Part shown: in pieces, positions 1 through 64,000 of the stretch
Layout: every line of letters begins with the position of its first letter
Position numbering within the stretch: the first letter of the stretch is position 1
Origin: Clostridiales bacterium
GTDB taxonomy: Bacteria > Bacillota > Clostridia > Saccharofermentanales > Saccharofermentanaceae
Length of the DNA: 64,000 nucleotides
Assembly (NCBI GenBank): GCA_017964005.1
Contig: JAGCSR010000032.1
Span: forward strand, 1-64,000
Direction of reading: 5' to 3'
Program-made: the position numbers and the translations under genes
Notes under the pieces: generated by a model
What the model was told of the DNA's origin: nothing
Seen by the model: only the letters and a program-made list of their open reading frames with translations
Databases searched by the model: none

Positions 1-591
1 GCAACAGCTGCAGGGAAGAGCGCAGAGTGTAAGGTTACTGTTCTCTACAAGGATGTCACAAATGCTAAGGACTTCTGGTACGCTCCCACTAATTATCTGA
101 CCGCCAAGGGTGTCGTTAAGGGTTACGACAAGCAGACCAAGTTTAAGCCTGCCAACGATTGTACCCGTGCGCAGATGCTGACCTTTATGTGGAGACTTCA
201 GGGTGAACCTGCACCCAAGGCCAAGACCTGCAAGTTCCCTGACGTGAAGAAGACAGACTACTTCTTTAAGCCTGTCATCTGGGCAGTGGAACAGGGTATT
301 ACCACAGGTTACAAGGACGGTACCTTTAAGCCTCAGAATGTCTGCACAAGAGCACAGACAGTAACGTTCCTCTGGAGGATGGCAAAGACACCTTCACCTT
401 CTTCCAAGACCTGTAAGTTCTCCGATGTTAAGTCCAAGGATTACTTCTATAAGCCTGTAATCTGGGCATCTGAGAAGAAGATCGTCGCAGGATATAATGA
501 CGGCACATTCCGCCCTCAGGGCAAGTGCTTACGCCGCCAGATGGTAACGTTCTTGTATAAGTATGATAAATACATCAACAAGAAAGAATAA
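1..591 (+). CDS. C-terminal part of an SLH-repeat surface protein (5' end outside window)
   Basis: The reading frame is open from base 1, so the gene begins upstream. The visible 196 residues are almost entirely three S-layer-homology-like repeats. Each has the pattern F/Y-x-DV, an aromatic pair before 'PVIWA', then GI or K-I, GY-DGTF-P, and a CTRAQ/CLRRQ-VTFLW/Y ending. Such repeats anchor secreted proteins non-covalently to the Gram-positive cell wall. The last repeat runs to within about ten residues of the stop, so this is a C-terminal anchor and the functional domain must lie upstream. Repeat style matches the SLH proteins at 11.6 kb and 51.1 kb. The function of the missing part cannot be told. 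Confidence 0.9.
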   Translation, partial: ATAAGKSAECKVTVLYKDVTNAKDFWYAPTNYLTAKGVVKGYDKQTKFKPANDCTRAQMLTFMWRLQGEPAPKAKTCKFPDVKKTDYFFKPVIWAVEQGITTGYKDGTFKPQNVCTRAQTVTFLWRMAKTPSPSSKTCKFSDVKSKDYFYKPVIWASEKKIVAGYNDGTFRPQGKCLRRQMVTFLYKYDKYINKKE

Positions 592-613
592 GATCTGACA
601 TCTAATGACAATT

Positions 614-645
614 ATGAGGCCGCTCGTGATGAACGGCCTCATTTT
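614..645 (+). terminator. Rho-independent terminator of the SLH gene
   Basis: A 9-bp perfect stem (ATGAGGCCG / CGGCCTCAT) with an 11-base loop, followed by a short T-rich tract, lies 23 bases after the stop codon. Confidence 0.8.
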
Positions 646-654
646 ATGATTGAA

Positions 655-721
655 GTGTTGCCTGTAAATCTGTATTTGTCTGCCCGTAACAGGCAGAAAT
701 TAGTACGTTTACAGGCAACAC
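655..721. repeat. Nested palindromic element, 67 bp
   Basis: Perfect 14-bp outer arms (655-668 GTGTTGCCTGTAAA, 708-721 its reverse complement) enclose an inner 6-bp stem TCTGCC/GGCAGA (679-684, 692-697). It lies between the terminator of the SLH gene and the 3' end of the convergent membrane protein gene. No T-run follows on either strand, so it does not look like an ordinary terminator. It may be a structured RNA or a small palindromic mobile element. Confidence 0.6.
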
Positions 722-784
722 CAAGATCGTTAAGCATCTGTTTACGAATCTTATGTCAGGTGAGTTCGCTGCTCTTGGAACTGT

Positions 785-1279
785 TCACTCAAAACTATCT
801 GCGATCACCACGTCTATCGGGAGTTCGCGGTTTGAAGGATCTTCATGATTATAGTCAACAAGGATCGCGGTGGCACCTTCTTCCGCTTTCCTGTAGGTGA
901 TGCCCTGGACCTTGTAGTTGGATTCTTTGCCGTCGGGATATAATATGTGAACCTTGTAATATGTATGGTACTTGGTACGGGAGCAGGAACGGCTTAAGAC
1001 ACGGCAGCGGCAGACTTTGTATTCGCGCATTTTTACCATCTTGCTTCTCTTGGTGTTTGTAAGTGCGCATCCCATAGAGATGATGAGGAGTATGACAGCG
1101 AAGACAATGAATCCCGCGGCATATTGGAACCCGTCGACTGCGGAATAGATGCCGACAGCCAGGACGGCACATCCTGTGAGGCCGAACACAAGGCACAAGA
1201 TAATATCACTGTGCCTGAAGTGTTTTACGAACTTCACGATAGCTTCATGTTCGGAAGATGTCGGTTCAGTCCACTGCAT
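785..1279 (-). CDS. Small membrane protein with extracytoplasmic or cytosolic beta-rich tail, unknown function
   Basis: A 164-residue protein starting at the ATG at 1279, which has AAGGAG six bases upstream; an earlier in-frame ATG at 1318 lacks such a site. Two hydrophobic segments occupy roughly residues 27-47 and 53-72. They are followed by a basic stretch and a C-terminal region with the pattern seen in DUF3592-like proteins (a short hydrophilic domain after two membrane helices, reading 'YPDGKESNYKVQG'). The relationship to DUF3592 is only a resemblance. It converges on the SLH gene. Nothing in the sequence assigns a substrate or partner. Confidence 0.7.
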   Translation of the reverse strand: MQWTEPTSSEHEAIVKFVKHFRHSDIILCLVFGLTGCAVLAVGIYSAVDGFQYAAGFIVFAVILLIISMGCALTNTKRSKMVKMREYKVCRCRVLSRSCSRTKYHTYYKVHILYPDGKESNYKVQGITYRKAEEGATAILVDYNHEDPSNRELPIDVVIADSFE

Positions 1280-1454
1280 ATGGATCTCCTTAGTTTGATC
1301 TATATTTGAATTATACAACCTATCCTAAAGTTTTGAATGGGATTCTTGCAGTAATGCGGTTAGGTGTTTAAGATCTGTTATAATAGGTTCAATTGTTGCA
1401 AGGTGATTGAACACCCTGATTTTTCCAAGGGTTTGACTGAAAGGTAGAGTTATC

Positions 1455-1904
1455 ATGGATTCTGAATTGTCTGATAAGATATTGAAGGAAAGCCGGAGAG
1501 TCTATGAATATCTGCTGCATGAGTTCGGGAACAGGTTCGATTGGCTAAATCTTTGTGAATATGATATCGATCCTTGTGATGTGGGCTTGTCAACCGTGTT
1601 GATGGACGATTATATCAATTACAGGTTTATTGACAAGTTCAATAGAGAACCCGAACTGCAGGATGAATGGAAGAAGTTTTTTGATTTCATAGAAGAGATG
1701 CTCTGTTTGGAAGACAAAAGTCTGACGGAAGTAATTGATACTACCATTTTGGAAGTGCTGGCATCAGAAGGATCTGTTGATCTGGAGAAGGTCTTGGGGT
1801 ACTGCGGCAATAAGACCCGAAGATCGATCTTAGGATCGGTAAGGAACTATTACGGAAGACCCGACAGAGCAGATGAGTTGCTGAAACGTTACTCCTGCCG
1901 GTAA
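1455..1904 (+). CDS. Hypothetical soluble acidic protein, 149 aa
   Basis: I do not recognise this protein. It is acidic, mostly helical in appearance, and has no signal peptide or membrane segment. A candidate -10 box TATAAT sits at 1379-1384 without a convincing -35, and a 7-bp dyad GTTCAAT/ATTGAAC (1387-1393, 1406-1412) follows it. The gap to the next gene, an NAD(P)HX epimerase, is 28 bases with no terminator, so the two may be co-transcribed. Its composition resembles small immunity-type proteins, but there is no specific evidence for that role. Confidence 0.65.
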   Translation: MDSELSDKILKESRRVYEYLLHEFGNRFDWLNLCEYDIDPCDVGLSTVLMDDYINYRFIDKFNREPELQDEWKKFFDFIEEMLCLEDKSLTEVIDTTILEVLASEGSVDLEKVLGYCGNKTRRSILGSVRNYYGRPDRADELLKRYSCR

Positions 1905-1932
1905 ATCGCAAATCGACTGAAGGAGAAATAAA

Positions 1933-2556
1933 ATGCCGATATGTGTATCTACAGAAGTGATGAGACAAAGCGATAAGTGGACGATCGACAACCTTGTTCC
2001 GTCCAAAGAACTTATGGCCCGGGCGGGCAAAGCCATTTACGATCAGGTTGATTGGAAAGGTCCCGTTGGGATAATCTGCGGCAAGGGAAATAACGCAGGT
2101 GACGGATTCGTTGTAGCAGGTCTCCTGGCTGATGCCGGGATAGAATGCGAGATCGTTCTCCTGTACGAGGATTCTTTCTCTGAGGACGGCAGGTACTTCT
2201 TCTATAAGTGCGTTGAGAAAGGTGTGCCGGTAGTAACGGAGGGCCGCTACGATGAATATAGGACTATATTGGACGCGATCTTCGGCACCGGCTTTAAGGG
2301 TGAAGTCAAAGAACCCGCAAGATCTGCGATTGAGAAGATTAACCGCTCCAAGGCGTTCGTTGTGAGCGCTGACATCAACAGCGGTCTCAACGGGGACACG
2401 GGACTCGGAGACCTTTATGTTATATCTGATCTTACTGTATCCATCGGAACATATAAATACGGCCATTTCCTGGGGCATGCAAAGACTGCCATGAAAGATA
2501 AAGTGAACTGCGATATCGGTATAAAGATAATAGGTCCATCGCAAGAAATGATATGA
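1933..2556 (+). CDS. nnrE: NAD(P)H-hydrate epimerase (YjeF N-terminal domain)
   Basis: The 207-residue protein carries the YjeF_N hallmarks: GKGNNAGDGF at residues 50-59 (nucleotide-binding glycine loop), the DAIFGTG segment with the conserved aspartate at 114, and the late 'ADINSGLNGDTG' segment. The family epimerises R- and S-NAD(P)HX so that the damaged cofactor can be repaired by the dehydratase NnrD. Here only the epimerase domain is present, whereas many bacteria have a fused NnrE-NnrD; a separate dehydratase would have to lie elsewhere. A clear AAGGAGA ribosome binding site precedes the ATG. Confidence 0.88.
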   Translation: MPICVSTEVMRQSDKWTIDNLVPSKELMARAGKAIYDQVDWKGPVGIICGKGNNAGDGFVVAGLLADAGIECEIVLLYEDSFSEDGRYFFYKCVEKGVPVVTEGRYDEYRTILDAIFGTGFKGEVKEPARSAIEKINRSKAFVVSADINSGLNGDTGLGDLYVISDLTVSIGTYKYGHFLGHAKTAMKDKVNCDIGIKIIGPSQEMI

Positions 2557-2617
2557 ATTGGGATTTTGGGTTCCTGTATAATACGTTCTGAAGAAAATAC
2601 TTTACGGAGGGTTTTAT

Positions 2618-3823
2618 ATGGGCATCGAACACAGGAAAGTCACCAAGAGGATCAGGTTTACCGATGAGAAGGGAAATGCATTGGCAAACCGCAATATAAA
2701 TGTACAGCAGGTCAGACACAAGTTCCTGTTCGGTTGCGGCGGATTCGATTTTATTCCCTATGTAATGGATGGCTCTGACGAGTTCAAAGAGGTAACGGAA
2801 AGCTGGCTCGAGATCTTCAATTACGCGACTTTGCCTTTCTACTGGGGCAACTATGAACCCGAGGAAGGCAAGCCGAATAAAGAGATCCTCATGAAGACCG
2901 CAGAATACCTTGTTTCCAAGGGAGTTAAGGTCAAGGGGCACCCTCTGTGCTGGCACACGGTGTGCGCTGACTGGCTTATGCAGTACGATAACGATACGAT
3001 AATGGAAAAGCAGCTTGCCAGGATCGACAGGGAAGTCACAGGATTTGCCGGTGTTATCGATATGTGGGACGTCATCAATGAAGTGGTGATCATGCCGATC
3101 TTCGATAAGTACGATAATGCCGTGACGAGGCTCTGCAAGGAGCACGGCAGAGTGGGTCTGATAAAGAAGGTCTTCGATAAGGCTCATGAGTCCAATCCCA
3201 ACGCTGTGCTTCTCTTAAACGATTTCAATACATCGATCAATTACGAGATCCTGATCGACGGCTGTCTTAACGCAGGTGTTCCGATCAGCGCTATCGGCAT
3301 CCAGTCCCATCAGCATCAGGGATACTGGGGCGTAGAGAAGCTTGAGCAGGTCCTTGAGAGGTTCTCGTCATTCGGACTGCCGATCCACTTTACCGAGAAT
3401 ACTCTTGTCTCGGGAACACTTATCCCCGAATATATCGAAGATCTTAACGACTGGCAGGTTGAAGAGTGGCCCACGACTCCCGAGGGAGAAGCCAGGCAGG
3501 CGCAGCAGCTGGAAGAGATGTACCGTATCCTGTTCGCGCATCCTCTTGTCGAAGCCATAACCAACTGGGATTATCGGGACGGCGCATGGCTCGGAGCCCC
3601 TTCGGGATTTATAAGGAAAGACAATTCCCGCAAACCTTCTTACGAGATGCTCAAGAATCTTGTTAAGGGCGAGTGGTGGACAGATACCACTGTTACTACT
3701 GATGCGGAAGGTTATGCAACGATCGATGCCTTCAAGGGTGACTACAAGATCTCCTGTGACGGTGGTGCTTCTGACGTGACATTGGATGACGACAGTGAAG
3801 ATGTGATAGCGGTTAACGCCTGA
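2618..3823 (+). CDS. Glycoside hydrolase family 10 enzyme (endo-1,4-beta-xylanase-like), no signal peptide
   Basis: A 401-residue protein with GH10 landmarks in order: an N-terminal 'FLFGCG' strand, HPLCWH near residues 108-113, the acid/base glutamate E155 in WDVINE, and the nucleophile glutamate E260 in HFTEN. A final ~60-residue region is rich in beta strands and acidic residues. GH10 enzymes cleave beta-1,4-xylan. No signal peptide is visible, so the enzyme probably acts in the cytosol on imported xylo-oligosaccharides. The RBS is ACGGAGGG. The stop codon abuts the stop codon of the convergent histidine kinase gene with no spacer and no obvious terminator. Exact substrate is inferred only from family. 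Confidence 0.88.
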   Translation: MGIEHRKVTKRIRFTDEKGNALANRNINVQQVRHKFLFGCGGFDFIPYVMDGSDEFKEVTESWLEIFNYATLPFYWGNYEPEEGKPNKEILMKTAEYLVSKGVKVKGHPLCWHTVCADWLMQYDNDTIMEKQLARIDREVTGFAGVIDMWDVINEVVIMPIFDKYDNAVTRLCKEHGRVGLIKKVFDKAHESNPNAVLLLNDFNTSINYEILIDGCLNAGVPISAIGIQSHQHQGYWGVEKLEQVLERFSSFGLPIHFTENTLVSGTLIPEYIEDLNDWQVEEWPTTPEGEARQAQQLEEMYRILFAHPLVEAITNWDYRDGAWLGAPSGFIRKDNSRKPSYEMLKNLVKGEWWTDTTVTTDAEGYATIDAFKGDYKISCDGGASDVTLDDDSEDVIAVNA

Positions 3824-5194
3824 TTACTTCGCCTGTATTATCACTTCCGCGAGGAACCGGAAGCCGTAGGGTTTCTCATCACAGCTGACAGTGAATTCGC
3901 CGCCGCATTCTTTCGCGGCGGTTTCCACGTTATGGAGTCCGAAGCCGTGGCGTTTGCGGTCGGCTTTGGTCGTTACTATCCTGCCGTCTTCGATCGCAGG
4001 GCGTGCTGCGCAGGGATTGGCAACTGAGATCATGAAGAAGTTGTCAGTCTTTTTGAACTGCAGTTCGATGATCCTGACTTCTTCGGGAAGTTCCTTTATA
4101 GCAGGGTCAGATACGGCTTCGACCGCGTTGTCCAGGAGGTTTCCTAAGATCTTGCACATGTTGACGGGACTGATCTTGTCAGGGATCACCTTGCCTGATA
4201 CTGTGATGTCGGAGCCCGCCTCTTTGGCGCGGGCCTTCTTGTCTGTAATGATCGCATCGGCGATCGTGTCACCGGTGTGGGGTGAGATGTTAGTTGAACT
4301 TAGATTCTCTCCCATCTCTTCCAAGTATTTCCGCATCTCGTCGTAGTCCCCGTTTTCCAGGAGGAGTGATAATACCTGGATGTTGTTCTTCATGTCGTGG
4401 CGCATCGAACGGATCTCATCGTCCGCTTTTGCCTGTGCCTCGAAAAACTTCGTCTGCGATGCGATCAGTTCCTCGTTGGTCCTGTTGAGATCCTTGAGGT
4501 CGTTTCTCTCGGTGCGGCTAGTTCTAATGTAGAAGAAGAGGACGAATATCAGGAGCATCAGAACGAGAGCCGTGATCCTTATGATGCCTGCGTCACGTGA
4601 CCAGTCGGATTCGGCGCCGTCCTGGATGATGAGAGATGAGATCAGCTGGAGGACTACCATTATGATGCCGATGAGAGGCAGCGGCATTGGTGTATCGTCC
4701 TTTTTGCCACGGATCCTGGATATCAGGAATAAGAAGACGAATTCCAGTGCCAGTCTGGATGCTTCTACCAGGAAGAAGAGAAGGATAATGACCTCCGGAG
4801 GGAAGCTGTCTGTATCAAAAAAGCCCGCGAACTGTTCTCTTAATGTCGCGAAGATCGCATCGATCGTCACGATCAGTTCGATCGTCATAAGGGCTGCTAG
4901 GATCCTGCGCCAGACTTTTCCTTGAAGAAGGATGACGAGGACTATGGCAAGGAGAAGATATCCTGCCATCTCGGCACCCTCATAGATTAGTGAAATATCC
5001 GGTCCCTCAAGGGTGTTTACGATCTCCTTTGCAATGCCCGATATGATGCCGATCGCAAGGGACATAATGTAAGCGAACTTTCTGTTCTTATACTTGTACC
5101 TGAATACGGCATCGACCGAATATGCCGAGAAGAAAAAGATGCTGACAACTATGACAAGCTGGAATAAGATTACTATGACTCTGACAGGATTCAT
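3824..5194 (-). CDS. AgrC-type sensor histidine kinase (GHKL ATPase)
   Basis: A 456-residue membrane kinase. The first ~220 residues contain six or seven hydrophobic segments, followed by a coiled stretch. The phospho-acceptor is probably H266 in the RHDMKNN motif typical of the HPK10/AgrC group, and a GHKL ATPase domain includes the N-box 'GNLLDNAVEA' and a late 'GFGLHN' glycine motif. Such kinases sense peptides or other extracellular cues and phosphorylate LytTR regulators. Its start overlaps the stop of the upstream response regulator by four bases (ATGA), so the pair is translationally coupled. The signal is unknown; no precursor peptide gene is visible nearby. Confidence 0.9.
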   Translation of the reverse strand: MNPVRVIVILFQLVIVVSIFFFSAYSVDAVFRYKYKNRKFAYIMSLAIGIISGIAKEIVNTLEGPDISLIYEGAEMAGYLLLAIVLVILLQGKVWRRILAALMTIELIVTIDAIFATLREQFAGFFDTDSFPPEVIILLFFLVEASRLALEFVFLFLISRIRGKKDDTPMPLPLIGIIMVVLQLISSLIIQDGAESDWSRDAGIIRITALVLMLLIFVLFFYIRTSRTERNDLKDLNRTNEELIASQTKFFEAQAKADDEIRSMRHDMKNNIQVLSLLLENGDYDEMRKYLEEMGENLSSTNISPHTGDTIADAIITDKKARAKEAGSDITVSGKVIPDKISPVNMCKILGNLLDNAVEAVSDPAIKELPEEVRIIELQFKKTDNFFMISVANPCAARPAIEDGRIVTTKADRKRHGFGLHNVETAAKECGGEFTVSCDEKPYGFRFLAEVIIQAK

Positions 5195-5901
5195 CGCCCG
5201 GACCTCCTTACGAAGTCAAAGAGAGCCTTCTTCGTATCCTGCGCCGAGCTCCTTGCAACGGGGATGGCATCCCCCGTATCGGTTATCAGTTCGCCTGACC
5301 CGAGTTTTGCTACATGAGCGAGGTTCACATAGTAAGATCTGTGGCATTTACAGAAGTCGGAGGATACTTCATCGATCAGCTTGACCGCCTGTGTGAACTT
5401 CATTCGAAGTTCTAAGTCCTGCTTGTCGAAAACAAACCTCACGGAATTGTTTGCGGCTTCCGCATATACGAGTGTTGATACAGGGAAGAACAGGTCTTCT
5501 CCGTCCTTATGCAGTATGAGCTTCTCATCGACTGTCAGAGTCTTCTCCAGGTCTTTTAGAGCCTGCCTGAGTTTGTCGGTTTCGACCGGTTTGCCCAGGA
5601 ACCTGAAGGCATCCACTTCGTATCCCTCCATGGCCATCTCGGTGTGGCTGGTAAGGAATATGATGGGGATATCCTTGGAATAATTACGGATCTTCTTTGC
5701 AGTGGACATGCCGTCCAGTTCCTTCATCTCTATATCGAGGAAGACTGCGTCCGGAATGAAGCCATTATCGAAGCTCTTAATGATCTCAGTGCCGTCTGCA
5801 TAGAGGAAGCAGCTGGCATTCTCTCTTCCGTAAAGAGAGAATATTGTGTCTGCCAGCTTCAGCCGGAATACTTCTTCGTCATCTACTATGGCAAGACGCA
5901 T
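5191..5901 (-). CDS. LytTR-family response regulator (AgrA/ComE-like)
   Basis: A 236-residue protein with a receiver domain (acidic pair D7-D8, phospho-acceptor D56 in 'VFLDIEM', conserved T and K further on) and a C-terminal LytTR DNA-binding domain from about residue 135. LytTR regulators usually bind spaced repeats upstream of their targets. The gene is first in a two-gene operon with the AgrC-like kinase, has a GGGAG ribosome binding site, and is preceded by a sigma-70-like promoter and by an array of palindromic repeats that could hold its binding sites or those of another regulator. Confidence 0.92.
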   Translation of the reverse strand: MRLAIVDDEEVFRLKLADTIFSLYGRENASCFLYADGTEIIKSFDNGFIPDAVFLDIEMKELDGMSTAKKIRNYSKDIPIIFLTSHTEMAMEGYEVDAFRFLGKPVETDKLRQALKDLEKTLTVDEKLILHKDGEDLFFPVSTLVYAEAANNSVRFVFDKQDLELRMKFTQAVKLIDEVSSDFCKCHRSYYVNLAHVAKLGSGELITDTGDAIPVARSSAQDTKKALFDFVRRSGR

Positions 5902-5937
5902 GTTTTTCTCCCTTCCGAGTATTTGTTGTTGATAATC

Positions 5938-5966
5938 AGTTTATCACTTGAATCCGTCATTGCCAA
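5938..5966 (-). promoter_or_regulatory. Promoter of the LytTR/AgrC operon
   Basis: On the minus strand TTGGCA (5961-5966) and TAAACT (5938-5943) are separated by 17 bases, a good sigma-70-type pair placed about 37 bases before the response regulator start. Confidence 0.55.
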
Positions 5967-6018
5967 AAGGTTCATATCAGGAATGAGTAATATTGGATAA
6001 TCCTATTGATAAACACTG

Positions 6019-6211
6019 TGTGTATCAATTACCGGATTTTGAAATTTTGATGCACATTTTTTTCGGTCTTGTGTATTAAAATCCCGGATTTTCGAATTTG
6101 ATACACGAATATCAGATAATCTGTGTATCGAAAATCCGATTATAAGGATTTGGTACATAACTTTTGCCGATATTGTGTATCAAATCGCATTTTTACGGCA
6201 AATGATACATA
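6019..6211. repeat. Four tandem 51-52 bp repeats, each an interrupted palindrome
   Basis: TGTGTAT recurs at 6019, 6070, 6122 and 6174 (spacings 51, 52, 52). Each unit has a left half TGTGTATCAAA-like and, exactly 26 bases after the unit start, a right half of the form ATTTGATACACA, giving a ~38-bp dyad. The core is CGGATTTT (or AAAATCCG in unit 3). The last 13-16 bases of each unit are not conserved. The array lies between the end of the ABC operon and the promoter of the LytTR/AgrC operon, with both flanking operons transcribed leftward. It looks like a helically phased operator array or a set of palindromic repeats; the binding factor is unknown. Confidence 0.8.
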
Positions 6212-6260
6212 CGTTGAGCTGTCTGACTGTCAATACTGCTCGAAAATCCTCTGCCTTATC

Positions 6261-6935
6261 TCATCCGACGGTCTTGCCGTTCTCGAGCATGATGGTCCTG
6301 CTTCCGTAAGCTGCGCACTGCTCCGAGTGGGTGACCTGAAGGATTGTAAGACCCTTGTCCTTATTGAGCCTTGAGAACAGTTCCATTATCTCGGCCGAAG
6401 CCTTGGAGTCGAGGTTGCCGGTTGGTTCGTCCGCGAGAATGATCGAAGGATTGCCCATTACGGCTCTTGCAATGGCGACTCTCTGCTGCTGACCGCCTGA
6501 TAAAGTTGCAGGCATTGCTTTGCGCTTATCCGTAAGTCCCGTGATCTCCAGGATCTCATCAAGTTCGGACTCCAGGTCTTTCCTCTTCTTGCCGTTGATG
6601 GAGGAGGGAAGGAGGATGTTGTCTTCGACGTTGAGGTTCATTACCAGGTTATAGAACTGGAAGACGAATCCTATATTCTTCAGCCGAAGGTCCGACAGTT
6701 CCGTATCGTTCAGCGAGGTGATATCCTTGCCGCACAAGGTGATCTTGCCTTCGAAGTCGCGGTCCAGGCCGCCGATCAGATAGAGCATCGTGGACTTGCC
6801 CGAGCCCGACGCTCCCATCAGGGATACGAACTCGCCTTCGCCTACGTACATGCAGGCGTCGTCCAGCACCCGGTTCAGTGCCGAGCCCTTGCCGAAAGTC
6901 TTTGTAACATTGTTAACTTCGATTATTGTATTCAT
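6261..6935 (-). CDS. ABC transporter ATP-binding protein (MacB/LolD-like)
   Basis: A 224-residue ATPase with Walker A GASGSGKS near residue 40, signature LSGGQQQR, Walker B followed by ADEPTGNLDS, and a late H-loop histidine. This sequence pattern is typical of ATPases paired with FtsX/MacB-type permeases, which move lipoproteins, peptides or drugs, or transmit force to periplasmic or wall enzymes. The start has an AGGAGG site. It is the last gene of an operon with the large permease (18-base gap) and an M13 peptidase. The array of palindromic repeats lies just after its stop codon. Confidence 0.92.
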   Translation of the reverse strand: MNTIIEVNNVTKTFGKGSALNRVLDDACMYVGEGEFVSLMGASGSGKSTMLYLIGGLDRDFEGKITLCGKDITSLNDTELSDLRLKNIGFVFQFYNLVMNLNVEDNILLPSSINGKKRKDLESELDEILEITGLTDKRKAMPATLSGGQQQRVAIARAVMGNPSIILADEPTGNLDSKASAEIMELFSRLNKDKGLTILQVTHSEQCAAYGSRTIMLENGKTVG

Positions 6936-6953
6936 TTTTATGTCCTCCTGATA

Positions 6954-9416
6954 TTACTCGTATTTGATCTGTTCGGAAATCTTCATCTTGCGCATTTTCG
7001 CAATGGGAAAGAAGACTGTCAGTGTGTAAAGTATGGTCATCACTGCCCACAGGATGATCACTGCCAATGGCGTAAGCTGAAGGTCGAAGAATACTCCTTC
7101 CATGGAGACGACCGCGCTCTTCAGCACCAGTGTGATAAGGGTGCCGGTTATGACGCCGAGGCCGGATGCGAATGCCGACATGGAGAAGATCTCGCTGAAT
7201 AAGACCTTTGCCAGAGTCTTGCGGTTCATGGCACAGGACAGCATTACTGCAAGTTCCTTCTTGCGGCCTTCGAATCCTATTATCTGGTTGCTTATCATGC
7301 CGATGCCGGTCATTACGATTGCGATACCTATGACTGTTGTGAAGATCGCGATGGCACTTGCAGCATCCCTTCTGTCTTCTTCTTCGATCGTAGCCCTGGT
7401 CTTGGCGGTCTCATCACCGGTCGTGTACTTGTTGATGGTGAATGCCGTCTTCTCAGGATCAGCGCAATTGACGAGCATGGTGTTCGGTAAGTCGTGGAAG
7501 ATCTTGATGAAATCATTCCGGGATATTACGACAGAATCCTTGCCGTCAGCGGCGGATACTGTGTCGAATGTTCCGCCGAAGGTCATGTCTTTCTTGATGT
7601 TGAAGACATAATCCGCGTTGAATGTAACCGTCAGTTTATCGCCTTCCTTAAGTCCCAGGCGGTCGTTAACACTGCTGTGGACATAGAATGTGCCGTCTTC
7701 CACATTGTCAGGGAGATTACGGAACATGTCGTAATACTTGTATCCGCCCTCCGGGATGCCGGTGACATGGTAGTTTTTCCTTACGGCATTGTCGCCTATT
7801 ATCAGGAAGTCCGATTGATCGTAGATGTTTTCTATATCTGTTACTCCTTCAAGATCTTTGATGAAAGAATACTTGGACGGTTTCTCTGTGCAGTCCACTT
7901 TTACATTAGCTTTGAACACCGATACCGCAAAGGTCGATATCGCCGACATTGCGATCGCGAAAACGATAACGCACATGCATGCGGATGTTGCGCAAAGGAT
8001 ACCGCTCTTGACCGTGCTCTTGCGTGATACGGCTTCCTTCAATGCCAGAGACCATCTTGCGCTTGATCTCTTCTCTGCGATCTCTCCTAACAGGCTCATG
8101 AAGAGCTTGAATACGAGAGGGAAGATGAAGGCAAGACCGGTTACGGCGAAGAGCATGCAGAGTGCTGCAAGGATAAGGTTGCTCCTGAAGAAAAAGAGTA
8201 CGGCTGCAATGCCAAGAAGGATGGCACCTGTTATGGTTCCTGCCGTTGAGTATTTATATTCCGTATCCCTGTTATCGAAAATGATATCTCTTATGGATAC
8301 TTTCAAAGCCTTAAGAATAGCTCTTAAAGGAATAAGGCACTCGACTATGACAGCTCCCAGAACAACTCCGATAAGAAGTATGACTGATACGGCAGGGATC
8401 TTGGGCATTACCATAATTCCGTCACCGTCCTCATATCTGAGGATCAGGTTCAGAACGGGAGTCCTGAATAACGCGTACAAAACAACAGCGGGAATACTTC
8501 CGATCAATGCGTAGATAACGTTTTCGGCAAGAAGGATCCTTGCGGTTCCTGCCGAGCTCATGCCCAGGCTTCGAAGAGTTCCCACAAGGCTCATCCTCTC
8601 GGACACTATCCTCTCGCAGATCGAGTAGGTAACGAAGATCACGAGAAGGAAAGTGATGACGAATACCAAAGTCAAAATGGCGGTTAAGTTATCTATCATG
8701 GCGAGGATCTCTTCCGGAACCAGAAGATCAGCGACAGCCGATTCACCATATTTTTCGATCAGCATCTCTTTTGCCTGAGGCGCAAGGTCGTTGTCGTGAA
8801 CGTCGATCATCAGAAGACCGAAGGTCTCGTCGCCGCAATAAAGAACCTTTGCGGATTCGGTATTTACTATGACGGACTCCTGGCTCATGAGAGGATTCTT
8901 CTGATCGGATGGCAGGATCTTGACCACCTTATAATCGTGAGCTTCATCAGCCTTGTCGTGAAGCGTGATCGTGTCGCCTACGCCGCAGTTGTTCTTCTTG
9001 GCGTATCCTTCGGTAATGACTGCTTCCATGAATCCCGCATCGACAGGCCCCATGAACTTCATGGCTTCTGCCTTCTCGAAGTCTAAGCCCAATACTCTCA
9101 CCGAATTGCTCTTGGCGTAGTTATATTCTCCCGGAACATCCGTGTAATAACGCTCGCCGTAAAGATAGACTGCCAGTGCCGTATGCTCCGGGAATCCTTC
9201 CGGCATGTCGATCGAGTAACCGGGTCTTAATATGAGCTGATAGTCAGCATCGGATACAGATCTTACGTCGTCCATAAGGACCTGGCCGATGGCGCCTGAC
9301 AGGTCGAAGCTGAGCATGGCGGCAAGTGAACATACGAAGATCGAGAATATGACCAGGATCGTACGCAGCGGTTTTCCGAATGTGTTCTTAAATGCGTTCT
9401 TCAATAAGATATTCAT
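6954..9416 (-). CDS. ABC transporter permease, FtsX/MacB type
   Basis: An 820-residue permease. The start is taken at 9416, where GGGAGGG lies nine bases upstream; an in-frame ATG eight codons earlier lacks this. One N-terminal membrane segment is followed by a large external domain, then three central segments around residues 250-370, further segments near 400-500, a second external domain, and three C-terminal segments. This duplicated FtsX layout is the arrangement of long MacB-like permeases in Firmicutes. It forms a transporter with the ATPase downstream. Substrate unknown; the co-transcribed lipoprotein peptidase suggests a role at the cell surface. Confidence 0.9.
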   Translation of the reverse strand: MNILLKNAFKNTFGKPLRTILVIFSIFVCSLAAMLSFDLSGAIGQVLMDDVRSVSDADYQLILRPGYSIDMPEGFPEHTALAVYLYGERYYTDVPGEYNYAKSNSVRVLGLDFEKAEAMKFMGPVDAGFMEAVITEGYAKKNNCGVGDTITLHDKADEAHDYKVVKILPSDQKNPLMSQESVIVNTESAKVLYCGDETFGLLMIDVHDNDLAPQAKEMLIEKYGESAVADLLVPEEILAMIDNLTAILTLVFVITFLLVIFVTYSICERIVSERMSLVGTLRSLGMSSAGTARILLAENVIYALIGSIPAVVLYALFRTPVLNLILRYEDGDGIMVMPKIPAVSVILLIGVVLGAVIVECLIPLRAILKALKVSIRDIIFDNRDTEYKYSTAGTITGAILLGIAAVLFFFRSNLILAALCMLFAVTGLAFIFPLVFKLFMSLLGEIAEKRSSARWSLALKEAVSRKSTVKSGILCATSACMCVIVFAIAMSAISTFAVSVFKANVKVDCTEKPSKYSFIKDLEGVTDIENIYDQSDFLIIGDNAVRKNYHVTGIPEGGYKYYDMFRNLPDNVEDGTFYVHSSVNDRLGLKEGDKLTVTFNADYVFNIKKDMTFGGTFDTVSAADGKDSVVISRNDFIKIFHDLPNTMLVNCADPEKTAFTINKYTTGDETAKTRATIEEEDRRDAASAIAIFTTVIGIAIVMTGIGMISNQIIGFEGRKKELAVMLSCAMNRKTLAKVLFSEIFSMSAFASGLGVITGTLITLVLKSAVVSMEGVFFDLQLTPLAVIILWAVMTILYTLTVFFPIAKMRKMKISEQIKYE

Positions 9417-9430
9417 GTCGTATCCCTCCC

Positions 9431-11416
9431 TTAATGCCATCTCGATATACGGTCTTCAGGGGCGATAAACATACCGTCGCCTTCTTTGACATCGTATGTG
9501 TCGTAGAACTCGTCAAGGGTTGCAAGGATCGCGTTGACCCTTATAACTGCGGGACTGTGTTCATCCTGTTCAAGCTGTTCGAGAACATAGGTATCCAATG
9601 TCTTCTCGCGCCAGGTTACAGTGTAATTGGAGAAGATCTTTTGGAGGTCATCCTTGTTCTTTGCCAGGGATGCAACGCACTCCATGCCTCCAAGGTCAGC
9701 GTAGTTCTCGCCCAGGGTCTGTTCGCCGTTAACATGATAGACGCCGAATACCGTAAAGTTCTTCTCGAAGTATTCTGATGCTTTCTTGTTGCGCGCGAGG
9801 AGAGCGTCCATATCGGACTGGTTGATCCAGGACGGGTTGTAACTGCCGTTCTCATCGAAAAGGATACAGTTAGAGTCGAAAGCATGTCCCATCTCATGTG
9901 CGACCGTAAATCCGATGCCGCCCAGGTTGGTGTAGTAATCGGCATCCTTGTCGTAGAAAGGCGCGTTCATCATGGCAACGGTTATCGTTATGTTGTTTAA
10001 GGAAGGATGGTAGCAGGCATTGAACATCTGCATCGGCATATTGATATCTTTCCTGTCGGAAGATGTTCCCAGCTTCGCGCGGCTCTGAGCGCTTAAGATC
10101 CTTAAATATTCGATATAGAAATCAAAATAGTTTCCGTCAGGAAGACCCTTGAATTTGTCGTTTTCGTGGCGCTTTAAGTCGCTCCCTGTAACATAGATTA
10201 TGTTGTCGAGTTTTCGAAGGAGCCCGGCTCTTGTTTCTTCCGTAAGCCAGTCAGCTTCAGTTATCAACTTTCTGTATCCTTCCTTGATGTCGTCGCACAT
10301 GTTGCGAAGATATTTATCTGTATCTTCGGTGTAATACTTTTCGACATAAAGAGGATCGGTCTGATCAGAAAAGTCTCTCATGATCTTCTCTTTTGCCCGG
10401 TCTTCCGCGGACTTATAGTTCTTGTTGTAGTACTTAAGAAGGAGGTCGGAAGAAGGAGCGATGAAGTCGGTATATCTTTGAAGGAACTTTACAAGAGCCC
10501 AAGCCTTCAGCGCTTCGAGATTGTCTTCCGTTAATACTTTATTGACAGCAGCCATCTGGTCCTTATCTATGGTGCCGAACCTGTCGATCTTACCGGTATC
10601 AAATCCCGATTTTTCCAGATAACGGTAAAGGTCGATATTGGAGTATATCTGCTTTGCTTCATCAGGCTTTATCTCTTCCATATATTCCAGGGGCATTGAG
10701 TCATTGAGGATATCCATATTTGTGGCGTTATAGATATCCATTACGATATATGCAAGTTGTGTTCCGGCCTGATCGGCTTCTTTCTTGCCGTATCCTATAT
10801 ACTGCATGGCATCGCTGCCGTAGTTCTTTACATCCGTCAGGGAAGAATAGGAATCCAGAAGGTCCTTATAGTCAGCGCCGGCGATCCCCTCATAGTTCTT
10901 GAAAGACAGATCGTATCTTCCGGGCGTAAGGTAGTTGGTGGTAACGGACACATTAAGAAAACTCCCGACGCTATAATCCTTACACATCTTCGCATCCGCA
11001 TCCAGGAGTTCCTCCAGAGTATCCGCATTCTTTATCTCTTCGATCATGTCCTGAAGTTTTTGCGGCACCGGAGTGTTGTCGTAGTCATAAGCCATCTGAA
11101 GGTTATATGCTTTTTGTATGATGTCTTCTTCAGATCCTTTGTCATATCCCGAACCCTTGGCGACATCGTCAATGATCTGTCCGATCTCATCTTCGATCAT
11201 GTCCTGATCGAAAGCTTCCCCCGCCGTGTTAGCCTTATACTTGAACTTCACGGTCTTAAGGAAATCTTCATTGATGAACCTGTAATAGTCGTCCTGCGGC
11301 CGCGCCGGTGTCTCTTCGGCCTGGCTTGGCTTGGAAGGTATTACATTTTCTTCCACTATCGCGCATGAAGTCATCGCCATTGCGCTCAATAGTACCAAAG
11401 CAATTACTTTTCGCAT
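9431..11416 (-). CDS. M13-family (neprilysin/PepO-like) zinc metallopeptidase, lipoprotein
   Basis: A 661-residue protein with a lipoprotein signal (lipobox ending at a cysteine near residue 18). The zinc motif is HEMGH (H507, E508, H511), followed about 60 residues later by the third-ligand segment GENYADLGG, and the protein ends in an aromatic/basic tail typical of M13. M13 enzymes cut oligopeptides outside the cell. The stop is 14 bases before the permease start, whose RBS lies in the gap, so peptidase, permease and ATPase form one leftward operon. The pairing suggests coupled processing and transport or signalling of peptides, which is an inference. Confidence 0.9.
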   Translation of the reverse strand: MRKVIALVLLSAMAMTSCAIVEENVIPSKPSQAEETPARPQDDYYRFINEDFLKTVKFKYKANTAGEAFDQDMIEDEIGQIIDDVAKGSGYDKGSEEDIIQKAYNLQMAYDYDNTPVPQKLQDMIEEIKNADTLEELLDADAKMCKDYSVGSFLNVSVTTNYLTPGRYDLSFKNYEGIAGADYKDLLDSYSSLTDVKNYGSDAMQYIGYGKKEADQAGTQLAYIVMDIYNATNMDILNDSMPLEYMEEIKPDEAKQIYSNIDLYRYLEKSGFDTGKIDRFGTIDKDQMAAVNKVLTEDNLEALKAWALVKFLQRYTDFIAPSSDLLLKYYNKNYKSAEDRAKEKIMRDFSDQTDPLYVEKYYTEDTDKYLRNMCDDIKEGYRKLITEADWLTEETRAGLLRKLDNIIYVTGSDLKRHENDKFKGLPDGNYFDFYIEYLRILSAQSRAKLGTSSDRKDINMPMQMFNACYHPSLNNITITVAMMNAPFYDKDADYYTNLGGIGFTVAHEMGHAFDSNCILFDENGSYNPSWINQSDMDALLARNKKASEYFEKNFTVFGVYHVNGEQTLGENYADLGGMECVASLAKNKDDLQKIFSNYTVTWREKTLDTYVLEQLEQDEHSPAVIRVNAILATLDEFYDTYDVKEGDGMFIAPEDRISRWH

Positions 11417-11568
11417 TTACGTTACTCCTGTTGCATTTTTGTTGATGATGCCATCTTATCACTCCGTGCCGCGAAAAACGGTTTTGGTGGCGAGTTGCGC
11501 TCCATCCGTGGCGAAATGCACGATCTTGTGATAATCTACAGCCATAATAACGAGTGAGGTATGCTGTG

Positions 11569-12894
11569 ATGAACAAAGGGATAAAGTGTTTGGCGAAGGT
11601 CCTGACAGTCGTTGTCATGCTGAGCAGTATCCCCGTATTCGGTAAAGCTGCGGCGGCCGATTCTGCGACAGGTTTTGCGGATGTCAGCGACACCTCCGCT
11701 TACTACTATAAGCCCGTTCAGTGGGCGGTAACCAACAACATCACCACAGGATATAAAGACGGTAATTTCAAGCCCGGCAATAAACTGACCCGCGCACAGA
11801 TGGTAACATTCATCTGGCGCATGCTGGGCAAACCCGAACCCAAGGTATCCGACAATCCCTTCTCTGACATTAAGAAGAGTGACTACTGGTACAAAGCCGC
11901 TCTCTGGGGCAACGAGAACCACATAGTGGAAGGCTACAAGGACGGCACTTTCGGTCCGCAGACCGTATGCGCCAGAAAGCACGCGGTCACTTTCCTTTGG
12001 AGACTTGCGGGAAAACCCGCCCCCAAGACTTCGGTCAACAGATTCTCCGATGTGAGTAGTTCCGATTACTACTACAAGGCAACTCTCTGGGCATCCGAAA
12101 AGAAGATCCTGGAAGGTTACAAAGACGGCACCTTCGGCCCCGATAAGGATTGCCTTCGAAAACATGCCGTGACGTTCCTCTACAAATACTCCAACTACAT
12201 GCAGTCCCCCGATGCTCACGAACACAAGTGGGAGCCGGTGTATGAAGATATAGAATATCAGGTAGCTGTTCAAACATATGCTGCAGATGGTACTACCAAC
12301 GATTATTCCAGACCAATCTACCGATGGGTGGTAAAGACTGATGAAGTGCCTGTTTATGAGAAGCATTTGTTTGATATAAATGGTCGAGATGCTACAAAAG
12401 CATGGGAAAATGGTGGCCGTGATGAATGGAAGGACAGTGGTAATTGGGATAACTACATTAGCGATACTCAAAATTTAAGAGATTGGCTCCGGGCAACTAT
12501 CGGATCCGGTTCAACTTTTTCTCAGGATGTTCAGGTCGGAACGAGGTTGGAATATCGTGAGGAATGTGAGCTTTCGGGGTATTCCAGAATGCCGTTATTG
12601 TTTCAGACAAAAAAGGAAAAGGTGCTTACTCATTATCTTTGTTCTTGTGGAGCACGTAAAAATCCTCCTGCCCAGTTTTATGTAATCACCGGAGTTGAAG
12701 TTGAAGTGCAATTTGAAGTAGATTATGATAACGATGGTTGTACTGAATGGATCACTGAGATTATCTACATTGAACAGACAGATTACAAGACACCTGGAGA
12801 GGAAACTTGTTACAAGATATTGGAAGCCATGGGTTATGATGTCTTGGGTATGGGAAACCGAAAGATTATACATGTATACGAGAAGCCTGAGTAA
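11569..12894 (+). CDS. Secreted SLH-repeat protein with unrecognised C-terminal domain
   Basis: The ATG at 11569 is preferred over an in-frame GTG at 11554 because GAGGT lies eight bases before it. The 441-residue product has a signal peptide (positively charged start, hydrophobic core, 'GKAAAADS' cleavage region), three SLH repeats over about residues 35-215, then a domain opening with an H-x-H-x-W pattern and containing a CSCG pair. The second half (from about 12235) is visibly richer in A and T than the SLH half and uses different codons, which suggests the domain was acquired separately. It probably decorates the cell wall; activity unknown. Confidence 0.85.
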   Translation: MNKGIKCLAKVLTVVVMLSSIPVFGKAAAADSATGFADVSDTSAYYYKPVQWAVTNNITTGYKDGNFKPGNKLTRAQMVTFIWRMLGKPEPKVSDNPFSDIKKSDYWYKAALWGNENHIVEGYKDGTFGPQTVCARKHAVTFLWRLAGKPAPKTSVNRFSDVSSSDYYYKATLWASEKKILEGYKDGTFGPDKDCLRKHAVTFLYKYSNYMQSPDAHEHKWEPVYEDIEYQVAVQTYAADGTTNDYSRPIYRWVVKTDEVPVYEKHLFDINGRDATKAWENGGRDEWKDSGNWDNYISDTQNLRDWLRATIGSGSTFSQDVQVGTRLEYREECELSGYSRMPLLFQTKKEKVLTHYLCSCGARKNPPAQFYVITGVEVEVQFEVDYDNDGCTEWITEIIYIEQTDYKTPGEETCYKILEAMGYDVLGMGNRKIIHVYEKPE

Positions 12895-12959
12895 CCTATA
12901 ATGAAATGCTACGACAGATAGATTGTTGCCGCACATGTATTTAGGGGGGACGAATATTT

Positions 12960-13454
12960 ATGAGACGTTTATTATCTGTTCTGCTTATACCTGTTATGGC
13001 GGTCGTGCTCGGCGGGTGCTTTTTGTTCGAGCCGACGCCTACCGATGAGAAACTTACGACATATCTTACAGACAGTCCTGTGATCTCGGCGAGATTCTAC
13101 GATCGGGACAGGGAGAATGAAGACGGATCAGAGTTCTTTTTCGAGGACCTTGAAGAAGGGAGACTTCAGGAACTTGTTGAGAAGTTGGATTCCATGGAAC
13201 TTACGCATCACTCATATCACACAGACTATTTCTGGGGTGATCACTTCGGGATCGAACTTGCTTTGGAAGACGGAACTTATCTAACATATGACGGAACCCA
13301 GCTGGAACACAGTAAGGTTACGATCGACACTCCCTACGATGCGTCCGACAGGATCAAGAGCCGTTTCCTGGAAGTTACGAACTGCGACTTCTGGGAGGAG
13401 ATGTGTGAGTTCTTCCCCGAGATCGACCTTAAGGGGGTCAGGACGGGATGGTGA
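12960..13454 (+). CDS. Small lipoprotein of unknown function
   Basis: A 164-residue product with a typical lipoprotein signal (MRRLLSVLLIP..., lipobox VLGGC with C20). The mature part is acidic and has no recognised domain. The start codon follows a G-rich ribosome binding site (GGGGGG). It lies 65 bases after the SLH gene in the same direction and may be co-expressed. A long imperfect hairpin follows its stop codon. Confidence 0.75.
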   Translation: MRRLLSVLLIPVMAVVLGGCFLFEPTPTDEKLTTYLTDSPVISARFYDRDRENEDGSEFFFEDLEEGRLQELVEKLDSMELTHHSYHTDYFWGDHFGIELALEDGTYLTYDGTQLEHSKVTIDTPYDASDRIKSRFLEVTNCDFWEEMCEFFPEIDLKGVRTGW

Positions 13455-13456
13455 AC

Positions 13457-13540
13457 GCTCGCAATTGTGATCCGTCGCAATGGGGTCCTCCGCGCTTCGC
13501 TTGTGCGGAGCATTGCTCCGGAATCAAATTGCTCGCAGGG
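13457..13540 (+). repeat. Long imperfect inverted repeat
   Basis: Outer arms 13461-13474 and 13519-13532 match at 10 of 14 positions. Inner arms share GCAATG/CATTGC and CTCCGC/GCGGAG (13477-13493 with 13503-13516). It follows the lipoprotein stop and precedes the lipase gene, so it could terminate transcription, although no T-run follows. The rest of the 13455-13679 gap shows no gene I can support. Confidence 0.5.
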
Positions 13541-13679
13541 GCGGAACTGGCAGCGCATACGATTTTGGAGTAAACTTGGTATAATAACTACGATCCGCAG
13601 GTGCGGGTCGGAATGGACAGGGAAGAGATTTGAATCCGGACCGGTGAGATCCGGGAGAGTGATAAGGACGGCAGGTTAT

Positions 13680-14501
13680 ATGATCGACCTTAAGTATCCG
13701 CTGCTGCTCGTACACGGGATAGGTTTTCGGGACAGCCGCGTGGTGTGTTACTGGGGGAGGATCCCCAAGGCTTTGGAGGCGGAAGGCGTTAAGTGCTTTT
13801 TCGGTGAGCAGGATTCGAACGGGACCGTGGAGGACAACGGCCGGTTTTTGACCGAGAGGATAAGGACTCTTGCCGCAGAGCATGATATCCCGAAGTTCAA
13901 TGTGATCGCCCATTCCAAGGGAGGTCTTGATATGCGCTATGCGATCTCGACCATGGGGATAGGAGACCTGGTTGCGTCGCTGACGACGATCTGCACGCCG
14001 CACAACGGATCTTACACTGTGGATAAGCTCATGCGTGCGCCGAAGTTCCTGGTGAAGTTCGTGGGGTGGTGCTCGGATCTGGGTCTAAGGATTCAGGGAG
14101 ACAAGAAGCCGAATGCATATGAGGTTTACAAGAGCTTTACTACCGGGTGGGCAGAGGAGTTCAACCGGGCTAATCCCGATGTTCCGGGGATCTACTATCA
14201 GTCCTATTCCTTCACATTCTCATCTATGTGCTCTGACATGTTCCTGTGGTTTACACATATGGTAGTAAAGCATGTGGAAGGCGAGAATGACGGGCTGCTG
14301 ACGCCCCGCGCGGTCAAGTGGACGAATTTTCAGGGCGTATATACCGGGACTACCAACCGGGGGATATCCCACTGTGACGAAGTGGATATGAGGAGGATGC
14401 GCCTGACGAAGAAGCCGTCGGTGCCTTCCGACAACAAGGTGTCTGATATGCCGGACTTCTATCTGGATGTTGTAAGGGGACTTGCAGCCAGGGGACTTTG
14501 A
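13680..14501 (+). CDS. Alpha/beta hydrolase, lipase-like
   Basis: A 273-residue protein. The reading frame extends further upstream but that part overlaps the hairpin and has no coding look, so the ATG at 13680 is chosen; its RBS (GGCAGG) is weak. HG of 'LLVHGIGFRD' forms the oxyanion region, S79 in AHSKGG is the nucleophile, and later 'ENDGLL' and 'GISHCD' supply candidate acid and histidine. The layout matches triacylglycerol-lipase-like hydrolases (LipA type). There is no signal peptide, so it may act inside the cell or on membrane lipids. The stop is one base from the stop of the convergent membrane protein gene. Confidence 0.82.
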   Translation: MIDLKYPLLLVHGIGFRDSRVVCYWGRIPKALEAEGVKCFFGEQDSNGTVEDNGRFLTERIRTLAAEHDIPKFNVIAHSKGGLDMRYAISTMGIGDLVASLTTICTPHNGSYTVDKLMRAPKFLVKFVGWCSDLGLRIQGDKKPNAYEVYKSFTTGWAEEFNRANPDVPGIYYQSYSFTFSSMCSDMFLWFTHMVVKHVEGENDGLLTPRAVKWTNFQGVYTGTTNRGISHCDEVDMRRMRLTKKPSVPSDNKVSDMPDFYLDVVRGLAARGL

Positions 14502-14502
14502 A

Positions 14503-15096
14503 TCAGCCTGCGATGATGGTCAGTATCGTGAAGGCCGAGGCTATGACAAGGCCGAGGTTCAGGATAGATCCGACGGTGAATGTCTTGATGAAGTGGCCGT
14601 CTGATCTTGCGGTCTTTATAAGAACCGGGACATTGTAGATCAGGAATACCAAGGTGATTATGACGGTGACGAGGAGCGCGATAAATCCCGCTTCCGACAG
14701 ACCGCGTCTCATGTAGATCGTATGATTCGAAGACTCGTGTTTGTAACTGTCAAAATATGTAAGGCTCGACAGCGGGACTGAGGATGCATAAGCAACCGGC
14801 TGGCCTTTGTCGTTCTTGTAGATTATGGTGCAGGCGGGCTCATCCCGGTTATAGTAGACTATCTTGACCCTGGCGCCCAGGCCGGGGGTCTCGACGGAAT
14901 CGGCTATCTTCATCCAGTTGATGCCGGATTCCGAAGCTATAGTGGCATCTACTTCATAGGATGACTCGTATTTCAGCTGCGGAGTTGATTCCTTGCCGAC
15001 ATACCAGATGCAGATCATGAACAGCGCGACAAAGACCGCTGCGCAGACCGCCAGGGATATGAAGTAGAGTTTTTTTGCCTTGCTGCCGTATTCCAT
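14503..15096 (-). CDS. Membrane protein of unknown function (DUF3592-like layout)
   Basis: A 197-residue protein with an N-terminal membrane helix (about residues 10-33), an external or cytosolic hydrophilic domain of about 90 residues, and two further membrane helices near residues 130-155 and 170-195. The central portion with 'VKIVYYNRDEP' resembles the DUF3592 beta domain. No enzymatic motif is visible. It is monocistronic as far as can be seen and faces the lipase gene tail to tail. Confidence 0.7.
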   Translation of the reverse strand: MEYGSKAKKLYFISLAVCAAVFVALFMICIWYVGKESTPQLKYESSYEVDATIASESGINWMKIADSVETPGLGARVKIVYYNRDEPACTIIYKNDKGQPVAYASSVPLSSLTYFDSYKHESSNHTIYMRRGLSEAGFIALLVTVIITLVFLIYNVPVLIKTARSDGHFIKTFTVGSILNLGLVIASAFTILTIIAG

Positions 15097-15178
15097 GGTT
15101 TGTTTTCCTCTTGATTTTCCTGATGGTATTCTACCATAAGTTGACCGAAAATCGCTTTTGGCGGGCAGTGTTGTCTCG

Positions 15179-15208
15179 TTGACTGTATACCCGCTCTTAT
15201 GTTATTAT
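15179..15208 (+). promoter_or_regulatory. Promoter of the three-gene signalling operon
   Basis: TTGACT (15179-15184) and TATTAT (15203-15208) are separated by 18 bases. The predicted start lies about 55 bases before the first gene, whose ribosome binding site is GAGGGGG. Confidence 0.6.
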
Positions 15209-15270
15209 TTTTCTTGTTTATTTAGATAAACGATGATATCTTTTCCATTTGTTGAGGGGGCTCATTCAAT

Positions 15271-17643
15271 ATGGCTAAATGGATCATGGTTGTGGATGAT
15301 GACATGGCTAATCTTCAGATGGCCGGCCGCATCCTTAGCAAGAATAATATGCGTGTTACTGCCCTCAAGTCCGGCAGGGCACTCATTGATTATATCTCCG
15401 ACAAGGGAACCCCGGATCTGATCCTTCTGGATATCAAGATGCCCGTCATGGACGGATTCGAGACACTGAAGCTCCTCCGCGAGACTGAAGAAGCCAAAGG
15501 CTTTGCCAAGACCCCCGTTATTTTCCTTACTGCAGACGAAGACACTGACACCGAGACCCGCGGTTTTGAGGTGGGCGTGTCCGATTTTATCCGTAAGCCC
15601 TTCAATCCCGAAGTCCTGATGCGAAGGATAGAGAACTCCGTATCCCATTCGGAGGAGGTCCAGACCCTCAAGAGCGAAGCGACCACCGATAAGCTTACGG
15701 GTTTTCTTAATAAGGCAGCCACGACTACGGAGCTTTCCAAGACATGCACATCCGAATCCGGGTGCCTTATGATGATCGACCTGGATTCATTCAAACTGGT
15801 AAACGATATTTACGGCCACGAGATGGGTGATAAAGTCCTGATATCGTTTGCGAACATAATAAGAGAAGTGGTTCCCGAAGGAAGTAAGTGCGGAAGGATC
15901 GGCGGCGATGAGTTTGTATCGTTTGCCAAAGCAGTCAGGACGGAAGATAAAGTCTCCGAGATGACTGAACTTCTTAATACCAAGCTCGTAGCTTCCGCCA
16001 AAGAGATGATGGGAGAAGACATGCAGATCCCTCTGGGCGCGTCCGTAGGCGCGGTCTTCGTCCCCAGGCACGGCAACGATTACCACTCGCTCTTAAAACT
16101 TGCGGATAAGAGCCTTTACTCCGTTAAGAAGAACGGCAAGCACGGATATAATCTCTACAGTTCTGATTCGCTTTCCGATGATCAGAATTCGGAAGCTGAC
16201 ATCAAGCAGCTGTCAGAGATCCTCGGGGAACGTTCGGTTCCCAATGTGGCGCTCCAGCTAGACAGGGAAGCCTTCGCTTCGGTCTACAGGTACGTTATCC
16301 GTTACCTCATCAGGAACGGCATGAGCGCCTGCAAGATCCTGTTCACTCTGTCTTCTGCACAGGCAGACTGTTCCGAGGAAAGCTTCGCGGAAGCTGCCGA
16401 TGAGTTCGGCAACCACATAAGGCAGTCGCTGCGTAAATCCGATATCCTCATGAGGAATCGGAAGGACCAGTATTTCGTCTTCCTTACGGATATCGCCGAA
16501 GATTATGTTGACAAGGTCATACACCATATCACCGATACATGGGAAGATATGAATCCCGGCAAGATCGACATATCCTACGAGACCGAGATCGTAACGAACG
16601 ACAAGTTTTCGCGGCATAAGACCGGTTCATCCCAAAGACAGATCTTCATAGTCGACGATGACAGCATGAATCTTACTATAGCAGGGAAGATACTGACGAC
16701 CGCCGGGATGAAGGTTACGCCATTCAAGTCCGGACAGGCTCTGCTCGATCATCTCGATAACGATCACGACTATCCGGATCTTATCCTTCTCGACGTGATG
16801 ATGCCGGAGATTGACGGGTTTGAGACTCTCAAGAGGCTTCGTGCCAAGGAGGGTCAGATCGCATCCCTTCCTGTAGTCTTTCTTACCGCGGCGGAAGGAG
16901 AAGGCGTCGAGACCCGGGGACTGTCTTTGGGAGCTATGGATTTCATCAGGAAACCCTTTATCCCCGAAGTCCTTCGTATCAGGGTCAGGAACATAACGGA
17001 ACTCCTGACGCTCCAAAGGGAACTTCGGAGCGAGGTGGAGATCAAGACCCGGCAGAACAAGTCGCTCATGGTTAACGTCGTCCAGTCCCTAGCCAAAGCC
17101 ATAGATGCCAAGGATATGTACACCAAGGGCCATTCCAGCAGGGTGGCCGAGTATTCAAGGCAGATAGCAAGGAAGGCCGGTCTGTCTGAAGAAGAGCAGG
17201 ATCAGATCTACATGACAGGACTTATGCATGACATTGGCAAGATCGGGATCCCGGGCAATGTCCTCAACAAGCCGGGGCAGCTTACGGATGAAGAGTTCGA
17301 TCTTATCAAGACCCATTCAACCGTAGGGTTCACCATTCTCGAAAATATAAGTGAAGCACCGTATCTTGCAGAGGTAGCTAAATACCACCACGAAAGATAC
17401 GACGGCACGGGTTACCCCGGGGGGCTGTCAGGAGAGGACATCCCTTTGTTCGCCCGAATAGTTTCCGTTGCGGACGCTTATGATGCTATGTCCTCTGCCA
17501 GAAGTTACAGGAATATGCTTGCTAAAGAAGATATCATTGAGGAATTCGAAAAGAATAAGGGCAGACAATTTGACCCGCGTTTTGCGGATATAATGCTTTC
17601 GATCCTTAGAGACGATCACGGCTTCGGTCCGAAGGAGAATTGA
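15271..17643 (+). CDS. REC-GGDEF-degenerate GGDEF-REC-HD-GYP cyclic-di-GMP signalling protein
   Basis: A 790-residue cytosolic protein. Receiver 1 covers about residues 1-125 (phospho-acceptor D54), followed by a GGDEF domain with intact G211-G-D-E-F215, a second GGDEF-like region (300-450) in which the active-site motif is replaced by 'RKDQYF', receiver 2 (456-575, D508), and an HD-GYP domain (610-790) with H653-D654 and the HHERYDGTGYP motif. GGDEF makes and HD-GYP degrades cyclic di-GMP, so the protein could do both under phosphorelay control. The two receivers resemble each other closely, suggesting internal duplication. It is first in an operon with two hybrid kinases. Confidence 0.92.
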   Translation: MAKWIMVVDDDMANLQMAGRILSKNNMRVTALKSGRALIDYISDKGTPDLILLDIKMPVMDGFETLKLLRETEEAKGFAKTPVIFLTADEDTDTETRGFEVGVSDFIRKPFNPEVLMRRIENSVSHSEEVQTLKSEATTDKLTGFLNKAATTTELSKTCTSESGCLMMIDLDSFKLVNDIYGHEMGDKVLISFANIIREVVPEGSKCGRIGGDEFVSFAKAVRTEDKVSEMTELLNTKLVASAKEMMGEDMQIPLGASVGAVFVPRHGNDYHSLLKLADKSLYSVKKNGKHGYNLYSSDSLSDDQNSEADIKQLSEILGERSVPNVALQLDREAFASVYRYVIRYLIRNGMSACKILFTLSSAQADCSEESFAEAADEFGNHIRQSLRKSDILMRNRKDQYFVFLTDIAEDYVDKVIHHITDTWEDMNPGKIDISYETEIVTNDKFSRHKTGSSQRQIFIVDDDSMNLTIAGKILTTAGMKVTPFKSGQALLDHLDNDHDYPDLILLDVMMPEIDGFETLKRLRAKEGQIASLPVVFLTAAEGEGVETRGLSLGAMDFIRKPFIPEVLRIRVRNITELLTLQRELRSEVEIKTRQNKSLMVNVVQSLAKAIDAKDMYTKGHSSRVAEYSRQIARKAGLSEEEQDQIYMTGLMHDIGKIGIPGNVLNKPGQLTDEEFDLIKTHSTVGFTILENISEAPYLAEVAKYHHERYDGTGYPGGLSGEDIPLFARIVSVADAYDAMSSARSYRNMLAKEDIIEEFEKNKGRQFDPRFADIMLSILRDDHGFGPKEN

Positions 17644-17644
17644 T

Positions 17645-20185
17645 ATGCCGAGAAGTACCGACAGTTCAGACCTTTTCAAATCTTCGCACCTGATGCTCCT
17701 GGTGAGCTTTACGATCTTTGCCACAGTGCTGGTCGTAGAGACACTCCTCATGGGATGGGAGTCGTGGGTAATAATCCCGATCGCCGCCGGCATCCTGGTA
17801 TCCTGGATCATTCACTTCAGACAGTCCGTGCCTTATCAGGCAAGCGTTGCCATATATGCCGGAATGATGATGTGTTTCTTCTTCTTCTATGGCACACATT
17901 TGACCAGCACCTTCGATCTTGCGGTCGTCATGTCCGCGCTGATCGTCCTCTGCACCATGACCGGAATCAAGAAACTGGTTACATTCTGTCAGATCACATA
18001 CTATATCACCATGGCTTACAGCATCTGTATGATGATCATAGCAGGAGAGACATTCGATGTTCTGGTGATAAGCCGTACCGTAATGCATCTGGGAATGATC
18101 TTCATGATCGGCTGGCTTGCCAAGTCCATCATCGACAGATGGCTGAATGTTCTGAACGAATCCAAGGATGAGGTCGAACAGCTTAAGGATGCCACCGACA
18201 GGCTCAACGACTTCCTTGCCAATGTATCTCATGAGATCAGGACTCCGGTAAATGCGATCATCGGTCTTACCGGTATCTGCATCGATAAGACGGAAGACCG
18301 TGATGTCAGGGCGGATATGATCGCCGTAAGGACTGCGGGCCGTAAGGTTGCCGAGCAGATCAGCGACATCCTCGATTACTCGGAGATAGACCGTAAAAAA
18401 GCCGTAAGCAACAACGAGGACTACATGCTTTCTTCAGTCCTTCACGACCTTGTGTCCGAGATCAAGGAATATAAGTCCAAAGAAGTCGAGCTTATCATCG
18501 ATGTCGATCCTTCTATCCCTGCAGTTATGAACACGGATGTATCCAAGCTTAAGAAGATCCTGAAGGCCCTTATCTCCAACGGTCTCAAATACACCCATAA
18601 GGGCGGCGTATATGTAAGGATCTCTGCCGAACCCCACGAATACGGGGTGAATCTGTGCATCGAGGTTACGGATACGGGTATCGGCATGAGCGAATACGAG
18701 ATGGAGAGAGTCTATGAGAGCTTCTACCAGGCGGATTCCAGCCGTACCAGAATGGGCGGCGGCTTGGGCTTAGGTCTTGCGATAGTCTCAGGATTCGTAT
18801 CCCTCCTGGGCGGATTCATGACGATAAGGAGTAAGGAGGATGTGGGCACCACCGTTAATGTCAGCATCCCTCAGAAGGTAATAGATCCTGCCAGCTGCAT
18901 GTCTGTTTCCAATCCCGACAATCTGGTAATTGGCGCTTACCTTAACTTCGATAAGTACTCCAATCCTCAGGTCCGTGATTACTATAATTCCATGGTCCTC
19001 AATATCGTCAAGGGTCTCGGAGTCAAGATGCACCGCGTCAACAATTCCGATAATCTCAGGCTCCTTCATGAGTCCGTGCACATGACCCATCTGTTCGTTG
19101 CGGAAGAAGAATATATGTCCTCCATAGAACTCATGGAGGAACTTGCCAAAGATATCATCGTTGTCGTTGTAGCATACGACGATATAGTATTGCCTGCGAC
19201 CTCCAGGGTCAGGGTAATGGCCAAGCCCTTCTACTGCTTCCCGGTAGTATCCGTTCTCAATTCCAATCTGACGGATATCGTCAGGACCGAGAAGAAGATG
19301 TACTGCAGGAATGTCCGTGCTCTTGTCGTAGATGATGAGATGATGAACCTCGTGGTTGCCAAGAGTATCTTTAACAGATACGGCATGATCGTAACTACGG
19401 CCATATCCGGTCAGGAGTCCATTGACAGGACCAGGGAACAGGTTTTCGATATCATATTCATGGACCACATGATGAGCGGAATGGACGGCGTTGAAGCCAT
19501 GAAGAGGATAAGGACGGATGTTACGGGCCTCAACAGTGCGACGCCGGTCGTAGCTCTTACTGCTAATGCGATGAGCTCCGCCAAGCAGATGTTCCTCAAT
19601 GAAGGCTTCGACGGGTTCGTCAGCAAGCCTATCGAGATCGAAGAACTGGAGAGGGTCATGAAGCAGGTGCTTCCCAAGTCCGCGGTATCTTTCGAGACTG
19701 AAGACGGTCAGACGAAGGATGAGGAAGCGAAGGACAGCCCCAACGACGGTCCCGTCGATATCATCAAGCTCCATCAGACTCTCAAGGAATACGGTGTCGA
19801 TACTGATTCCGGAATGAGATACTGCATGGGAGACAAGGAATTCTATAAGACTTTGCTCGTTCAGTTTGCGACCGAATCCGTTGAGAAGGCTGAAGCAATA
19901 AGATCTTATTACAAGTCAGGGGACTGGCATAATTATGAGATACAGGTACACGCTCTGAAGAGCACCGCCAAGATGATCGGCGCGAACGAACTGTCCGAGA
20001 TGGCTAAAGGATCGGAACTTGCCGCCAAGGAGGAGAGGGAAGATTATATTATCGATCATCACGATAATCTTATGAAGCTCTACGATAAGACGACAAAGGC
20101 TATCCGCGATATATACGGTGTCAAGGGGGATGACGCCAAGGATGATGAAGTCCTTGAATTTGTTCCGGGAGGTGATATGGAATGA
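17645..20185 (+). CDS. Hybrid sensor histidine kinase with receiver and HPt domains
   Basis: An 846-residue protein starting two bases after the previous stop (AAGGAG RBS). Five or so membrane segments fill residues 10-165 without a large sensor loop. HisKA follows with H196 in SHEIRTP, then an HATPase domain with GGGLGLGLAIV, a ~140-residue region that looks like a receiver lacking its aspartate, a functional receiver (D607 in 'IFMDHMM'), and a C-terminal HPt with H769 in VHALKSTAK. This supports a multi-step phosphorelay, likely passing phosphate to the receivers of the cyclic-di-GMP protein encoded before it. The four-base ATGA overlap couples it to the next gene. Confidence 0.92.
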   Translation: MPRSTDSSDLFKSSHLMLLVSFTIFATVLVVETLLMGWESWVIIPIAAGILVSWIIHFRQSVPYQASVAIYAGMMMCFFFFYGTHLTSTFDLAVVMSALIVLCTMTGIKKLVTFCQITYYITMAYSICMMIIAGETFDVLVISRTVMHLGMIFMIGWLAKSIIDRWLNVLNESKDEVEQLKDATDRLNDFLANVSHEIRTPVNAIIGLTGICIDKTEDRDVRADMIAVRTAGRKVAEQISDILDYSEIDRKKAVSNNEDYMLSSVLHDLVSEIKEYKSKEVELIIDVDPSIPAVMNTDVSKLKKILKALISNGLKYTHKGGVYVRISAEPHEYGVNLCIEVTDTGIGMSEYEMERVYESFYQADSSRTRMGGGLGLGLAIVSGFVSLLGGFMTIRSKEDVGTTVNVSIPQKVIDPASCMSVSNPDNLVIGAYLNFDKYSNPQVRDYYNSMVLNIVKGLGVKMHRVNNSDNLRLLHESVHMTHLFVAEEEYMSSIELMEELAKDIIVVVVAYDDIVLPATSRVRVMAKPFYCFPVVSVLNSNLTDIVRTEKKMYCRNVRALVVDDEMMNLVVAKSIFNRYGMIVTTAISGQESIDRTREQVFDIIFMDHMMSGMDGVEAMKRIRTDVTGLNSATPVVALTANAMSSAKQMFLNEGFDGFVSKPIEIEELERVMKQVLPKSAVSFETEDGQTKDEEAKDSPNDGPVDIIKLHQTLKEYGVDTDSGMRYCMGDKEFYKTLLVQFATESVEKAEAIRSYYKSGDWHNYEIQVHALKSTAKMIGANELSEMAKGSELAAKEEREDYIIDHHDNLMKLYDKTTKAIRDIYGVKGDDAKDDEVLEFVPGGDME

Positions 20186-22905
20186 GAGACGTATTAAGCT
20201 ACATCTTCAATCCCCAAAAGATCGATCCCGAAGCTTCCAAGTCCGCATATAAGAGTTCGGTCAAACCTACTTACGTGATGCTTACGATGACCATCATTGT
20301 CGTAACCTTATTCATTATCGCGACATTCGTTTACAAGAGCATATTCCTTAACTCGCTCTACTATCACAGGACCTCTTATATCGTGATCCTGGCATTGAGT
20401 GTTATCTGGCTTATTATCGCCAGATTCGTTCACAGGGACTACGACAACAGGTACAAGATCATGTATTTCCTTAATGCGGCACTGGGCATCATCATGTTCG
20501 CGTGGGTCATTACTTTGTTCGCTTTTGATGTGTTCCTTAACGGAGAAGCGAGCACGATCCTGTTTATGACCATGTCACTGCTCGTTCCGCTCCTTGTCTA
20601 TATGAGTCCTCTGCAGTATCTGATCATCGCGATGTCCGCGAATGTCGCCATGATCGTGATTCTCAGGAGTGCCATTATGATAGGCGAGACGACCAACAGA
20701 GATCTGATCAACTTCGCGGTGTTCTCCATATTCCAGGTCGTAATGGGGATCGTCATGCTCTATACAAGGTACAGTCTGCACAAAGAGATCGTTACCGAGA
20801 CCCGTCAGAACCAGGAGATCGAGAATCTCATCAGGTCGCAGAACAGTTTCTTCTCCAACATGAGCCATGAGATCAGGACTCCGATCAACACCATCATCGG
20901 ATTGAACGAGATGATCTTAAGAGAAGACGTCAGCGATGAGGTTACCGAGGATGCCGCCAACATAAAGGCTGCAGGTAAGCTCCTCCTGAATCTCATAAAC
21001 GATATTCTGGATATGAGCAAGTTCCAGTCAGGCAATATGGACTTGCTCAAGGCGCCTTACCATACGGGAGATATGCTTTCCGATATCGTAGGAATGCTGT
21101 GGATCAGAGCCAAAGAGAAGAAACTGGAATTCCATGTAGATGTATCCCCGGATGTTCCTGCGGAACTTGAAGGCGACGAAGTCCGCATCAAGCAGATCCT
21201 CATCAATGTTATCAACAACGCCATTAAGTACACCAAGGAAGGATCGGTCTCGCTGTCAGTTCAGTGTGAGATGAGGGAAGATAAGATCTGCAACATGATC
21301 TATACCGTTACCGACACGGGAATCGGCATCAAGACAGAAGATATACCTTATCTGTTCTCGGCCTTCAAGAGAGTCGACGAGAACGCCAACAAGCACATTG
21401 AAGGAACCGGTCTGGGCCTGTCCATAGTAAAGCAGCTTATTGACCTCATGGGCGGTAAGATCACTGTCAACAGTGTTTATACCAAAGGTTCCACATTCAT
21501 CATCGAGATCCCCCAGAAGATCGAAGGCCAGGGCGTCGTGGGTGAATATGATTTCGAGAAGACGAAGACCATCGGACACGTTGCGGATTACACTCCCAAG
21601 TTCGAAGCCCCGGAAGCAAGGGTGCTCGTTGTGGATGACAACGAATCCAATCTTCTTGTTGTATCCAAACTCTTAAGGGACACCAAGATCAAGATCGACA
21701 CGGTGACCAGCGGCGAAGAGGCTCTGCGCAAGACCCTTAATATCAAGTACGATGTTATCTTCATGGATCACCTGATGCCTAAGATGGACGGTATCGAATG
21801 CAGAAGGCGCATAATCGATCAGACGGGAGGAAGGTCGAGAGAATCCAAGATCGTTATCCTCACGGCAAATGCAGATGAAGAGAACAGGGAACTTTACGCA
21901 AGGGAAAGATTCGACGGGTATCTTACAAAACCCGTGTCAGGCGACGACCTCGAAAACGAACTTTATAAACTTCTTCCCAAAGAGCTGGTCCACATTACCG
22001 GCAACAGAAATGAGATCGCTGAAGAGACGATCTCATGGATGAATGCCGGAAGAAAGAGGAAGAGAGTCGTAATCACTACCGAGAGTGTTGCCGATCTTCC
22101 TCAGGAGATCTGCGAAAAATACGATATCGCAATCCTTCCCCATAAGGTAAACACTGCAGAGGGAACCTTCATGGACGGCAAGGAGGTTGATACTGCAGGT
22201 GTTATCAAGTATATGGAAGACGAGACAAGGACTGTTATGCCGCTTGCTCCTGATGTTCGCGAGACCGAGGAATTCTTTGCAAAACAGCTGACATCGGCCA
22301 ACAATGTTATCCATATCTCCATCTCGTCCAAACTCGAGAACAGCGGATGTCCCACTGCGATCGAGGCATCGAAGTCCTTCGACAGTGTTATCGTTTTCGA
22401 TTCGTCACACTTATCCAGCGGTCAGGGGATCCTTGTTATCGAGGCCTGCAAGATGGCTGAAGAAGGCAAGACCCCCGAGGAGATCATCGCGGCTCTTGAG
22501 ATCCTGAAGAAGAAAGTCCACACATCGTTTATCGTTGATAATCTTGACTTCCTTGCAAGATCCAAGCAGGTCGGACAGGGGATCGCCAATATCGTCAAAT
22601 CCCTGATGGGAAGACCTGTCCTTGAACTCAAGAAAGGTAAGATGGGAGTAGGAAAGATCTACTTCGGTTCAAGGCAGCACGCATGGAAGAAATATATCGA
22701 TTCCACTTTGACTTCTTTCGGAAGGATAGACAAAAAGGTGCTCTTCGTAACTTATGTCGGTATCAACAAGAAGGAGATGGATTGGATCAGGGCACAGATA
22801 GAGAAGAAAGCCGAGTTCGAGCACATCTACTTTGTTCAGGCAAGTCCTGCCATCGCCGTAAACTGCGGTCCCGGAACCTTCGGTCTGCTTCTTAAGGAAG
22901 TGTGA
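20182..22905 (+). CDS. Hybrid histidine kinase fused to a DegV/FakB-type fatty-acid-binding domain
   Basis: A 907-residue protein. Membrane segments occupy about residues 30-205. HisKA has H229 in SHEIRTP; the HATPase includes 'NVINNAIKYT' and GTGLGLSIVK; the receiver has D529 in 'IFMDHLMP'. From about residue 628 to the end lies a full-length DegV domain: an opening TTESVADLP (DegV 'TDSxADLP'), an 'ISSKLENSG' segment in place of the usual SS-LSGT, 'DSSHLSSGQG', a 'LDFLARSKQVG' segment and the terminal 'GPGTFGLL'. DegV proteins bind fatty acids and, as FakB, present them to fatty-acid kinase. The fusion suggests a kinase tuned by lipid or acyl supply. No HPt is present; the neighbour's may serve both. 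Confidence 0.9.
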   Translation: MRDVLSYIFNPQKIDPEASKSAYKSSVKPTYVMLTMTIIVVTLFIIATFVYKSIFLNSLYYHRTSYIVILALSVIWLIIARFVHRDYDNRYKIMYFLNAALGIIMFAWVITLFAFDVFLNGEASTILFMTMSLLVPLLVYMSPLQYLIIAMSANVAMIVILRSAIMIGETTNRDLINFAVFSIFQVVMGIVMLYTRYSLHKEIVTETRQNQEIENLIRSQNSFFSNMSHEIRTPINTIIGLNEMILREDVSDEVTEDAANIKAAGKLLLNLINDILDMSKFQSGNMDLLKAPYHTGDMLSDIVGMLWIRAKEKKLEFHVDVSPDVPAELEGDEVRIKQILINVINNAIKYTKEGSVSLSVQCEMREDKICNMIYTVTDTGIGIKTEDIPYLFSAFKRVDENANKHIEGTGLGLSIVKQLIDLMGGKITVNSVYTKGSTFIIEIPQKIEGQGVVGEYDFEKTKTIGHVADYTPKFEAPEARVLVVDDNESNLLVVSKLLRDTKIKIDTVTSGEEALRKTLNIKYDVIFMDHLMPKMDGIECRRRIIDQTGGRSRESKIVILTANADEENRELYARERFDGYLTKPVSGDDLENELYKLLPKELVHITGNRNEIAEETISWMNAGRKRKRVVITTESVADLPQEICEKYDIAILPHKVNTAEGTFMDGKEVDTAGVIKYMEDETRTVMPLAPDVRETEEFFAKQLTSANNVIHISISSKLENSGCPTAIEASKSFDSVIVFDSSHLSSGQGILVIEACKMAEEGKTPEEIIAALEILKKKVHTSFIVDNLDFLARSKQVGQGIANIVKSLMGRPVLELKKGKMGVGKIYFGSRQHAWKKYIDSTLTSFGRIDKKVLFVTYVGINKKEMDWIRAQIEKKAEFEHIYFVQASPAIAVNCGPGTFGLLLKEV

Positions 22906-23003
22906 TCGCCGGGTTCGTTGTTTTTTTTTTTTCGAGCAGGTGTAAGATAAACTTATAGATGTTGCTTAATAGTGTGAAGAACCTGATAAAGGAGGCAGAT
23001 CAT

Positions 23004-23912
23004 ATGAGAAGAACATCTGTTATCTATCGTGTTATTGCACTTACGGCTTGCGCCGGTATGGTATTGGGCATGACGGGCTGTGCGAAAGCCCAAAATCCTT
23101 TCACCGAGAAGTCTGACGTTAAACTGTCTTCATTTGAGGAATGTCCGGTTGAATTAAAGGCAGAGGTCATATGGAACCGCAAGGTTAAAGTTACCGTCGC
23201 AAATAAAGGTCACGAAGCATATACGTGGGGACAGCCATACAAACTGGAATATCAGTATTACGGTGAATGGTATTCGGTGCCGAGCCTTCCGGATCACGCG
23301 TGGCCTTTGATAGGTTATACTCTCGGTTATGGTGAAGATGTGTTCATCGAGGGCGGACTTGTCTATGCACCCGTTACAGCGGAAGAGACAGAACGCCTCG
23401 ATGATATGTTTGGTGACATTCCCGAAGGACACTACAGGATAATAAAAGACTTCTCTACCCCGGTAGGCGGTCCGGAAGAGAATAAATATTTTGTTGCAGC
23501 GGAATTCGATCTCGGTAAAGCTACGACGGAACCCGAGCCTCTCCAAAAGTCTGCTGTCGATCCTTCTAAGATAGTAACAAGTGACAGTATAAAGCTGGAT
23601 GTTGAATACATTAAATGTGAGAGCGGGAGTAAGATGATCACTATCCGGTACAAGGTAGCATCGAATTCTTATTCTGTTGAGACAAGTCTTGAATATCAAA
23701 AAGACGGGGAATGGTATGTGATCCCGATTGCTTCCAAGGGTGGTGCATGGGAAGAATGCATGCCGGTATCGGCTTATGAGGAGATTTCCCTGGATGTGCC
23801 GCTGGAACAGGGGCATTACCGATTCCTCTTTACCTGTTATCCCGTGGTGGAAGATCCGGATCCTTCCAACCGCATTATATCTTCGATCGCCTCTTACGAA
23901 TTCGATATCTGA
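23004..23912 (+). CDS. Lipoprotein with two Ig-like (Big_14-type) repeats
   Basis: The start at 23004 is chosen because AAGGAGG lies just upstream; the frame is open 15 codons earlier. The 302-residue product has a lipoprotein signal (lipobox MTGC). Two similar halves follow, each with 'K-LEYQ-Y/DGEWY-VP', a tryptophan-bearing middle and an ending GHYR-I/F. This pattern matches a bacterial Ig-like domain often found in Firmicutes lipoproteins. It is probably an extracellular structural or inhibitor-like protein; no partner is evident. A strong terminator follows. Confidence 0.78.
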   Translation: MRRTSVIYRVIALTACAGMVLGMTGCAKAQNPFTEKSDVKLSSFEECPVELKAEVIWNRKVKVTVANKGHEAYTWGQPYKLEYQYYGEWYSVPSLPDHAWPLIGYTLGYGEDVFIEGGLVYAPVTAEETERLDDMFGDIPEGHYRIIKDFSTPVGGPEENKYFVAAEFDLGKATTEPEPLQKSAVDPSKIVTSDSIKLDVEYIKCESGSKMITIRYKVASNSYSVETSLEYQKDGEWYVIPIASKGGAWEECMPVSAYEEISLDVPLEQGHYRFLFTCYPVVEDPDPSNRIISSIASYEFDI

Positions 23913-23940
23913 ATGAAAGATATTTTCGCGTGATATAATG

Positions 23941-23976
23941 ATACGGCACGGAACTTCCCCGTGCCGTATTCTTTTG
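23941..23976 (+). terminator. Terminator between the lipoprotein and amidohydrolase genes
   Basis: An 11-bp perfect stem (ATACGGCACGG at 23941-23951, its complement at 23959-23969) with a 7-base loop is followed by a T-rich tract. Confidence 0.8.
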
Positions 23977-23993
23977 CTTTGGAGGGAATCATC

Positions 23994-24755
23994 TTGTTGA
24001 TCGACGCTCACATTCATCTTCCCACGGGAGATCAGTATAAGAATCTTGTTTCCAAGAAGGACAGGGTCCTTGCCGAGCTTGAGCAAAACGGTGTGGATAA
24101 ATGCATCGTAATAGCAGATTCCTGGCCCCAAAGCGAGATCGGCTCAAATGATGAAGTGGTCTCGTTGTTCCCCCGGGTTCCCGATGCGAAGGTTTTCGTG
24201 GTCGGAGGGATCAGCCCGGTCATGGAATTTGATAAGACCTTCCGGATGATCGAACAGTTCATCGAACGAAAGCAGATAGTTGGGATCAAGCTCTTTACCG
24301 GACACGAGAAGTTCTATCTTACGGATGACAGGTTAAAGCCTGTATATGAATTAGCGATGAGGACCAGGGTCCCCGTGCTGTTCCACTCCGGCTGGGATAA
24401 TGAAGAATACGGAGATACTGATATTGCGGAAAGCGTGTTACAGACTTATCCCGGACTTCAGCTGGTGTGCTGTCATTGCTGGTATCCGAAGATCGATAAA
24501 TGTATGAAGCTCATCGACTATCCAAATATCGCTTTCGACCTGTCTTCGGTTGCGGACGATCCCGGCATTACCGATAAGATATTGACTATGGTAAGAGCGC
24601 TTGTTGAAGCTGCGCCCGACCGAGTGATGTTCGGGTCGGACAGCTTCGGCTGCAGCATGGCAGAGCATATAAGACTTGTTAAGCGGTTGGGACTTGATCC
24701 TGCGGCCGAACAGCTCGTCTTTGCCGGCAACGCGATGAGGATATACGGGATATAA
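23994..24755 (+). CDS. Amidohydrolase-family metal-dependent hydrolase
   Basis: The start is taken as the TTG at 23994, seven bases after GGAGGG; the earlier in-frame GTG lies inside the terminator stem and is unlikely. The 253-residue protein begins with the metal motif DAHIH. It later shows 'VLFHSGWD', 'VCCHCWYP' and FGSDS, the successive histidines and final aspartate of the TIM-barrel amidohydrolase (Amidohydro_2) fold. Substrate cannot be told from sequence. It faces a leftward three-gene group. Confidence 0.82.
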   Translation: MLIDAHIHLPTGDQYKNLVSKKDRVLAELEQNGVDKCIVIADSWPQSEIGSNDEVVSLFPRVPDAKVFVVGGISPVMEFDKTFRMIEQFIERKQIVGIKLFTGHEKFYLTDDRLKPVYELAMRTRVPVLFHSGWDNEEYGDTDIAESVLQTYPGLQLVCCHCWYPKIDKCMKLIDYPNIAFDLSSVADDPGITDKILTMVRALVEAAPDRVMFGSDSFGCSMAEHIRLVKRLGLDPAAEQLVFAGNAMRIYGI

Positions 24756-24767
24756 GATACCGGATAC

Positions 24768-25592
24768 TCAGGACCCGCAGCTGAAGAAGAGCGACTCGGT
24801 CCCGCTGTCGCCGTTGTCGTCAAAATAGTATGTGAAGGTCAGCCGGCCGTCCTTATATTCCCAGGAGTCTTCTTTGATATGCGCGATACGGGGTTCGGAA
24901 TATATGCGCTCATCAATGACATAACTTCCGTCGGTCTGTTTAATATCGGTCAAACTCTGGCCGCCGTAAACTGCGAGAGGGCGGCTAACAAGATCCTGCA
25001 TAAGGAGAGTAACGAAGTCTTCTCTGATCTCCTGCCTTTGTTCAGATGAGACATTATGGGCGTCCCGAAGTCTCTCGCATTCGTCTTCGCATCTTGAAGC
25101 AGCATTGCTTACGGAGTAGAGAAGATAGACTTCTTCTTCAACCCCGTCACCGTTTGCGTCGCGGAACCAGTACCAGTCCGGGATAACATCTTCTGCCAGC
25201 ATCTGTCCCGTGTAGTTGCGCTGGACGTGTTCATAGGACAGGTCGTTGATCAGGCCGGGACCGAAGAACAAACACCCGATAACGACAGGTACTATCAGAG
25301 GTATAAGTATCACAGGTTTTGTAAGTTTGATATCTTTTGTTTTGCACCTGATGCAGTAAACGATCCAGATTACAAAAGGCGCTGCAAGATTAAACACCCC
25401 TGCGCCGATCTCGATGATCCTGAAGAGGATCGAGTAGGCCAAAGCATCACCGATCCTGTCGATGCCGAAGTGTTCCGTGGAGGATATGTGATATGCCCAA
25501 AGTTCGACCGCGATGATCACGGCTATACTGAATAACTCTGATATCAGACATATCCAAAAGAGAGGAGGCTTTCTTGTTTTATCGATGCTCAT
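24768..25592 (-). CDS. Membrane protein of unknown function
   Basis: A 274-residue protein. The ATG at 25592 follows GAGGAAA; a GTG at 25607 overlapping the preceding stop is an alternative. Three membrane segments cover about residues 14-34, 55-80 and 90-112. They are followed by a soluble region that contains a calcium-loop-like 'DANGDGVEEE' and a second acidic 'DDNGDSGTE' near the end. It is the last gene of a group with a MIF-like tautomerase and a fructosamine kinase. No known family was recognised. Confidence 0.7.
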   Translation of the reverse strand: MSIDKTRKPPLFWICLISELFSIAVIIAVELWAYHISSTEHFGIDRIGDALAYSILFRIIEIGAGVFNLAAPFVIWIVYCIRCKTKDIKLTKPVILIPLIVPVVIGCLFFGPGLINDLSYEHVQRNYTGQMLAEDVIPDWYWFRDANGDGVEEEVYLLYSVSNAASRCEDECERLRDAHNVSSEQRQEIREDFVTLLMQDLVSRPLAVYGGQSLTDIKQTDGSYVIDERIYSEPRIAHIKEDSWEYKDGRLTFTYYFDDNGDSGTESLFFSCGS

Positions 25593-25607
25593 GAATGTTT
25601 TCCTCAC

Positions 25608-26510
25608 TCACCCTGCGTACCGAGTTATGATCCTTACCACAGCGTTCAGATAGTATCCGCCGAAGAGGTTATAGTGGTTCAGGATATGGTAGAGATTATA
25701 TAGATCCACTCTGTCGCGGAAGCCGTCTTCTTCAGGGATCACTTCCCGGTATCCCTTGTAAAATGCCGGCGGCATAGGGCTGAACATATAGGTCATGGCA
25801 AGGTCTGCTTCGGCACAGCCCACGTAGGCTGCCGGGTCGATCAGGACTGCGCGCCCGGTCTTGTCGATAAGGTAATTGCCGCCCCACATGTCACCGTGGA
25901 GGAGTGAAGGGTATTCAGGTTCGTAAAGATACTGATCCAACTTGTCCATAAGCCTTTGTGCCCGCTTAATATGCTCGGGACCGAGATCCCGCATGGCCAT
26001 CCGAAGCTGAGGTTCCATACGGCACTGGCGAAAGAACTCAACCCAGGAGTCGCAGGGCGTATTGATCTGCTTTGACGCGCCTATGAAGTTGTCATGGATG
26101 AACCCGTACTTGCCACCACTGACAAATGATCCGGTATCCGCTTTATGCATAAGCGCAAATTCATTGCCCATCCGAATGAGCGCATCTTTTGTCTCTGCTC
26201 CCTGTTCGATGAATTCCGTTATCAGGAAAGATATTCCACGGGAAGGATCTATCCCTTTGCAATACACTTCCGGAACTGCGATCGCGCCGGTATCCGATAT
26301 AGCATTGATCCCTTCTTCCTCCGCATCGGCGGCAGCGCGGTTCGCGAGATCACTTACCTTAAGGAAGACTTTCCTGCCGCCGGTTAATACCAGTACTCTC
26401 GTGGAGTTGAACCGGGAACCGGACATGTTAAGGTCATCACGGGATAAGACATCCTCACCGAATGTCCCGGTGATGGCATCTTCAAGTGAACTGTATGAAG
26501 GGCAGGACAT
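25608..26510 (-). CDS. Fructosamine/ketosamine-3-kinase family protein
   Basis: A 300-residue kinase-fold protein with a lysine strand ('VFLKV'), catalytic LLHGDMWGGN, the metal-binding DPAAYVG motif followed by EADLAM, and the family's C-terminal 'YNLYHILNHYNLFGG' helix. Fructosamine kinases phosphorylate sugars attached to amines, which destabilises the adduct and repairs glycated proteins or small amines. Its start overlaps the stop of the upstream tautomerase by one base. Bacterial members are often housekeeping repair enzymes, which fits here but is not proven. Confidence 0.9.
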   Translation of the reverse strand: MSCPSYSSLEDAITGTFGEDVLSRDDLNMSGSRFNSTRVLVLTGGRKVFLKVSDLANRAAADAEEEGINAISDTGAIAVPEVYCKGIDPSRGISFLITEFIEQGAETKDALIRMGNEFALMHKADTGSFVSGGKYGFIHDNFIGASKQINTPCDSWVEFFRQCRMEPQLRMAMRDLGPEHIKRAQRLMDKLDQYLYEPEYPSLLHGDMWGGNYLIDKTGRAVLIDPAAYVGCAEADLAMTYMFSPMPPAFYKGYREVIPEEDGFRDRVDLYNLYHILNHYNLFGGYYLNAVVRIITRYAG

Positions 26511-26854
26511 CAGAAGTTGGATCCGTTCCAGCCCCAGTCAGGTGTTGCGGAATACTTGATGTACATATGGTCCGGCGCTATGCCCAGGACTTCGCCGAAT
26601 ATCTTTGTGATCTCTTCGGTCATCCGCTCGAAAGCATCGCGGTTCGGACCGCCGAAGATCCTGACTTCAACATATGCGACGGGCTCGGTATTGTCGCCTC
26701 TGAAGTAGAGGTGGTACCCGTCTTCGAATCCTGTCATCAGCCAGTTCTCGCTCTTGCCGGGGATCAGGGATATTGCCTGTCCCAGTCTCTTCTTAAGTTC
26801 GATCTCCTGATCTTCTGTTATCTTAATGCTTATCTTTGAATCGATAAAAGGCAT
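26510..26854 (-). CDS. MIF-family tautomerase-like protein
   Basis: The ATG at 26854 follows AAGGAAGG at eight bases and makes proline the second residue, as required for the catalytic Pro1 of the tautomerase superfamily (MPFIDS). The 114-residue length, a central 'AYVEVRIFGG' strand and the final 'YIKYSATPDWGWNGSNF' fit the MIF group. These proteins catalyse keto-enol tautomerisation in vitro; bacterial roles are mostly unclear. It is translationally linked to the fructosamine kinase gene. Confidence 0.82.
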   Translation of the reverse strand: MPFIDSKISIKITEDQEIELKKRLGQAISLIPGKSENWLMTGFEDGYHLYFRGDNTEPVAYVEVRIFGGPNRDAFERMTEEITKIFGEVLGIAPDHMYIKYSATPDWGWNGSNF

Positions 26855-26951
26855 GTTGCGCACCTTCCTTTTTTGTTTGTTGTATAAGCAATTCTATCAC
26901 ACACGGCGCCGGGATTGTTTATGTTATAATCTATATGCCGGGGGGATAAAT

Positions 26952-27518
26952 ATGAACGATCACTATCAGGACTATCTTAAAAAATCCGTATCTGCCGCCG
27001 ATCTTGTTTTCGATGAGATCAAAGATGCCGATAAAGCATTGGTCAAGAGAGTAAGAGAGAAGCACATCAAGGACAATACTGTCTATCTGCTGCTCCTTAT
27101 TGTCGGCTTTTCGGCATGCACATGGTATTTCTTTGCTTTCCTGATGACTCCTTCGGAAAGCCTTGTCTATCAGATCGTATCCCTGACTTTGCTGGGCGCA
27201 GGATCCCTTTCCACAGGCAATCTCATATACGGGATATTGGCAGGCATTAAGGGTATCCGCAAAGGTGTTGTGCTGACGGCTTCGAGAGTCCAGGAAGTAA
27301 AGGATGAGAGAAATAAAACTTATCAGTATGTTTTCGATATATATATGGAAGACCGGGATGAGACACTGATGAGTTATTCTGTCGGCAAGGAAGTGTTCGC
27401 CCAGGCTGAACCCGGTGACGGTGTCATCATCGTCAAGGCAGGCCGCAAGATCAAGGTCATGGAAGATCCTGACCGCAAAGGCGTGATGGATGTAAGCAAT
27501 ATCAAGTCAGGTGTATAA
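26952..27518 (+). CDS. Two-helix membrane protein of unknown function
   Basis: The ATG at 26952 follows a G6 ribosome binding site; upstream frame is non-coding in appearance. The 188-residue protein has an amphipathic N-terminus, two membrane helices at about residues 46-65 and 75-100, and a soluble domain of about 80 residues with a beta pattern ending 'GDGVIIVKAGRKIKVME'. It is followed 22 bases later by two zinc-ribbon genes in the same direction, so the three likely form one unit of unknown purpose. Confidence 0.7.
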   Translation: MNDHYQDYLKKSVSAADLVFDEIKDADKALVKRVREKHIKDNTVYLLLLIVGFSACTWYFFAFLMTPSESLVYQIVSLTLLGAGSLSTGNLIYGILAGIKGIRKGVVLTASRVQEVKDERNKTYQYVFDIYMEDRDETLMSYSVGKEVFAQAEPGDGVIIVKAGRKIKVMEDPDRKGVMDVSNIKSGV

Positions 27519-27539
27519 CAGGCAAACGATGGGGGACCT

Positions 27540-28388
27540 ATGAGAGAGTTAGTAAGTTATTCGTGTACATCATGCGGCGGCGCGCTGATCGTAGAGAGGG
27601 ACCATAAGGTATTTGAGTGCCCGTTCTGCGGCGCGGCTTTCGATCTTGTATCTTTGCATCGTAAAGAACTGATAGAAGATGCCAAGACCAATATGATGAA
27701 TATGGAATTTAAGGCGGCAAAGGAGAAGTTCGAGTCGATCCTGTCTTCAGATCCCCGTGATCTTGAGGCACTGAGAGATATAGTCCTTTGTGACGGGAAA
27801 CTCAGATCCATCGAGTCGGTCAGGAAGATCGAACATATGCAGAATTGTGAGCTTACGGCCATGAAGAACTCCTGTGAAGATGCTAAGTTAAGGGCTGCCG
27901 AGGAAGATAATCCGTATTTCGATAAACTGTCCCGGCTCATAGATCTTGCAGGGCAGTATTTCGAGTCCAGCAAGGAAAAGGCCATGATATCTTATGAGTC
28001 AACCACCGGTATGAAGACTGACACTTCTGAAAGTCAGGCGGTATTGATCAGTATGTTTATCCTGATACTGCACGCCATATTCGGCACTTTATTTGTGGCG
28101 TATACAGTCGGGATTACAGCCGGCCTGTTTAATTTTCTGTTCTCGATCATTCTGGTTATTGCCGTTCGACTTTTCGAAAAGCACATAATCAAACGCCTGC
28201 GTGATAATAAGATTCATGATGTCGTTTCACGCCTCCACATGAAGGAAGACGACATAGACATCGAAAGGGCAAAGATGACGGAAGAATATAAAAACCTTTG
28301 CGAAGAGCTCGAAGCATTGGAGCCTGCTGCAGGGGACATTCCGATCCCTGTCTTTAAGCCGATGACAGCAGCAGGGGAGGAGGCGTGA
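27540..28388 (+). CDS. Zinc-ribbon protein with helical repeat and membrane segments
   Basis: A 282-residue protein. The N-terminus carries two Cys pairs, C-x2-C at about residues 9-12 and 28-31, forming a zinc ribbon. A TPR-like helical region follows ('AKEKFESILSSDPRDLEALR'). Two hydrophobic segments around residues 160-205 and a coiled C-terminal tail complete it. No family beyond zinc ribbon was recognised. It is a paralogue of the next gene over the first ~100 residues. Confidence 0.75.
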   Translation: MRELVSYSCTSCGGALIVERDHKVFECPFCGAAFDLVSLHRKELIEDAKTNMMNMEFKAAKEKFESILSSDPRDLEALRDIVLCDGKLRSIESVRKIEHMQNCELTAMKNSCEDAKLRAAEEDNPYFDKLSRLIDLAGQYFESSKEKAMISYESTTGMKTDTSESQAVLISMFILILHAIFGTLFVAYTVGITAGLFNFLFSIILVIAVRLFEKHIIKRLRDNKIHDVVSRLHMKEDDIDIERAKMTEEYKNLCEELEALEPAAGDIPIPVFKPMTAAGEEA

Positions 28389-28389
28389 C

Positions 28390-29049
28390 ATGGAAGATCA
28401 GATGAGGATAATCTGTGCCAAGTGCGGGGCGGCATTGGTCCCCGACGGGGAAAATAAGATCTACCGGTGCAATTACTGCGGTGTTGCGTACGGCAGTTCC
28501 GTGCTCTTCGATGAGAAGGCTGTAAATAAGGCGCGAAAGTCCCTGGAAGATGGTGAGTTCATCGAAGCGGATGTCAGATACACATGTGTGCTCATGAGGA
28601 ACCCTCAGGATCCCGAGGCACTCCGCGGCAGGATCCTCTGCGCGGGGAAATGGAAGAACTTTGAAGGGATCGAAGCTTCGGCCGGTTTTTCTTCCGTACG
28701 GCTTAAGAATATCCGTGAGCGTATTGAAGACGCTATATATAAAGCAGATGAAGACGATAAGGATTATTTCCGGAAGATACAGAAGTTTATCGACTGGCTT
28801 GAGAAAGTGTGTGAAGATGAAACCAGGTTAAAGCCTGTTGTGGAGAAGTTCAAGGAATTCGTGAACCGTAGAGGATATATTCCGGGAGTGGATGCCTATT
28901 CTCCGGCAGCTGTCGATCATACGAGATCCGGGCTGGAGGAAGATATTAAAAATCTCCAGTTGCAAAGAGATGCCGACAAAGAAGAGATGAACGCCGCGTG
29001 CCGCGAGATCCTGAATGAGGAGTCTCTGAGGGGGTATCAGGCTTTATAA
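28390..29049 (+). CDS. Zinc-ribbon protein, soluble paralogue of the upstream gene
   Basis: A 219-residue protein that begins one base after the previous stop. It has the same N-terminal layout: C-x2-C, about 15 residues, C-x2-C, then 'ARKSLEDGEFIEADVRYTC' followed by 'NPQDPEALRGRIL'. It lacks the membrane segments and ends in a coiled helix. The tandem arrangement suggests duplication and then divergence into a membrane-bound and a soluble form. Its 3' end overlaps the convergent acetyltransferase gene by six bases. Confidence 0.75.
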   Translation: MEDQMRIICAKCGAALVPDGENKIYRCNYCGVAYGSSVLFDEKAVNKARKSLEDGEFIEADVRYTCVLMRNPQDPEALRGRILCAGKWKNFEGIEASAGFSSVRLKNIRERIEDAIYKADEDDKDYFRKIQKFIDWLEKVCEDETRLKPVVEKFKEFVNRRGYIPGVDAYSPAAVDHTRSGLEEDIKNLQLQRDADKEEMNAACREILNEESLRGYQAL

Positions 29050-29493
29050 GTTATACTGCATGAAGTTGCCGTTCTTGCGAAAACCGTAATCCGTGTATAG
29101 CAGAACGCCCATATCGGATGCCGTGATCTGTACGCACCCGCAGCCGTATTCCCGGGCATCGTTAACCACAAGATCCAAAAGCTTCTTTGCGATCCCCTGA
29201 CGTCTGTGATCCTTGTCGGTAAACATGCTGGACAGAAGTCCGATGCGTCCCGAAGGGCAGGAGAAATAAGGAGGCTTCTCAACGAAAGACATCCCGCTGG
29301 TTCCGATGATCTTACCCGAGTCTTCCGCGATCCAGGATACGAACGTTCCGTCCTTCATGTGCCGGTCGTAGTAGTCTCTTAACGCAGGGCGAAGATCTAT
29401 ATCCTCAGTGGCCCCTTCTTCTCTCAACTGGCCGATCCTTATATCAATGAATGTATCAAGGTCTGATTCAGTTAATCTTCTTATGTTGATCAT
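29044..29493 (-). CDS. GNAT-family N-acetyltransferase
   Basis: A 149-residue protein starting at 29493 after GAGGAGG. The GNAT fold is visible as an N-terminal 'INIRRLTESDL', the central 'GIIGTSG' strand, a catalytic-loop strand 'GLLSSMFTDKDHR', and the acetyl-CoA-binding R-R-Q-G-I-A motif. Members transfer acetyl groups to amines; the substrate is unknown. The gene is convergent with the zinc-ribbon unit and overlaps its last codons. Confidence 0.88.
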   Translation of the reverse strand: MINIRRLTESDLDTFIDIRIGQLREEGATEDIDLRPALRDYYDRHMKDGTFVSWIAEDSGKIIGTSGMSFVEKPPYFSCPSGRIGLLSSMFTDKDHRRQGIAKKLLDLVVNDAREYGCGCVQITASDMGVLLYTDYGFRKNGNFMQYNL

Positions 29494-29654
29494 TGTCTGT
29501 ACCTCCTCTAATATGATACTCCAAATACCGGTAATACGAACAGTACAACGGCATATAAAGATCGTTATATTAATCCAAAGATTATTGTATAACGGCATTT
29601 GCAGTTGATATACCATCTAAGTTATGAAATCGATGGGGGGAGACGGAGCAGGGT

Positions 29655-31271
29655 ATGGATATCTTATTTGCTCAAGGTTCGCGAAAAGAAACAGTCGAGC
29701 TTAAGAAAGAGACAGTTAAGGACTTGGGCCTTGCCGGCGTTATCGACGACATCTCAAGGGACGATAAAGAGAAGAAGATCGTAACCGATATCCTGACCAA
29801 AGTTCCGCAGGATCTGAATGATATAAAGTTCCGTCAGGAGATAATGAAGGATTTTCTTGATAATGATGCTCTCGTGCAGGACTTCACCGAGGCCTCCTGG
29901 GCCATAAAGACGCTTAAGGATTATGAATCCACCAGACGCAAGGCTCTCGGCAATGACAGTTCGCTCTTTTCGCTTCTGGAATATCTGAGGGAGCTTACCG
30001 TATATGTGGAAGTTCTTGAATCGACGATTGATATCCTCGAGAAGAATGAGATCACATCTTCCGGACTTAAGGCGCTTCTTGCGCAGGCCAAGGCGATCGT
30101 TGACGGTAAGGAATTCGATGAACTGAAGGATGACATTAAGCTGATGTACGATGATCTGTCAGATGTCCGGGGCGTTGTCGTCGGCATCAATCTGACGCCG
30201 GATCTTAATATCGAGAATATCGCGTCGGTGGACTTCGTTCCCCAGAGGTTACAGCCCAGATACAAAGTTACGGATATCATGATCTCCGTAAGCAACATTA
30301 TCTACGGTGCCAATCCCGACAACACTGTGGGCAGGGCGAATTCCACCGAGTCGAAGCTTCGAAGCGCCCATTGGAGGTCCGTCGATCCCCAGCTTGCGAC
30401 ATTGACCCCTCTGATCGAGAAACACCTTAAGTGGCACATCATAAAGATAAGAAGGACATTGTCAAAGTATATAAAGCTGGACAGCAGGCAGATGACCGAG
30501 ATGTACGAGGGCCTCACGTTCTATCTTGTCATGGCAAGGTTTGCCCGCAAGCTTAAGGAGGCGGATATGACTGTATGTATGCCGGATCTTGCATCAGATG
30601 ATTCCGTCAGATCCTTTGATATTAAGGGCTTATACAATATCAGGCTCTTTTTTGCCGGAGAGAAGGATATCGTGACCAATGATCTGTCTTTTGCACCGGA
30701 CGAGAATATCTACATACTGACCGGACCCAACCGCGGCGGCAAGACCATACTTGAACAGGCGGTGGGGATCATATCGGTAATGGCTTCGGCCGGGTTATTT
30801 GTTACCGCGTCCTCCTGTTCGGGAAGGCCCTTCGGCAATATCCTCACTCACTTCCCGATCGACGAGAACCTGACCATCAATTACGGGCGTTTGGGAGAAG
30901 AGGCCGTAAGGATCAAAGAGATAGTGGGGGAGACGGATGAGCGTACTCTCATATTGTTCAATGAGACATATTCGACTACATCTGCCGCAGACGGACTGTA
31001 CCTGTCCTGCGATCTTCTCCGGATACTAAAGGAGATCGGGTCCGCTGTCATCTTCAACACTCATATCCACGAAGTGGCAAGATCCATCGACGAGATGAAT
31101 GAGTGGCCGGGAGACAGCAATGTGGTAAGTCTTGTAATGGAGATAAAGGATAACGTAAACACATTCCATGTCAAAAGGAGTCCTCCGGAATCCAGATCCT
31201 ATGCCAGGAACATTGCCGAGAAATACGGCATCACTTACGAGCAGATGCAAAAGGGGCGAAAAGCGGAGTAA
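29655..31271 (+). CDS. MutS-family ATPase (lacking mismatch-recognition domain)
   Basis: A 538-residue protein containing the helical core and ATPase region of MutS relatives. Walker A is GPNRGGKT at about residues 356-363, the Walker B region reads 'LILFNETYSTTS' (the usual aspartate replaced by asparagine, the catalytic glutamate kept), and 'FNTHIHEVA' provides the H-loop. The mismatch-binding N-terminal domain of MutS1 is absent and no Smr nuclease domain follows, so it is neither MutS1 nor MutS2. Similar proteins occur in Firmicutes without an assigned role. A G-rich RBS precedes the start. Confidence 0.85.
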   Translation: MDILFAQGSRKETVELKKETVKDLGLAGVIDDISRDDKEKKIVTDILTKVPQDLNDIKFRQEIMKDFLDNDALVQDFTEASWAIKTLKDYESTRRKALGNDSSLFSLLEYLRELTVYVEVLESTIDILEKNEITSSGLKALLAQAKAIVDGKEFDELKDDIKLMYDDLSDVRGVVVGINLTPDLNIENIASVDFVPQRLQPRYKVTDIMISVSNIIYGANPDNTVGRANSTESKLRSAHWRSVDPQLATLTPLIEKHLKWHIIKIRRTLSKYIKLDSRQMTEMYEGLTFYLVMARFARKLKEADMTVCMPDLASDDSVRSFDIKGLYNIRLFFAGEKDIVTNDLSFAPDENIYILTGPNRGGKTILEQAVGIISVMASAGLFVTASSCSGRPFGNILTHFPIDENLTINYGRLGEEAVRIKEIVGETDERTLILFNETYSTTSAADGLYLSCDLLRILKEIGSAVIFNTHIHEVARSIDEMNEWPGDSNVVSLVMEIKDNVNTFHVKRSPPESRSYARNIAEKYGITYEQMQKGRKAE

Positions 31272-31346
31272 GAGACTGCATAATCCCTTCGATCTGTAGT
31301 AAAATCAAGAGGTATTGATAACACTACGATCCGGGGAGGAATAAAC

Positions 31347-31742
31347 ATGGCTGATGATCTTAATATCGATATCTCTTCGATCTTCGGGGACACCATCGAC
31401 ACTATCTCTGATTTTCTGACGGGTGACAGCAAGAAGAATACCAAGAAAACCGCTGCCGCCAAGAAGACATCCACCGCTAAGAAGACAACTACTGCCAAGA
31501 AGACTTCTACGGCTAAGAAGACGACAACAACCAAGAAGACTTCCACTGCAAAGAAATCCACGACGACCAAGAAGACCACATCTTCTAAGAGTAAGAAGAT
31601 CATCTTCGAGATCGGCGGCAGGCAGATCGACATGAAGACCATCGAGAAGAAGGCCGCAAAACTTTCGGGCGATGTCTATGTCGTTGCCAATGAACGTAAG
31701 ATCTACGACAGCGAAGGCAATTCCATTAACCTGTTCGGGTGA
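31347..31742 (+). CDS. DUF6465-family protein with Lys/Thr-rich hexapeptide repeats
   Basis: A 131-residue protein with three parts: an acidic N-terminus (about 30 residues), seven near-identical six-residue repeats of KKTSTA/KKTTTA type (18-bp DNA repeats) at about residues 35-77, and a C-terminal domain 'KIIFEIGGRQIDMKTIEKKA' to 'NSINLF' that I recognise as DUF6465. The repeats resemble the tails of histone-H1-like nucleoid proteins, so nucleic-acid or polyanion contact is possible. The start has GGGGAGG. Confidence 0.82.
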   Translation: MADDLNIDISSIFGDTIDTISDFLTGDSKKNTKKTAAAKKTSTAKKTTTAKKTSTAKKTTTTKKTSTAKKSTTTKKTTSSKSKKIIFEIGGRQIDMKTIEKKAAKLSGDVYVVANERKIYDSEGNSINLFG

Positions 31743-31844
31743 TCAGCATAATAAAGTGTTTTAAGATACGCGATTTGCATTTATAATGTAAGTTGTGAAT
31801 AAAGCCGTGTCCGCGCGGCGAAAAGTTATAAAGGAGAGACAATT

Positions 31845-32465
31845 ATGGAAATCAAGAAAGTAACTGATCCGTCATTTAAGAAGTACGGTAAGATCATCGA
31901 AGGTATCGATTTTTCCGAGATCCTTGCTGCCCTCGAAGCACTTCCCATGCCCGCAGAAGGCGTTGAGTACTTCCCCGGTGTAGAAGCACTCGAGAGCACA
32001 CCCGCAACCAAGATCATTTCCGAGAGCCTGTACGGCGGAATGCCCATCCAGATCGGTATGTGCAACGGACATAACAAAGCTCTGAACGCTGTTGAGTATC
32101 ACAGGGATTCCGAGATCAATGTTGCGCTCTACGACATGGTACTTCTTATCGGAGAATTAAGGGACGTTACCGAAGATTTCACTTACGATACATCCAAGAT
32201 CGAGGCTTTCCTCGTTCCCGCAGGTGTTGCAGTCGAGATGTATGCTACGACTCTTCACTATGCACCCTGCCATGTTGAGGATAAGGGCTTCAAGGCAGTT
32301 GTCGTACTTCCCAAGGGAACAAACTACGACCTGACATTCAAGCCTGAATCCACCAAGGAAGACAAGCTCTTAACGGCAGTCAACAAGTGGCTCATCGCCC
32401 ACGAAGACGCAAAGATCGACGGCGCTTTCAACGGTCTCGTCGGAGAGAATATCACTATAGATTGA
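31845..32465 (+). CDS. DUF4867-family (cupin-like) protein
   Basis: A 206-residue soluble protein. The histidine-rich central part ('CNGHNKALNAVEYHRDSE') and 'TLHYAPCHV' look like metal-binding strands of a cupin-type barrel, matching the DUF4867 family, which has been linked by neighbourhood to sugar metabolism in other bacteria. Here it stands alone between a DUF6465 gene and a strong terminator. A -10 box TATAAT lies at 31782-31787. Confidence 0.8.
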   Translation: MEIKKVTDPSFKKYGKIIEGIDFSEILAALEALPMPAEGVEYFPGVEALESTPATKIISESLYGGMPIQIGMCNGHNKALNAVEYHRDSEINVALYDMVLLIGELRDVTEDFTYDTSKIEAFLVPAGVAVEMYATTLHYAPCHVEDKGFKAVVVLPKGTNYDLTFKPESTKEDKLLTAVNKWLIAHEDAKIDGAFNGLVGENITID

Positions 32466-32477
32466 TCTGATAATTAA

Positions 32478-32508
32478 CGGGCGGCCGGAGGGACCGCCCG
32501 TTTTTTTT
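32478..32508 (+). terminator. Terminator of the DUF4867 gene
   Basis: A 7-bp stem CGGGCGG/CCGCCCG (32478-32484, 32494-32500) is followed by eight T residues. Confidence 0.9.
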
Positions 32509-32540
32509 ATACTTGAATTGAGGAACTGTACTTTTCGATA

Positions 32541-33212
32541 ATGGATATTAAGAAGAGATTGACACCGGCTCTGTCCACCGCCTTGTTCATGTTGTGCGCG
32601 ATCGCATGTCAGGTTGTGGCTATTAAGGTGTTCCCGTATATTACCGGACAGCCTCTTGTGCAGGACAATGCATATATCCTTACCAGGATCATGGAAGGAT
32701 ATATGTTGGTGCTCGGGATAGTCTTCCCGATATTTACTCAGTTTAAGCTCAATTGGAAATGTTTTAAGCCGTCCCGCGAAGGCCTTAAGAAAGACCTGAC
32801 CATAAGCGGGATAATGACAGTTGTCATACTGGTGCTGATGGTCATCATCAGGCTTATTCAGAATCACTTCTATCCCGAGATCGCCGCAAGACCCTGGTTC
32901 GGTCTGTATCTCGGTTTGTACATGCGCTGGTTATATCCTGTCACCGCTGTTCTGCAGGAATTCTTCATCAAGGGTGTAGTCGAAGATAATATAACGGCTT
33001 CCTGTCATAAGTACCATATGCATTTCTCTGTGTGGATGACGGCGCTGTTCTTCTTCGTCCTTCATATGGGATACGAACTTCCCATGATGTTCGGTGCCGC
33101 TGTCATGTGTGCCGTAACAGGATATATCTATGAGAAGACCAAGTCTGTATGGGGCAGCATACTGCTTCATATCGTGATCGGTTTTGTCCCGAAGATGATA
33201 GGGATAATCTGA
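32541..33212 (+). CDS. CPBP-like intramembrane protease family protein
   Basis: A 223-residue polytopic membrane protein with six to seven helices. The second half carries 'LQEFFIKGVVEDN' (in place of the EExxxR motif, with Q-E and K), 'FFFVLHMGYE' with the conserved histidine, and a last 'GSILLHIVIGF' helix, a CPBP-type pattern. The substituted first glutamate makes protease activity uncertain. The ribosome binding site is weak. The gene is convergent with the iron-transport operon. Confidence 0.7.
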   Translation: MDIKKRLTPALSTALFMLCAIACQVVAIKVFPYITGQPLVQDNAYILTRIMEGYMLVLGIVFPIFTQFKLNWKCFKPSREGLKKDLTISGIMTVVILVLMVIIRLIQNHFYPEIAARPWFGLYLGLYMRWLYPVTAVLQEFFIKGVVEDNITASCHKYHMHFSVWMTALFFFVLHMGYELPMMFGAAVMCAVTGYIYEKTKSVWGSILLHIVIGFVPKMIGII

Positions 33213-33219
33213 TCTTCTG

Positions 33220-33390
33220 TCATTCAGCTGACGCTGATCTTCTGCAGTCTCCCGCATCTTTGTTCTTCATGCATTCCGCGCAGTTGCCGCTGCAGCAGGA
33301 AGAAGTCTTTTTGCGTCTCAGTGCAAGGAAGACTGCGCCTGCCAGGATCAGGACTATGACTATGATCAGGATGATGTCTATAGGGTTCAC
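33220..33390 (-). CDS. FeoB-associated Cys-rich membrane protein
   Basis: A 56-residue protein starting at GTG 33390, with AGGAGG six bases upstream; start and FeoB stop overlap as GTGA. It has one N-terminal membrane helix followed by a basic patch and a short tail with the CCSGNCAEC cluster plus another cysteine. This is the layout of the small Cys-rich partner often encoded after feoB in Firmicutes. It probably assists ferrous iron transport at the membrane; its exact job is not established. Confidence 0.88.
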   Translation of the reverse strand: MNPIDIILIIVIVLILAGAVFLALRRKKTSSCCSGNCAECMKNKDAGDCRRSASAE

Positions 33391-35732
33391 AGTACGCCTC
33401 CTATGAGCATCAATATCAGTCTGAACAGAAGGCTTACGATCCAGGCAAGGATACATTGCCAGACGACTACGCCTGCAGCCCATCTCCATCCGAGCTCGCG
33501 CTTGACGGAAGCTATTGCCGCAACGCAGGGTGTGTAGAGGAGACTGAAGACCAGAAGGGTCCCGGCTTCTATCGTGCCCAATACCGAAGTGATGCCGCCT
33601 TCCGCGGAGAAGAGGACTTCAAGTACTGACACCACGCTCTCCTTGGCCATGAATCCGCTGATGAGGGAAGTGGTGATGCGCCAGTCGTCAAGACCGAGGG
33701 GCTTCATGACCGGTGCTATGAATCCTGCTATCATTGCCATTATGCTTGTTGAAGAATCCGTAACGAGATTAAATCTCAGATCGAAGCTCTGAAGGAACCA
33801 TACGACCACTGTTGCGATGAGTATTACCGAGAATGCTTTCTGCAGGAAGTCCTTGGCTTTCTCCCACATCAGCTGCAGTGTGGACCTGATGCTGGGAAGC
33901 CTGTAGTTGGGAAGTTCCATTACGAAGGGAGCCGCTTCGCCGCGGAAGAGGACCTTCTTGTATAAGAACGCGATGAGTATCCCGACAACGATACTGAGAA
34001 GATAAAGTCCCGTCATTATGAATCCGCCCTTGCCGGGGAAGAATGAACTTACGAAGAAAGCATAGATGGGAAGCTTTGCGGTGCAGCTCATAAAGGGCGT
34101 AAGCAGTATCGTCATCTTACGGTCCCTGTCGGAAGGAAGCGTCCTGGTGGACATAACGGCGGGAACCGTGCATCCGAACCCGATGAGCAATGGCACGATG
34201 GATCTTCCGGACAATCCGATCCTCCTGAGGAGCTTATCCATGAAGAAGGCGATGCGGGCAATATACCCGCTGTCTTCCAGAAGCGACAGGAAGAAGAACA
34301 TGACTACGACGATAGGGAGGAAGCTCAGTACGCTTCCGACTCCTTCGAAGATGCCGTCGATTATGAGACTGTGTATGACATCGTTGACGTTCGCTGCGGT
34401 AAGAGCCTTCTCTGTTGCCCCGGTCAGAAGATCGATCCCCTGTTCGAGGAGCCACTGAAGGCCTGCACCTATGACATTGAATGTCAGGAAGAACACCGCA
34501 GCCATTATCAGGATGAATATGGGAATGGCGGTAAACTTTCCAGTCAGGATCCTGTCGATCTTCTCGGATCTGATCCTTTCTTTATTCCTTACGGGCTTGG
34601 TCACGCACTGCTCGGTGATCTGCATGATATATGTAAATCTCATCTCGGCAACGGCTGCTGCCGGATCTTTACCCGTATCCTGCTCGACCCTTACCCTGAT
34701 ATGTTCGAGGAGGTCTTTCTCGTTATCTGCAAGATCCAATTGATCAAGGATGAGTTCATCGCCTTCCAATGCCTTACATGCAGCGAACCTCAAAGGGAGC
34801 CCCTTTGCTATGGCCTTCTGCTCGATCAGGTGTTCTACTGCGTGGATGGAACTGTGGATTGGGCTGTCAGGCGCGCAGAAGTCCTGTTCCAGAGGCTTCT
34901 CGCAGTATTTGGCGATATGGATCGCGTGGGATATAAGTTCTCCGATACCCTGATTCTTGGCAGCGCTGATGGGGACGACAGGAACTCCCAGGATCTCTTC
35001 CATCCTGTTGATATCAACGGATCCGCCGTTGCCCGTGAGCTCATCCATCATGTTGAGAGCGACAACAACGGGGCGGTCCGTCTCGAGCAGCTGCATCGTA
35101 AGATAGAGGTTGCGTTCTATATTTGTTGAGTCAACGATATTGACTATCGCATCCGGCTTGTTATCCAATACAAAATCCCTGGATACGATCTCTTCTTTGG
35201 AGTAGGGAGACATTGAGTAGATACCGGGAAGGTCCGTGATCATCGTCTTGCCGTGCCCTATGATCGCACCGTCCTTGCGGTCCACCGTAACACCCGGGAA
35301 ATTACCAACGTGCTGGTTGGATCCTGTCAGGCGGTTGAACAGTGTGGTCTTGCCGCTGTTCTGGTTGCCCACCAGAGCAAATGTGAGCACATGACCGTCA
35401 GGGAGGGGAGTGGCATTTTTCTTATCGTGATGGATTCCGGGTTCTCCGAGATTCGGGTGCGCCACCTTGTTCCTGCGCTTGGCGGGTGCTCCGGTCTCTT
35501 CGGCCGAGTCCGTTCCCGTTACGGTGATCTTATTGGCATCGTCCAGTCTTAACGACAGTTCATATCCGTGGATACTGATCTCGACAGGATCTCCCATGGG
35601 GGCGAACTTGACGATGGTTATCTTAGCTCCCGGGATGATGCCCATATCCAGCAGGTGCTGACGGAGAGCTCCTTGCCCGCCGACTGTCTCGACGACAGAA
35701 CTTTGTCCTTCTTTGAGTTCTCCTAAAGTCAT
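33387..35732 (-). CDS. feoB: FeoA-FeoB fusion, ferrous iron transporter
   Basis: A 781-residue protein. Residues 1-75 form a FeoA (SH3-like) domain ('QHLLDMGIIPGA', 'LSLRLDDANKI'). After a linker comes the FeoB G-protein domain with G1 GNQNSGKT near residue 123, 'NFPGVTVDR' and G3 DLPG. A membrane domain of about eight helices carries gate-like repeats from about residue 390. FeoB takes up Fe2+ under anoxic conditions. The fusion of the usually separate FeoA is a known variant in Clostridia. Transcription is probably under an iron-responsive DtxR-family regulator, judged from the operators upstream. Confidence 0.95.
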   Translation of the reverse strand: MTLGELKEGQSSVVETVGGQGALRQHLLDMGIIPGAKITIVKFAPMGDPVEISIHGYELSLRLDDANKITVTGTDSAEETGAPAKRRNKVAHPNLGEPGIHHDKKNATPLPDGHVLTFALVGNQNSGKTTLFNRLTGSNQHVGNFPGVTVDRKDGAIIGHGKTMITDLPGIYSMSPYSKEEIVSRDFVLDNKPDAIVNIVDSTNIERNLYLTMQLLETDRPVVVALNMMDELTGNGGSVDINRMEEILGVPVVPISAAKNQGIGELISHAIHIAKYCEKPLEQDFCAPDSPIHSSIHAVEHLIEQKAIAKGLPLRFAACKALEGDELILDQLDLADNEKDLLEHIRVRVEQDTGKDPAAAVAEMRFTYIMQITEQCVTKPVRNKERIRSEKIDRILTGKFTAIPIFILIMAAVFFLTFNVIGAGLQWLLEQGIDLLTGATEKALTAANVNDVIHSLIIDGIFEGVGSVLSFLPIVVVMFFFLSLLEDSGYIARIAFFMDKLLRRIGLSGRSIVPLLIGFGCTVPAVMSTRTLPSDRDRKMTILLTPFMSCTAKLPIYAFFVSSFFPGKGGFIMTGLYLLSIVVGILIAFLYKKVLFRGEAAPFVMELPNYRLPSIRSTLQLMWEKAKDFLQKAFSVILIATVVVWFLQSFDLRFNLVTDSSTSIMAMIAGFIAPVMKPLGLDDWRITTSLISGFMAKESVVSVLEVLFSAEGGITSVLGTIEAGTLLVFSLLYTPCVAAIASVKRELGWRWAAGVVVWQCILAWIVSLLFRLILMLIGGVL

Positions 35733-35816
35733 TGCCTGCTCCGATCTTACATCTTCCGATGCCTATACTTGATTTCAGTCTAATTATATTCCTGCCGTTA
35801 TACAAAAGAAACTGAC

Positions 35817-35880
35817 AGTTAGCATAAACTAACCAATTGCCTGCGTCAAGGATTTTTGTTAAGTTAGTACAAACTAACTT
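35817..35880 (-). promoter_or_regulatory. feoAB promoter with two DtxR-type operators
   Basis: On the minus strand TTGACG (35844-35849) and TATGCT (35821-35826) are 17 bases apart. A GTTAG-N6-CTAAC dyad (35818-35833) covers the -10 box. A second perfect dyad, AAGTTAGT-ACAA-ACTAACTT (35861-35880), lies upstream of the -35. The GTTAG/CTAAC core matches metal-responsive DtxR/IdeR-type sites, implying iron repression. No other element is seen in 35733-36049. Confidence 0.75.
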
Positions 35881-36049
35881 ATATCGCAAGATCACATAGC
35901 ATTCTGCGGTTGAGGTCTTTTCAACTGACCGTTGATTGTAAATAACGGCCCGTAAAGATATCATTGTGTTGTGATCAGAAGATGAGAATCAAGCATGCAT
36001 GACCGTTCCGATCGAATGATCGAAAATCTTTTTCGAGAAGGAGAACAAC

Positions 36050-37147
36050 ATGAGTACGACATTAGGCAAGAATATAAAAACTTTTCGCAAGAATAAAGGG
36101 TTCACGCAGGAAGAACTTGCAGACCTTCTGAACATCACGCCCCAGGCAGTAAGCAAGTGGGAGTCGGAATCAGGCCTTCCCGACGTATCGATGCTGATAC
36201 CCCTGGCACAGGTCCTGGGCGTAACCACGGACGCGCTCTTAGGATACGACAATATCTCCGAGAACGAGGAGATCACATCCAGGATCAAGGACAATGTCGC
36301 CCGCCTGTCGAATAACAAAGACAGGGCACAAAGGGCCTTGGAAGTCTGCGAATACCTGTCAACGGAGACGAACCTTAATCCCGGCAACTTCGAGATAATC
36401 AAGGATTATGTTCAGCAGACTGCTAACCTGTCGATGTACGAAGACCCTGTGCTGGAAGGATATTTCCAGGATCAGCCTGACCGGATTCAGAAGATCTATA
36501 AGGACTGCATCAGGAAGGGGGCATATCTCATCAGCCACTGCTCCGACAGGGATCTTGTGGATAAGACCCACTACGCTTTGGCCTGGATCTATATTCACCT
36601 CAAGGACTTCGATAAGGCAAAGGCCCACATCAACGTTCTTCCCAGTCTGTCTACGGGCAGCATCAGGGAGAATATCGATATGGAGCTCGTATTCTTCGAA
36701 GCCGGCTACGATAAGGCCAAGGGCTTCGACAATATGAAGGTCAAGATAAAGGAGAATTCCAGGCTCCTGTTTTTGTTAACGGCCGCCATGATCAATACGA
36801 TCTCCCAAAACTACGGCTGGTACGGTGACAGGGAGGAGGCATACGAAGTCTGCAACTGGTGCGAGAATATCCTGAAGGCATATATCGCAAAGAAAGAGTA
36901 TATCGACATCGATAAGTACCTCAGGGTCAGAAGGAGTGTTGCCTTCTTCAGGATGGTCGCGGCAAAGAGGGCAGGGGAAGGCGAGTTCGCAGAACAGCTC
37001 TATACGAAGTTCGCAGAAGAGATCAAGGCCGAAGACCTGACAGACGAGGAGAAGAGCAGGATAATGGATATGCTGCACAGCGATATCGCCTATTATTCCA
37101 GATATACCGGTGATCAGGACAATAAGGAGACGGATAATGGTCAATAA
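36050..37147 (+). CDS. XRE-family regulator with TPR-like C-terminal domain
   Basis: A 365-residue protein. Residues 5-60 are a lambda-repressor-like HTH ('NKGFTQEELADLLNITPQAV', 'SKWESESGLPD'), followed by a long helical region of the type seen in TPR-bearing XRE regulators that bind peptides or partner proteins. The product of the next gene, an acetyltransferase, starts inside its last codons, so the two are co-expressed. Target genes are unknown. Confidence 0.85.
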   Translation: MSTTLGKNIKTFRKNKGFTQEELADLLNITPQAVSKWESESGLPDVSMLIPLAQVLGVTTDALLGYDNISENEEITSRIKDNVARLSNNKDRAQRALEVCEYLSTETNLNPGNFEIIKDYVQQTANLSMYEDPVLEGYFQDQPDRIQKIYKDCIRKGAYLISHCSDRDLVDKTHYALAWIYIHLKDFDKAKAHINVLPSLSTGSIRENIDMELVFFEAGYDKAKGFDNMKVKIKENSRLLFLLTAAMINTISQNYGWYGDREEAYEVCNWCENILKAYIAKKEYIDIDKYLRVRRSVAFFRMVAAKRAGEGEFAEQLYTKFAEEIKAEDLTDEEKSRIMDMLHSDIAYYSRYTGDQDNKETDNGQ

Positions 37148-37655
37148 CTATGTATTGGAAACCGACAGACTGATCCTCCGCGCTCTGACCGCAGACGACT
37201 GCGATGACATATATAAGTGGGTCAGCGACGAAGATGTAACAAGATACATGGTCTATAACACCTATACTTCCAAGGAGCCTTTGACCGGATGGGTGAAGTC
37301 TTTGGACGACACTCCGGACTATCACTTCGGTTTTGTCATCAAGGACACAGGCGAGCTGATCGGAAGCGGGAGCATCGGTCCTCACAAAGGAGATCCGGAA
37401 AGATGGGGGTTAGGATATAATCTCCGCAAGGACCGGTGGGGGATGGGATATGCGACGGAAGCTGCCGGCGCAATGATCAGGTTTGCCCGAAATGAGTTTG
37501 GAATAAGGAAGTTCGCATCAAGTCATGTTGAGCAAAATAAAGCTTCCGGGCATGTCATGGAGAAATGCGGCCTTCACTTTGTCCGTTACGGTCAGTTCCA
37601 AAAACTGGACGGCACTTGTAAGATGCGCTCCATGGAGTATGAAGGCGAGTTTTAA
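37137..37655 (+). CDS. GNAT acetyltransferase of the RimJ/RimL type
   Basis: A 172-residue protein starting at 37137 after AAGGAG. It opens with 'LETDRLILRAL', typical of RimJ/RimL-like acetyltransferases, and has the acetyl-CoA motif ('RWGMGYATEAAGAMI') and a 'FGIRKFASSHVEQNKASGHV' segment. Family members acetylate N-termini of ribosomal proteins or small molecules. It overlaps the XRE regulator gene by 11 bases. Confidence 0.88.
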   Translation: MVNNYVLETDRLILRALTADDCDDIYKWVSDEDVTRYMVYNTYTSKEPLTGWVKSLDDTPDYHFGFVIKDTGELIGSGSIGPHKGDPERWGLGYNLRKDRWGMGYATEAAGAMIRFARNEFGIRKFASSHVEQNKASGHVMEKCGLHFVRYGQFQKLDGTCKMRSMEYEGEF

Positions 37656-37660
37656 AAGTC

Positions 37661-37753
37661 CCTTTTTTCCAAAATCGAAAAAACCGGGATCTGATAGAAA
37701 AACAACCTGAAATTTTCCTATCAAACAGGCTTTTTTTCGATTTTGGAAAAAGG
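37661..37753. repeat. 93-bp nested inverted repeat
   Basis: Arms of 23 bases (37661-37683 and 37731-37753) match except for one length difference in the T/A runs; they contain CCAAAATCG/CGATTTTGG. Inside, GATAGAAAA (37693-37701) pairs with TTTTCCTATC (37713-37722). It follows the acetyltransferase gene and could act as a bidirectional terminator, but its size and nesting are unusual. Confidence 0.7.
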
Positions 37754-37826
37754 AAGCCTGCAGGTTGAGCTCGGGTCAGGCTCAGATATAACTTTTCGGG
37801 GAAGAGCCTCTAATATTTTATGTATA

Positions 37827-37903
37827 TTGTTACAGTCTGTTTACTTGATATATAGTGCCTGATATGGTAGTTTTATTGTTGATTTCTAATAAAGTACTTT
37901 ATT
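37827..37903 (+). promoter_or_regulatory. Promoter and 16-bp palindrome before the IscU-like gene
   Basis: TTGTTA (37827-37832) and TATAGT (37851-37856) are 18 bases apart. Downstream lies the perfect palindrome AATAAAGTACTTTATT (37888-37903), just before the AAAGGAGG ribosome binding site. Its position in the 5' leader suggests an operator or RNA hairpin. Confidence 0.55.
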
Positions 37904-37920
37904 GTTAAAGGAGGCATTAT

Positions 37921-38613
37921 ATGATCTACTCAACAGAAGTCAAGAACATGTGCCCTGTAACACAGGGAGTGCACCACGGTGCAGCTCCCATCCCCGAAGA
38001 GGCTAAGTGGGTACAGGCTAAGGAGATCAAGGACATCTCCGGTTACACACACGGTATCGGCTGGTGTGCTCCTCAGCAGGGTGGCTGCAAGCTCTCCCTC
38101 AACGTCAAGGACGGCGTTATCCAGGAAGCCTTGGTAGAGACCATCGGATGCTCCGGTATGACTCATTCTGCTGCTATGGCAGCCGAGATCCTTCCCGGAC
38201 TTACAATCCTTGAAGCTCTTAACACTGACCTCGTTTGTGACGCTATCAACACAGCTATGAGGGAGCTGTTCCTCCAGATCGTTTACGGAAGAACACAGTC
38301 TGCTTTCTCCGAGGACGGACTCCAGATCGGTGCAGGTCTTGAGGACCTCGGTAAGGGTGCCCGCTCCATGGTCGGTACAACATACGGTACACTCGACAAG
38401 GGTCCCCGTTATCTTGAGCTTACTGACGGTTACATCACAGAGGTTGCTCTTGACGAGAACGACGAGATCATCGGATATAAGTACGTTAACTTTGGCAAGA
38501 TGATGGACTTCATCAAGGCCGGCGACGATGCTAAGACAGCATTCGACAAGGCTTGTGGTAAGTACGGCAGAGTTGACGATGCAGCAAGATGCATCGATCC
38601 GAGAAAAGAGTAA
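37921..38613 (+). CDS. IscU/NifU-like iron-sulfur scaffold-related protein, partner of GGGtGRT
   Basis: A 230-residue protein. A central segment 'TIGCSGMTHSAAMAAEIL' followed by a glycine-leucine-rich 'ILEAL' helix resembles the cysteine-bearing core of IscU/NifU scaffolds. Extra cysteines occur in 'NMCPVTQG', 'GWCAPQQGGC' and near the end. It sits 20 bases before the GGGtGRT gene, an arrangement I know from many Clostridia. Codons are strongly biased toward a few choices (such as TCC, ATC, AAG), as expected for high expression. The precise cluster or substrate is unknown. Confidence 0.8.
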   Translation: MIYSTEVKNMCPVTQGVHHGAAPIPEEAKWVQAKEIKDISGYTHGIGWCAPQQGGCKLSLNVKDGVIQEALVETIGCSGMTHSAAMAAEILPGLTILEALNTDLVCDAINTAMRELFLQIVYGRTQSAFSEDGLQIGAGLEDLGKGARSMVGTTYGTLDKGPRYLELTDGYITEVALDENDEIIGYKYVNFGKMMDFIKAGDDAKTAFDKACGKYGRVDDAARCIDPRKE

Positions 38614-38633
38614 GGAACAGGAGGATTAATAAT

Positions 38634-39653
38634 ATGGCATTATTTGAATCATATGAGAGAAGAGAGCCCCAGATCCTTGCTTGTCTTAAGGAATACGGCA
38701 TCTCATCCATCGAAGAATGTAAAGAGATCACAGAAGCTGCAGGTCTTGATGTTTATCATCTGATCGAGGGCATCCAGCCCATCTGCTTCGAGAACGCTAA
38801 GTGGGCTTACACCGTAGGCGCTGCAATCGCTATCAAGAAGAACTGCCGCAAGGCTTCCGAGGCTGCTGCCGCTATCGGTATCGGTCTTCAGGCTTTCTGC
38901 ATTCCCGGTTCCGTTGCTGACAGACGTAAGGTTGGTCTTGGCCATGGTAACCTTGGTAAGATGCTCCTCGAAGAGGACACAGAGTGCTTCGCATTCTTAG
39001 CAGGCCACGAGTCTTTCGCAGCTGCTGAGGGTGCTATCGGTATCGCTGACAAGGCTAACAAGGTTCGTCAGAAGCCCCTTAGAGTCATCCTCAACGGTTT
39101 GGGCAAGGACGCTGCACAGATCATCTCCCGTATCAACGGCTTCACATATGTTGAGACACAGTATGATTACGCAACAGGCGAGCTCAAGGAAGTATTCCGC
39201 AAGTGCTACTCCAAGAACCCTGATTCTCCCCGTGCAAAGGTTAACTGCTACGGTGCTAACGATGTTCAGGAAGGCGTTGCCATCATGTGGAAGGAGAACG
39301 TTGACGTTTCCATCACAGGTAACTCCACCAACCCTACAAGATTCCAGCACCCCGTTGCAGGTACATACAAGAAGGAGAGAGTTGAAGCAGGCAAGAAGTA
39401 CTTCTCCGTTGCATCCGGCGGCGGTACAGGCCGTACACTCCATCCCGATAACATGGCAGCAGGTCCTGCTTCCTACGGTATGACAGATACATTAGGCCGT
39501 ATGCACTCCGATGCTCAGTTCGCAGGTTCTTCTTCCGTTCCCGCACACGTTGAGATGATGGGTCTCATCGGCGCAGGCAACAACCCCATGGTCGGTATGA
39601 CTGTTTCCACAGCTGTTTCCATCGAGGAAGCTGCAAAGGCAGGCAAGTTCTGA
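38634..39653 (+). CDS. GGGtGRT family protein
   Basis: A 339-residue protein with AGGAGG nine bases before the start. It carries the name-giving motif GGGTGRT at residues 262-268, followed by 'LHPDNMAAGPASYGMTDT' and a late 'GLIGAGNNPMVGMT'. The family is conserved and abundant in anaerobic Firmicutes but has no established function. The gene shares strong codon bias with its upstream partner. Its last 26 bases recur exactly at 43122-43147. A strong terminator follows. Confidence 0.92.
   Translation: MALFESYERREPQILACLKEYGISSIEECKEITEAAGLDVYHLIEGIQPICFENAKWAYTVGAAIAIKKNCRKASEAAAAIGIGLQAFCIPGSVADRRKVGLGHGNLGKMLLEEDTECFAFLAGHESFAAAEGAIGIADKANKVRQKPLRVILNGLGKDAAQIISRINGFTYVETQYDYATGELKEVFRKCYSKNPDSPRAKVNCYGANDVQEGVAIMWKENVDVSITGNSTNPTRFQHPVAGTYKKERVEAGKKYFSVASGGGTGRTLHPDNMAAGPASYGMTDTLGRMHSDAQFAGSSSVPAHVEMMGLIGAGNNPMVGMTVSTAVSIEEAAKAGKF
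39628..39653 (+). repeat. 26-bp direct repeat, left copy (3' end of GGGtGRT gene)
   Basis: The segment from AAGCTGCAAAGG to the stop codon TGA is identical to 43122-43147 and in the same orientation. The flanks on both sides differ. This is the pattern of a target gene end duplicated around an inserted segment. Confidence 0.85.
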
Positions 39654-39677
39654 TCCGGGCAATCTGATAAAGACAAC

Positions 39678-39711
39678 AGAGCCGTCTTCTTACGAAGGCG
39701 GCTCTTTTTTT
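39678..39711 (+). terminator. Terminator after the GGGtGRT gene
   Basis: AGAGCCGTCTTC (39678-39689) pairs with GAAGGCGGCTCT (39694-39705), followed by a run of seven or eight T. Confidence 0.9.
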
Positions 39712-39777
39712 GTCTGTGAACAGCGTAGTGCTATAATCCATATGGGATGCTCCTAAGTTAGAACAGGCAGGAAGTTT

Positions 39778-40212
39778 ATGCAGGTACATATCGAGAAAGC
39801 AAACAGCAAAGAAGAAGAGACGGCTGTCATCAAGGCAGTCGAGATCACTGATGAGATCAGCGCTGCTGTTGAATTGCTCGAAGGCGGCGCCAGGAGCTTC
39901 GCGGTCAGTTATGAGGATAATGCATATATCCTTAAGGCGGAAGCTGTCTATTATATAGAATCAGTCGACAAAAAGACTTTTGTTTATACCAAAGAAAGAT
40001 GTTACGACTGCAAGTACAGGCTCTATGAGCTTGAAACGATGCTTGGCGGCTATTTTATGAGATGCTCCAAGTCAATGATCATAAACTTGAGAAAGATCCG
40101 CAGCGTCAGATCTTCGATGAGCGGCAGGATCGAGGCGACTCTCCTTAACGATGAAGTTGCCATCATCTCGAGAGGCTATGTCAAGGAAGTGAAGAGGAGG
40201 CTCGGCTTATAA
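39778..40212 (+). CDS. LytTR-domain transcriptional regulator (no receiver)
   Basis: A 144-residue protein with a short N-terminal region (about 40 residues) and a LytTR DNA-binding domain ('AVYYIESVDKKTFVYT', 'YFMRCSKSMIINLRKI', 'IISRGYVKEVK'). Stand-alone LytTR regulators next to a DUF3021 membrane protein are a recurrent Firmicutes pair in which the membrane protein may restrain the regulator. The stop overlaps the start of the DUF3021 gene. A candidate 21-bp-spaced direct-repeat site lies before the ABC genes it probably controls. Confidence 0.9.
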   Translation: MQVHIEKANSKEEETAVIKAVEITDEISAAVELLEGGARSFAVSYEDNAYILKAEAVYYIESVDKKTFVYTKERCYDCKYRLYELETMLGGYFMRCSKSMIINLRKIRSVRSSMSGRIEATLLNDEVAIISRGYVKEVKRRLGL

Positions 40213-40652
40213 TGAATAAACTGAAGTTCTGGCTTGAACAGACCATGATGATCTCCTTTGCGATATATTTGGGGATCGTGATAGAAGGGCTTGTTTATCT
40301 GATCTTTAAGGGAGAAGCTCTTTCAACTTTTTCTCTCAGCTGGTATCAGCTGATATCGGTAATACTTACGGGAGCCTTGTGCTCTCTCTTAACGCTGTTC
40401 CTGCTTTCGGATTACGAAGGAGCCGGGAAGCGTTTCCTTATCAAGGTCATTATCCACTCCATAGGCCTTTATCTGATCGTAAGCTTCATGGGCTGGATAT
40501 TTAATTGGTATACGGGTGTTACGGGCTTCATCATGGTAACACTGATATTCCTCATGGTATATGTTTTCGTCTGGCTTGTTTCCTTATGGTTCTATAAGCG
40601 CGAGGAGGTTCAGATCAACAAAGCGCTGGATGACATAAGAGACGAAGAATAG
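40212..40652 (+). CDS. DUF3021-family membrane protein
   Basis: A 146-residue protein with four membrane helices (about residues 10-32, 45-66, 76-97, 103-127) and a charged C-terminal tail. This is the layout of DUF3021, typically encoded after a LytTR regulator. Its overlap of one base with the LytTR gene supports functional coupling. It probably modulates the regulator; the signal is unknown. Confidence 0.82.
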   Translation: MNKLKFWLEQTMMISFAIYLGIVIEGLVYLIFKGEALSTFSLSWYQLISVILTGALCSLLTLFLLSDYEGAGKRFLIKVIIHSIGLYLIVSFMGWIFNWYTGVTGFIMVTLIFLMVYVFVWLVSLWFYKREEVQINKALDDIRDEE

Positions 40653-40676
40653 TTTTTCGGACGGTTTAGTCCTTTT

Positions 40677-40728
40677 AGAGCAACTTGGTGCCCTGTTTTT
40701 GCAACTTAGGCACGTTGCTCTTTTTTTT
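40677..40728 (+). terminator. Terminator after the DUF3021 gene
   Basis: AGAGCAAC (40677-40684) pairs with GTTGCTCT (40714-40721) around an inner GTGCC/GGCAC stem, followed by eight or more T. Confidence 0.75.
40680..40710 (+). promoter_or_regulatory. Candidate LytTR binding site (direct repeat spaced 21 bp)
   Basis: GCAACTTGG at 40680 and GCAACTTAGG at 40701 are two copies exactly 21 bases apart, the two-turn spacing common for LytTR dimers. They overlap the terminator hairpin and lie 60-90 bases before the ABC ATPase gene. Confidence 0.45.
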
Positions 40729-40770
40729 GCCGTGTTCTTGGTCTAATGTGACTTCCGGGAGGTACGGAAA

Positions 40771-41673
40771 ATGAATATCATTGAAGTCAGAAATTTAACC
40801 AAGAACTACAAAGAACACAAAGCCGTCGACGGGATCTCGTTCGATGTTGAGGAAGGCGAGCTGTTTGCATTTTTGGGCGAAAACGGTGCGGGGAAATCCA
40901 CGACGATCAATATGCTCTGCACTGTCCTTCAGAAAACATCAGGCTCGGCATTCATCGCAGGTCACGAACTCGGCAGGGAAGATGATGAGATCCGCAAGGT
41001 CAACGGCATTGTTTTCCAGAATTCCGTTTTGGACAGAAAACTCACCGTAAAAGAGAACCTTCTTACCCGCGGTTCATACTACGGACTGTCCGCTAAGGAA
41101 GTGAACAAGAGGATAGAACCTTTCAAAGAGCTCTTTGAGCTCGGTGAGATCTGGAACCGCAGATATGAGAAGCTCTCCGGCGGCCAGAGAAGAAGAGTGG
41201 ATATCGTAAGGGCGCTTATCAACGATCCTAAGATCCTCTTTCTCGACGAACCCACCACAGGCCTTGATCCGAAATCCAGAAAGATGGTCTGGGACCATAT
41301 CGACTATCTGAGACGCAACTTAGGCATGACGATCTTCCTTACGACTCATTATATGGAAGAGACAAGAGATGCCGATCATGTTGTTATATTGGACAAAGGA
41401 CAGATCATAGCAAACGGAGCACCGTCAACCCTTAAATCAAGATATGCCCATTCTAAACTCGTCTGGTATACGGGCAGGGACCCCGGATCGGAGGATCTCA
41501 TAAGGACCTTAAGCAGCAACTATGTCTACGATGCTGACCACTACAACATCGAGACTGATGATAATCCGGCGGAATTCATCTATAGACATAAAGACAGGAT
41601 AAGGGAATTCGAATTTATCAAGGGATCGATGGACGACGTATTTCTGAAACTTACCGGAAAGGAGTTCACATAA
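40771..41673 (+). CDS. ABC-2 type transporter ATP-binding protein (DrrA-like)
   Basis: A 300-residue ATPase with Walker A GENGAGKS near residue 36, signature LSGGQRRR, Walker B 'LFLDEPTTGLDP', H-loop 'TTHYMEE', and a ~90-residue C-terminal extension as in daunorubicin-resistance (DrrA) ATPases. With the permease downstream (one-base overlap at the TAATG junction) it forms an exporter. It is likely regulated by the LytTR protein encoded just upstream. Substrate unknown. Confidence 0.92.
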   Translation: MNIIEVRNLTKNYKEHKAVDGISFDVEEGELFAFLGENGAGKSTTINMLCTVLQKTSGSAFIAGHELGREDDEIRKVNGIVFQNSVLDRKLTVKENLLTRGSYYGLSAKEVNKRIEPFKELFELGEIWNRRYEKLSGGQRRRVDIVRALINDPKILFLDEPTTGLDPKSRKMVWDHIDYLRRNLGMTIFLTTHYMEETRDADHVVILDKGQIIANGAPSTLKSRYAHSKLVWYTGRDPGSEDLIRTLSSNYVYDADHYNIETDDNPAEFIYRHKDRIREFEFIKGSMDDVFLKLTGKEFT

Positions 41674-42584
41674 TGAAAGAATTCATAGGCTTTACCAGAA
41701 GGAATCTTCTGATCTATTTCAAGGACATTCTCGCAGTGGTGTTCTCACTGATGACATCCATCATAGTATTCTTACTATATCTTCTTTTTCTCAAGGGAAC
41801 TTTTGTTGATGCTCTGACATCAACGATGAAAGGTCTGGAAAATATAGTCAATGGCCGGGATGTGGATATGTTCGTTAACGGGATCCTCTTATCCGGTATC
41901 CTGGGTTCTGCCCTGATCACCATTCCATATACCAGTCTGCAGACGATCGTAAAGGACAGGGAGGCAGGCGTTGACAGCGATATCTGCTCAACCCCGCTCA
42001 AGAGATGGAAGATAGTGCTTTCCTATTTCACTGCTTCTTCCATAAGCGCATCCATCATGACATCACTGATCCTGACCATGGGTCTCATAACGCTCAGCTT
42101 TATGGGGGATCTTTATCTCGGGACTCTTCAGATCCTTGCTCTTTACGGGATAGTATTGCTTGGATCCCTTTCATCGACAGCTCTGTTCATGGTCGTAGTA
42201 ATGCTGTTCAGATCCTCATCCACGAGCACGGCTTTCTTCGGGATCCTGACAGCCGCGGCAGGTTTTGTGATCGGGGCATATATCCCCTTGTCACGCTTTT
42301 CGGAGGGCGTTCAGAATTTCTGCAATATCTTCCCGGCAAGCCATGTTACCGCCATGATCCGTAACATCCTTCTTAGCGGTGTTACAGCGAATATGGATTC
42401 TTCTATCGCAGGTCTTGATAACGGTTTGTTTATAAAGGCAGTCAAAGAGACATTTACTTTCAATGCTGTTTCTTTCGGGAAAACATTTACGGATTCATCT
42501 TCAGTCATCTATGTGCTGGCGATCATCCTGATATCCGTTGCCGCGATGACCATAGCATATAATAAGACCTACAGGAGAAGGTAA
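41673..42584 (+). CDS. ABC-2 type transporter permease
   Basis: A 303-residue protein with one N-terminal helix, an external loop of about 50 residues, and five further helices, typical of ABC-2 exporters (DrrB-like). A conserved cytosolic segment 'DREAGVDSDICSTPLKRWKI' precedes the third helix. It pairs with the ATPase gene and ends 10 bases from the stop of a convergent pseudogene. Confidence 0.9.
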   Translation: MKEFIGFTRRNLLIYFKDILAVVFSLMTSIIVFLLYLLFLKGTFVDALTSTMKGLENIVNGRDVDMFVNGILLSGILGSALITIPYTSLQTIVKDREAGVDSDICSTPLKRWKIVLSYFTASSISASIMTSLILTMGLITLSFMGDLYLGTLQILALYGIVLLGSLSSTALFMVVVMLFRSSSTSTAFFGILTAAAGFVIGAYIPLSRFSEGVQNFCNIFPASHVTAMIRNILLSGVTANMDSSIAGLDNGLFIKAVKETFTFNAVSFGKTFTDSSSVIYVLAIILISVAAMTIAYNKTYRRR

Positions 42585-42593
42585 TGCAGGGGA

Positions 42594-43121
42594 TCAATCA
42601 GCGGGGTTGAAATTGATCTTTGTGATGGCACACTGATCGCCCGTAAGAGAGACATAAACAGTATCATCATCTGTCAGGATCTTTGTAATGCTCTTGAGGA
42701 GGATGCCGCCGTTTTCCGTAACTACGGTGATGGTCTTGCCGTCGGAAGGCTCTTCGAATGGAAATCTATCTCCATTGATCCTGTCAGAGGGACTCCGTCA
42801 GTTGCTGCCGTCCTGTAACCGTCAACCTGTATGTTGGGAACGTTGCCGGATTCACAGTCAATATAAGACACCAGTTCAGCGATACGGGGAATGGAATCTT
42901 CGGCAACTGTTTCTTCCGGATGGTCTATGGAAATGATGTTGAGCTTGTAATGTGCTCCCGAGAAGCTTATATAGCAGTATCTCGTGCTGTCGGGAAGAGC
43001 GGCGATGTATTCGATCACCTTGTTTTCGCCGATAAGCTTCAGGAGCATGTGGTCTTTCTGCCTGCCTGCTCCTAACTGTTCTTCTGATTCGGCGTTCATT
43101 ATCTCGTTGAGAATCCTTTCC
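42594..43121 (-). pseudogene. Decayed gene: 5' truncated and frameshifted
   Basis: Reading leftward from 43121, a continuous coding-like sequence ('SLERILNEIMNAESEEQLG' onward) runs to about 42765, where a one-base loss in the TTT-CC run shifts the frame. In the next frame it continues ('PFEEPSDGKTITVVTENGG') to a TGA at 42594-42596. No start or N-terminus is present: the coding sequence begins at the 26-bp repeat, so the 5' part was lost at that junction. The original family is not recognised; the visible part is soluble and acidic. Confidence 0.65.
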
Positions 43122-43147
43122 AAGCTGCAAAGGCAGGCAAGTTCTGA
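43122..43147 (+). repeat. 26-bp direct repeat, right copy
   Basis: Identical to the last 26 bases of the GGGtGRT gene (39628-39653), in direct orientation. On its right it is followed by unrelated sequence and a strong hairpin that may be the original downstream region of GGGtGRT. Confidence 0.85.
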
Positions 43148-43175
43148 ACTTAAGGTAAGGATCAATAGCTGACAC

Positions 43176-43212
43176 AAGGGGCTGTCTCAGGTTGAGACAG
43201 CCCCTTTGATCT
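43176..43212. terminator. Strong hairpin, probable terminator
   Basis: AAGGGGCTGTCTCA (43176-43189) pairs perfectly with TGAGACAGCCCCTT (43193-43206) around a 3-base loop and is followed by a T-rich tract. Confidence 0.7.
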
Positions 43213-43274
43213 TTTCGGGAAGAGCAGGTTTTGACTAAACCTTCTTTTATAACATGCATAGTCAAAATACTATA

Positions 43275-44935
43275 TCAAATAAACGCTTTCTCCAGTTCAT
43301 CGACCGTGACGTCTGACCAGGTGCTTGTGGAGATGATCAGCATCAGATCTTCATCAAGGCGTCTTGCGTAGAAGTTCATGTAACCTTTCTCGCCGTTATC
43401 ATCCATCTCTATCTTTACCCTGAGGTATTCGTTTCCGCAAAGAGTCACCCGGTCTCTGCTGACTTCAGTTAATACGATGCCATGGTCTTTGTTGAGATCG
43501 GTATAAAGACTTACCTTGTCGTCAAGCAACTCGTCCTCGGTGTAGTCACTGTCATCAGGTACGCCGATCTTCGTGTTCAGGAAATTGATCTCATAGACCA
43601 GGTATTTGGTCCCGTCCCAGAAGGACTGATCAGTAACGCAGGCAGCTTCACGTGTGTAGTGTCTGTTGTCGGATATGTCAGATAGGAACCCGTTGGTCTC
43701 CATTGCGATATCGTCTTCGCTAAGCTGGTCGCACCCTTCGGGGATCTTGATCTTAAGGCCCGCATATTCATTGCTGTATATGCCGTCCTCAAATGTTCCC
43801 TTCGTAAAGTTTGTTCCTGCCAGGGGCTGTCATCCTGCACGGAAACAGCGAATCCGGAATGCTCAAGTTTGATCTTATAGATGTGACCGTATTCATCCGA
43901 CTCGGCTATCTCATTATTCGCAGAACAGGTAAGGGAAGAACCGTCGTGGTAAAAGTTCCTGTCTCCTCCGAACAGACCGCAGCAATATCCGTTGTCGTTG
44001 GTAAGAAGGGTCTTCATGGAATCCTTGTTAAGAAGTTTCCCTCCGAAAAGTGCTCGGTCGAAAGCCAGCATGTCGGTGAGGCACGAATGGATCCCGCCGT
44101 CACCTCTCGTGTTGTTCGGGCAAACAGGATACCCGTTCTCATCCGTGAACTTGTATTTCACGAGATCCTCAAAATCCAAAGGCACGTATGTCAGGTCTCC
44201 TGTTGCCATTGACGTTGTCTTTGTCATACCGCACTTATCGAAAATATTCTTCTTTACGTAGTCGCAGTATCTCATTCCTGTCACCTGCTCGATGATGAAA
44301 GCCAGGAGGCGGTAGTTGGTGTTGCTGTAAGAACACTTCGTGCCGGGCTCAAATTCCAGGGGAGCCTGATACATGGCATTAAGGAGATCTTCGTCCGTGA
44401 CCTTGTCCATCAGGATGTCACTGATCTTTTGGTTGGCGGCATCAGCTCCCGAGATGTTCCAGAAGGGATCAGGATTGTTAAGATAATCCGAGATGCCGGA
44501 ACTCATGTGAAGGAGGTTATAGACCGTAATATCCTTTCCTGTCTCATATTCGGGAAAATACTTTTCGAGTTTATCATCAAGGGATAACTTTCCCTGTTCA
44601 GCCAGCTGCAGTATGGAGACTGCCGTAAAGGTCTTGCTTACTGAACCGATGTCGAAGATCGTGTTCTGGGATACAGGCGTTGTTCCGTCTTTCTCGACGG
44701 CTTCTTCACAGTAAAGGTAGATGACATCCTTATCTGTCGCGACCACCATGACCCCGTTGCTCTTTTTGCCTTCATTGGATTTTACGAGTTCGGAATACTT
44801 TTCTTCCGGGCATGACCAGGATCTTTCGTCATTCTTAAGAGCGATGTTCGACAGGGTGTATTTGCCGGTGTTGCAGGCCGTAAATGACAATGTCATTATC
44901 AGAACCAAAATCATCGCAGCAGATTTTTTAAACAT
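43275..44935 (-). pseudogene. Class C beta-lactamase-like serine hydrolase lipoprotein, frameshifted
   Basis: The start at 44935 follows GGAGGG and encodes a lipoprotein signal (lipobox FTAC). The serine-hydrolase domain has S-V-S-K, Y-S-N and H-D-G motifs as in its intact paralogue at 47369-49048. Near 43823-43826 a G-run on the plus strand (C-run in the gene) appears to have lost one base: the paralogue reads DDP-x-AGT-F, and here AGTNF continues only in the next frame. The C-terminal domain then runs to 43275 (visible as a separate 142-codon frame). So the domain after residue ~371 is out of frame. It could also be a sequence error. Confidence 0.8.
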
Positions 44936-45005
44936 AATCTTTCCCTCCAAGGTGGCTTATAATAAAATTATTGTGTACCCGAAAAATAAACTTATGATAA
45001 AACGA

Positions 45006-45055
45006 TTGACATACAAATGCCGGCAGGTTATAATCTCGGTAAACATATGTATACC
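45006..45055 (+). promoter_or_regulatory. blaI-like promoter with operator dyad
   Basis: TTGACA (45006-45011) and TATAAT (45029-45034) are 17 bases apart, a consensus promoter. An 18-bp dyad GGTAAACATATGTATACC (45038-45055; one mismatch between arms) covers the transcription start. Its ACATATGT centre resembles known BlaI operators. Confidence 0.8.
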
Positions 45056-45077
45056 ACACACGGAGGTGATAATCAAG

Positions 45078-45434
45078 ATGCGTTTAGCAGATTCTGAATG
45101 GAAACTTGCAGATTGTCTTTGGAAGAACGGATCCATGACGATCACGGAGCTGACCCGCGAACTCGGACCTGTTAACGGGTGGACCAAGAATACGATAATC
45201 ACGATGCTCAAGCGTATGATCGACAAGGGCGCGATGACGTATGATCAGGGTGAGCGCGCAAAGTACTTCCGTATGACTTTTGACAGGACCGAAGCGGAGC
45301 TTGAAGAGACGAATTCCTTCCTTGACAAAGTATATAACGGTAATGTTGGTCTTATGATCTCGAACCTGATCGGGTCATCCCAGCTTTCCACCGAAGAATT
45401 GGAAGAGCTTCGAAGGATAATAAAGGAAGGGTAA
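45078..45434 (+). CDS. blaI: BlaI/MecI-family repressor
   Basis: A 118-residue winged-helix repressor; the start follows GGAGGTGAT. Typical features are 'LADSEWKLADCLWKNGSMTI', 'NGWTKNTIITMLKRMIDKG' and a C-terminal dimerisation helix. The family is cleaved by a BlaR1-type protease when a cell-wall antibiotic or other signal is sensed, releasing its target promoters. The gene is one base before a BlaR1-like gene and close to two serine-hydrolase genes with matching dyads. The name follows the family; the actual inducer here may not be a beta-lactam. Confidence 0.92.
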   Translation: MRLADSEWKLADCLWKNGSMTITELTRELGPVNGWTKNTIITMLKRMIDKGAMTYDQGERAKYFRMTFDRTEAELEETNSFLDKVYNGNVGLMISNLIGSSQLSTEELEELRRIIKEG

Positions 45435-45435
45435 G

Positions 45436-47238
45436 ATGCTTCGTTACATTATCGGTGTGTCGCTTATCGCGGCAGTCATAATGTTCGTAAGAGTTGTAAC
45501 GGACGGGAAGATGCTCAAGAAGCATCAGTATGCCATGTGGCTCATCATTCCCGTTTATATGTTGATATGTCCTTTCTTAAGGATATCGGTACCGATGCCG
45601 GAAGTGATAAGTCAGCTCTTCCCGGAGAACACCGCAAATATAGTTTATGCCGTTAGTGAAGATGACGAGGCGCAGTTGTCGCAAATTCACGAACAACATC
45701 TTCACGGAACTTCCGGGAATGCTGCCGAAGGGGAGAAGGTGGAAATGACATCTTACAAGCTGGCGGTCTTATCAGAAGATACCGAGCCTGTAAGTGAAGC
45801 CTCGGAAGCTCCGGCAGATCCCTATAAGTTATTGAATGGAATATATATCACCGTGTGTGTATCTGCAGCGGCTGTGCTCGCGGCTTATAATGCCGGATTT
45901 GTTTTCTATTGCAGACGCAAGAGGGAGTATGTGGGAGAAGATCCCGTTAGCGGTCTTAAGATCTACGGACTTGCGAATAAAGGCGTGCCCTTCCTTCTTT
46001 TCGATAAGATATATGTAGATCCCGAGGATCCCTCGCCTTCAAGATACGTCATATGCCATGAAGCTTGTCACCATAAACACGGCGACCACATCTGGGTGTT
46101 GGTAAGATATCTGATCCTGATACTTAACTGGTATAACCCCGTGATATGGATGGCATTTATCCTCTCGGGCCGCGACAGTGAGCTGGCCTGCGACGAGGAA
46201 GTAATAAGGCTTTCAGGCGGAAGTTCATCGGAATATGCAATGACGCTCATCGATCAGATCGGATCTGCTTCTGCCAAGATCAGTCCTTTCACTGTATCGT
46301 CCGGTTTTAAGAGCGGATATAAGATCATGAGAAACAGGATCGTCAACATAAAGCATCCTGCCAAGAAGAGTTATAAAGTTCTTGCAATGAGCCTGGCTCT
46401 GCTGATAGTGATGTCATGTTTTTCCGTATTGGAACCCATGGCTGATTCAGGCGTAAACCCCGAGGACATCTTGATAACGGATGTGGAAGCGGCTGATGTA
46501 AGAGAGGCTCCTTTCGATTATCTGACGGACGTTCCCGAACTTACAAAGACAGCACCTTATGAGATGGATGTTGCGTTTAAGCGTGACGGGGAGAACATCA
46601 ATGCCAGGCTTTTCATCCCCAAGGGTGAAGGACCCTTTGCGACCATCCTCATGTTGGGAGATACGATATGGGATGATAGCATGTATGCGAAGGCAGCAAA
46701 ACCTTTCAACGAGAAAGGTTATGCCGTTATCGTCATGGAAAACAGATTTACTGAAGATCTGCACAACAGGCTGGTAAAGTCCACATCGAGATTGGTGGGA
46801 GATATCTATTTTGAACTGGTATTGGATCAGTTTGCGATCCTGGATGAGATAAGGTATCTGTCCTGTATCGATTCCTCTGAGTTCTATATGATCGGCGACG
46901 GCCTGGGCGGTACGATCTCAGCTTACACGGCCGCGCAAAGGCAGAGTGAAGTAAAGAAACTGATCTTAACGCATCCGTCTTTGTCTGATGCCCAGTACAT
47001 GACTTTCTCCAAGGATCCCGAGCTTACTGTCAGGATTGAAGAAGAACTTGAGGGCTGTAAAGTCCCCACATATATTTTAGAGCACGAATGGAACTCTTTA
47101 TACTTCGAGAAAGGCATTGCCGACAGTATGCCTGACTGCGAGCTTATAACCTGCGCTGACATCGAGTGGTACTGCGGTCACGGGCATGACAATATTGCGG
47201 TCGTGGAAGAGGTCTTAAACTCCTGTCTTGCAGAATAA
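45436..47238 (+). CDS. BlaR1/MecR1-like M56 protease with alpha/beta-hydrolase-like ectodomain
   Basis: A 600-residue membrane protein. Helices lie near residues 1-20, 30-52 and 133-158. The M56 zinc motif is H208-E-A-C-H212, followed by a helix and the third-ligand region 'ELACDEE', then a fourth helix near 315-335. The outer domain from about 340 does not have penicillin-binding motifs. Instead it reads like a dienelactone-hydrolase fold ('ARLFIPKGEGPFATILMLGD', 'KGYAVIVMENRF', a late 'GHGHDN'). At the nucleophile elbow the sequence is G487-D-G-L-G491, with glycine where serine is required. It probably senses a ligand other than beta-lactams and cleaves the adjacent BlaI-like repressor. Confidence 0.85.
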   Translation: MLRYIIGVSLIAAVIMFVRVVTDGKMLKKHQYAMWLIIPVYMLICPFLRISVPMPEVISQLFPENTANIVYAVSEDDEAQLSQIHEQHLHGTSGNAAEGEKVEMTSYKLAVLSEDTEPVSEASEAPADPYKLLNGIYITVCVSAAAVLAAYNAGFVFYCRRKREYVGEDPVSGLKIYGLANKGVPFLLFDKIYVDPEDPSPSRYVICHEACHHKHGDHIWVLVRYLILILNWYNPVIWMAFILSGRDSELACDEEVIRLSGGSSSEYAMTLIDQIGSASAKISPFTVSSGFKSGYKIMRNRIVNIKHPAKKSYKVLAMSLALLIVMSCFSVLEPMADSGVNPEDILITDVEAADVREAPFDYLTDVPELTKTAPYEMDVAFKRDGENINARLFIPKGEGPFATILMLGDTIWDDSMYAKAAKPFNEKGYAVIVMENRFTEDLHNRLVKSTSRLVGDIYFELVLDQFAILDEIRYLSCIDSSEFYMIGDGLGGTISAYTAAQRQSEVKKLILTHPSLSDAQYMTFSKDPELTVRIEEELEGCKVPTYILEHEWNSLYFEKGIADSMPDCELITCADIEWYCGHGHDNIAVVEEVLNSCLAE

Positions 47239-47282
47239 ATCTCTGTTTTTTCAGCGTTTGAATATCAAGGATAAATTATGGG

Positions 47283-47348
47283 TTGACATGTGTATACCGT
47301 GGTGATATACTCACGGTATACAACAGTATACCTATGCGGGATAGGTAT
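47283..47348 (+). promoter_or_regulatory. Promoter of the second serine hydrolase with BlaI-type operators
   Basis: TTGACA (47283-47288) and TATACT (47306-47311) are 17 bases apart. TGTATACCGTG (47291-47301) and CACGGTATACA (47312-47322) form a perfect dyad around the -10 box. A second dyad ATACCTAT/ATAGGTAT (47328-47335, 47341-47348) follows. GTATACC half-sites recur as in the blaI-like promoter. Confidence 0.82.
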
Positions 47349-47368
47349 TGATAGAAGGGGGTCCTAAT

Positions 47369-49048
47369 ATGATCTTAAACCGTAATAACTTTAGTAAGGC
47401 AGCAGTTATGCTCCTGGCGTCTTCCATGCTTCTGTCATTTGCGGCCTGCGGCAAGAGTGAACCCGAAGCAAAGAATCCGATTTCCGAGATCAAGCTTACA
47501 GAGTCTCAAAGGTCCTGGGTAAATACTGATGAGAAATATTCAGAACTCACGAACCTTTATGGTGACATGATCTGCACGGGAATAATGGGTGTTGCAACAG
47601 ACGATGATACCATTTATCTTTACGCCGAGAATGAGACGGAGAGAGACGGCAAGACGATCGCATCGCAGGATACGATCTTTGACATGGCGTCCGTAAGTAA
47701 GACATTCACGGCGGTTTGTGTCCTGCAGCTCATGGAGCAGGGGAAGATCAGCTTTGATGACACGTTGGATAAGTATTTTCCCGAATATGAGACTGGGAAG
47801 AAGATAAAAGTTTATAATCTGGTTCACATGAACTCCGGGATCCCGGATTACTGCAACAACCCCGACCCTTTCTGGAACATATCGGGTGCGGATGCCGCTA
47901 ATGCGAAGCTCAGCGACATCTACCTTGATAAGGTTACGGATGAGGATTTCTTAGCCGCCTTGTATCAGGCACCCCTAAGCTTTGAACCCGGAAGCCAGTA
48001 CGAATACAGCAACAGCAACTACCATATTCTTGCAATGATAATCGAGAAGGCGTCGGGCATGAAGTACTGCGATTACGTGCAGAAGAATATCTTCGATAAG
48101 TGCGGCATGACCAAGACCACATCGATGGGGAAAGGCGACATGACATATAAGGCGGAAGGCTACGATGAACTCCTTCAGTACGGATTCTGTGATGAGAACG
48201 GATATCCTGCATGCCCCAACAACTGCAGAGGCGACGGCGGCATCCATTCCTGTGTTACCGACATGATAGCTTTCGACAGGGCTCTGTTCGGAGGAAAACT
48301 CCTTAAGAAGGAATCAATGGAGATCCTGCTCAAGGATGAAGGCGGTTACTGCTGCGGCCTGATGAAGGAGAGTGACGGTTATTCTCACGACGGTTCATCC
48401 ATGACATGCCGCACCAATAACAAGATCATAGAATCCGAGAAGTTTGGACACATTTATGTGGTTACATTAGTGCGTGACGTGCCGGTTCAGGTAAATGATT
48501 CTGATGATCCCATGGCAGGAACGAAGTTTGCAGCAGGCAGTGTAACTGACGGCATATATACAAACGAATACGCGGAACTTAAAGTGAAAGCACCCGAAGG
48601 ATTTGAAGTGGTAGATGCCGAATATTGCAAGCAGATGATGGCGGAAAGCGTGCTGAGGGCAACAGATGCCAACGAGAAAAAGCGTTTGCAGGCGACATGC
48701 CTTGACGGTTTCTTCTGGAAAGATGGCGACTCACTGCAGATCTATTTCATGAACACAAAACTTGCGGCCCCGGATGATTCTGACTATACGGAAGAAGATT
48801 TCATCGAGGATGAGCTCAAAGGATATGAGGGGGAATTTGAGATCACCAGAAAGGAAATAAGCAAAGTTACTCTCGGAGGACAAGAATATACGAGAGCCAT
48901 TCTGGTCGTGAAGCTTGAAGAAGACAAGGAAAGTACCCTTTACATACACGTAAGAAAACTTGACGATAACCTGATGCTCGAGATCGACGGCGCGGTAATG
49001 GGGAACAAGGGAGATGACTACTTCGAACAGTTCTTCCTGAATAAATAA
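47369..49048 (+). CDS. Class C beta-lactamase-like serine hydrolase, lipoprotein
   Basis: A 559-residue lipoprotein (lipobox FAAC, C27) starting after AAGGGGG. Catalytic motifs are S108-V-S-K111, Y213-S-N215 and H340-D-G342, the set shared by class C beta-lactamases, DD-peptidases and esterases of the family. A C-terminal ~170-residue extra domain follows. It is the intact paralogue of the frameshifted gene at 43275-44935 and lies under a promoter with BlaI-type dyads. It could hydrolyse beta-lactams, trim peptidoglycan or act on another ester or amide; sequence alone does not decide. Confidence 0.9.
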   Translation: MILNRNNFSKAAVMLLASSMLLSFAACGKSEPEAKNPISEIKLTESQRSWVNTDEKYSELTNLYGDMICTGIMGVATDDDTIYLYAENETERDGKTIASQDTIFDMASVSKTFTAVCVLQLMEQGKISFDDTLDKYFPEYETGKKIKVYNLVHMNSGIPDYCNNPDPFWNISGADAANAKLSDIYLDKVTDEDFLAALYQAPLSFEPGSQYEYSNSNYHILAMIIEKASGMKYCDYVQKNIFDKCGMTKTTSMGKGDMTYKAEGYDELLQYGFCDENGYPACPNNCRGDGGIHSCVTDMIAFDRALFGGKLLKKESMEILLKDEGGYCCGLMKESDGYSHDGSSMTCRTNNKIIESEKFGHIYVVTLVRDVPVQVNDSDDPMAGTKFAAGSVTDGIYTNEYAELKVKAPEGFEVVDAEYCKQMMAESVLRATDANEKKRLQATCLDGFFWKDGDSLQIYFMNTKLAAPDDSDYTEEDFIEDELKGYEGEFEITRKEISKVTLGGQEYTRAILVVKLEEDKESTLYIHVRKLDDNLMLEIDGAVMGNKGDDYFEQFFLNK

Positions 49049-49053
49049 TAGAA

Positions 49054-49090
49054 AGGGGGCCGGCTCTTTTTGAGTCAGCCCCCTGATCAT
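49054..49090 (+). terminator. Terminator of the serine hydrolase gene
   Basis: AGGGGGCCGGCTC (49054-49066) pairs with GAGTCAGCCCCCT (49072-49084) with two G-U-type mismatches. It sits six bases after the stop. Confidence 0.7.
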
Positions 49091-49097
49091 TTAAGTT

Positions 49098-49360
49098 ACG
49101 CTGTCGTTGTTGAAGTCAACGGTCCCGCTCTCGTTGGAAAGTTCCGGTATCCTTGCCTTCTTTGATCTCTTTATTGAAAATGTTTTCGAACTGAAGGGTA
49201 TCAAACCACGTGAAGACGGCTTTCGTATCTCTGCCCCTCAAGATCAGGATCCTCTCGTCTCCCGGTGTGCCGTTCACGGGAATCGAATAAACAGCAAGAA
49301 CATGCGGGAATACCGAGTGTGTTATTGACTGCGGTCTCATTGTGATAACAGCCGGGTAGT
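49098..49360 (-). pseudogene. Probable decayed gene fragment
   Basis: On the minus strand one frame reads 'HVLAVYSIPVNG', 'DERILILRGRDTKAVFTWF' and 'LQFENIFNKEIKEGKDTGT'. A shift near 49133-49145 continues as 'LSNESGTVDFNNDSVT' to a TAA at 49092-49094. Upstream it is cut off by the tRNA terminator region. It has coding character but no intact reading frame or start, so it seems to be a remnant. The family is not recognised. Confidence 0.4.
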
Positions 49361-49379
49361 ATATGAAGAGGCTTCAAAT

Positions 49380-49412
49380 TATAAAGCCCGCAGCCTTTAA
49401 ACTGCGGGCTTA
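49380..49412 (-). terminator. Terminator of the tRNA gene
   Basis: Minus-strand stem AAGCCCGCAG/CTGCGGGCTT (49402-49411 with 49383-49392), followed by TTATAATTTG. Confidence 0.75.
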
Positions 49413-49415
49413 TCA

Positions 49416-49493
49416 TGGTGGATGCTACAGGACTCGAACCTGTGACCCCCTGCACGTCAAGCAGGTACTCTAACCAGCTGAGCTAAGCATCCA
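49416..49493 (-). tRNA. tRNA-Val (anticodon GAC)
   Basis: Read on the minus strand, the gene has a 7-bp acceptor stem (TGGATGC with GCATCCA), an encoded CCA end, the D-arm TAGCTCAG, an anticodon stem CCTGC/GCAGG with loop TTGACGT giving anticodon GAC, and the T-arm sequence GTTCGAGTCC. All cloverleaf arms are present. Confidence 0.95.
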
Positions 49494-49518
49494 TACTGAT
49501 CTTCGGTCAGCACGGGTG

Positions 49519-49547
49519 ATTATACAATAATTATCGTGCATCTGCAA
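49519..49547 (-). promoter_or_regulatory. Promoter of tRNA-Val
   Basis: On the minus strand TTGCAG (49542-49547) and TATAAT (49519-49524) are separated by 17 bases, about 25 bases before the mature tRNA. Confidence 0.8.
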
Positions 49548-49599
49548 GACAAATGGTGTAAAATACAAAAAGAACAAATGTACGGAAGTGATATTATCT

Positions 49600-51135
49600 G
49601 TGACAGACGGCGGAAGAACATATATCGCGATAGACCTTAAGTCTTTCTATGCTTCGGTGGAATGCGTAGCCAGGGGATTGGATCCTCTGACCACGCATCT
49701 TGTGGTGGCAGATCCCACAAGGACGGAGAAGACGATCTGTCTTGCGGTCACTCCCGCTCTTAAGGCATACGGGATATCGGGGAGGGCCAGGCTCTTCGAA
49801 GTCGTGGAGAAGGTAAGGGAAGTCAATATCGGAAGAGAACAGGAACTCGGTTCTCCCCTTACCGGTGAAGCAACCGACTCGAAGATATTGGCATCTCATC
49901 CGGAGATGGCACTGGGTTATCTTGTGGCGCCTCCCAGGATGGCCGAATATGTGGACTGCAGCAGGAGGATCTACGAGATCTATCTTAAGTATGTATCCAA
50001 GGAAGATATACATGTTTACTCCATAGACGAGGTGTTTATCGACGCGACGGATTATATAAAGCTCTATAAGCTTACGGCGCATGAACTTGCGATGAAGATG
50101 ATGAAGGATGTCCTGTCCGAGACCGGAGTTACCGCGACCTGCGGGATCGGCACCAATATGTATCTTTGCAAGATCGCCATGGACATTGTTGCCAAGCATA
50201 TGGAACCTGATGAGGACGGGGTGAGGATCGCCGAGATAGACGAATACGATTACAGGCGCCTGCTTTGGGGCCACGAACCTATTACGGATTTCTGGAGAGT
50301 CGGGCACGGGATCGCGTCAAGGCTTGCAAGGCTTGGCATCTATACCATGGGGGATATCGCTCTGGCATCCGTCGGGAAGTTCGGAGGGGGTATCAACGAG
50401 AACATGCTGTATGAGCTTTTCGGAGTAAATGCGGAACTTCTTATCGACCATGCCTGGGGATACGAGCCTGCGATGATCGCGGATGTTAAGGCATACAGGC
50501 CTATGAGCGAATCCATATCTTCCGGGCAGGTCCTGAAGGAACCTTACGAATGGAAGAAGGCCCGGCTGATAGTCAAGGAGATGACGGATCTTCTTGCGTT
50601 GGATCTTGTGGACAAGGGCCTGGTCACGGATAAGATCGTTCTTACGATCTGCTATGATTCCGAGAATCTCAAGGACCCGGCGAAGGCGGCAAGATACAAA
50701 GGTCCTGTTGTCCGGGATTACTACGGAAGGCCGGCGCCGCAGCATGCCCACGGGACGGAGAACCTGGAGTTCAAGACCAGTTCTTCCAAGCTGCTGGTCG
50801 CTGCCATGATGAGGCTTTTCGACAGGATAACGGACCGGAACCTTACGGTAAGAAGGATCAATATCGGCGCCATGATGCTGGATACTGAAGACCATGCCGG
50901 GGAAGCATCGGTATCATCAGGGTTTACGCAAATTGACATGTTTACCGATTATGCGACAATAGAACTTGAGCGGCAACAGCGCGACGAGGATCTGCGCAAA
51001 GAGAAACAGGTACAGCAGACGATCATTGATCTCAAGAAGCGGTTCGGGAAGAATGCCGTTATCAAGGGAATGAACCTTGAAGAGGGCAGCACTGCGCAGG
51101 AGAGGAATGGTCAGATCGGAGGACATAAAGCATGA
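49600..51135 (+). CDS. Y-family DNA polymerase (UmuC-like)
   Basis: A 511-residue protein starting at the GTG at 49600, with GGAAGTGAT upstream; a GTG at 49588 would lack a spaced RBS. Motifs are 'YIAIDLKSFYASVE' (first catalytic aspartate) and 'YSIDEVFID' (second acidic pair), then 'TATCGIGTNMYL', a helix-hairpin-helix region and a C-terminal little-finger domain. Such polymerases copy damaged DNA and are often part of the SOS response. Its stop overlaps the start of the next ORF (ATGA), the usual place of a small YolD-like partner gene. No clear LexA box was found. Confidence 0.92.
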   Translation: MTDGGRTYIAIDLKSFYASVECVARGLDPLTTHLVVADPTRTEKTICLAVTPALKAYGISGRARLFEVVEKVREVNIGREQELGSPLTGEATDSKILASHPEMALGYLVAPPRMAEYVDCSRRIYEIYLKYVSKEDIHVYSIDEVFIDATDYIKLYKLTAHELAMKMMKDVLSETGVTATCGIGTNMYLCKIAMDIVAKHMEPDEDGVRIAEIDEYDYRRLLWGHEPITDFWRVGHGIASRLARLGIYTMGDIALASVGKFGGGINENMLYELFGVNAELLIDHAWGYEPAMIADVKAYRPMSESISSGQVLKEPYEWKKARLIVKEMTDLLALDLVDKGLVTDKIVLTICYDSENLKDPAKAARYKGPVVRDYYGRPAPQHAHGTENLEFKTSSSKLLVAAMMRLFDRITDRNLTVRRINIGAMMLDTEDHAGEASVSSGFTQIDMFTDYATIELERQQRDEDLRKEKQVQQTIIDLKKRFGKNAVIKGMNLEEGSTAQERNGQIGGHKA

Positions 51136-52823
51136 ATGCAGGTCATGATGACAAAAACAACGCAAAGTACGATGAGATCATCAACATGGAATATAAAGGG
51201 TCTAAGAGGAAGAACAAGATGAGCCGGGAAGGGAGGGCTGCGCAGTTTGCGCCCTTTGCTGCCCTGACCGGATTCGATGATGCCATCCGGGAAGCCGGCA
51301 AAGGCTTTGTTGCGTTCCTGGTAGCCTCAGCAGTTATCCTCTCATTGTTGGGGGGCGCTTTGGGCGGAGGCCGGAAGAGCATTTCTGCAGACAGTGAAGA
51401 GCCGTTCTTTACGGATGTTATAGACTCCGGAAAGTTCTGGTTCGAACCTGTTTATTGGGGCGCTTCCAACGGTATCGTCATGGGATATAACGACGGGACA
51501 TTCGGCCCCGGCAAGCAGTGCACGAGAGCACAGATGGTAACATTCATCTGGCGTCTTGCAGGCAAACCCGAACCTTCGAATAAGGATAACCCCTTCAGTG
51601 ATGTCAAGTCCTCGGATTACTATTACAAGGCATGTCTTTGGGGCAGCGAGAACGGTATCGTCATGGGATATAACGACGGGACTTTCAGGCCAGGCAACAG
51701 GTGCCTCAGGAATCAGGCGGTTACATTCCTCTGGAGATTCGCAGGCTGTCCCGAGCCTTCCTCCGCGGAAAGTCCCTTCAAGGATGTTAAGGAATCGGAT
51801 TATTTCTACAAAGCAGTCCTTTGGGGCTCCGAGATGAAGATCGTCGCTGGATACCCTGAAGAAGGTTTGTTCAAACCAAAGGGGGATTGTTTGAGAAGAC
51901 AGATGGTGACATTCCTTCATAAGTTCGCTAAGCTCGCTTTGGACGGGAAGATCAAGACCATATTGTCAGCGGCAGGCCTTAAGGCTGACGGTTCCTACAA
52001 CAAAGACCTGATGGATGATGCCCGCAATGTGGAAGCTCCGAAGATGTCATCTTCCATGTCTGTCCAAAATGGCCTTAAGATATTCTGGAAGGCCGTGGAC
52101 GGATATGAGGTCAGATATAATGTCTACCGCAAGACCGGATCCGGTGAATGGAAGAAGATCGCAGAGGTCACAGGTACAAGTTATGTTGATAAGGATGCCA
52201 AAGAAGAGACGTCCTATTCTTACAAGGTTACGGCTACCGTATGCAAGGGGACCGAGAGCAAAGATTCCAATGTCCTTGCGGATGTTGTCTATGACAAAGT
52301 GAATTCTTATTATTCCGGATTTACAGATTACTGCATTGGTCTTATGGATACCAAAGGCAACGATTATTCGGACGGACACACGTTGGTCAAGTACTACGAG
52401 AAGCCTTATCTCATAACCGATGAGAACGGCAGTTTCGCAGGAGACGGCGGAGTGTTTATGTACCTGTCCAAGGTTGTCCCTTACAAGACCGGAGCATCCC
52501 TTTCGGGAATGGATTGTCTCGGACTTCAGACTTTTCTTGCCAGGAGTTATTTCAAGATCAATCTTACCCAGTCCCGCAGCCAGTATAAGGCGGGAAGGGA
52601 GATATCTATAGACGAGCTCCGTCCCGGAGACCTTCTGTGTGCAGATCCCGGATACAATCCCGATCACGGATACACATATATGTACTGCGGCAAGGATCCT
52701 GATACGGGATACGATCTTGTAATGACGACCAACAAGAGACACGGCAAACTCTATATGCTGTATTTTGATGTTGCCAAGTTTGTCGCAGATGACGATAAAT
52801 GCTTAAGACGTATAACGAAGTAA
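51132..52823 (+). CDS. Chimeric ORF: YolD-like N-terminus fused to signal anchor, SLH repeats, Fn3-like and NlpC/P60 domains
   Basis: The first ~56 residues ('KYDEIINMEYKGSKRKNKMS', 'REGRAAQFAPFAALTGFDDA') match the start of small proteins normally encoded after umuC-like genes in Clostridia. At 'IREAGK' the sequence changes to a hydrophobic signal-like segment (residues 57-80) of a secreted SLH protein. Three SLH repeats follow (about 90-270), then a fibronectin-III-like domain (305-400) and a region with 'GMDCLGLQTF' and 'ELRPGDLLCADPG', the Cys and beta-barrel of NlpC/P60 peptidoglycan hydrolases. No separate start for the secreted part is visible. It looks like a gene fusion by deletion. 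Confidence 0.85.
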   Translation: MNAGHDDKNNAKYDEIINMEYKGSKRKNKMSREGRAAQFAPFAALTGFDDAIREAGKGFVAFLVASAVILSLLGGALGGGRKSISADSEEPFFTDVIDSGKFWFEPVYWGASNGIVMGYNDGTFGPGKQCTRAQMVTFIWRLAGKPEPSNKDNPFSDVKSSDYYYKACLWGSENGIVMGYNDGTFRPGNRCLRNQAVTFLWRFAGCPEPSSAESPFKDVKESDYFYKAVLWGSEMKIVAGYPEEGLFKPKGDCLRRQMVTFLHKFAKLALDGKIKTILSAAGLKADGSYNKDLMDDARNVEAPKMSSSMSVQNGLKIFWKAVDGYEVRYNVYRKTGSGEWKKIAEVTGTSYVDKDAKEETSYSYKVTATVCKGTESKDSNVLADVVYDKVNSYYSGFTDYCIGLMDTKGNDYSDGHTLVKYYEKPYLITDENGSFAGDGGVFMYLSKVVPYKTGASLSGMDCLGLQTFLARSYFKINLTQSRSQYKAGREISIDELRPGDLLCADPGYNPDHGYTYMYCGKDPDTGYDLVMTTNKRHGKLYMLYFDVAKFVADDDKCLRRITK

Positions 52824-52877
52824 GGCGGATTGTGATATAATCACGTTATCAATAATCAATCACGGAGGGTGAGTGCC

Positions 52878-53594
52878 ATGGCTGATGATATCAAGAATGA
52901 TTCCGTTGTTACCGAAGATACCGCTGAAGAAGTGATCGAGGCGGCAGAAGATATTGTTGAGGCTCCCGTTGAAGAGACCGTTGTCGAAACTGTAGAAGAA
53001 GCTGCAGAAGAGACCGTAGAAGAGGTTGCGGCAGAACCCGCAGAGGAGATCGTTGCAGCTCCTGCAGAAGAGGTCGCTTCGGCCGTTGAGGATGTAAAGG
53101 AAGAGATAGCAGAAGAACCTGCTCCCGCCAAGGAACTTACCAAGGCTGAGGCTGCCGGTGCCGCTGCTGCTGCGGCTGCCGCGGAAGCTGCGGCAAGGAA
53201 GGCTGAGAAGGCCAGGATCGCCAAGGAGAAGGCATCCGTCAAGTCTGCCAAGAAGGTTGAGAAGAAGAAGGCTAAGCTTGAGCAGGAACTCAAGCTCAAG
53301 GATGAGTGCCCTATCGAATATAAGCCCGTATCCACCGCAAAGTATTTCTGGATCGGTGTCGCATCTTTGTGCTTCCAGCCGTTAAGCTTTATCATTACTC
53401 TGCTTTTCTGCATGATACCGCGCAACCGCAATATCAAGCACTTTGCTCAGGCTTTGTTCGTATATCAGATCATATGCATAATCCTTGCCGCGATCGCCAT
53501 CGCCATCTTCTATCTGGCGTTGGATCCTTCCACCAGGGATCAGCTGATCTCTTCCGGAGGCAAGATACTGTCTTCCTTCTCCATCGGATTCTGA
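52878..53594 (+). CDS. Acidic Ala/Glu-rich protein with two C-terminal membrane helices
   Basis: The start at 52878 follows GGAGGG at eight bases. The 238-residue protein has an N-terminal half of repeated E-E-V/A-A-E patterns, an alanine-rich helix, a lysine-rich coiled stretch (residues ~115-140), and two membrane helices near 155-178 and 190-215. No enzyme motif is present. The N-terminus is low-complexity and likely cytosolic; a structural or anchoring role is possible. Terminator follows. Confidence 0.7.
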   Translation: MADDIKNDSVVTEDTAEEVIEAAEDIVEAPVEETVVETVEEAAEETVEEVAAEPAEEIVAAPAEEVASAVEDVKEEIAEEPAPAKELTKAEAAGAAAAAAAAEAAARKAEKARIAKEKASVKSAKKVEKKKAKLEQELKLKDECPIEYKPVSTAKYFWIGVASLCFQPLSFIITLLFCMIPRNRNIKHFAQALFVYQIICIILAAIAIAIFYLALDPSTRDQLISSGGKILSSFSIGF

Positions 53595-53632
53595 TGATCT
53601 GATAAAACACTGTTATAACAGAATTGTTACTT

Positions 53633-53670
53633 ATGGGTTTCCTTTTCGACGGGAAACCCATATTTAACTT
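53633..53670 (+). terminator. Terminator of the acidic membrane protein gene
   Basis: ATGGGTTTCC (53633-53642) pairs with GGAAACCCAT (53652-53661), followed by ATTTAACTT. Confidence 0.7.
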
Positions 53671-53744
53671 GCGTGTTTCCCGTTTGTCACATTGTTATTT
53701 TAGAATGGTTGCGATAGCGTAAATAAATTGCGGGAGGTGCGGTT

Positions 53745-54368
53745 ATGTCCGAGCTAATTTCCAAGAAACAGTTGCTTAGGGTGACACATATTTCCTATGG
53801 AACTTTATACAGATGGAAGAGGATGGGTCTGATCCCCGAGTCCTGGTTTATCCATAAGGCAACCGAGACAGGTCAGGCAACATATTTTGAGAAGGACAAG
53901 ATCCTTCCCCGCATCGACAGGATCAAGGAGCTCAAGGGCGAGCTGTCCGTTGAGCAGATGCAGGAACTTTTCTCTGCAAATGTCGAGAGCTTCAAGATCC
54001 CCCTCAAGGATTTTATCGATCTTGAGATCGTCGGTAAGATGTCACTTACCGCATTCACGAGCATATTCCCCGAGAAGACCATGCTGGACTTCAATGATGT
54101 TTTCGGCATGTATGTCGTAGATCACCTGATGAAGCTGTCAGGTATATATCTTGAGGATGCTAAGCAGGTGCTCCGTCTTCTGTGCAGATATCTGTCGGTC
54201 GAAGCTTCCAAGGATTATCAGCTCCTGCTCCTCCGTAAGATGGGTGTTCCTATGACTGTCCTCGTATCAGGCGAAGACCAGATACTCCTGGAGGACAACA
54301 CGGAGATCATCGCCTGCGCAAATCTTGTTGAGTTCGAAGAAGCTTTGAAGGACCGCCTCATCGCTTAA
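53745..54368 (+). CDS. YhbD/DUF4004-family HTH protein
   Basis: A 207-residue protein. An N-terminal MerR-like helix-turn-helix ('SYGTLYRWKRMGLIPE') and a coiled segment match the YhbD (DUF4004) family, whose members are encoded near surface or stress genes. The C-terminal part contains a beta/alpha region with no ligand motif I can name. It is followed 25 bases later by an ArsR-like regulator in the same direction. Confidence 0.82.
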   Translation: MSELISKKQLLRVTHISYGTLYRWKRMGLIPESWFIHKATETGQATYFEKDKILPRIDRIKELKGELSVEQMQELFSANVESFKIPLKDFIDLEIVGKMSLTAFTSIFPEKTMLDFNDVFGMYVVDHLMKLSGIYLEDAKQVLRLLCRYLSVEASKDYQLLLLRKMGVPMTVLVSGEDQILLEDNTEIIACANLVEFEEALKDRLIA

Positions 54369-54393
54369 TGACATCCGTCGAAAGGGAAGTCCA

Positions 54394-54852
54394 ATGAGAA
54401 AGAAGTATTCCGCAAGTCAGACAGCAGAGGCAATGGAGGTATTGTTTGAACCGGTAAGGTTCGGGATCGTATCCACTATCGCATCGATGGGAACCTGCCG
54501 CGCAGTGGATGTTCAGGAGCAGTTCGATCTGACACAGCCGACGATGTCCCATCATCTGGGAGTCCTCGTCGACAAAGGTGTCCTTACTTCTGTCCGTGAG
54601 GGACGATGCGTTTACTACTCGGTCAATCCTTACATGATGAAGGCTGCATCGGATATCCTGATATCATTCGGTATTCCCGAAGAGCCGGCAGAAGAGCCGA
54701 AAGCTGCAAAACCTGCTGCGAAGAAAGCCTCCAAACCGGAATCCAAGTCAGCGCCGAAGAAAGAATCCAAATCCAAGGACAAGGCGAAGTCGAAGGACAA
54801 AAGTAAGGTCAAGGACAAGAAAGAAAAGTCCAAGAAGAAAAAGAAGAAATAA
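54394..54852 (+). CDS. ArsR-family regulator with long lysine-rich tail
   Basis: A 152-residue protein. Residues 8-90 are a winged helix of the ArsR type ('FEPVRFGIVSTIA', 'LTQPTMSHHLGVLVDKG', 'REGRCVYYSV'). No cysteine metal-site pattern is obvious. From about residue 97 the protein is nearly all lysine, serine, alanine and aspartate, ending in polylysine. Such a tail probably increases DNA binding or contacts RNA or acidic partners. It is unusual for the family, which normally ends at about 100 residues. Confidence 0.85.
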   Translation: MRKKYSASQTAEAMEVLFEPVRFGIVSTIASMGTCRAVDVQEQFDLTQPTMSHHLGVLVDKGVLTSVREGRCVYYSVNPYMMKAASDILISFGIPEEPAEEPKAAKPAAKKASKPESKSAPKKESKSKDKAKSKDKSKVKDKKEKSKKKKKK

Positions 54853-54854
54853 TT

Positions 54855-54889
54855 ACAAGGGCTGCCCCGCTTTGCGGAGTGGCCCTTGT
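54855..54889 (+). terminator. Terminator after the ArsR-like gene
   Basis: ACAAGGGC (54855-54862) and GCCCTTGT (54882-54889) enclose an inner CCCCGC/GCGGAG stem. The T-run is weak. Confidence 0.6.
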
Positions 54890-54981
54890 TGCAATGGCAG
54901 TTTTCCTCCTGTTTCCCGTTCATGATCCCGTTCGCAGTCTCTATCAAGGCTGCCGGCGGGATCATGGAAACTATACCGGTA

Positions 54982-56121
54982 TCAATACGGTATAGTCTGG
55001 TGATCGAATGTGTTCTTGAGCCAGTCTCCGCTGCTGTTGTCGGAAGCGGGGAAGACTATCGTGTCGGGATTGCCGTCAGAGATGTATCTCTTGCCGTTGT
55101 TGAGCTGGTCAAAGTTCTGCTTGATGTCGCAGTCCTCGCCGTTGTTGTCGTACCCTCTGATCCTTCTGATGCAGGTGTTGTTGTAATCTCTTACGAAAGG
55201 TGAATACGCTCTTGTCCAGCCGCAGAGGAGGGAAGCTCTCGTGTGGTAGGTGAAGCCCTCGTATGTGCCATCAAAGATCTTCTGGTACTGGGGCTTCTCG
55301 GCGGGCATCGACTCAGGTGATCCGAAGGGGAGCGCAACTATGTTCACATACTGTCCGGGAATAATATCTTCCAACTTCTTATAGATGGCGCCTACCTGTG
55401 TCTCGATGGTTGCCGCGTCGCAGTCGCCGAGCTTCTTATGGTCTCGGGTGTGGTTGCCGATATCGTAGCCGTTATCCACCATCCACTTCATTATCTTGCG
55501 GTCGTTCTCTTCTCCGTTCTCGAAAAGCTGATCGTTGACAAAGAAGGTTGCCGTTACGTTATAGTCAGGGAACTCGGCCTTTATCTTCTCAAGGATACCG
55601 ATGGCGCAGGACGGGTCGAACTTGGGTGTGCCGTCTTCATTCCAACCCTGGAGGACCACATCCCTGATGCCGTCGTCGAAGGTGATGATGATGGGGCTGT
55701 ATCCGTATGCCACATCGATCCTGCCGTCAACGAAGTCGGTAAGACGCATCATGCGGTAGCCCATCTGATAGTAGCTCCTGAGATCGGCCTCGAAGGCCTC
55801 GGATGTTCTGTTATATCCGTCCTTGTCAACGTTGCCGCCGGTATATTCGGTGTCGCTGTTCTTCATGTCGTATATCCTGTGGTACATGAGGATCGGAACG
55901 GAATTGAGTTCATTTATGCCGGCTGCCTTGTACTCTTCCGCAGTCCTGGTGGGTGCGGCGGAGGTCGTAGTGGTGGCTTCGGTCGTAGTAGTAGCCTCCG
56001 TAGCGGTGGTAGGCTCGGGTGTCGTATCTGTAGGTTCGGGTTCTTCTTTGTTGCATCCCGTGAAGGCGGAAAGGCAAAAAGCCGATATGAGGATTAGACT
56101 AACAAGTTTCCTTCTGAACAT
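54982..56121 (-). CDS. Polysaccharide deacetylase (NodB-type) lipoprotein
   Basis: A 379-residue protein with a lipoprotein signal (lipobox FTGC, C23), a Thr-rich linker (residues 30-60), and a NodB domain. The domain has 'ILMYHRI' near 77-83, catalytic TFDDG with D149-D150, and metal ligands H224 and H228 in GNHTRDH. It resembles deacetylases that act on peptidoglycan or biofilm polymers at the cell surface. The start has AAGGGG. Flanking genes are unrelated. Confidence 0.88.
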   Translation of the reverse strand: MFRRKLVSLILISAFCLSAFTGCNKEEPEPTDTTPEPTTATEATTTTEATTTTSAAPTRTAEEYKAAGINELNSVPILMYHRIYDMKNSDTEYTGGNVDKDGYNRTSEAFEADLRSYYQMGYRMMRLTDFVDGRIDVAYGYSPIIITFDDGIRDVVLQGWNEDGTPKFDPSCAIGILEKIKAEFPDYNVTATFFVNDQLFENGEENDRKIMKWMVDNGYDIGNHTRDHKKLGDCDAATIETQVGAIYKKLEDIIPGQYVNIVALPFGSPESMPAEKPQYQKIFDGTYEGFTYHTRASLLCGWTRAYSPFVRDYNNTCIRRIRGYDNNGEDCDIKQNFDQLNNGKRYISDGNPDTIVFPASDNSSGDWLKNTFDHQTIPY

Positions 56122-56204
56122 GATCAGTACCCCTTTTCGTTATCATACTAAATCAATTATTATCAGAAGTGCTTCTTCTGTCAACTTTCAAACGGGGCAA
56201 TAAG

Positions 56205-56236
56205 TAAGCAAAAGACCGCCGCGCAGGCGACGGTCC
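56205..56236 (-). terminator. Terminator of mscL
   Basis: Minus-strand stem GACCGTCGCC/GGCGGTC (56226-56235 with 56214-56220), followed by TTTTGCTT. Confidence 0.8.
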
Positions 56237-56264
56237 TTAGGAGGATAATGCTGACGATTATCGA

Positions 56265-56687
56265 TTATTTCTTTTCAGCGAGGAGATCTTTGATCTCTGT
56301 TAAGAGCTTAACCTCATCGGAAGGCTCTGCAGGAGCTTCTTCCTCTTCCTTCTTCTTGCCCAAAGTCATCAGCTTGTTCATTGACTTGATAAGGATGAAC
56401 AGGATAACGGCGATGATCAGGAAGTTGATTATAGCTGTAATGAAGTCACCGTAGTTAAGGGACAGTGATGTTGCGGTCTCTACGTCGAGGCCTGAATAAT
56501 CGACCCAGGGAAGTCTGATGAGACCTGCGATCTCAGCACCGCCGATGGAAGCGATGAGAGGATTGATAAAGTCAGTGGTCAGCGCCGTAACGATAGCGCT
56601 GAAAGCGCCGCCGATGAGAACACCGACTGCCATGTCCATTACGTTGCCCTTAAGAGCAAATTCCTTGAATTCTTTGAGTAAGCCCAT
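56265..56687 (-). CDS. mscL: Large-conductance mechanosensitive channel MscL
   Basis: A 140-residue protein with the full MscL pattern: amphipathic N-terminus ('KEFKEFALKGNVMDMAVGV'), pore helix TM1 with 'LIGGAFSAIVTALTTDFINP', an external loop of about 40 residues, TM2, and a cytosolic bundle ending 'LLTEIKDLLAEKK'. The channel opens under membrane tension to release solutes during osmotic downshock. The RBS is GGAGG. Confidence 0.97.
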   Translation of the reverse strand: MGLLKEFKEFALKGNVMDMAVGVLIGGAFSAIVTALTTDFINPLIASIGGAEIAGLIRLPWVDYSGLDVETATSLSLNYGDFITAIINFLIIAVILFILIKSMNKLMTLGKKKEEEEAPAEPSDEVKLLTEIKDLLAEKK

Positions 56688-56782
56688 AAAGATACCTCCA
56701 TTGCAATGAATATATTCGTGGTACTTTACATACTATCCCTAAATACTGTTTTGTAGGTTGCATTCACTTTACAATTATGTGT

Positions 56783-56808
56783 AAAAAAAGGGCGCAGCCA
56801 TTGCGCCC
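56783..56808 (-). terminator. Terminator of the P-loop protein gene
   Basis: Minus-strand stem GGGCGCA/TGCGCCC with a 5-base loop (56802-56808 with 56790-56796), followed by seven T. Confidence 0.9.
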
Positions 56809-56832
56809 CTTGGATGTATCTTACCGAAAAGC

Positions 56833-57246
56833 TTATTCTTCGATGAATGCCTTTACATCGTCGGGAAGTTCTTCAACGCTGGAAGACAGGACGATGGTTG
56901 CTGTGATCGCGGAATCCTTGAGGAAAGCATCGAGCTTGCCCAGGAATGCGGAAAGTGCGCCGATATCGTCGCAGGAAGCGACTTTGGCGATGCTGTCGAT
57001 ATAGATATGTGTAAGGTCATAGTCCTTGGAACAGATGCCGCCTATGAAAGCCAGTAACTGGTCAAACCCCTCGACCGGATACTCTTTGACGTTGATGAGA
57101 CGTACGCTGTGCTTCAACAACTGATCCAGCCTGTTGCCGCGCTCCACGCAAACAACGTTGCTGTCTGTCATTGCAACCTGATTGATCTCGTCAACGAGAC
57201 GTGCTGTCTTTCCTGAACCTTTAGCTCCCGCTATAATCTTGACCAT
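56833..57246 (-). CDS. P-loop ATPase-like protein of unknown function
   Basis: A 137-residue protein starting after AAGGAG. Walker A is GAKGSGKT at residues 7-14. A later 'DLTHIYIDSIAKVA' strand with aspartate could serve as Walker B, and 'TATIVLSSS' may be sensor-like. The small size and layout suggest a RecA/thymidine-kinase-like P-loop fold. I cannot assign a function. It is transcribed alone, with its own terminator. Confidence 0.72.
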   Translation of the reverse strand: MVKIIAGAKGSGKTARLVDEINQVAMTDSNVVCVERGNRLDQLLKHSVRLINVKEYPVEGFDQLLAFIGGICSKDYDLTHIYIDSIAKVASCDDIGALSAFLGKLDAFLKDSAITATIVLSSSVEELPDDVKAFIEE

Positions 57247-57354
57247 AGAAATTCTCCTTATGATATTTATTTCCTATGTCGGATAATTAGATTGTACTTG
57301 AAATGCGAAAATAAATGAATAGCAAAGTGCAAAGAAAATTAAGAAGAAAATTAG

Positions 57355-57448
57355 TTTGCATGATATAAGAATGTGTGGTAATATCATACGGTAACATTTA
57401 CTTATAAGGTATTAAGTAAACGGGCTCCGAGGAGATCCCGTTTTTTTA
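57355..57448 (+). promoter_or_regulatory. Promoter and attenuator-like leader of the rimP-nusA-infB operon
   Basis: TTTGCA (57355-57360) and TAATAT (57379-57384) are 18 bases apart. The leader holds hairpin TTTACTTA/TAAGTAAA (57397-57404, 57413-57420) and, directly next to it, CGGG-N12-CCCG (57421-57440) followed by seven T. The second is a Rho-independent terminator placed 20 bases before rimP, which suggests control by attenuation. Confidence 0.6.
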
Positions 57449-57468
57449 TTGCCATATGGGAGAGAATG

Positions 57469-57930
57469 ATGAAGAAGAGATCTAAGAAAGCGCAGCAGGC
57501 ATACGACATCGTGTTGCCTTTGGCGAAATCCATGGGTTATGACCTGGTGGACGTTGAGTACGGCAAGGAAGGGCAGAAGATGTTCCTTACCGTCTTTATC
57601 GACAAGCGTGGCGGCATAACCGCAGATGACTGCGAGGCCTTCTCCAAGGAGGCGGATGCACTGATCGATGAGGGCATGGACTCGGATGCCGACTACTTTG
57701 TAGTTTCTTCTCCGGGACTTACGAGACCTTTGGAGACGATAGAAGACTACATGAGGTATGAAGGCGAGAAAATCGATGTCAAGCTTTTCGCGGCAAAGGA
57801 CGGAACAAAGGAGTTTACGGGCGAGATAACCGGAGCTGAAGGCGAGGAAGTCACCTTCGCTACAGAAGAAGGCGATATCACCCTGAACATAAAAGACATT
57901 GCTAAAGCAGTGCGACACATTGAATTTTAA
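57469..57930 (+). CDS. rimP: Ribosome maturation factor RimP
   Basis: A 153-residue protein; two ATG codons are in tandem and the second (57469) has better spacing from GGGAGAG. The family features are 'GYDLVDVEYGKEG', the 'FIDKRGGITADDC' strand and 'VSSPGLTRPL' with the C-terminal Sm-like domain. RimP is needed for maturation of the 30S subunit. It stands at the head of the translation operon as in most bacteria. Confidence 0.95.
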   Translation: MKKRSKKAQQAYDIVLPLAKSMGYDLVDVEYGKEGQKMFLTVFIDKRGGITADDCEAFSKEADALIDEGMDSDADYFVVSSPGLTRPLETIEDYMRYEGEKIDVKLFAAKDGTKEFTGEITGAEGEEVTFATEEGDITLNIKDIAKAVRHIEF

Positions 57931-57951
57931 AGAAAGAAAGGAAATACAAAA

Positions 57952-59148
57952 ATGGCACGCAAGAAGAAGCAGGAAGAAGAGGAGAAGCTCAGCATCGTTG
58001 ATGCGGTCAAGATGGTCGCCAAGGAGCGTTCCATCGATGAGGAAGAAGTCTTCCAGGCAATGGAGATCGGACTCGTTGCAGCTTACAAGAAGGAATTCGG
58101 TAAGGGCAAGCAGGAATTTAACTGCGTAGAGGCCGAGATCGACCGCGAGACAGGCGAGATCTATGTATATAAGGTAGTTGAGATCGTAGACGAGGTCTTG
58201 GATCCCCTTAACGAGATATCTTTGGAAGATGCGACCCAGATGGGTTACGAAGATGTTGAGATCGGTGACGAGATCGAGCTCGCAGTCGACGTTGACCAGC
58301 TCGGTTATCTTGCTGCAGGTGCTGCCAAGAATGCCATCGCTTCCAAGGTCAAGGAGTCCGAGGGTGTTAAGATCAAGGCTGAGTACCAGTCCAAGATCGG
58401 TCAGATCGTATCCGGAAGGATCGTAAGCTGTGATAACAAGTCTGTTATGGTCAACCTCGGAAGAGCCGAAGCTATCCTGCCCAAGGAAGAGCAGACAAGG
58501 AATGAGAGATACGACAGAGGAGCTCAGATGAAGTTCCTCGTTAAGAGGATCGACGACAAGAATTCCAAGACGACAGTCATCCTCTCCCGTAAGTCCGATG
58601 AGTTCGTTAAGAAACTCTTCGAGATGGAAGTAGATGAGATCAGGACCGGTAAGGTTACGATCGAGAGGATCGCAAGAGAGCCCGGTTCGAGAACAAAGAT
58701 CGCAGTATATTCCCGTGACGAGAACATCGACGCAAAGGGTTCCTGCGTAGGTCCTCACGGTATCCGTGTTCAGGCTGTCATCGACGAGCTCAACCACGAG
58801 AAGATCGATATCGTTGACTTCAACACCGACGAGCCCCTGTTCATCAGTGAAGCTCTGCAGCCCGCACAGGTAATGCGTGTTGATACCGAGATCGCTCCCA
58901 ATGAAGAGACGGGTGAACTCGAGAAGAGCGCTATCGTAGTCGTTCCTGACGATCAGTATTCTCTTGCCATCGGAAGAGGCGGCCAGAACGTAAGGCTTGC
59001 AGTAAGGCTCACGGGCTTCAAGATCGACATCAAGAGAGAGTCTGAAGAGAGCTCCGAGAGCGTCAAGAGCCTTATCGACGACTTTACCGTTGTAGATGAG
59101 ATCGAAGGCGATGCTCAGGATGCAGCTGAAACTGACGGAGAAGGTTAA
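57952..59148 (+). CDS. nusA: Transcription termination/antitermination factor NusA
   Basis: A 398-residue protein. The N-terminal RNA-polymerase-binding domain ('FQAMEIGLVAAYKKEFG') is followed by an S1 domain (about 135-200), KH1 with 'GSCVGPHGIRVQAVIDEL', and KH2 with 'IGRGGQNVRLAVRLTG'. It lacks the C-terminal acidic repeats of proteobacterial NusA, as is normal for Firmicutes. The protein affects pausing and termination; in this operon it could act on the leader terminator, which is an inference. Confidence 0.97.
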   Translation: MARKKKQEEEEKLSIVDAVKMVAKERSIDEEEVFQAMEIGLVAAYKKEFGKGKQEFNCVEAEIDRETGEIYVYKVVEIVDEVLDPLNEISLEDATQMGYEDVEIGDEIELAVDVDQLGYLAAGAAKNAIASKVKESEGVKIKAEYQSKIGQIVSGRIVSCDNKSVMVNLGRAEAILPKEEQTRNERYDRGAQMKFLVKRIDDKNSKTTVILSRKSDEFVKKLFEMEVDEIRTGKVTIERIAREPGSRTKIAVYSRDENIDAKGSCVGPHGIRVQAVIDELNHEKIDIVDFNTDEPLFISEALQPAQVMRVDTEIAPNEETGELEKSAIVVVPDDQYSLAIGRGGQNVRLAVRLTGFKIDIKRESEESSESVKSLIDDFTVVDEIEGDAQDAAETDGEG

Positions 59149-59153
59149 GTAGA

Positions 59154-59435
59154 ATGCGCAAGACACCCCAAAGGTCATGTATATCCTGCAGGAAGGTCTT
59201 CGATAAGAAGGACCTGATAAGGATCGTCCGGACTCCCGAAGGTGAAGTCATGGCTGACCCTACCGGGAAGATGTCGGGGCGCGGAGCATATCTGTGCCAT
59301 AGCTCCGAGTGCATCGACAAGCAGTTATCGGGGAAGAGCAGGCTGGCTGCGAATCTCAACACAACGATAACTCCGGAACAGAAGGCTGAGATCTTCAGAC
59401 AGATCGAAGAGATCAAAGGCGCAAAGGAAGAGTGA
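59154..59435 (+). CDS. rnpM: YlxR (RNase P modulator RnpM) family protein
   Basis: A 93-residue protein with the DUF448 signature: 'RKTPQRSCISCRK' N-terminus with a C-x2-C pair, 'IRIVRTPEGEV', and 'KMSGRGAYLC'. The gene sits between nusA and ylxQ as in Bacillus. The family has been reported to bind RNase P RNA and change its activity. It overlaps the region of the next start. Confidence 0.92.
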   Translation: MRKTPQRSCISCRKVFDKKDLIRIVRTPEGEVMADPTGKMSGRGAYLCHSSECIDKQLSGKSRLAANLNTTITPEQKAEIFRQIEEIKGAKEE

Positions 59436-59437
59436 CC

Positions 59438-59779
59438 TTGGACGGTGAACAGAACATATTAAGGTTTTTGGGACTTGCGGCAAGAGCCGGCAAAGCCGTA
59501 TCGGGAGCGGGAGCTTGTGAAGAGACCCTCCGCAGCGGGGATGCAAGGCTCCTGATAGTGGCAAAGGACATATCCCGCAACAGCATGGACAAGATGCTGG
59601 ACGCGGCGAAAGCAGGAGATAAGAAGACCGGCAACGCGGTTACATGCTTCAGTTTCTCCGAACAGGATAAGCTGGGAATGGCATTAGGAAAGAGCAGCCG
59701 CGCGGCGGTCGTGATCACAGACGAGGGCTTTGCCCGCAAGTTAGAGGAAATGTTGGATAACTATAAGGAGGACATCTGA
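59438..59779 (+). CDS. YlxQ (L7Ae-like ribosomal protein) family
   Basis: A 113-residue protein starting at TTG 59438, seven bases after GGAAG; GTG at 59432 is a possible alternative. It has '[21 protein letters not shown]' cut short as the L7Ae/L30e fold N-terminus, and '[12 protein letters not shown]'. L7Ae-like proteins bind kink-turn RNA. It lies in the conserved nusA-ylxR-ylxQ-infB order and its stop overlaps the infB start by one base. Confidence 0.9.
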
Positions 59780-62670
59780 TGGCAGAAGACAGCGTAAACA
59801 AGAAAGACGGTCTTACAGTCGGAGGTATATCGGGAAGCAAGATGATGCGCGCAGGTCGTGTTCGTAAGAAGAAGACCGAGGATGCGCCTGCTTCGGACAA
59901 GGAAGTCAAAGCGGCAGAACCTGCCGTTGAGGCTGAACCTGCGGCAGAGCCTGCAAAGACTTCAGCAAAGACAACAAAGACAGCTGCAAAGAAGAAGGCT
60001 GAGACTGAATCTGCGGCAGAACCCAAAGAGGAGAAGAAGGCGGCAAAGACTACTAAGACCGTCAAGACTTCCAAAGCAGCAAAAGAGGCTGAAGCCGACA
60101 CCAAGGAAGCAGATGCCGAAGAGCCTGTAAAGAAGACGAGGAAGACAACTTCCAAGGCCAAGGCCGAGACTTCCGAAGAAGAAGCAAAGCCCGCCAAGAC
60201 TGCGAAGAAGACCAAGGCAGCCAAGGAAGATAAAGAAGAGGCAGAAGAAAAAACTGCCAAGAAGACCAGGAGCACCGCTAAATCGGCCAAGGAGTCCGAG
60301 AAGAAAGATTCCGAACCCGAAGAAGCTCCTGCTGAGCCTGCAAAGGAAGAGCCTAAAGAAGAGGTCAAAGAGACTCCCGCAGAACCCAAAGAGGTCAAGG
60401 AGGCTCCTGCTGAACCTGCAAAGCCCAAGCTTTCTTCCGCGGTTATCTCTCTGCCTGATACTCCCGGCAGAGCGGTCAAGAATTCAACCTATATCGCATA
60501 TGACCGTAAGTCTCCCGTAAGAAGAGACGATAAGGGCGGTTACCGTCAGGGCGGTCAGGGCGGCCAGGGCAGAGGTCCCAGGCCTGACAGAGGAGGAAGG
60601 GATTCTTCCTTCATGAAGGATAAGGATGACGATACCCCGACGAGGCCCATGCCCAGAAAGCCTTCCAAGCCGAAGTCGGATTCTCCTATCGAGGATGTCA
60701 AGAAGTCCCGCGCCAACTTCGCCGAGCGCAATGCCATCGAGAAGAAGCATAACGATGCTGACAGACGCGACAGGACCCAGTCAGGAGATAAGAGAAAGCA
60801 GAGCCGCAACCAGCAGTATGAAGGACGTATGGGTGCTGACGGTGAGTATGACGATTACTCCTTCAGGAAAAAGAAGAAGAAGGCTAATGCAGGTGCTGTA
60901 GAGCATGTTGAGCAGGTCATTACCCATATCCAGCTTCCTCCTTTCATTACCGTTAAGGAATTCGCTGAAGGTATCGGCAAGAAGAGTTCCGATGTCATCA
61001 TGGAACTCATGAAGCTGGGCGTTATGGCCAACATCAACCAGGAACTGGATTTCGATACGGCATTTATGCTCGCCGATTCTTTCGGCATCGAAGCTGAGCC
61101 CATTACAGAGGTTACTGAAGAGGATATCCTTTTCGATGAGGGCGAGGATAATCCCGAGACACTGGAGCCCAGGCCCCCTGTCGTTGTTGTCATGGGTCAC
61201 GTTGACCACGGTAAGACATCCCTGCTCGACAAGATCCGTTCCACCAACGTTATCGAAGGTGAGGCCGGCGGTATCACCCAGCACATCGGTGCTTATACCG
61301 TAAGGCTCAAGGGACGTCAGATCACATTCCTTGACACTCCGGGTCACGAAGCGTTTACCACAATGCGTGCAAGAGGTGCCCAGTTCACGGATATCGCTAT
61401 CCTCGTTGTCGCGGCTGACGACGGTGTCATGCCCCAGACCATCGAAGCTATCAACCACGCCAAGGCTGCCAACACCGAGATCATCGTTGCGATCAATAAG
61501 ATCGATAAGCCCGGCGCCAATATCGACAAGGTTAAGCAGGAACTTGCAAACTACGAGCTCCTGCCTGAAGAATGGGGAGGATCCACCATCATGGTCCCCG
61601 TTTCCGCCAAGAAGGGCGAAGGTATCGACAACCTCCTGGAGTCCGTACTTCTTGTTGCGGATGTCATGGAACTCAAGGCTGATCCCAAGAGACAGGCAAA
61701 GGGTGCCGTTATCGAGGCTCAGCTGGACAAGAACCGCGGTCCTGTTGCATCCGTTCTTGTTCAGAGAGGTACTCTCCGTCAGGGCGATTCCGTTGTCTGC
61801 GGCGCAATGATGGGTAATGTCCGTGCCATGTACGATGACAAGGGCAACCAGATCAAGAAGGCAGGTCCTTCCATCCCTGTCGAGATCTTAGGTCTTCCTG
61901 AAGTACCTGAGGCAGGTGAGGAACTCTATGTCGTAACGGACGAGAAGGTTGCCCGCCAGCTGGTCGAGAAGAGAAAGATCAAGCAGCGTGAAGCTCATAT
62001 CCACCAGTCTTCGAGAATGAGCCTTGATAACCTTGCAGCTCAGATGGCAGCAGGAGACGTTAAGGATCTCAACCTCATCGTCAAGGCTGACGTTCAGGGT
62101 TCCGTTGAGGCCGTTATCCAGTCTCTCGAAAAGCTCAGTAACGAGGAAGTCAATGTCAAGGTCATCCATGGTGCCGTCGGTGCCATCAACGAGTCCGACG
62201 TTGTTCTCGCTGATGTATCCAACGCCATCATCATCGGATTCAATGTCCGTCCTAACCAGATCATCGTTGACAAGGCTAAGGAAGCAGGCGTTGACATCAG
62301 ACTCTATAACATCATCTACAAGGCCATCGAGGATGTGGAGCTCGCCATGAAGGGTATGCTCGCTCCCGTTATCGAAGAAGTCGTACTGGGTCACGCAGAG
62401 ATCCGTGAACTCTTCAAGGTATCGGGTCTTGGAACTATCGGCGGCTGCTATGTAACCGACGGTAAGATCGCAAGAAACTGCGGAGTCAGGGTTATCCGCC
62501 AGGATGTCGTTATCTACACCGGTAAGCTCGGCTCACTCCAGCGTCTCAAGGATGCCGTCAAGGAAGTCAATTCCGGATTCGAGTGCGGACTTACGATCGA
62601 GAACTATAACGACATCAAGGTCGGCGATGTAGTCGAAGCATACGACAATGTTGAGGTTGAAAGAGAATAA
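59779..62670 (+). CDS. infB: Translation initiation factor IF-2
   Basis: A 963-residue protein. The first ~370 residues are a low-complexity extension rich in K, E, A, T and P with a G/R-rich patch, then an IF-2 N-terminal domain near 390-450, the G domain starting at GHVDHGKT (residue 473), 'DTPGHEAFT', 'NKIDKP', and the beta-barrel and C-terminal domains. IF-2 places initiator tRNA on the ribosome. It is longer than many Firmicutes versions because of the extension. Confidence 0.97.
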
Positions 62671-62672
62671 AC

Positions 62673-63068
62673 ATGAAGAAGGTAAGATCAGATCTTGTAG
62701 GTGACGAACTTCGAAAGATCATATCCGATGTCATAATGAATAAGCTGAAGGATCCCAGGATCCCTCTGCTTACTTCTGTGACGGAAGTCAAGGTCTCTTC
62801 CGACCTGTCGCATGCCACATGCTTCATCTCGGTCTATGGTGACGATCAGGTGAAGGACGACGCGATGCGCGCTATCAATCATGCCGCCGGCTTCATCAGA
62901 CGTGAAGTCGCGGCTAATATGCGCCTCCGCGTAACGCCTGAACTGCATTTTAAGCTCGACAAGTCATTGGAGGAAGCTGCGGCTATCGGAAAGCGCATTG
63001 ACGAAGTCATCGCAGAGGACGAGCGCCGCGCAAGAGAACGGCAAAAGAACGAACAGGATCAGGAATGA
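62673..63068 (+). CDS. rbfA: Ribosome-binding factor A
   Basis: A 131-residue protein two bases after infB. It has the RbfA pattern: 'VGDELRKIISDVIMNKLKDP' cut at the first helix, 'LTSVTEVKVSSDLSHATCF', and 'LRVTPELHFKLDKSLEEA'. The factor binds the 30S subunit during maturation and cold adaptation. A short charged tail (about 15 residues) follows the conserved KH-like domain. Confidence 0.96.
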   Translation: MKKVRSDLVGDELRKIISDVIMNKLKDPRIPLLTSVTEVKVSSDLSHATCFISVYGDDQVKDDAMRAINHAAGFIRREVAANMRLRVTPELHFKLDKSLEEAAAIGKRIDEVIAEDERRARERQKNEQDQE

Positions 63069-63094
63069 TCTGAATATCAACAGTGAGGCTTATT

Positions 63095-64000
63095 ATGGGG
63101 AAATTAAGCTCTGATATCAACACTTATAACGAACGCTATACTGCCGATGCCGACAGGATGGCAAAACACTTTATCGATGCGGCCGCAGAACTTAAGGAGT
63201 CAGGAAAGACAGTCCTGATCTTCCCGCACAGGAGCGTTGACGGCGACTGTGTAGGATCCGCCTGCGGGCTGACCTTGATAATGCGGGCACTGGGGGCTGA
63301 TGCGTATGTTGCCATGCCTGAGAAGATCCCGGAGGATATGGCCTTCCTTCATGTCGAAGACCTTCTGTTCTATCCTTGGGATGATGCTTCGTTTGAACAG
63401 GACCGCCTTATTAACGGCAAGCCCTACGGCGCAGCTTTCGCCGTGGATTGCTCCGAAGGCAGCAGGATGGGGGAATGCGGTAAATTCTTTGACGAGTTCT
63501 CCGAACATCTGATCGTGGATCATCATCAGTCCGTAAAAGACAGAAATGATGATATCTGGGTAATGCCAGAAGCGTCTTCCGCAAGTGAACTTTGCTTCTA
63601 TATCGCTCTTTCCATCGAACGCATAACGGGTATCGACGTTATCGATGCGAGAGCCGCAGAGTGCCTCATGGCAGGCATTGTAACTGATACCGGAAGGTTT
63701 ACTTATACGAACACCAAGCCAGAGACACTGATCGCCGCAGGGATCCTTATGGAGCGCGGAGCTTCCATCAACGATGTCTGCTACAATCTCTTCGACCGTG
63801 TCAAGATCGGCAATTACAGGATCTCCGCTGCGGCAAGACTTACCACGAAGTTCTTTGCCGACGGTAAGATCGCCGTAACCTTCGTTCCGAGGGAACTTTT
63901 CGATGAGTACGGCGCGGATGCCCAGGGCGTTGACGATGTCGTTGCCGCTATGCGCGATATCGACGGCGTGGAACTTGCGATAATGTTAAGAGTCCTGGAG
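63095..64000 (+). CDS. nrnA: DHH-family phosphoesterase (NrnA-like), 3' end outside window
   Basis: The frame starts at ATG 63095 after GAGG and stays open to the window end (302 codons). 'FPHRSVDGDCVGSA' is the first metal motif of DHH proteins (usually H-x-x-x-D-x-D), and VDHHQS at about residues 141-146 is the DHH motif, followed by 'AGIVTDTGRF'. NrnA-like enzymes degrade oligoribonucleotides and dephosphorylate pAp. The position after rbfA is conserved. The DHHA1 domain should lie partly beyond the window. Confidence 0.92.
   Translation, partial: MGKLSSDINTYNERYTADADRMAKHFIDAAAELKESGKTVLIFPHRSVDGDCVGSACGLTLIMRALGADAYVAMPEKIPEDMAFLHVEDLLFYPWDDASFEQDRLINGKPYGAAFAVDCSEGSRMGECGKFFDEFSEHLIVDHHQSVKDRNDDIWVMPEASSASELCFYIALSIERITGIDVIDARAAECLMAGIVTDTGRFTYTNTKPETLIAAGILMERGASINDVCYNLFDRVKIGNYRISAAARLTTKFFADGKIAVTFVPRELFDEYGADAQGVDDVVAAMRDIDGVELAIMLRVLE

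Follow-up and report, generated by a model that had tools for sequence, protein, structure and literature searches.

A DegV-bearing hybrid histidine kinase from a recurring two-kinase signalling operon of Clostridia

The window analysed here, a stretch of 64,000 nucleotides from a Clostridiales bacterium, encodes a hybrid histidine kinase that ends in a DegV domain, the fold of the FakB fatty-acid-binding proteins. This raises two questions: whether the fusion is real, and what such a domain does in a signalling kinase. A sequence-only reading had described one uninterrupted frame with membrane region, HisKA, HATPase, receiver and DegV domains, and Pfam searches and hydropathy bore out its coordinates, its domains and the phospho-acceptor positions H229 and D529 (Table 1). 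Within residues 620–907, where that reading had looked for DegV, the match to PF02645 spanned positions 2–277 of the 280 in the profile and scored 149 bits (cut-off 27); TIGR00762 (DegV domain) matched as well, at 166 bits (cut-off 99.7). The kinase part has the phospho-acceptor His, the N, G1 and G2 boxes and the receiver Asp and Lys of a hybrid histidine kinase. Across 81 aligned full-length fusions, H229, E230, N346, D378, G380, G408, G410, D485, D529 and K583, the G1 and G2 glycines among them, were essentially invariant. The transmembrane region was poorly conserved among fusions (median 9% to the window).

Table 1. Coordinates of the DegV kinase, its domains and the two genes upstream (positions in the window)
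Feature	Position	Strand	Details
Response regulator	15271..17643	+	790 aa; REC, GGDEF (motif intact), degenerate GGDEF-like segment (recognised by eye), REC, HD-GYP (motifs intact)
Partner hybrid kinase HHK2	17645..20185	+	846 aa; TM, HisKA (H196), HATPase, pseudoreceiver, REC (D607), Hpt (H769)
Hybrid histidine kinase fused to DegV	20182..22905	+	907 aa; TM, HisKA, HATPase, REC, DegV
Six predicted TM helices, residues 32–193	20275..20760	+	Hydropathy; without extracellular domain
HisKA, residues 220–284, phospho-acceptor H229	20839..21033	+	Pfam, 8.7e-17
HATPase_c, residues 331–446	21172..21519	+	Pfam, 4e-27; N, G1 and G2 boxes invariant among fusions
Receiver (Response_reg), residues 481–593, phospho-acceptor D529	21622..21960	+	Pfam, 2.3e-21
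DegV domain, residues 629–904	22066..22893	+	PF02645, 1.8e-43; AlphaFold model

The fusion recurs widely. In the window's own family (f1), DegV lies in open frames of 876–958 aa in 64 of 115 genomes, from two of five genera, and a second family (f29; 397 genomes) holds 95 fused DegV frames, counted as DegV matches in frames longer than 400 aa, with up to five per genome. About 120 relatives were compared, and the distribution rests on sampled genome sets; a contig scan with the window DegV alone as query returned only five loci. These (L034–L038) are in metagenome-assembled genomes (MAGs) labelled Clostridiales or Lachnospiraceae, partly from rumen or omasum. The most distant of them, the Lachnospiraceae locus L038 (45–46% identity), has the fusion as well; since it groups with f29 sequences, that family is probably Lachnospiraceae. 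The presence of the same frame on separate contigs of the f1 genomes and in independent MAGs rules out an assembly join or frameshift, and recurrence in two families rules out a chance or one-off event. The fusion is therefore confirmed as real, and its DegV domain as complete.

A phylum-wide sample of 398 genomes held no fusions outside f1 and f29, the other matches being stand-alone DegVs. One long frame (G221, 580 aa) was rejected as a fusion, its extra part being an upstream open frame without domain matches. In a tree of 118 rows, f29 sequences surround the window copy, and the f1 copies were therefore probably acquired by horizontal transfer. A few fused copies appear damaged (L232 in G894; L103 in G010; G023:C3:126779-127150), their DegV being interrupted by a stop or split internally, or only a fragment remaining.

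Genomic context places the kinase in an operon. In the window, the 790-aa c-di-GMP regulator, HHK2 and the DegV kinase follow one another with gaps of a few bases, the DegV kinase start codon overlapping the HHK2 stop codon (ATGA), and this order recurs in nearly all relatives. Among 75 DegV kinases with readable upstream DNA, 73 had HHK2 as direct upstream neighbour on the same strand, and a pseudoreceiver segment was present in 73 of the 75 upstream kinases. In the reverse direction, 103 HHK2 genes of f29, found through the pseudoreceiver, were checked for DegV within 6.5 kb; 89 had one, although in one case this was only the DegV of another pair. The other 14 comprised one with a weak-scoring DegV kinase (L240), seven at a contig end, two that were not read and four without DegV (L239, L243, L244 and L245), these four being the lowest-scoring relatives apart from two histidine kinase–pseudoreceiver–DegV genes. 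A c-di-GMP gene (GGDEF and/or HD-GYP) lay upstream in 46 of 61 loci, and the remaining loci had a receiver by itself. Roughly one operon in four shows just this lone receiver and lacks a c-di-GMP domain in its vicinity, which is a point against a c-di-GMP relay. A full His-Asp-His-Asp set is encoded together, as expected of a multistep phosphorelay with c-di-GMP output, and the operon strongly supports the earlier guess that the kinase feeds such a relay. The single-protein view behind that guess was right about the fusion and missed that the family is widespread, that its architectures are rearranged and that the two adjacent hybrid kinases form one unit. The DegV kinase is part of a two-kinase signalling operon that recurs among relatives, has apparently not been described before and usually leads to c-di-GMP enzymes, and this setting matters more than the DegV fusion itself.

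Elsewhere in the window are a 446-aa protein with three S-layer homology domains (11554-12894, +) and a 131-aa protein with a lysine/threonine/alanine-rich repeat (TAKKTSTAKKT...; 31347-31742, +), like histone H1-type or nucleoid proteins.

Exactly one Hpt was found in 73 of 75 readable pairs, on HHK2 in 57 and at the end of the DegV kinase in 16, and in those 16 HHK2 is shortened to about 690 aa. No complete pair among the 75 had two Hpts; the exceptions to the rule are L115, where a contig end truncates the pair, and L105, where the pair is the second of two tandem copies. Because the Hpt distribution is mutually exclusive between partners, there is strong evolutionary evidence that both kinases would share a single phosphotransfer step, and the rule points to two hybrid kinases evolving as one phosphorelay. 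At the duplicated locus (L105:6754-12143, -), two Hpt-bearing hybrid kinases flank a tandem of distinct DegV kinases, 889 and 896 aa long.

The feature that stays constant is DegV, and the way in which it is attached varies. It is C-terminal in 100 of 119 relatives, precedes an Hpt or other extension in 17 and stands at the N-terminus of a membrane kinase at three loci (L131, L115 and L230). At one locus DegV is split from its kinase (L224), and at four a separate DegV gene (287–319 aa) lies beside HHK2 without a second kinase (L225, L226, L227 and L249). Individual arrangements include a 1,582-aa protein with the order DegV, Cache region(s), HisKA, HATPase, REC and Hpt (L131:1811-6556, -); a 490-aa DegV-Hpt protein without kinase that adjoins an Hpt-less HHK2 and a REC-REC-HD-GYP gene (L231:4740-6209, -); and two single HHK2-type kinases whose C-terminal part is pseudoreceiver-DegV, both with a GGDEF protein encoded next (L250:3933-6560, +; L251:3781-6375, +).

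In a tree of 63 DegV domains, the 49 linked to the phosphorelay all share a single branch (100/100) that excludes FakB2, 2dt8 and the other stand-alone DegVs. At the base of this branch lie the four separate operonic DegV genes (89/85 and 84/73), followed by all fusions (100/99). The simplest history suggested by the tree, with a polarity that depends on rooting between the phosphorelay branch and ordinary DegVs, would be that a DegV gene joined the operon, was then fused to a second kinase and later underwent rearrangements.

We then compared the domain with its lipid-binding relatives. The earlier reading had proposed structure prediction as a check for an intact lipid pocket. The AlphaFold model (mean pLDDT 97.0) predicts the DegV fold to be intact, aligning over 265–278 residues, cap region included, with lipid-bound DegV/FakB structures (1pzx, Z 33.5; 2dt8, Z 33.4; FakB2 4x9x, Z 32.9; FakB1 5uto, Z 32.0) and scoring well below these against FakA_C and DhaK relatives (Z 14–16, FakA_C at 14). 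Profile and fold, both over the full length, place the domain in the DegV/FakB family. In FakB1 four residues (Thr62, Ser95, Ser171 and His270) hold the fatty-acid carboxylate in a site capped by Arg173 (PMC8892158); an R173A variant exchanges fatty acids normally and is inactive with FakA (PMC9136124, PMC8892158). The window residues at T62, S95, S171, R173 and H270 are P687, S715, S794, Q796 and N894, the alignment being less certain at T62 than at the other sites, and only Ser715 and Ser794 of the four-residue carboxylate network are kept.

These exchanges characterize the fused DegVs at large. The H270 position is Asn in 113 of 118 fused domains, compared with His in 41 and Asn in five of 54 stand-alone DegVs. 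At the R173 position, fused domains have Gln (57), Arg (29), Leu (11), Lys (9) or other residues, such that Arg or Lys is kept in 38 of 118, against 54 of 54 stand-alone DegVs, and lost in 80 including the window; Fisher tests on these contrasts are descriptive only, related sequences being counted as independent. Since the four basal operonic genes already carry Asn, the H270N exchange appears to go with the operon, and the loss of R173 appears to be later and not universal. The sequence-only reading had implied a FakB role in which the domain presents a fatty acid to FakA, and this part was not supported: Gln796 replaces Arg173, Asn894 replaces His270 and Pro687 replaces Thr62, and the FakA-like genes of the window's genome adjoin two stand-alone DegVs instead of the DegV kinase. 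Complete FakB function is rejected for the FakA step on the basis of the residues, Q796 standing at the Arg173 position. Each of the two stand-alone DegVs precedes its FakA-like gene (L001 and L002, contigs C12 and C30 of the same genome), forming two candidate fatty-acid-kinase-like pairs.

We propose, with a probability of roughly 0.55, that c-di-GMP turnover is controlled by a phosphorelay of two kinases in which this protein is the half that carries DegV, with DegV as an intracellular receptor for a fatty acid or another amphiphile that provides signal input. The domain would face the membrane, and its ligand state would alter the activity of the kinase pair (autokinase or phosphatase). 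Phosphoryl groups would pass from the receivers of both hybrid kinases to the single shared Hpt, on HHK2 in the window, and on to the receivers of the GGDEF/HD-GYP regulator, which would then make or destroy c-di-GMP. We infer DegV as the input, a lipid as the ligand and this direction of phosphoryl flow, the choice of a lipid following from the predicted fold.

Three arrangements speak for input rather than output: DegV ahead of a membrane kinase, DegV attached to an Hpt alone and DegV encoded by itself, in all of which there is no receiver to control it. A further reason is that the residues for catalysis with FakA, to our knowledge the only output of FakB, are gone in most fused DegVs. The four separate genes beside HHK2, which have no receiver, thus fit an input better than a phospho-controlled output. 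Judged by its residues, the domain is probably a lipid- or amphiphile-sensing input and not a fatty-acid-kinase subunit, and the H270N exchange suggests a ligand head group unlike that of ordinary FakB ligands. Against an input stands the placement of DegV mostly after the receiver, where output domains are usually located. Because two or three carboxylate-holding residues are replaced (T62P, H270N), the ligand may be something other than a fatty acid, or there may be none. The model shows no fixed REC–DegV interface, and no mechanical coupling is seen because the linker is disordered (model residues 150–158, pTM 0.65).

If DegV bound no ligand, it might be a mere protein-interaction scaffold pairing the two hybrid kinases. 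We regard this as unlikely: it would accommodate the altered carboxylate network, the nearly constant adjacency to HHK2 and the precedent of FakA_C, in which a related fold is kept without a tunnel (PMC9136124), but the window domain retains a complete FakB fold with cap region whose Z of about 32–33 is far above that of FakA_C, the uniform His-to-Asn exchange is unlike random decay, and the S95 position is Ser or Thr in 79 of 118 fused DegVs. Alternatively, the kinase could phosphorylate its own receiver to switch DegV between membrane-docked and free, or ligand-loaded and empty, states, the system thereby governing the capture or storage of fatty acids. We find such an output quite unlikely, given the frequent loss of the FakA-catalytic Arg, the position of the FakA-like genes elsewhere in the genome and the occurrence of DegV in the same operon ahead of a membrane kinase, on an Hpt or as a gene without receiver, even though its C-terminal place after REC resembles that of effector ends in other hybrid kinases and its fold and cap region are intact. 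It is very improbable that the fused DegV continues to act as an additional FakB for FakA, its link to the kinase having no regulatory meaning, since the window has Gln at R173 and Asn at H270 and the fusion is tied to a phosphorelay operon, despite the presence of FakA-like genes in the genome and the retention of Arg173 in about a quarter of fusions.

Returning to DegV as a signal input, a broader proposal has slightly less than an even chance of being correct: that a single recruitment brought in a FakB-fold protein, initially as its own gene and later as a fusion, to serve as receptor for a phosphorelay of two kinases and one Hpt. Gut Clostridia would thereby possess a direct intracellular receptor that links a lipid or other amphiphile to c-di-GMP, with a ligand class that would not be free fatty acids and is marked by the His270-to-Asn exchange. 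The DegV kinase probably lets these bacteria adjust c-di-GMP to a lipid-like molecule, and its soluble putative receptor domain offers a way into possible links between lipids and c-di-GMP in the abundant Clostridia of gut and rumen. Many of these bacteria have several DegV proteins. A whole DegV branch tied to signalling points to a second role for DegV and makes the question of what other DegV proteins bind directly testable.

The sequence-only reading cited no described example, and our search of open-licence papers for DegV linked to a histidine kinase, a hybrid kinase, GGDEF or two-component systems/Lachnospiraceae likewise found none. Hybrid kinases are known, as are Hpt relays and DegV proteins; a description of how they are systematically combined, of the one-Hpt rule or of the residue signature was not found in that literature. 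Database entries for DegV kinases are presumably labelled 'DegV family EDD domain-containing protein' or sensor kinases.

Compared with known systems, the window domain shares the full fold of DegV/FakB proteins (Staphylococcus aureus FakB1 and FakB2; PF02645, TIGR00762), with a Z of about 32 over 276 residues to FakB1 and equivalents of Ser95 and Ser171, but domains of this type are fused to or operonic with kinases, have Gln for R173 and Asn for H270 in the window, form their own branch and do not lie beside FakA. BarA, ArcB and TorS have the same TM-HisKA-HATPase-REC order, catalytic residues and multistep phosphorelay logic with Hpt, whereas the DegV kinase adds DegV, usually leaves Hpt to its partner and scores far below the BarA, TorS and ArcB cut-offs. 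DhaQ and DhaR-DhaK, in control of the dihydroxyacetone operon, likewise employ an EDD-fold relative of a metabolite-kinase subunit in regulation (2iu4, 4lrx; Z about 16), but act on transcription factors rather than histidine kinases and have another ligand class. In FakAB–SaeRS of S. aureus, fatty-acid status also influences a two-component kinase, the fatty-acid kinase acting in trans through the fatty-acid pool (PMC5539427), whereas in the window system a domain of FakB fold is built into the kinase or encoded in its operon.
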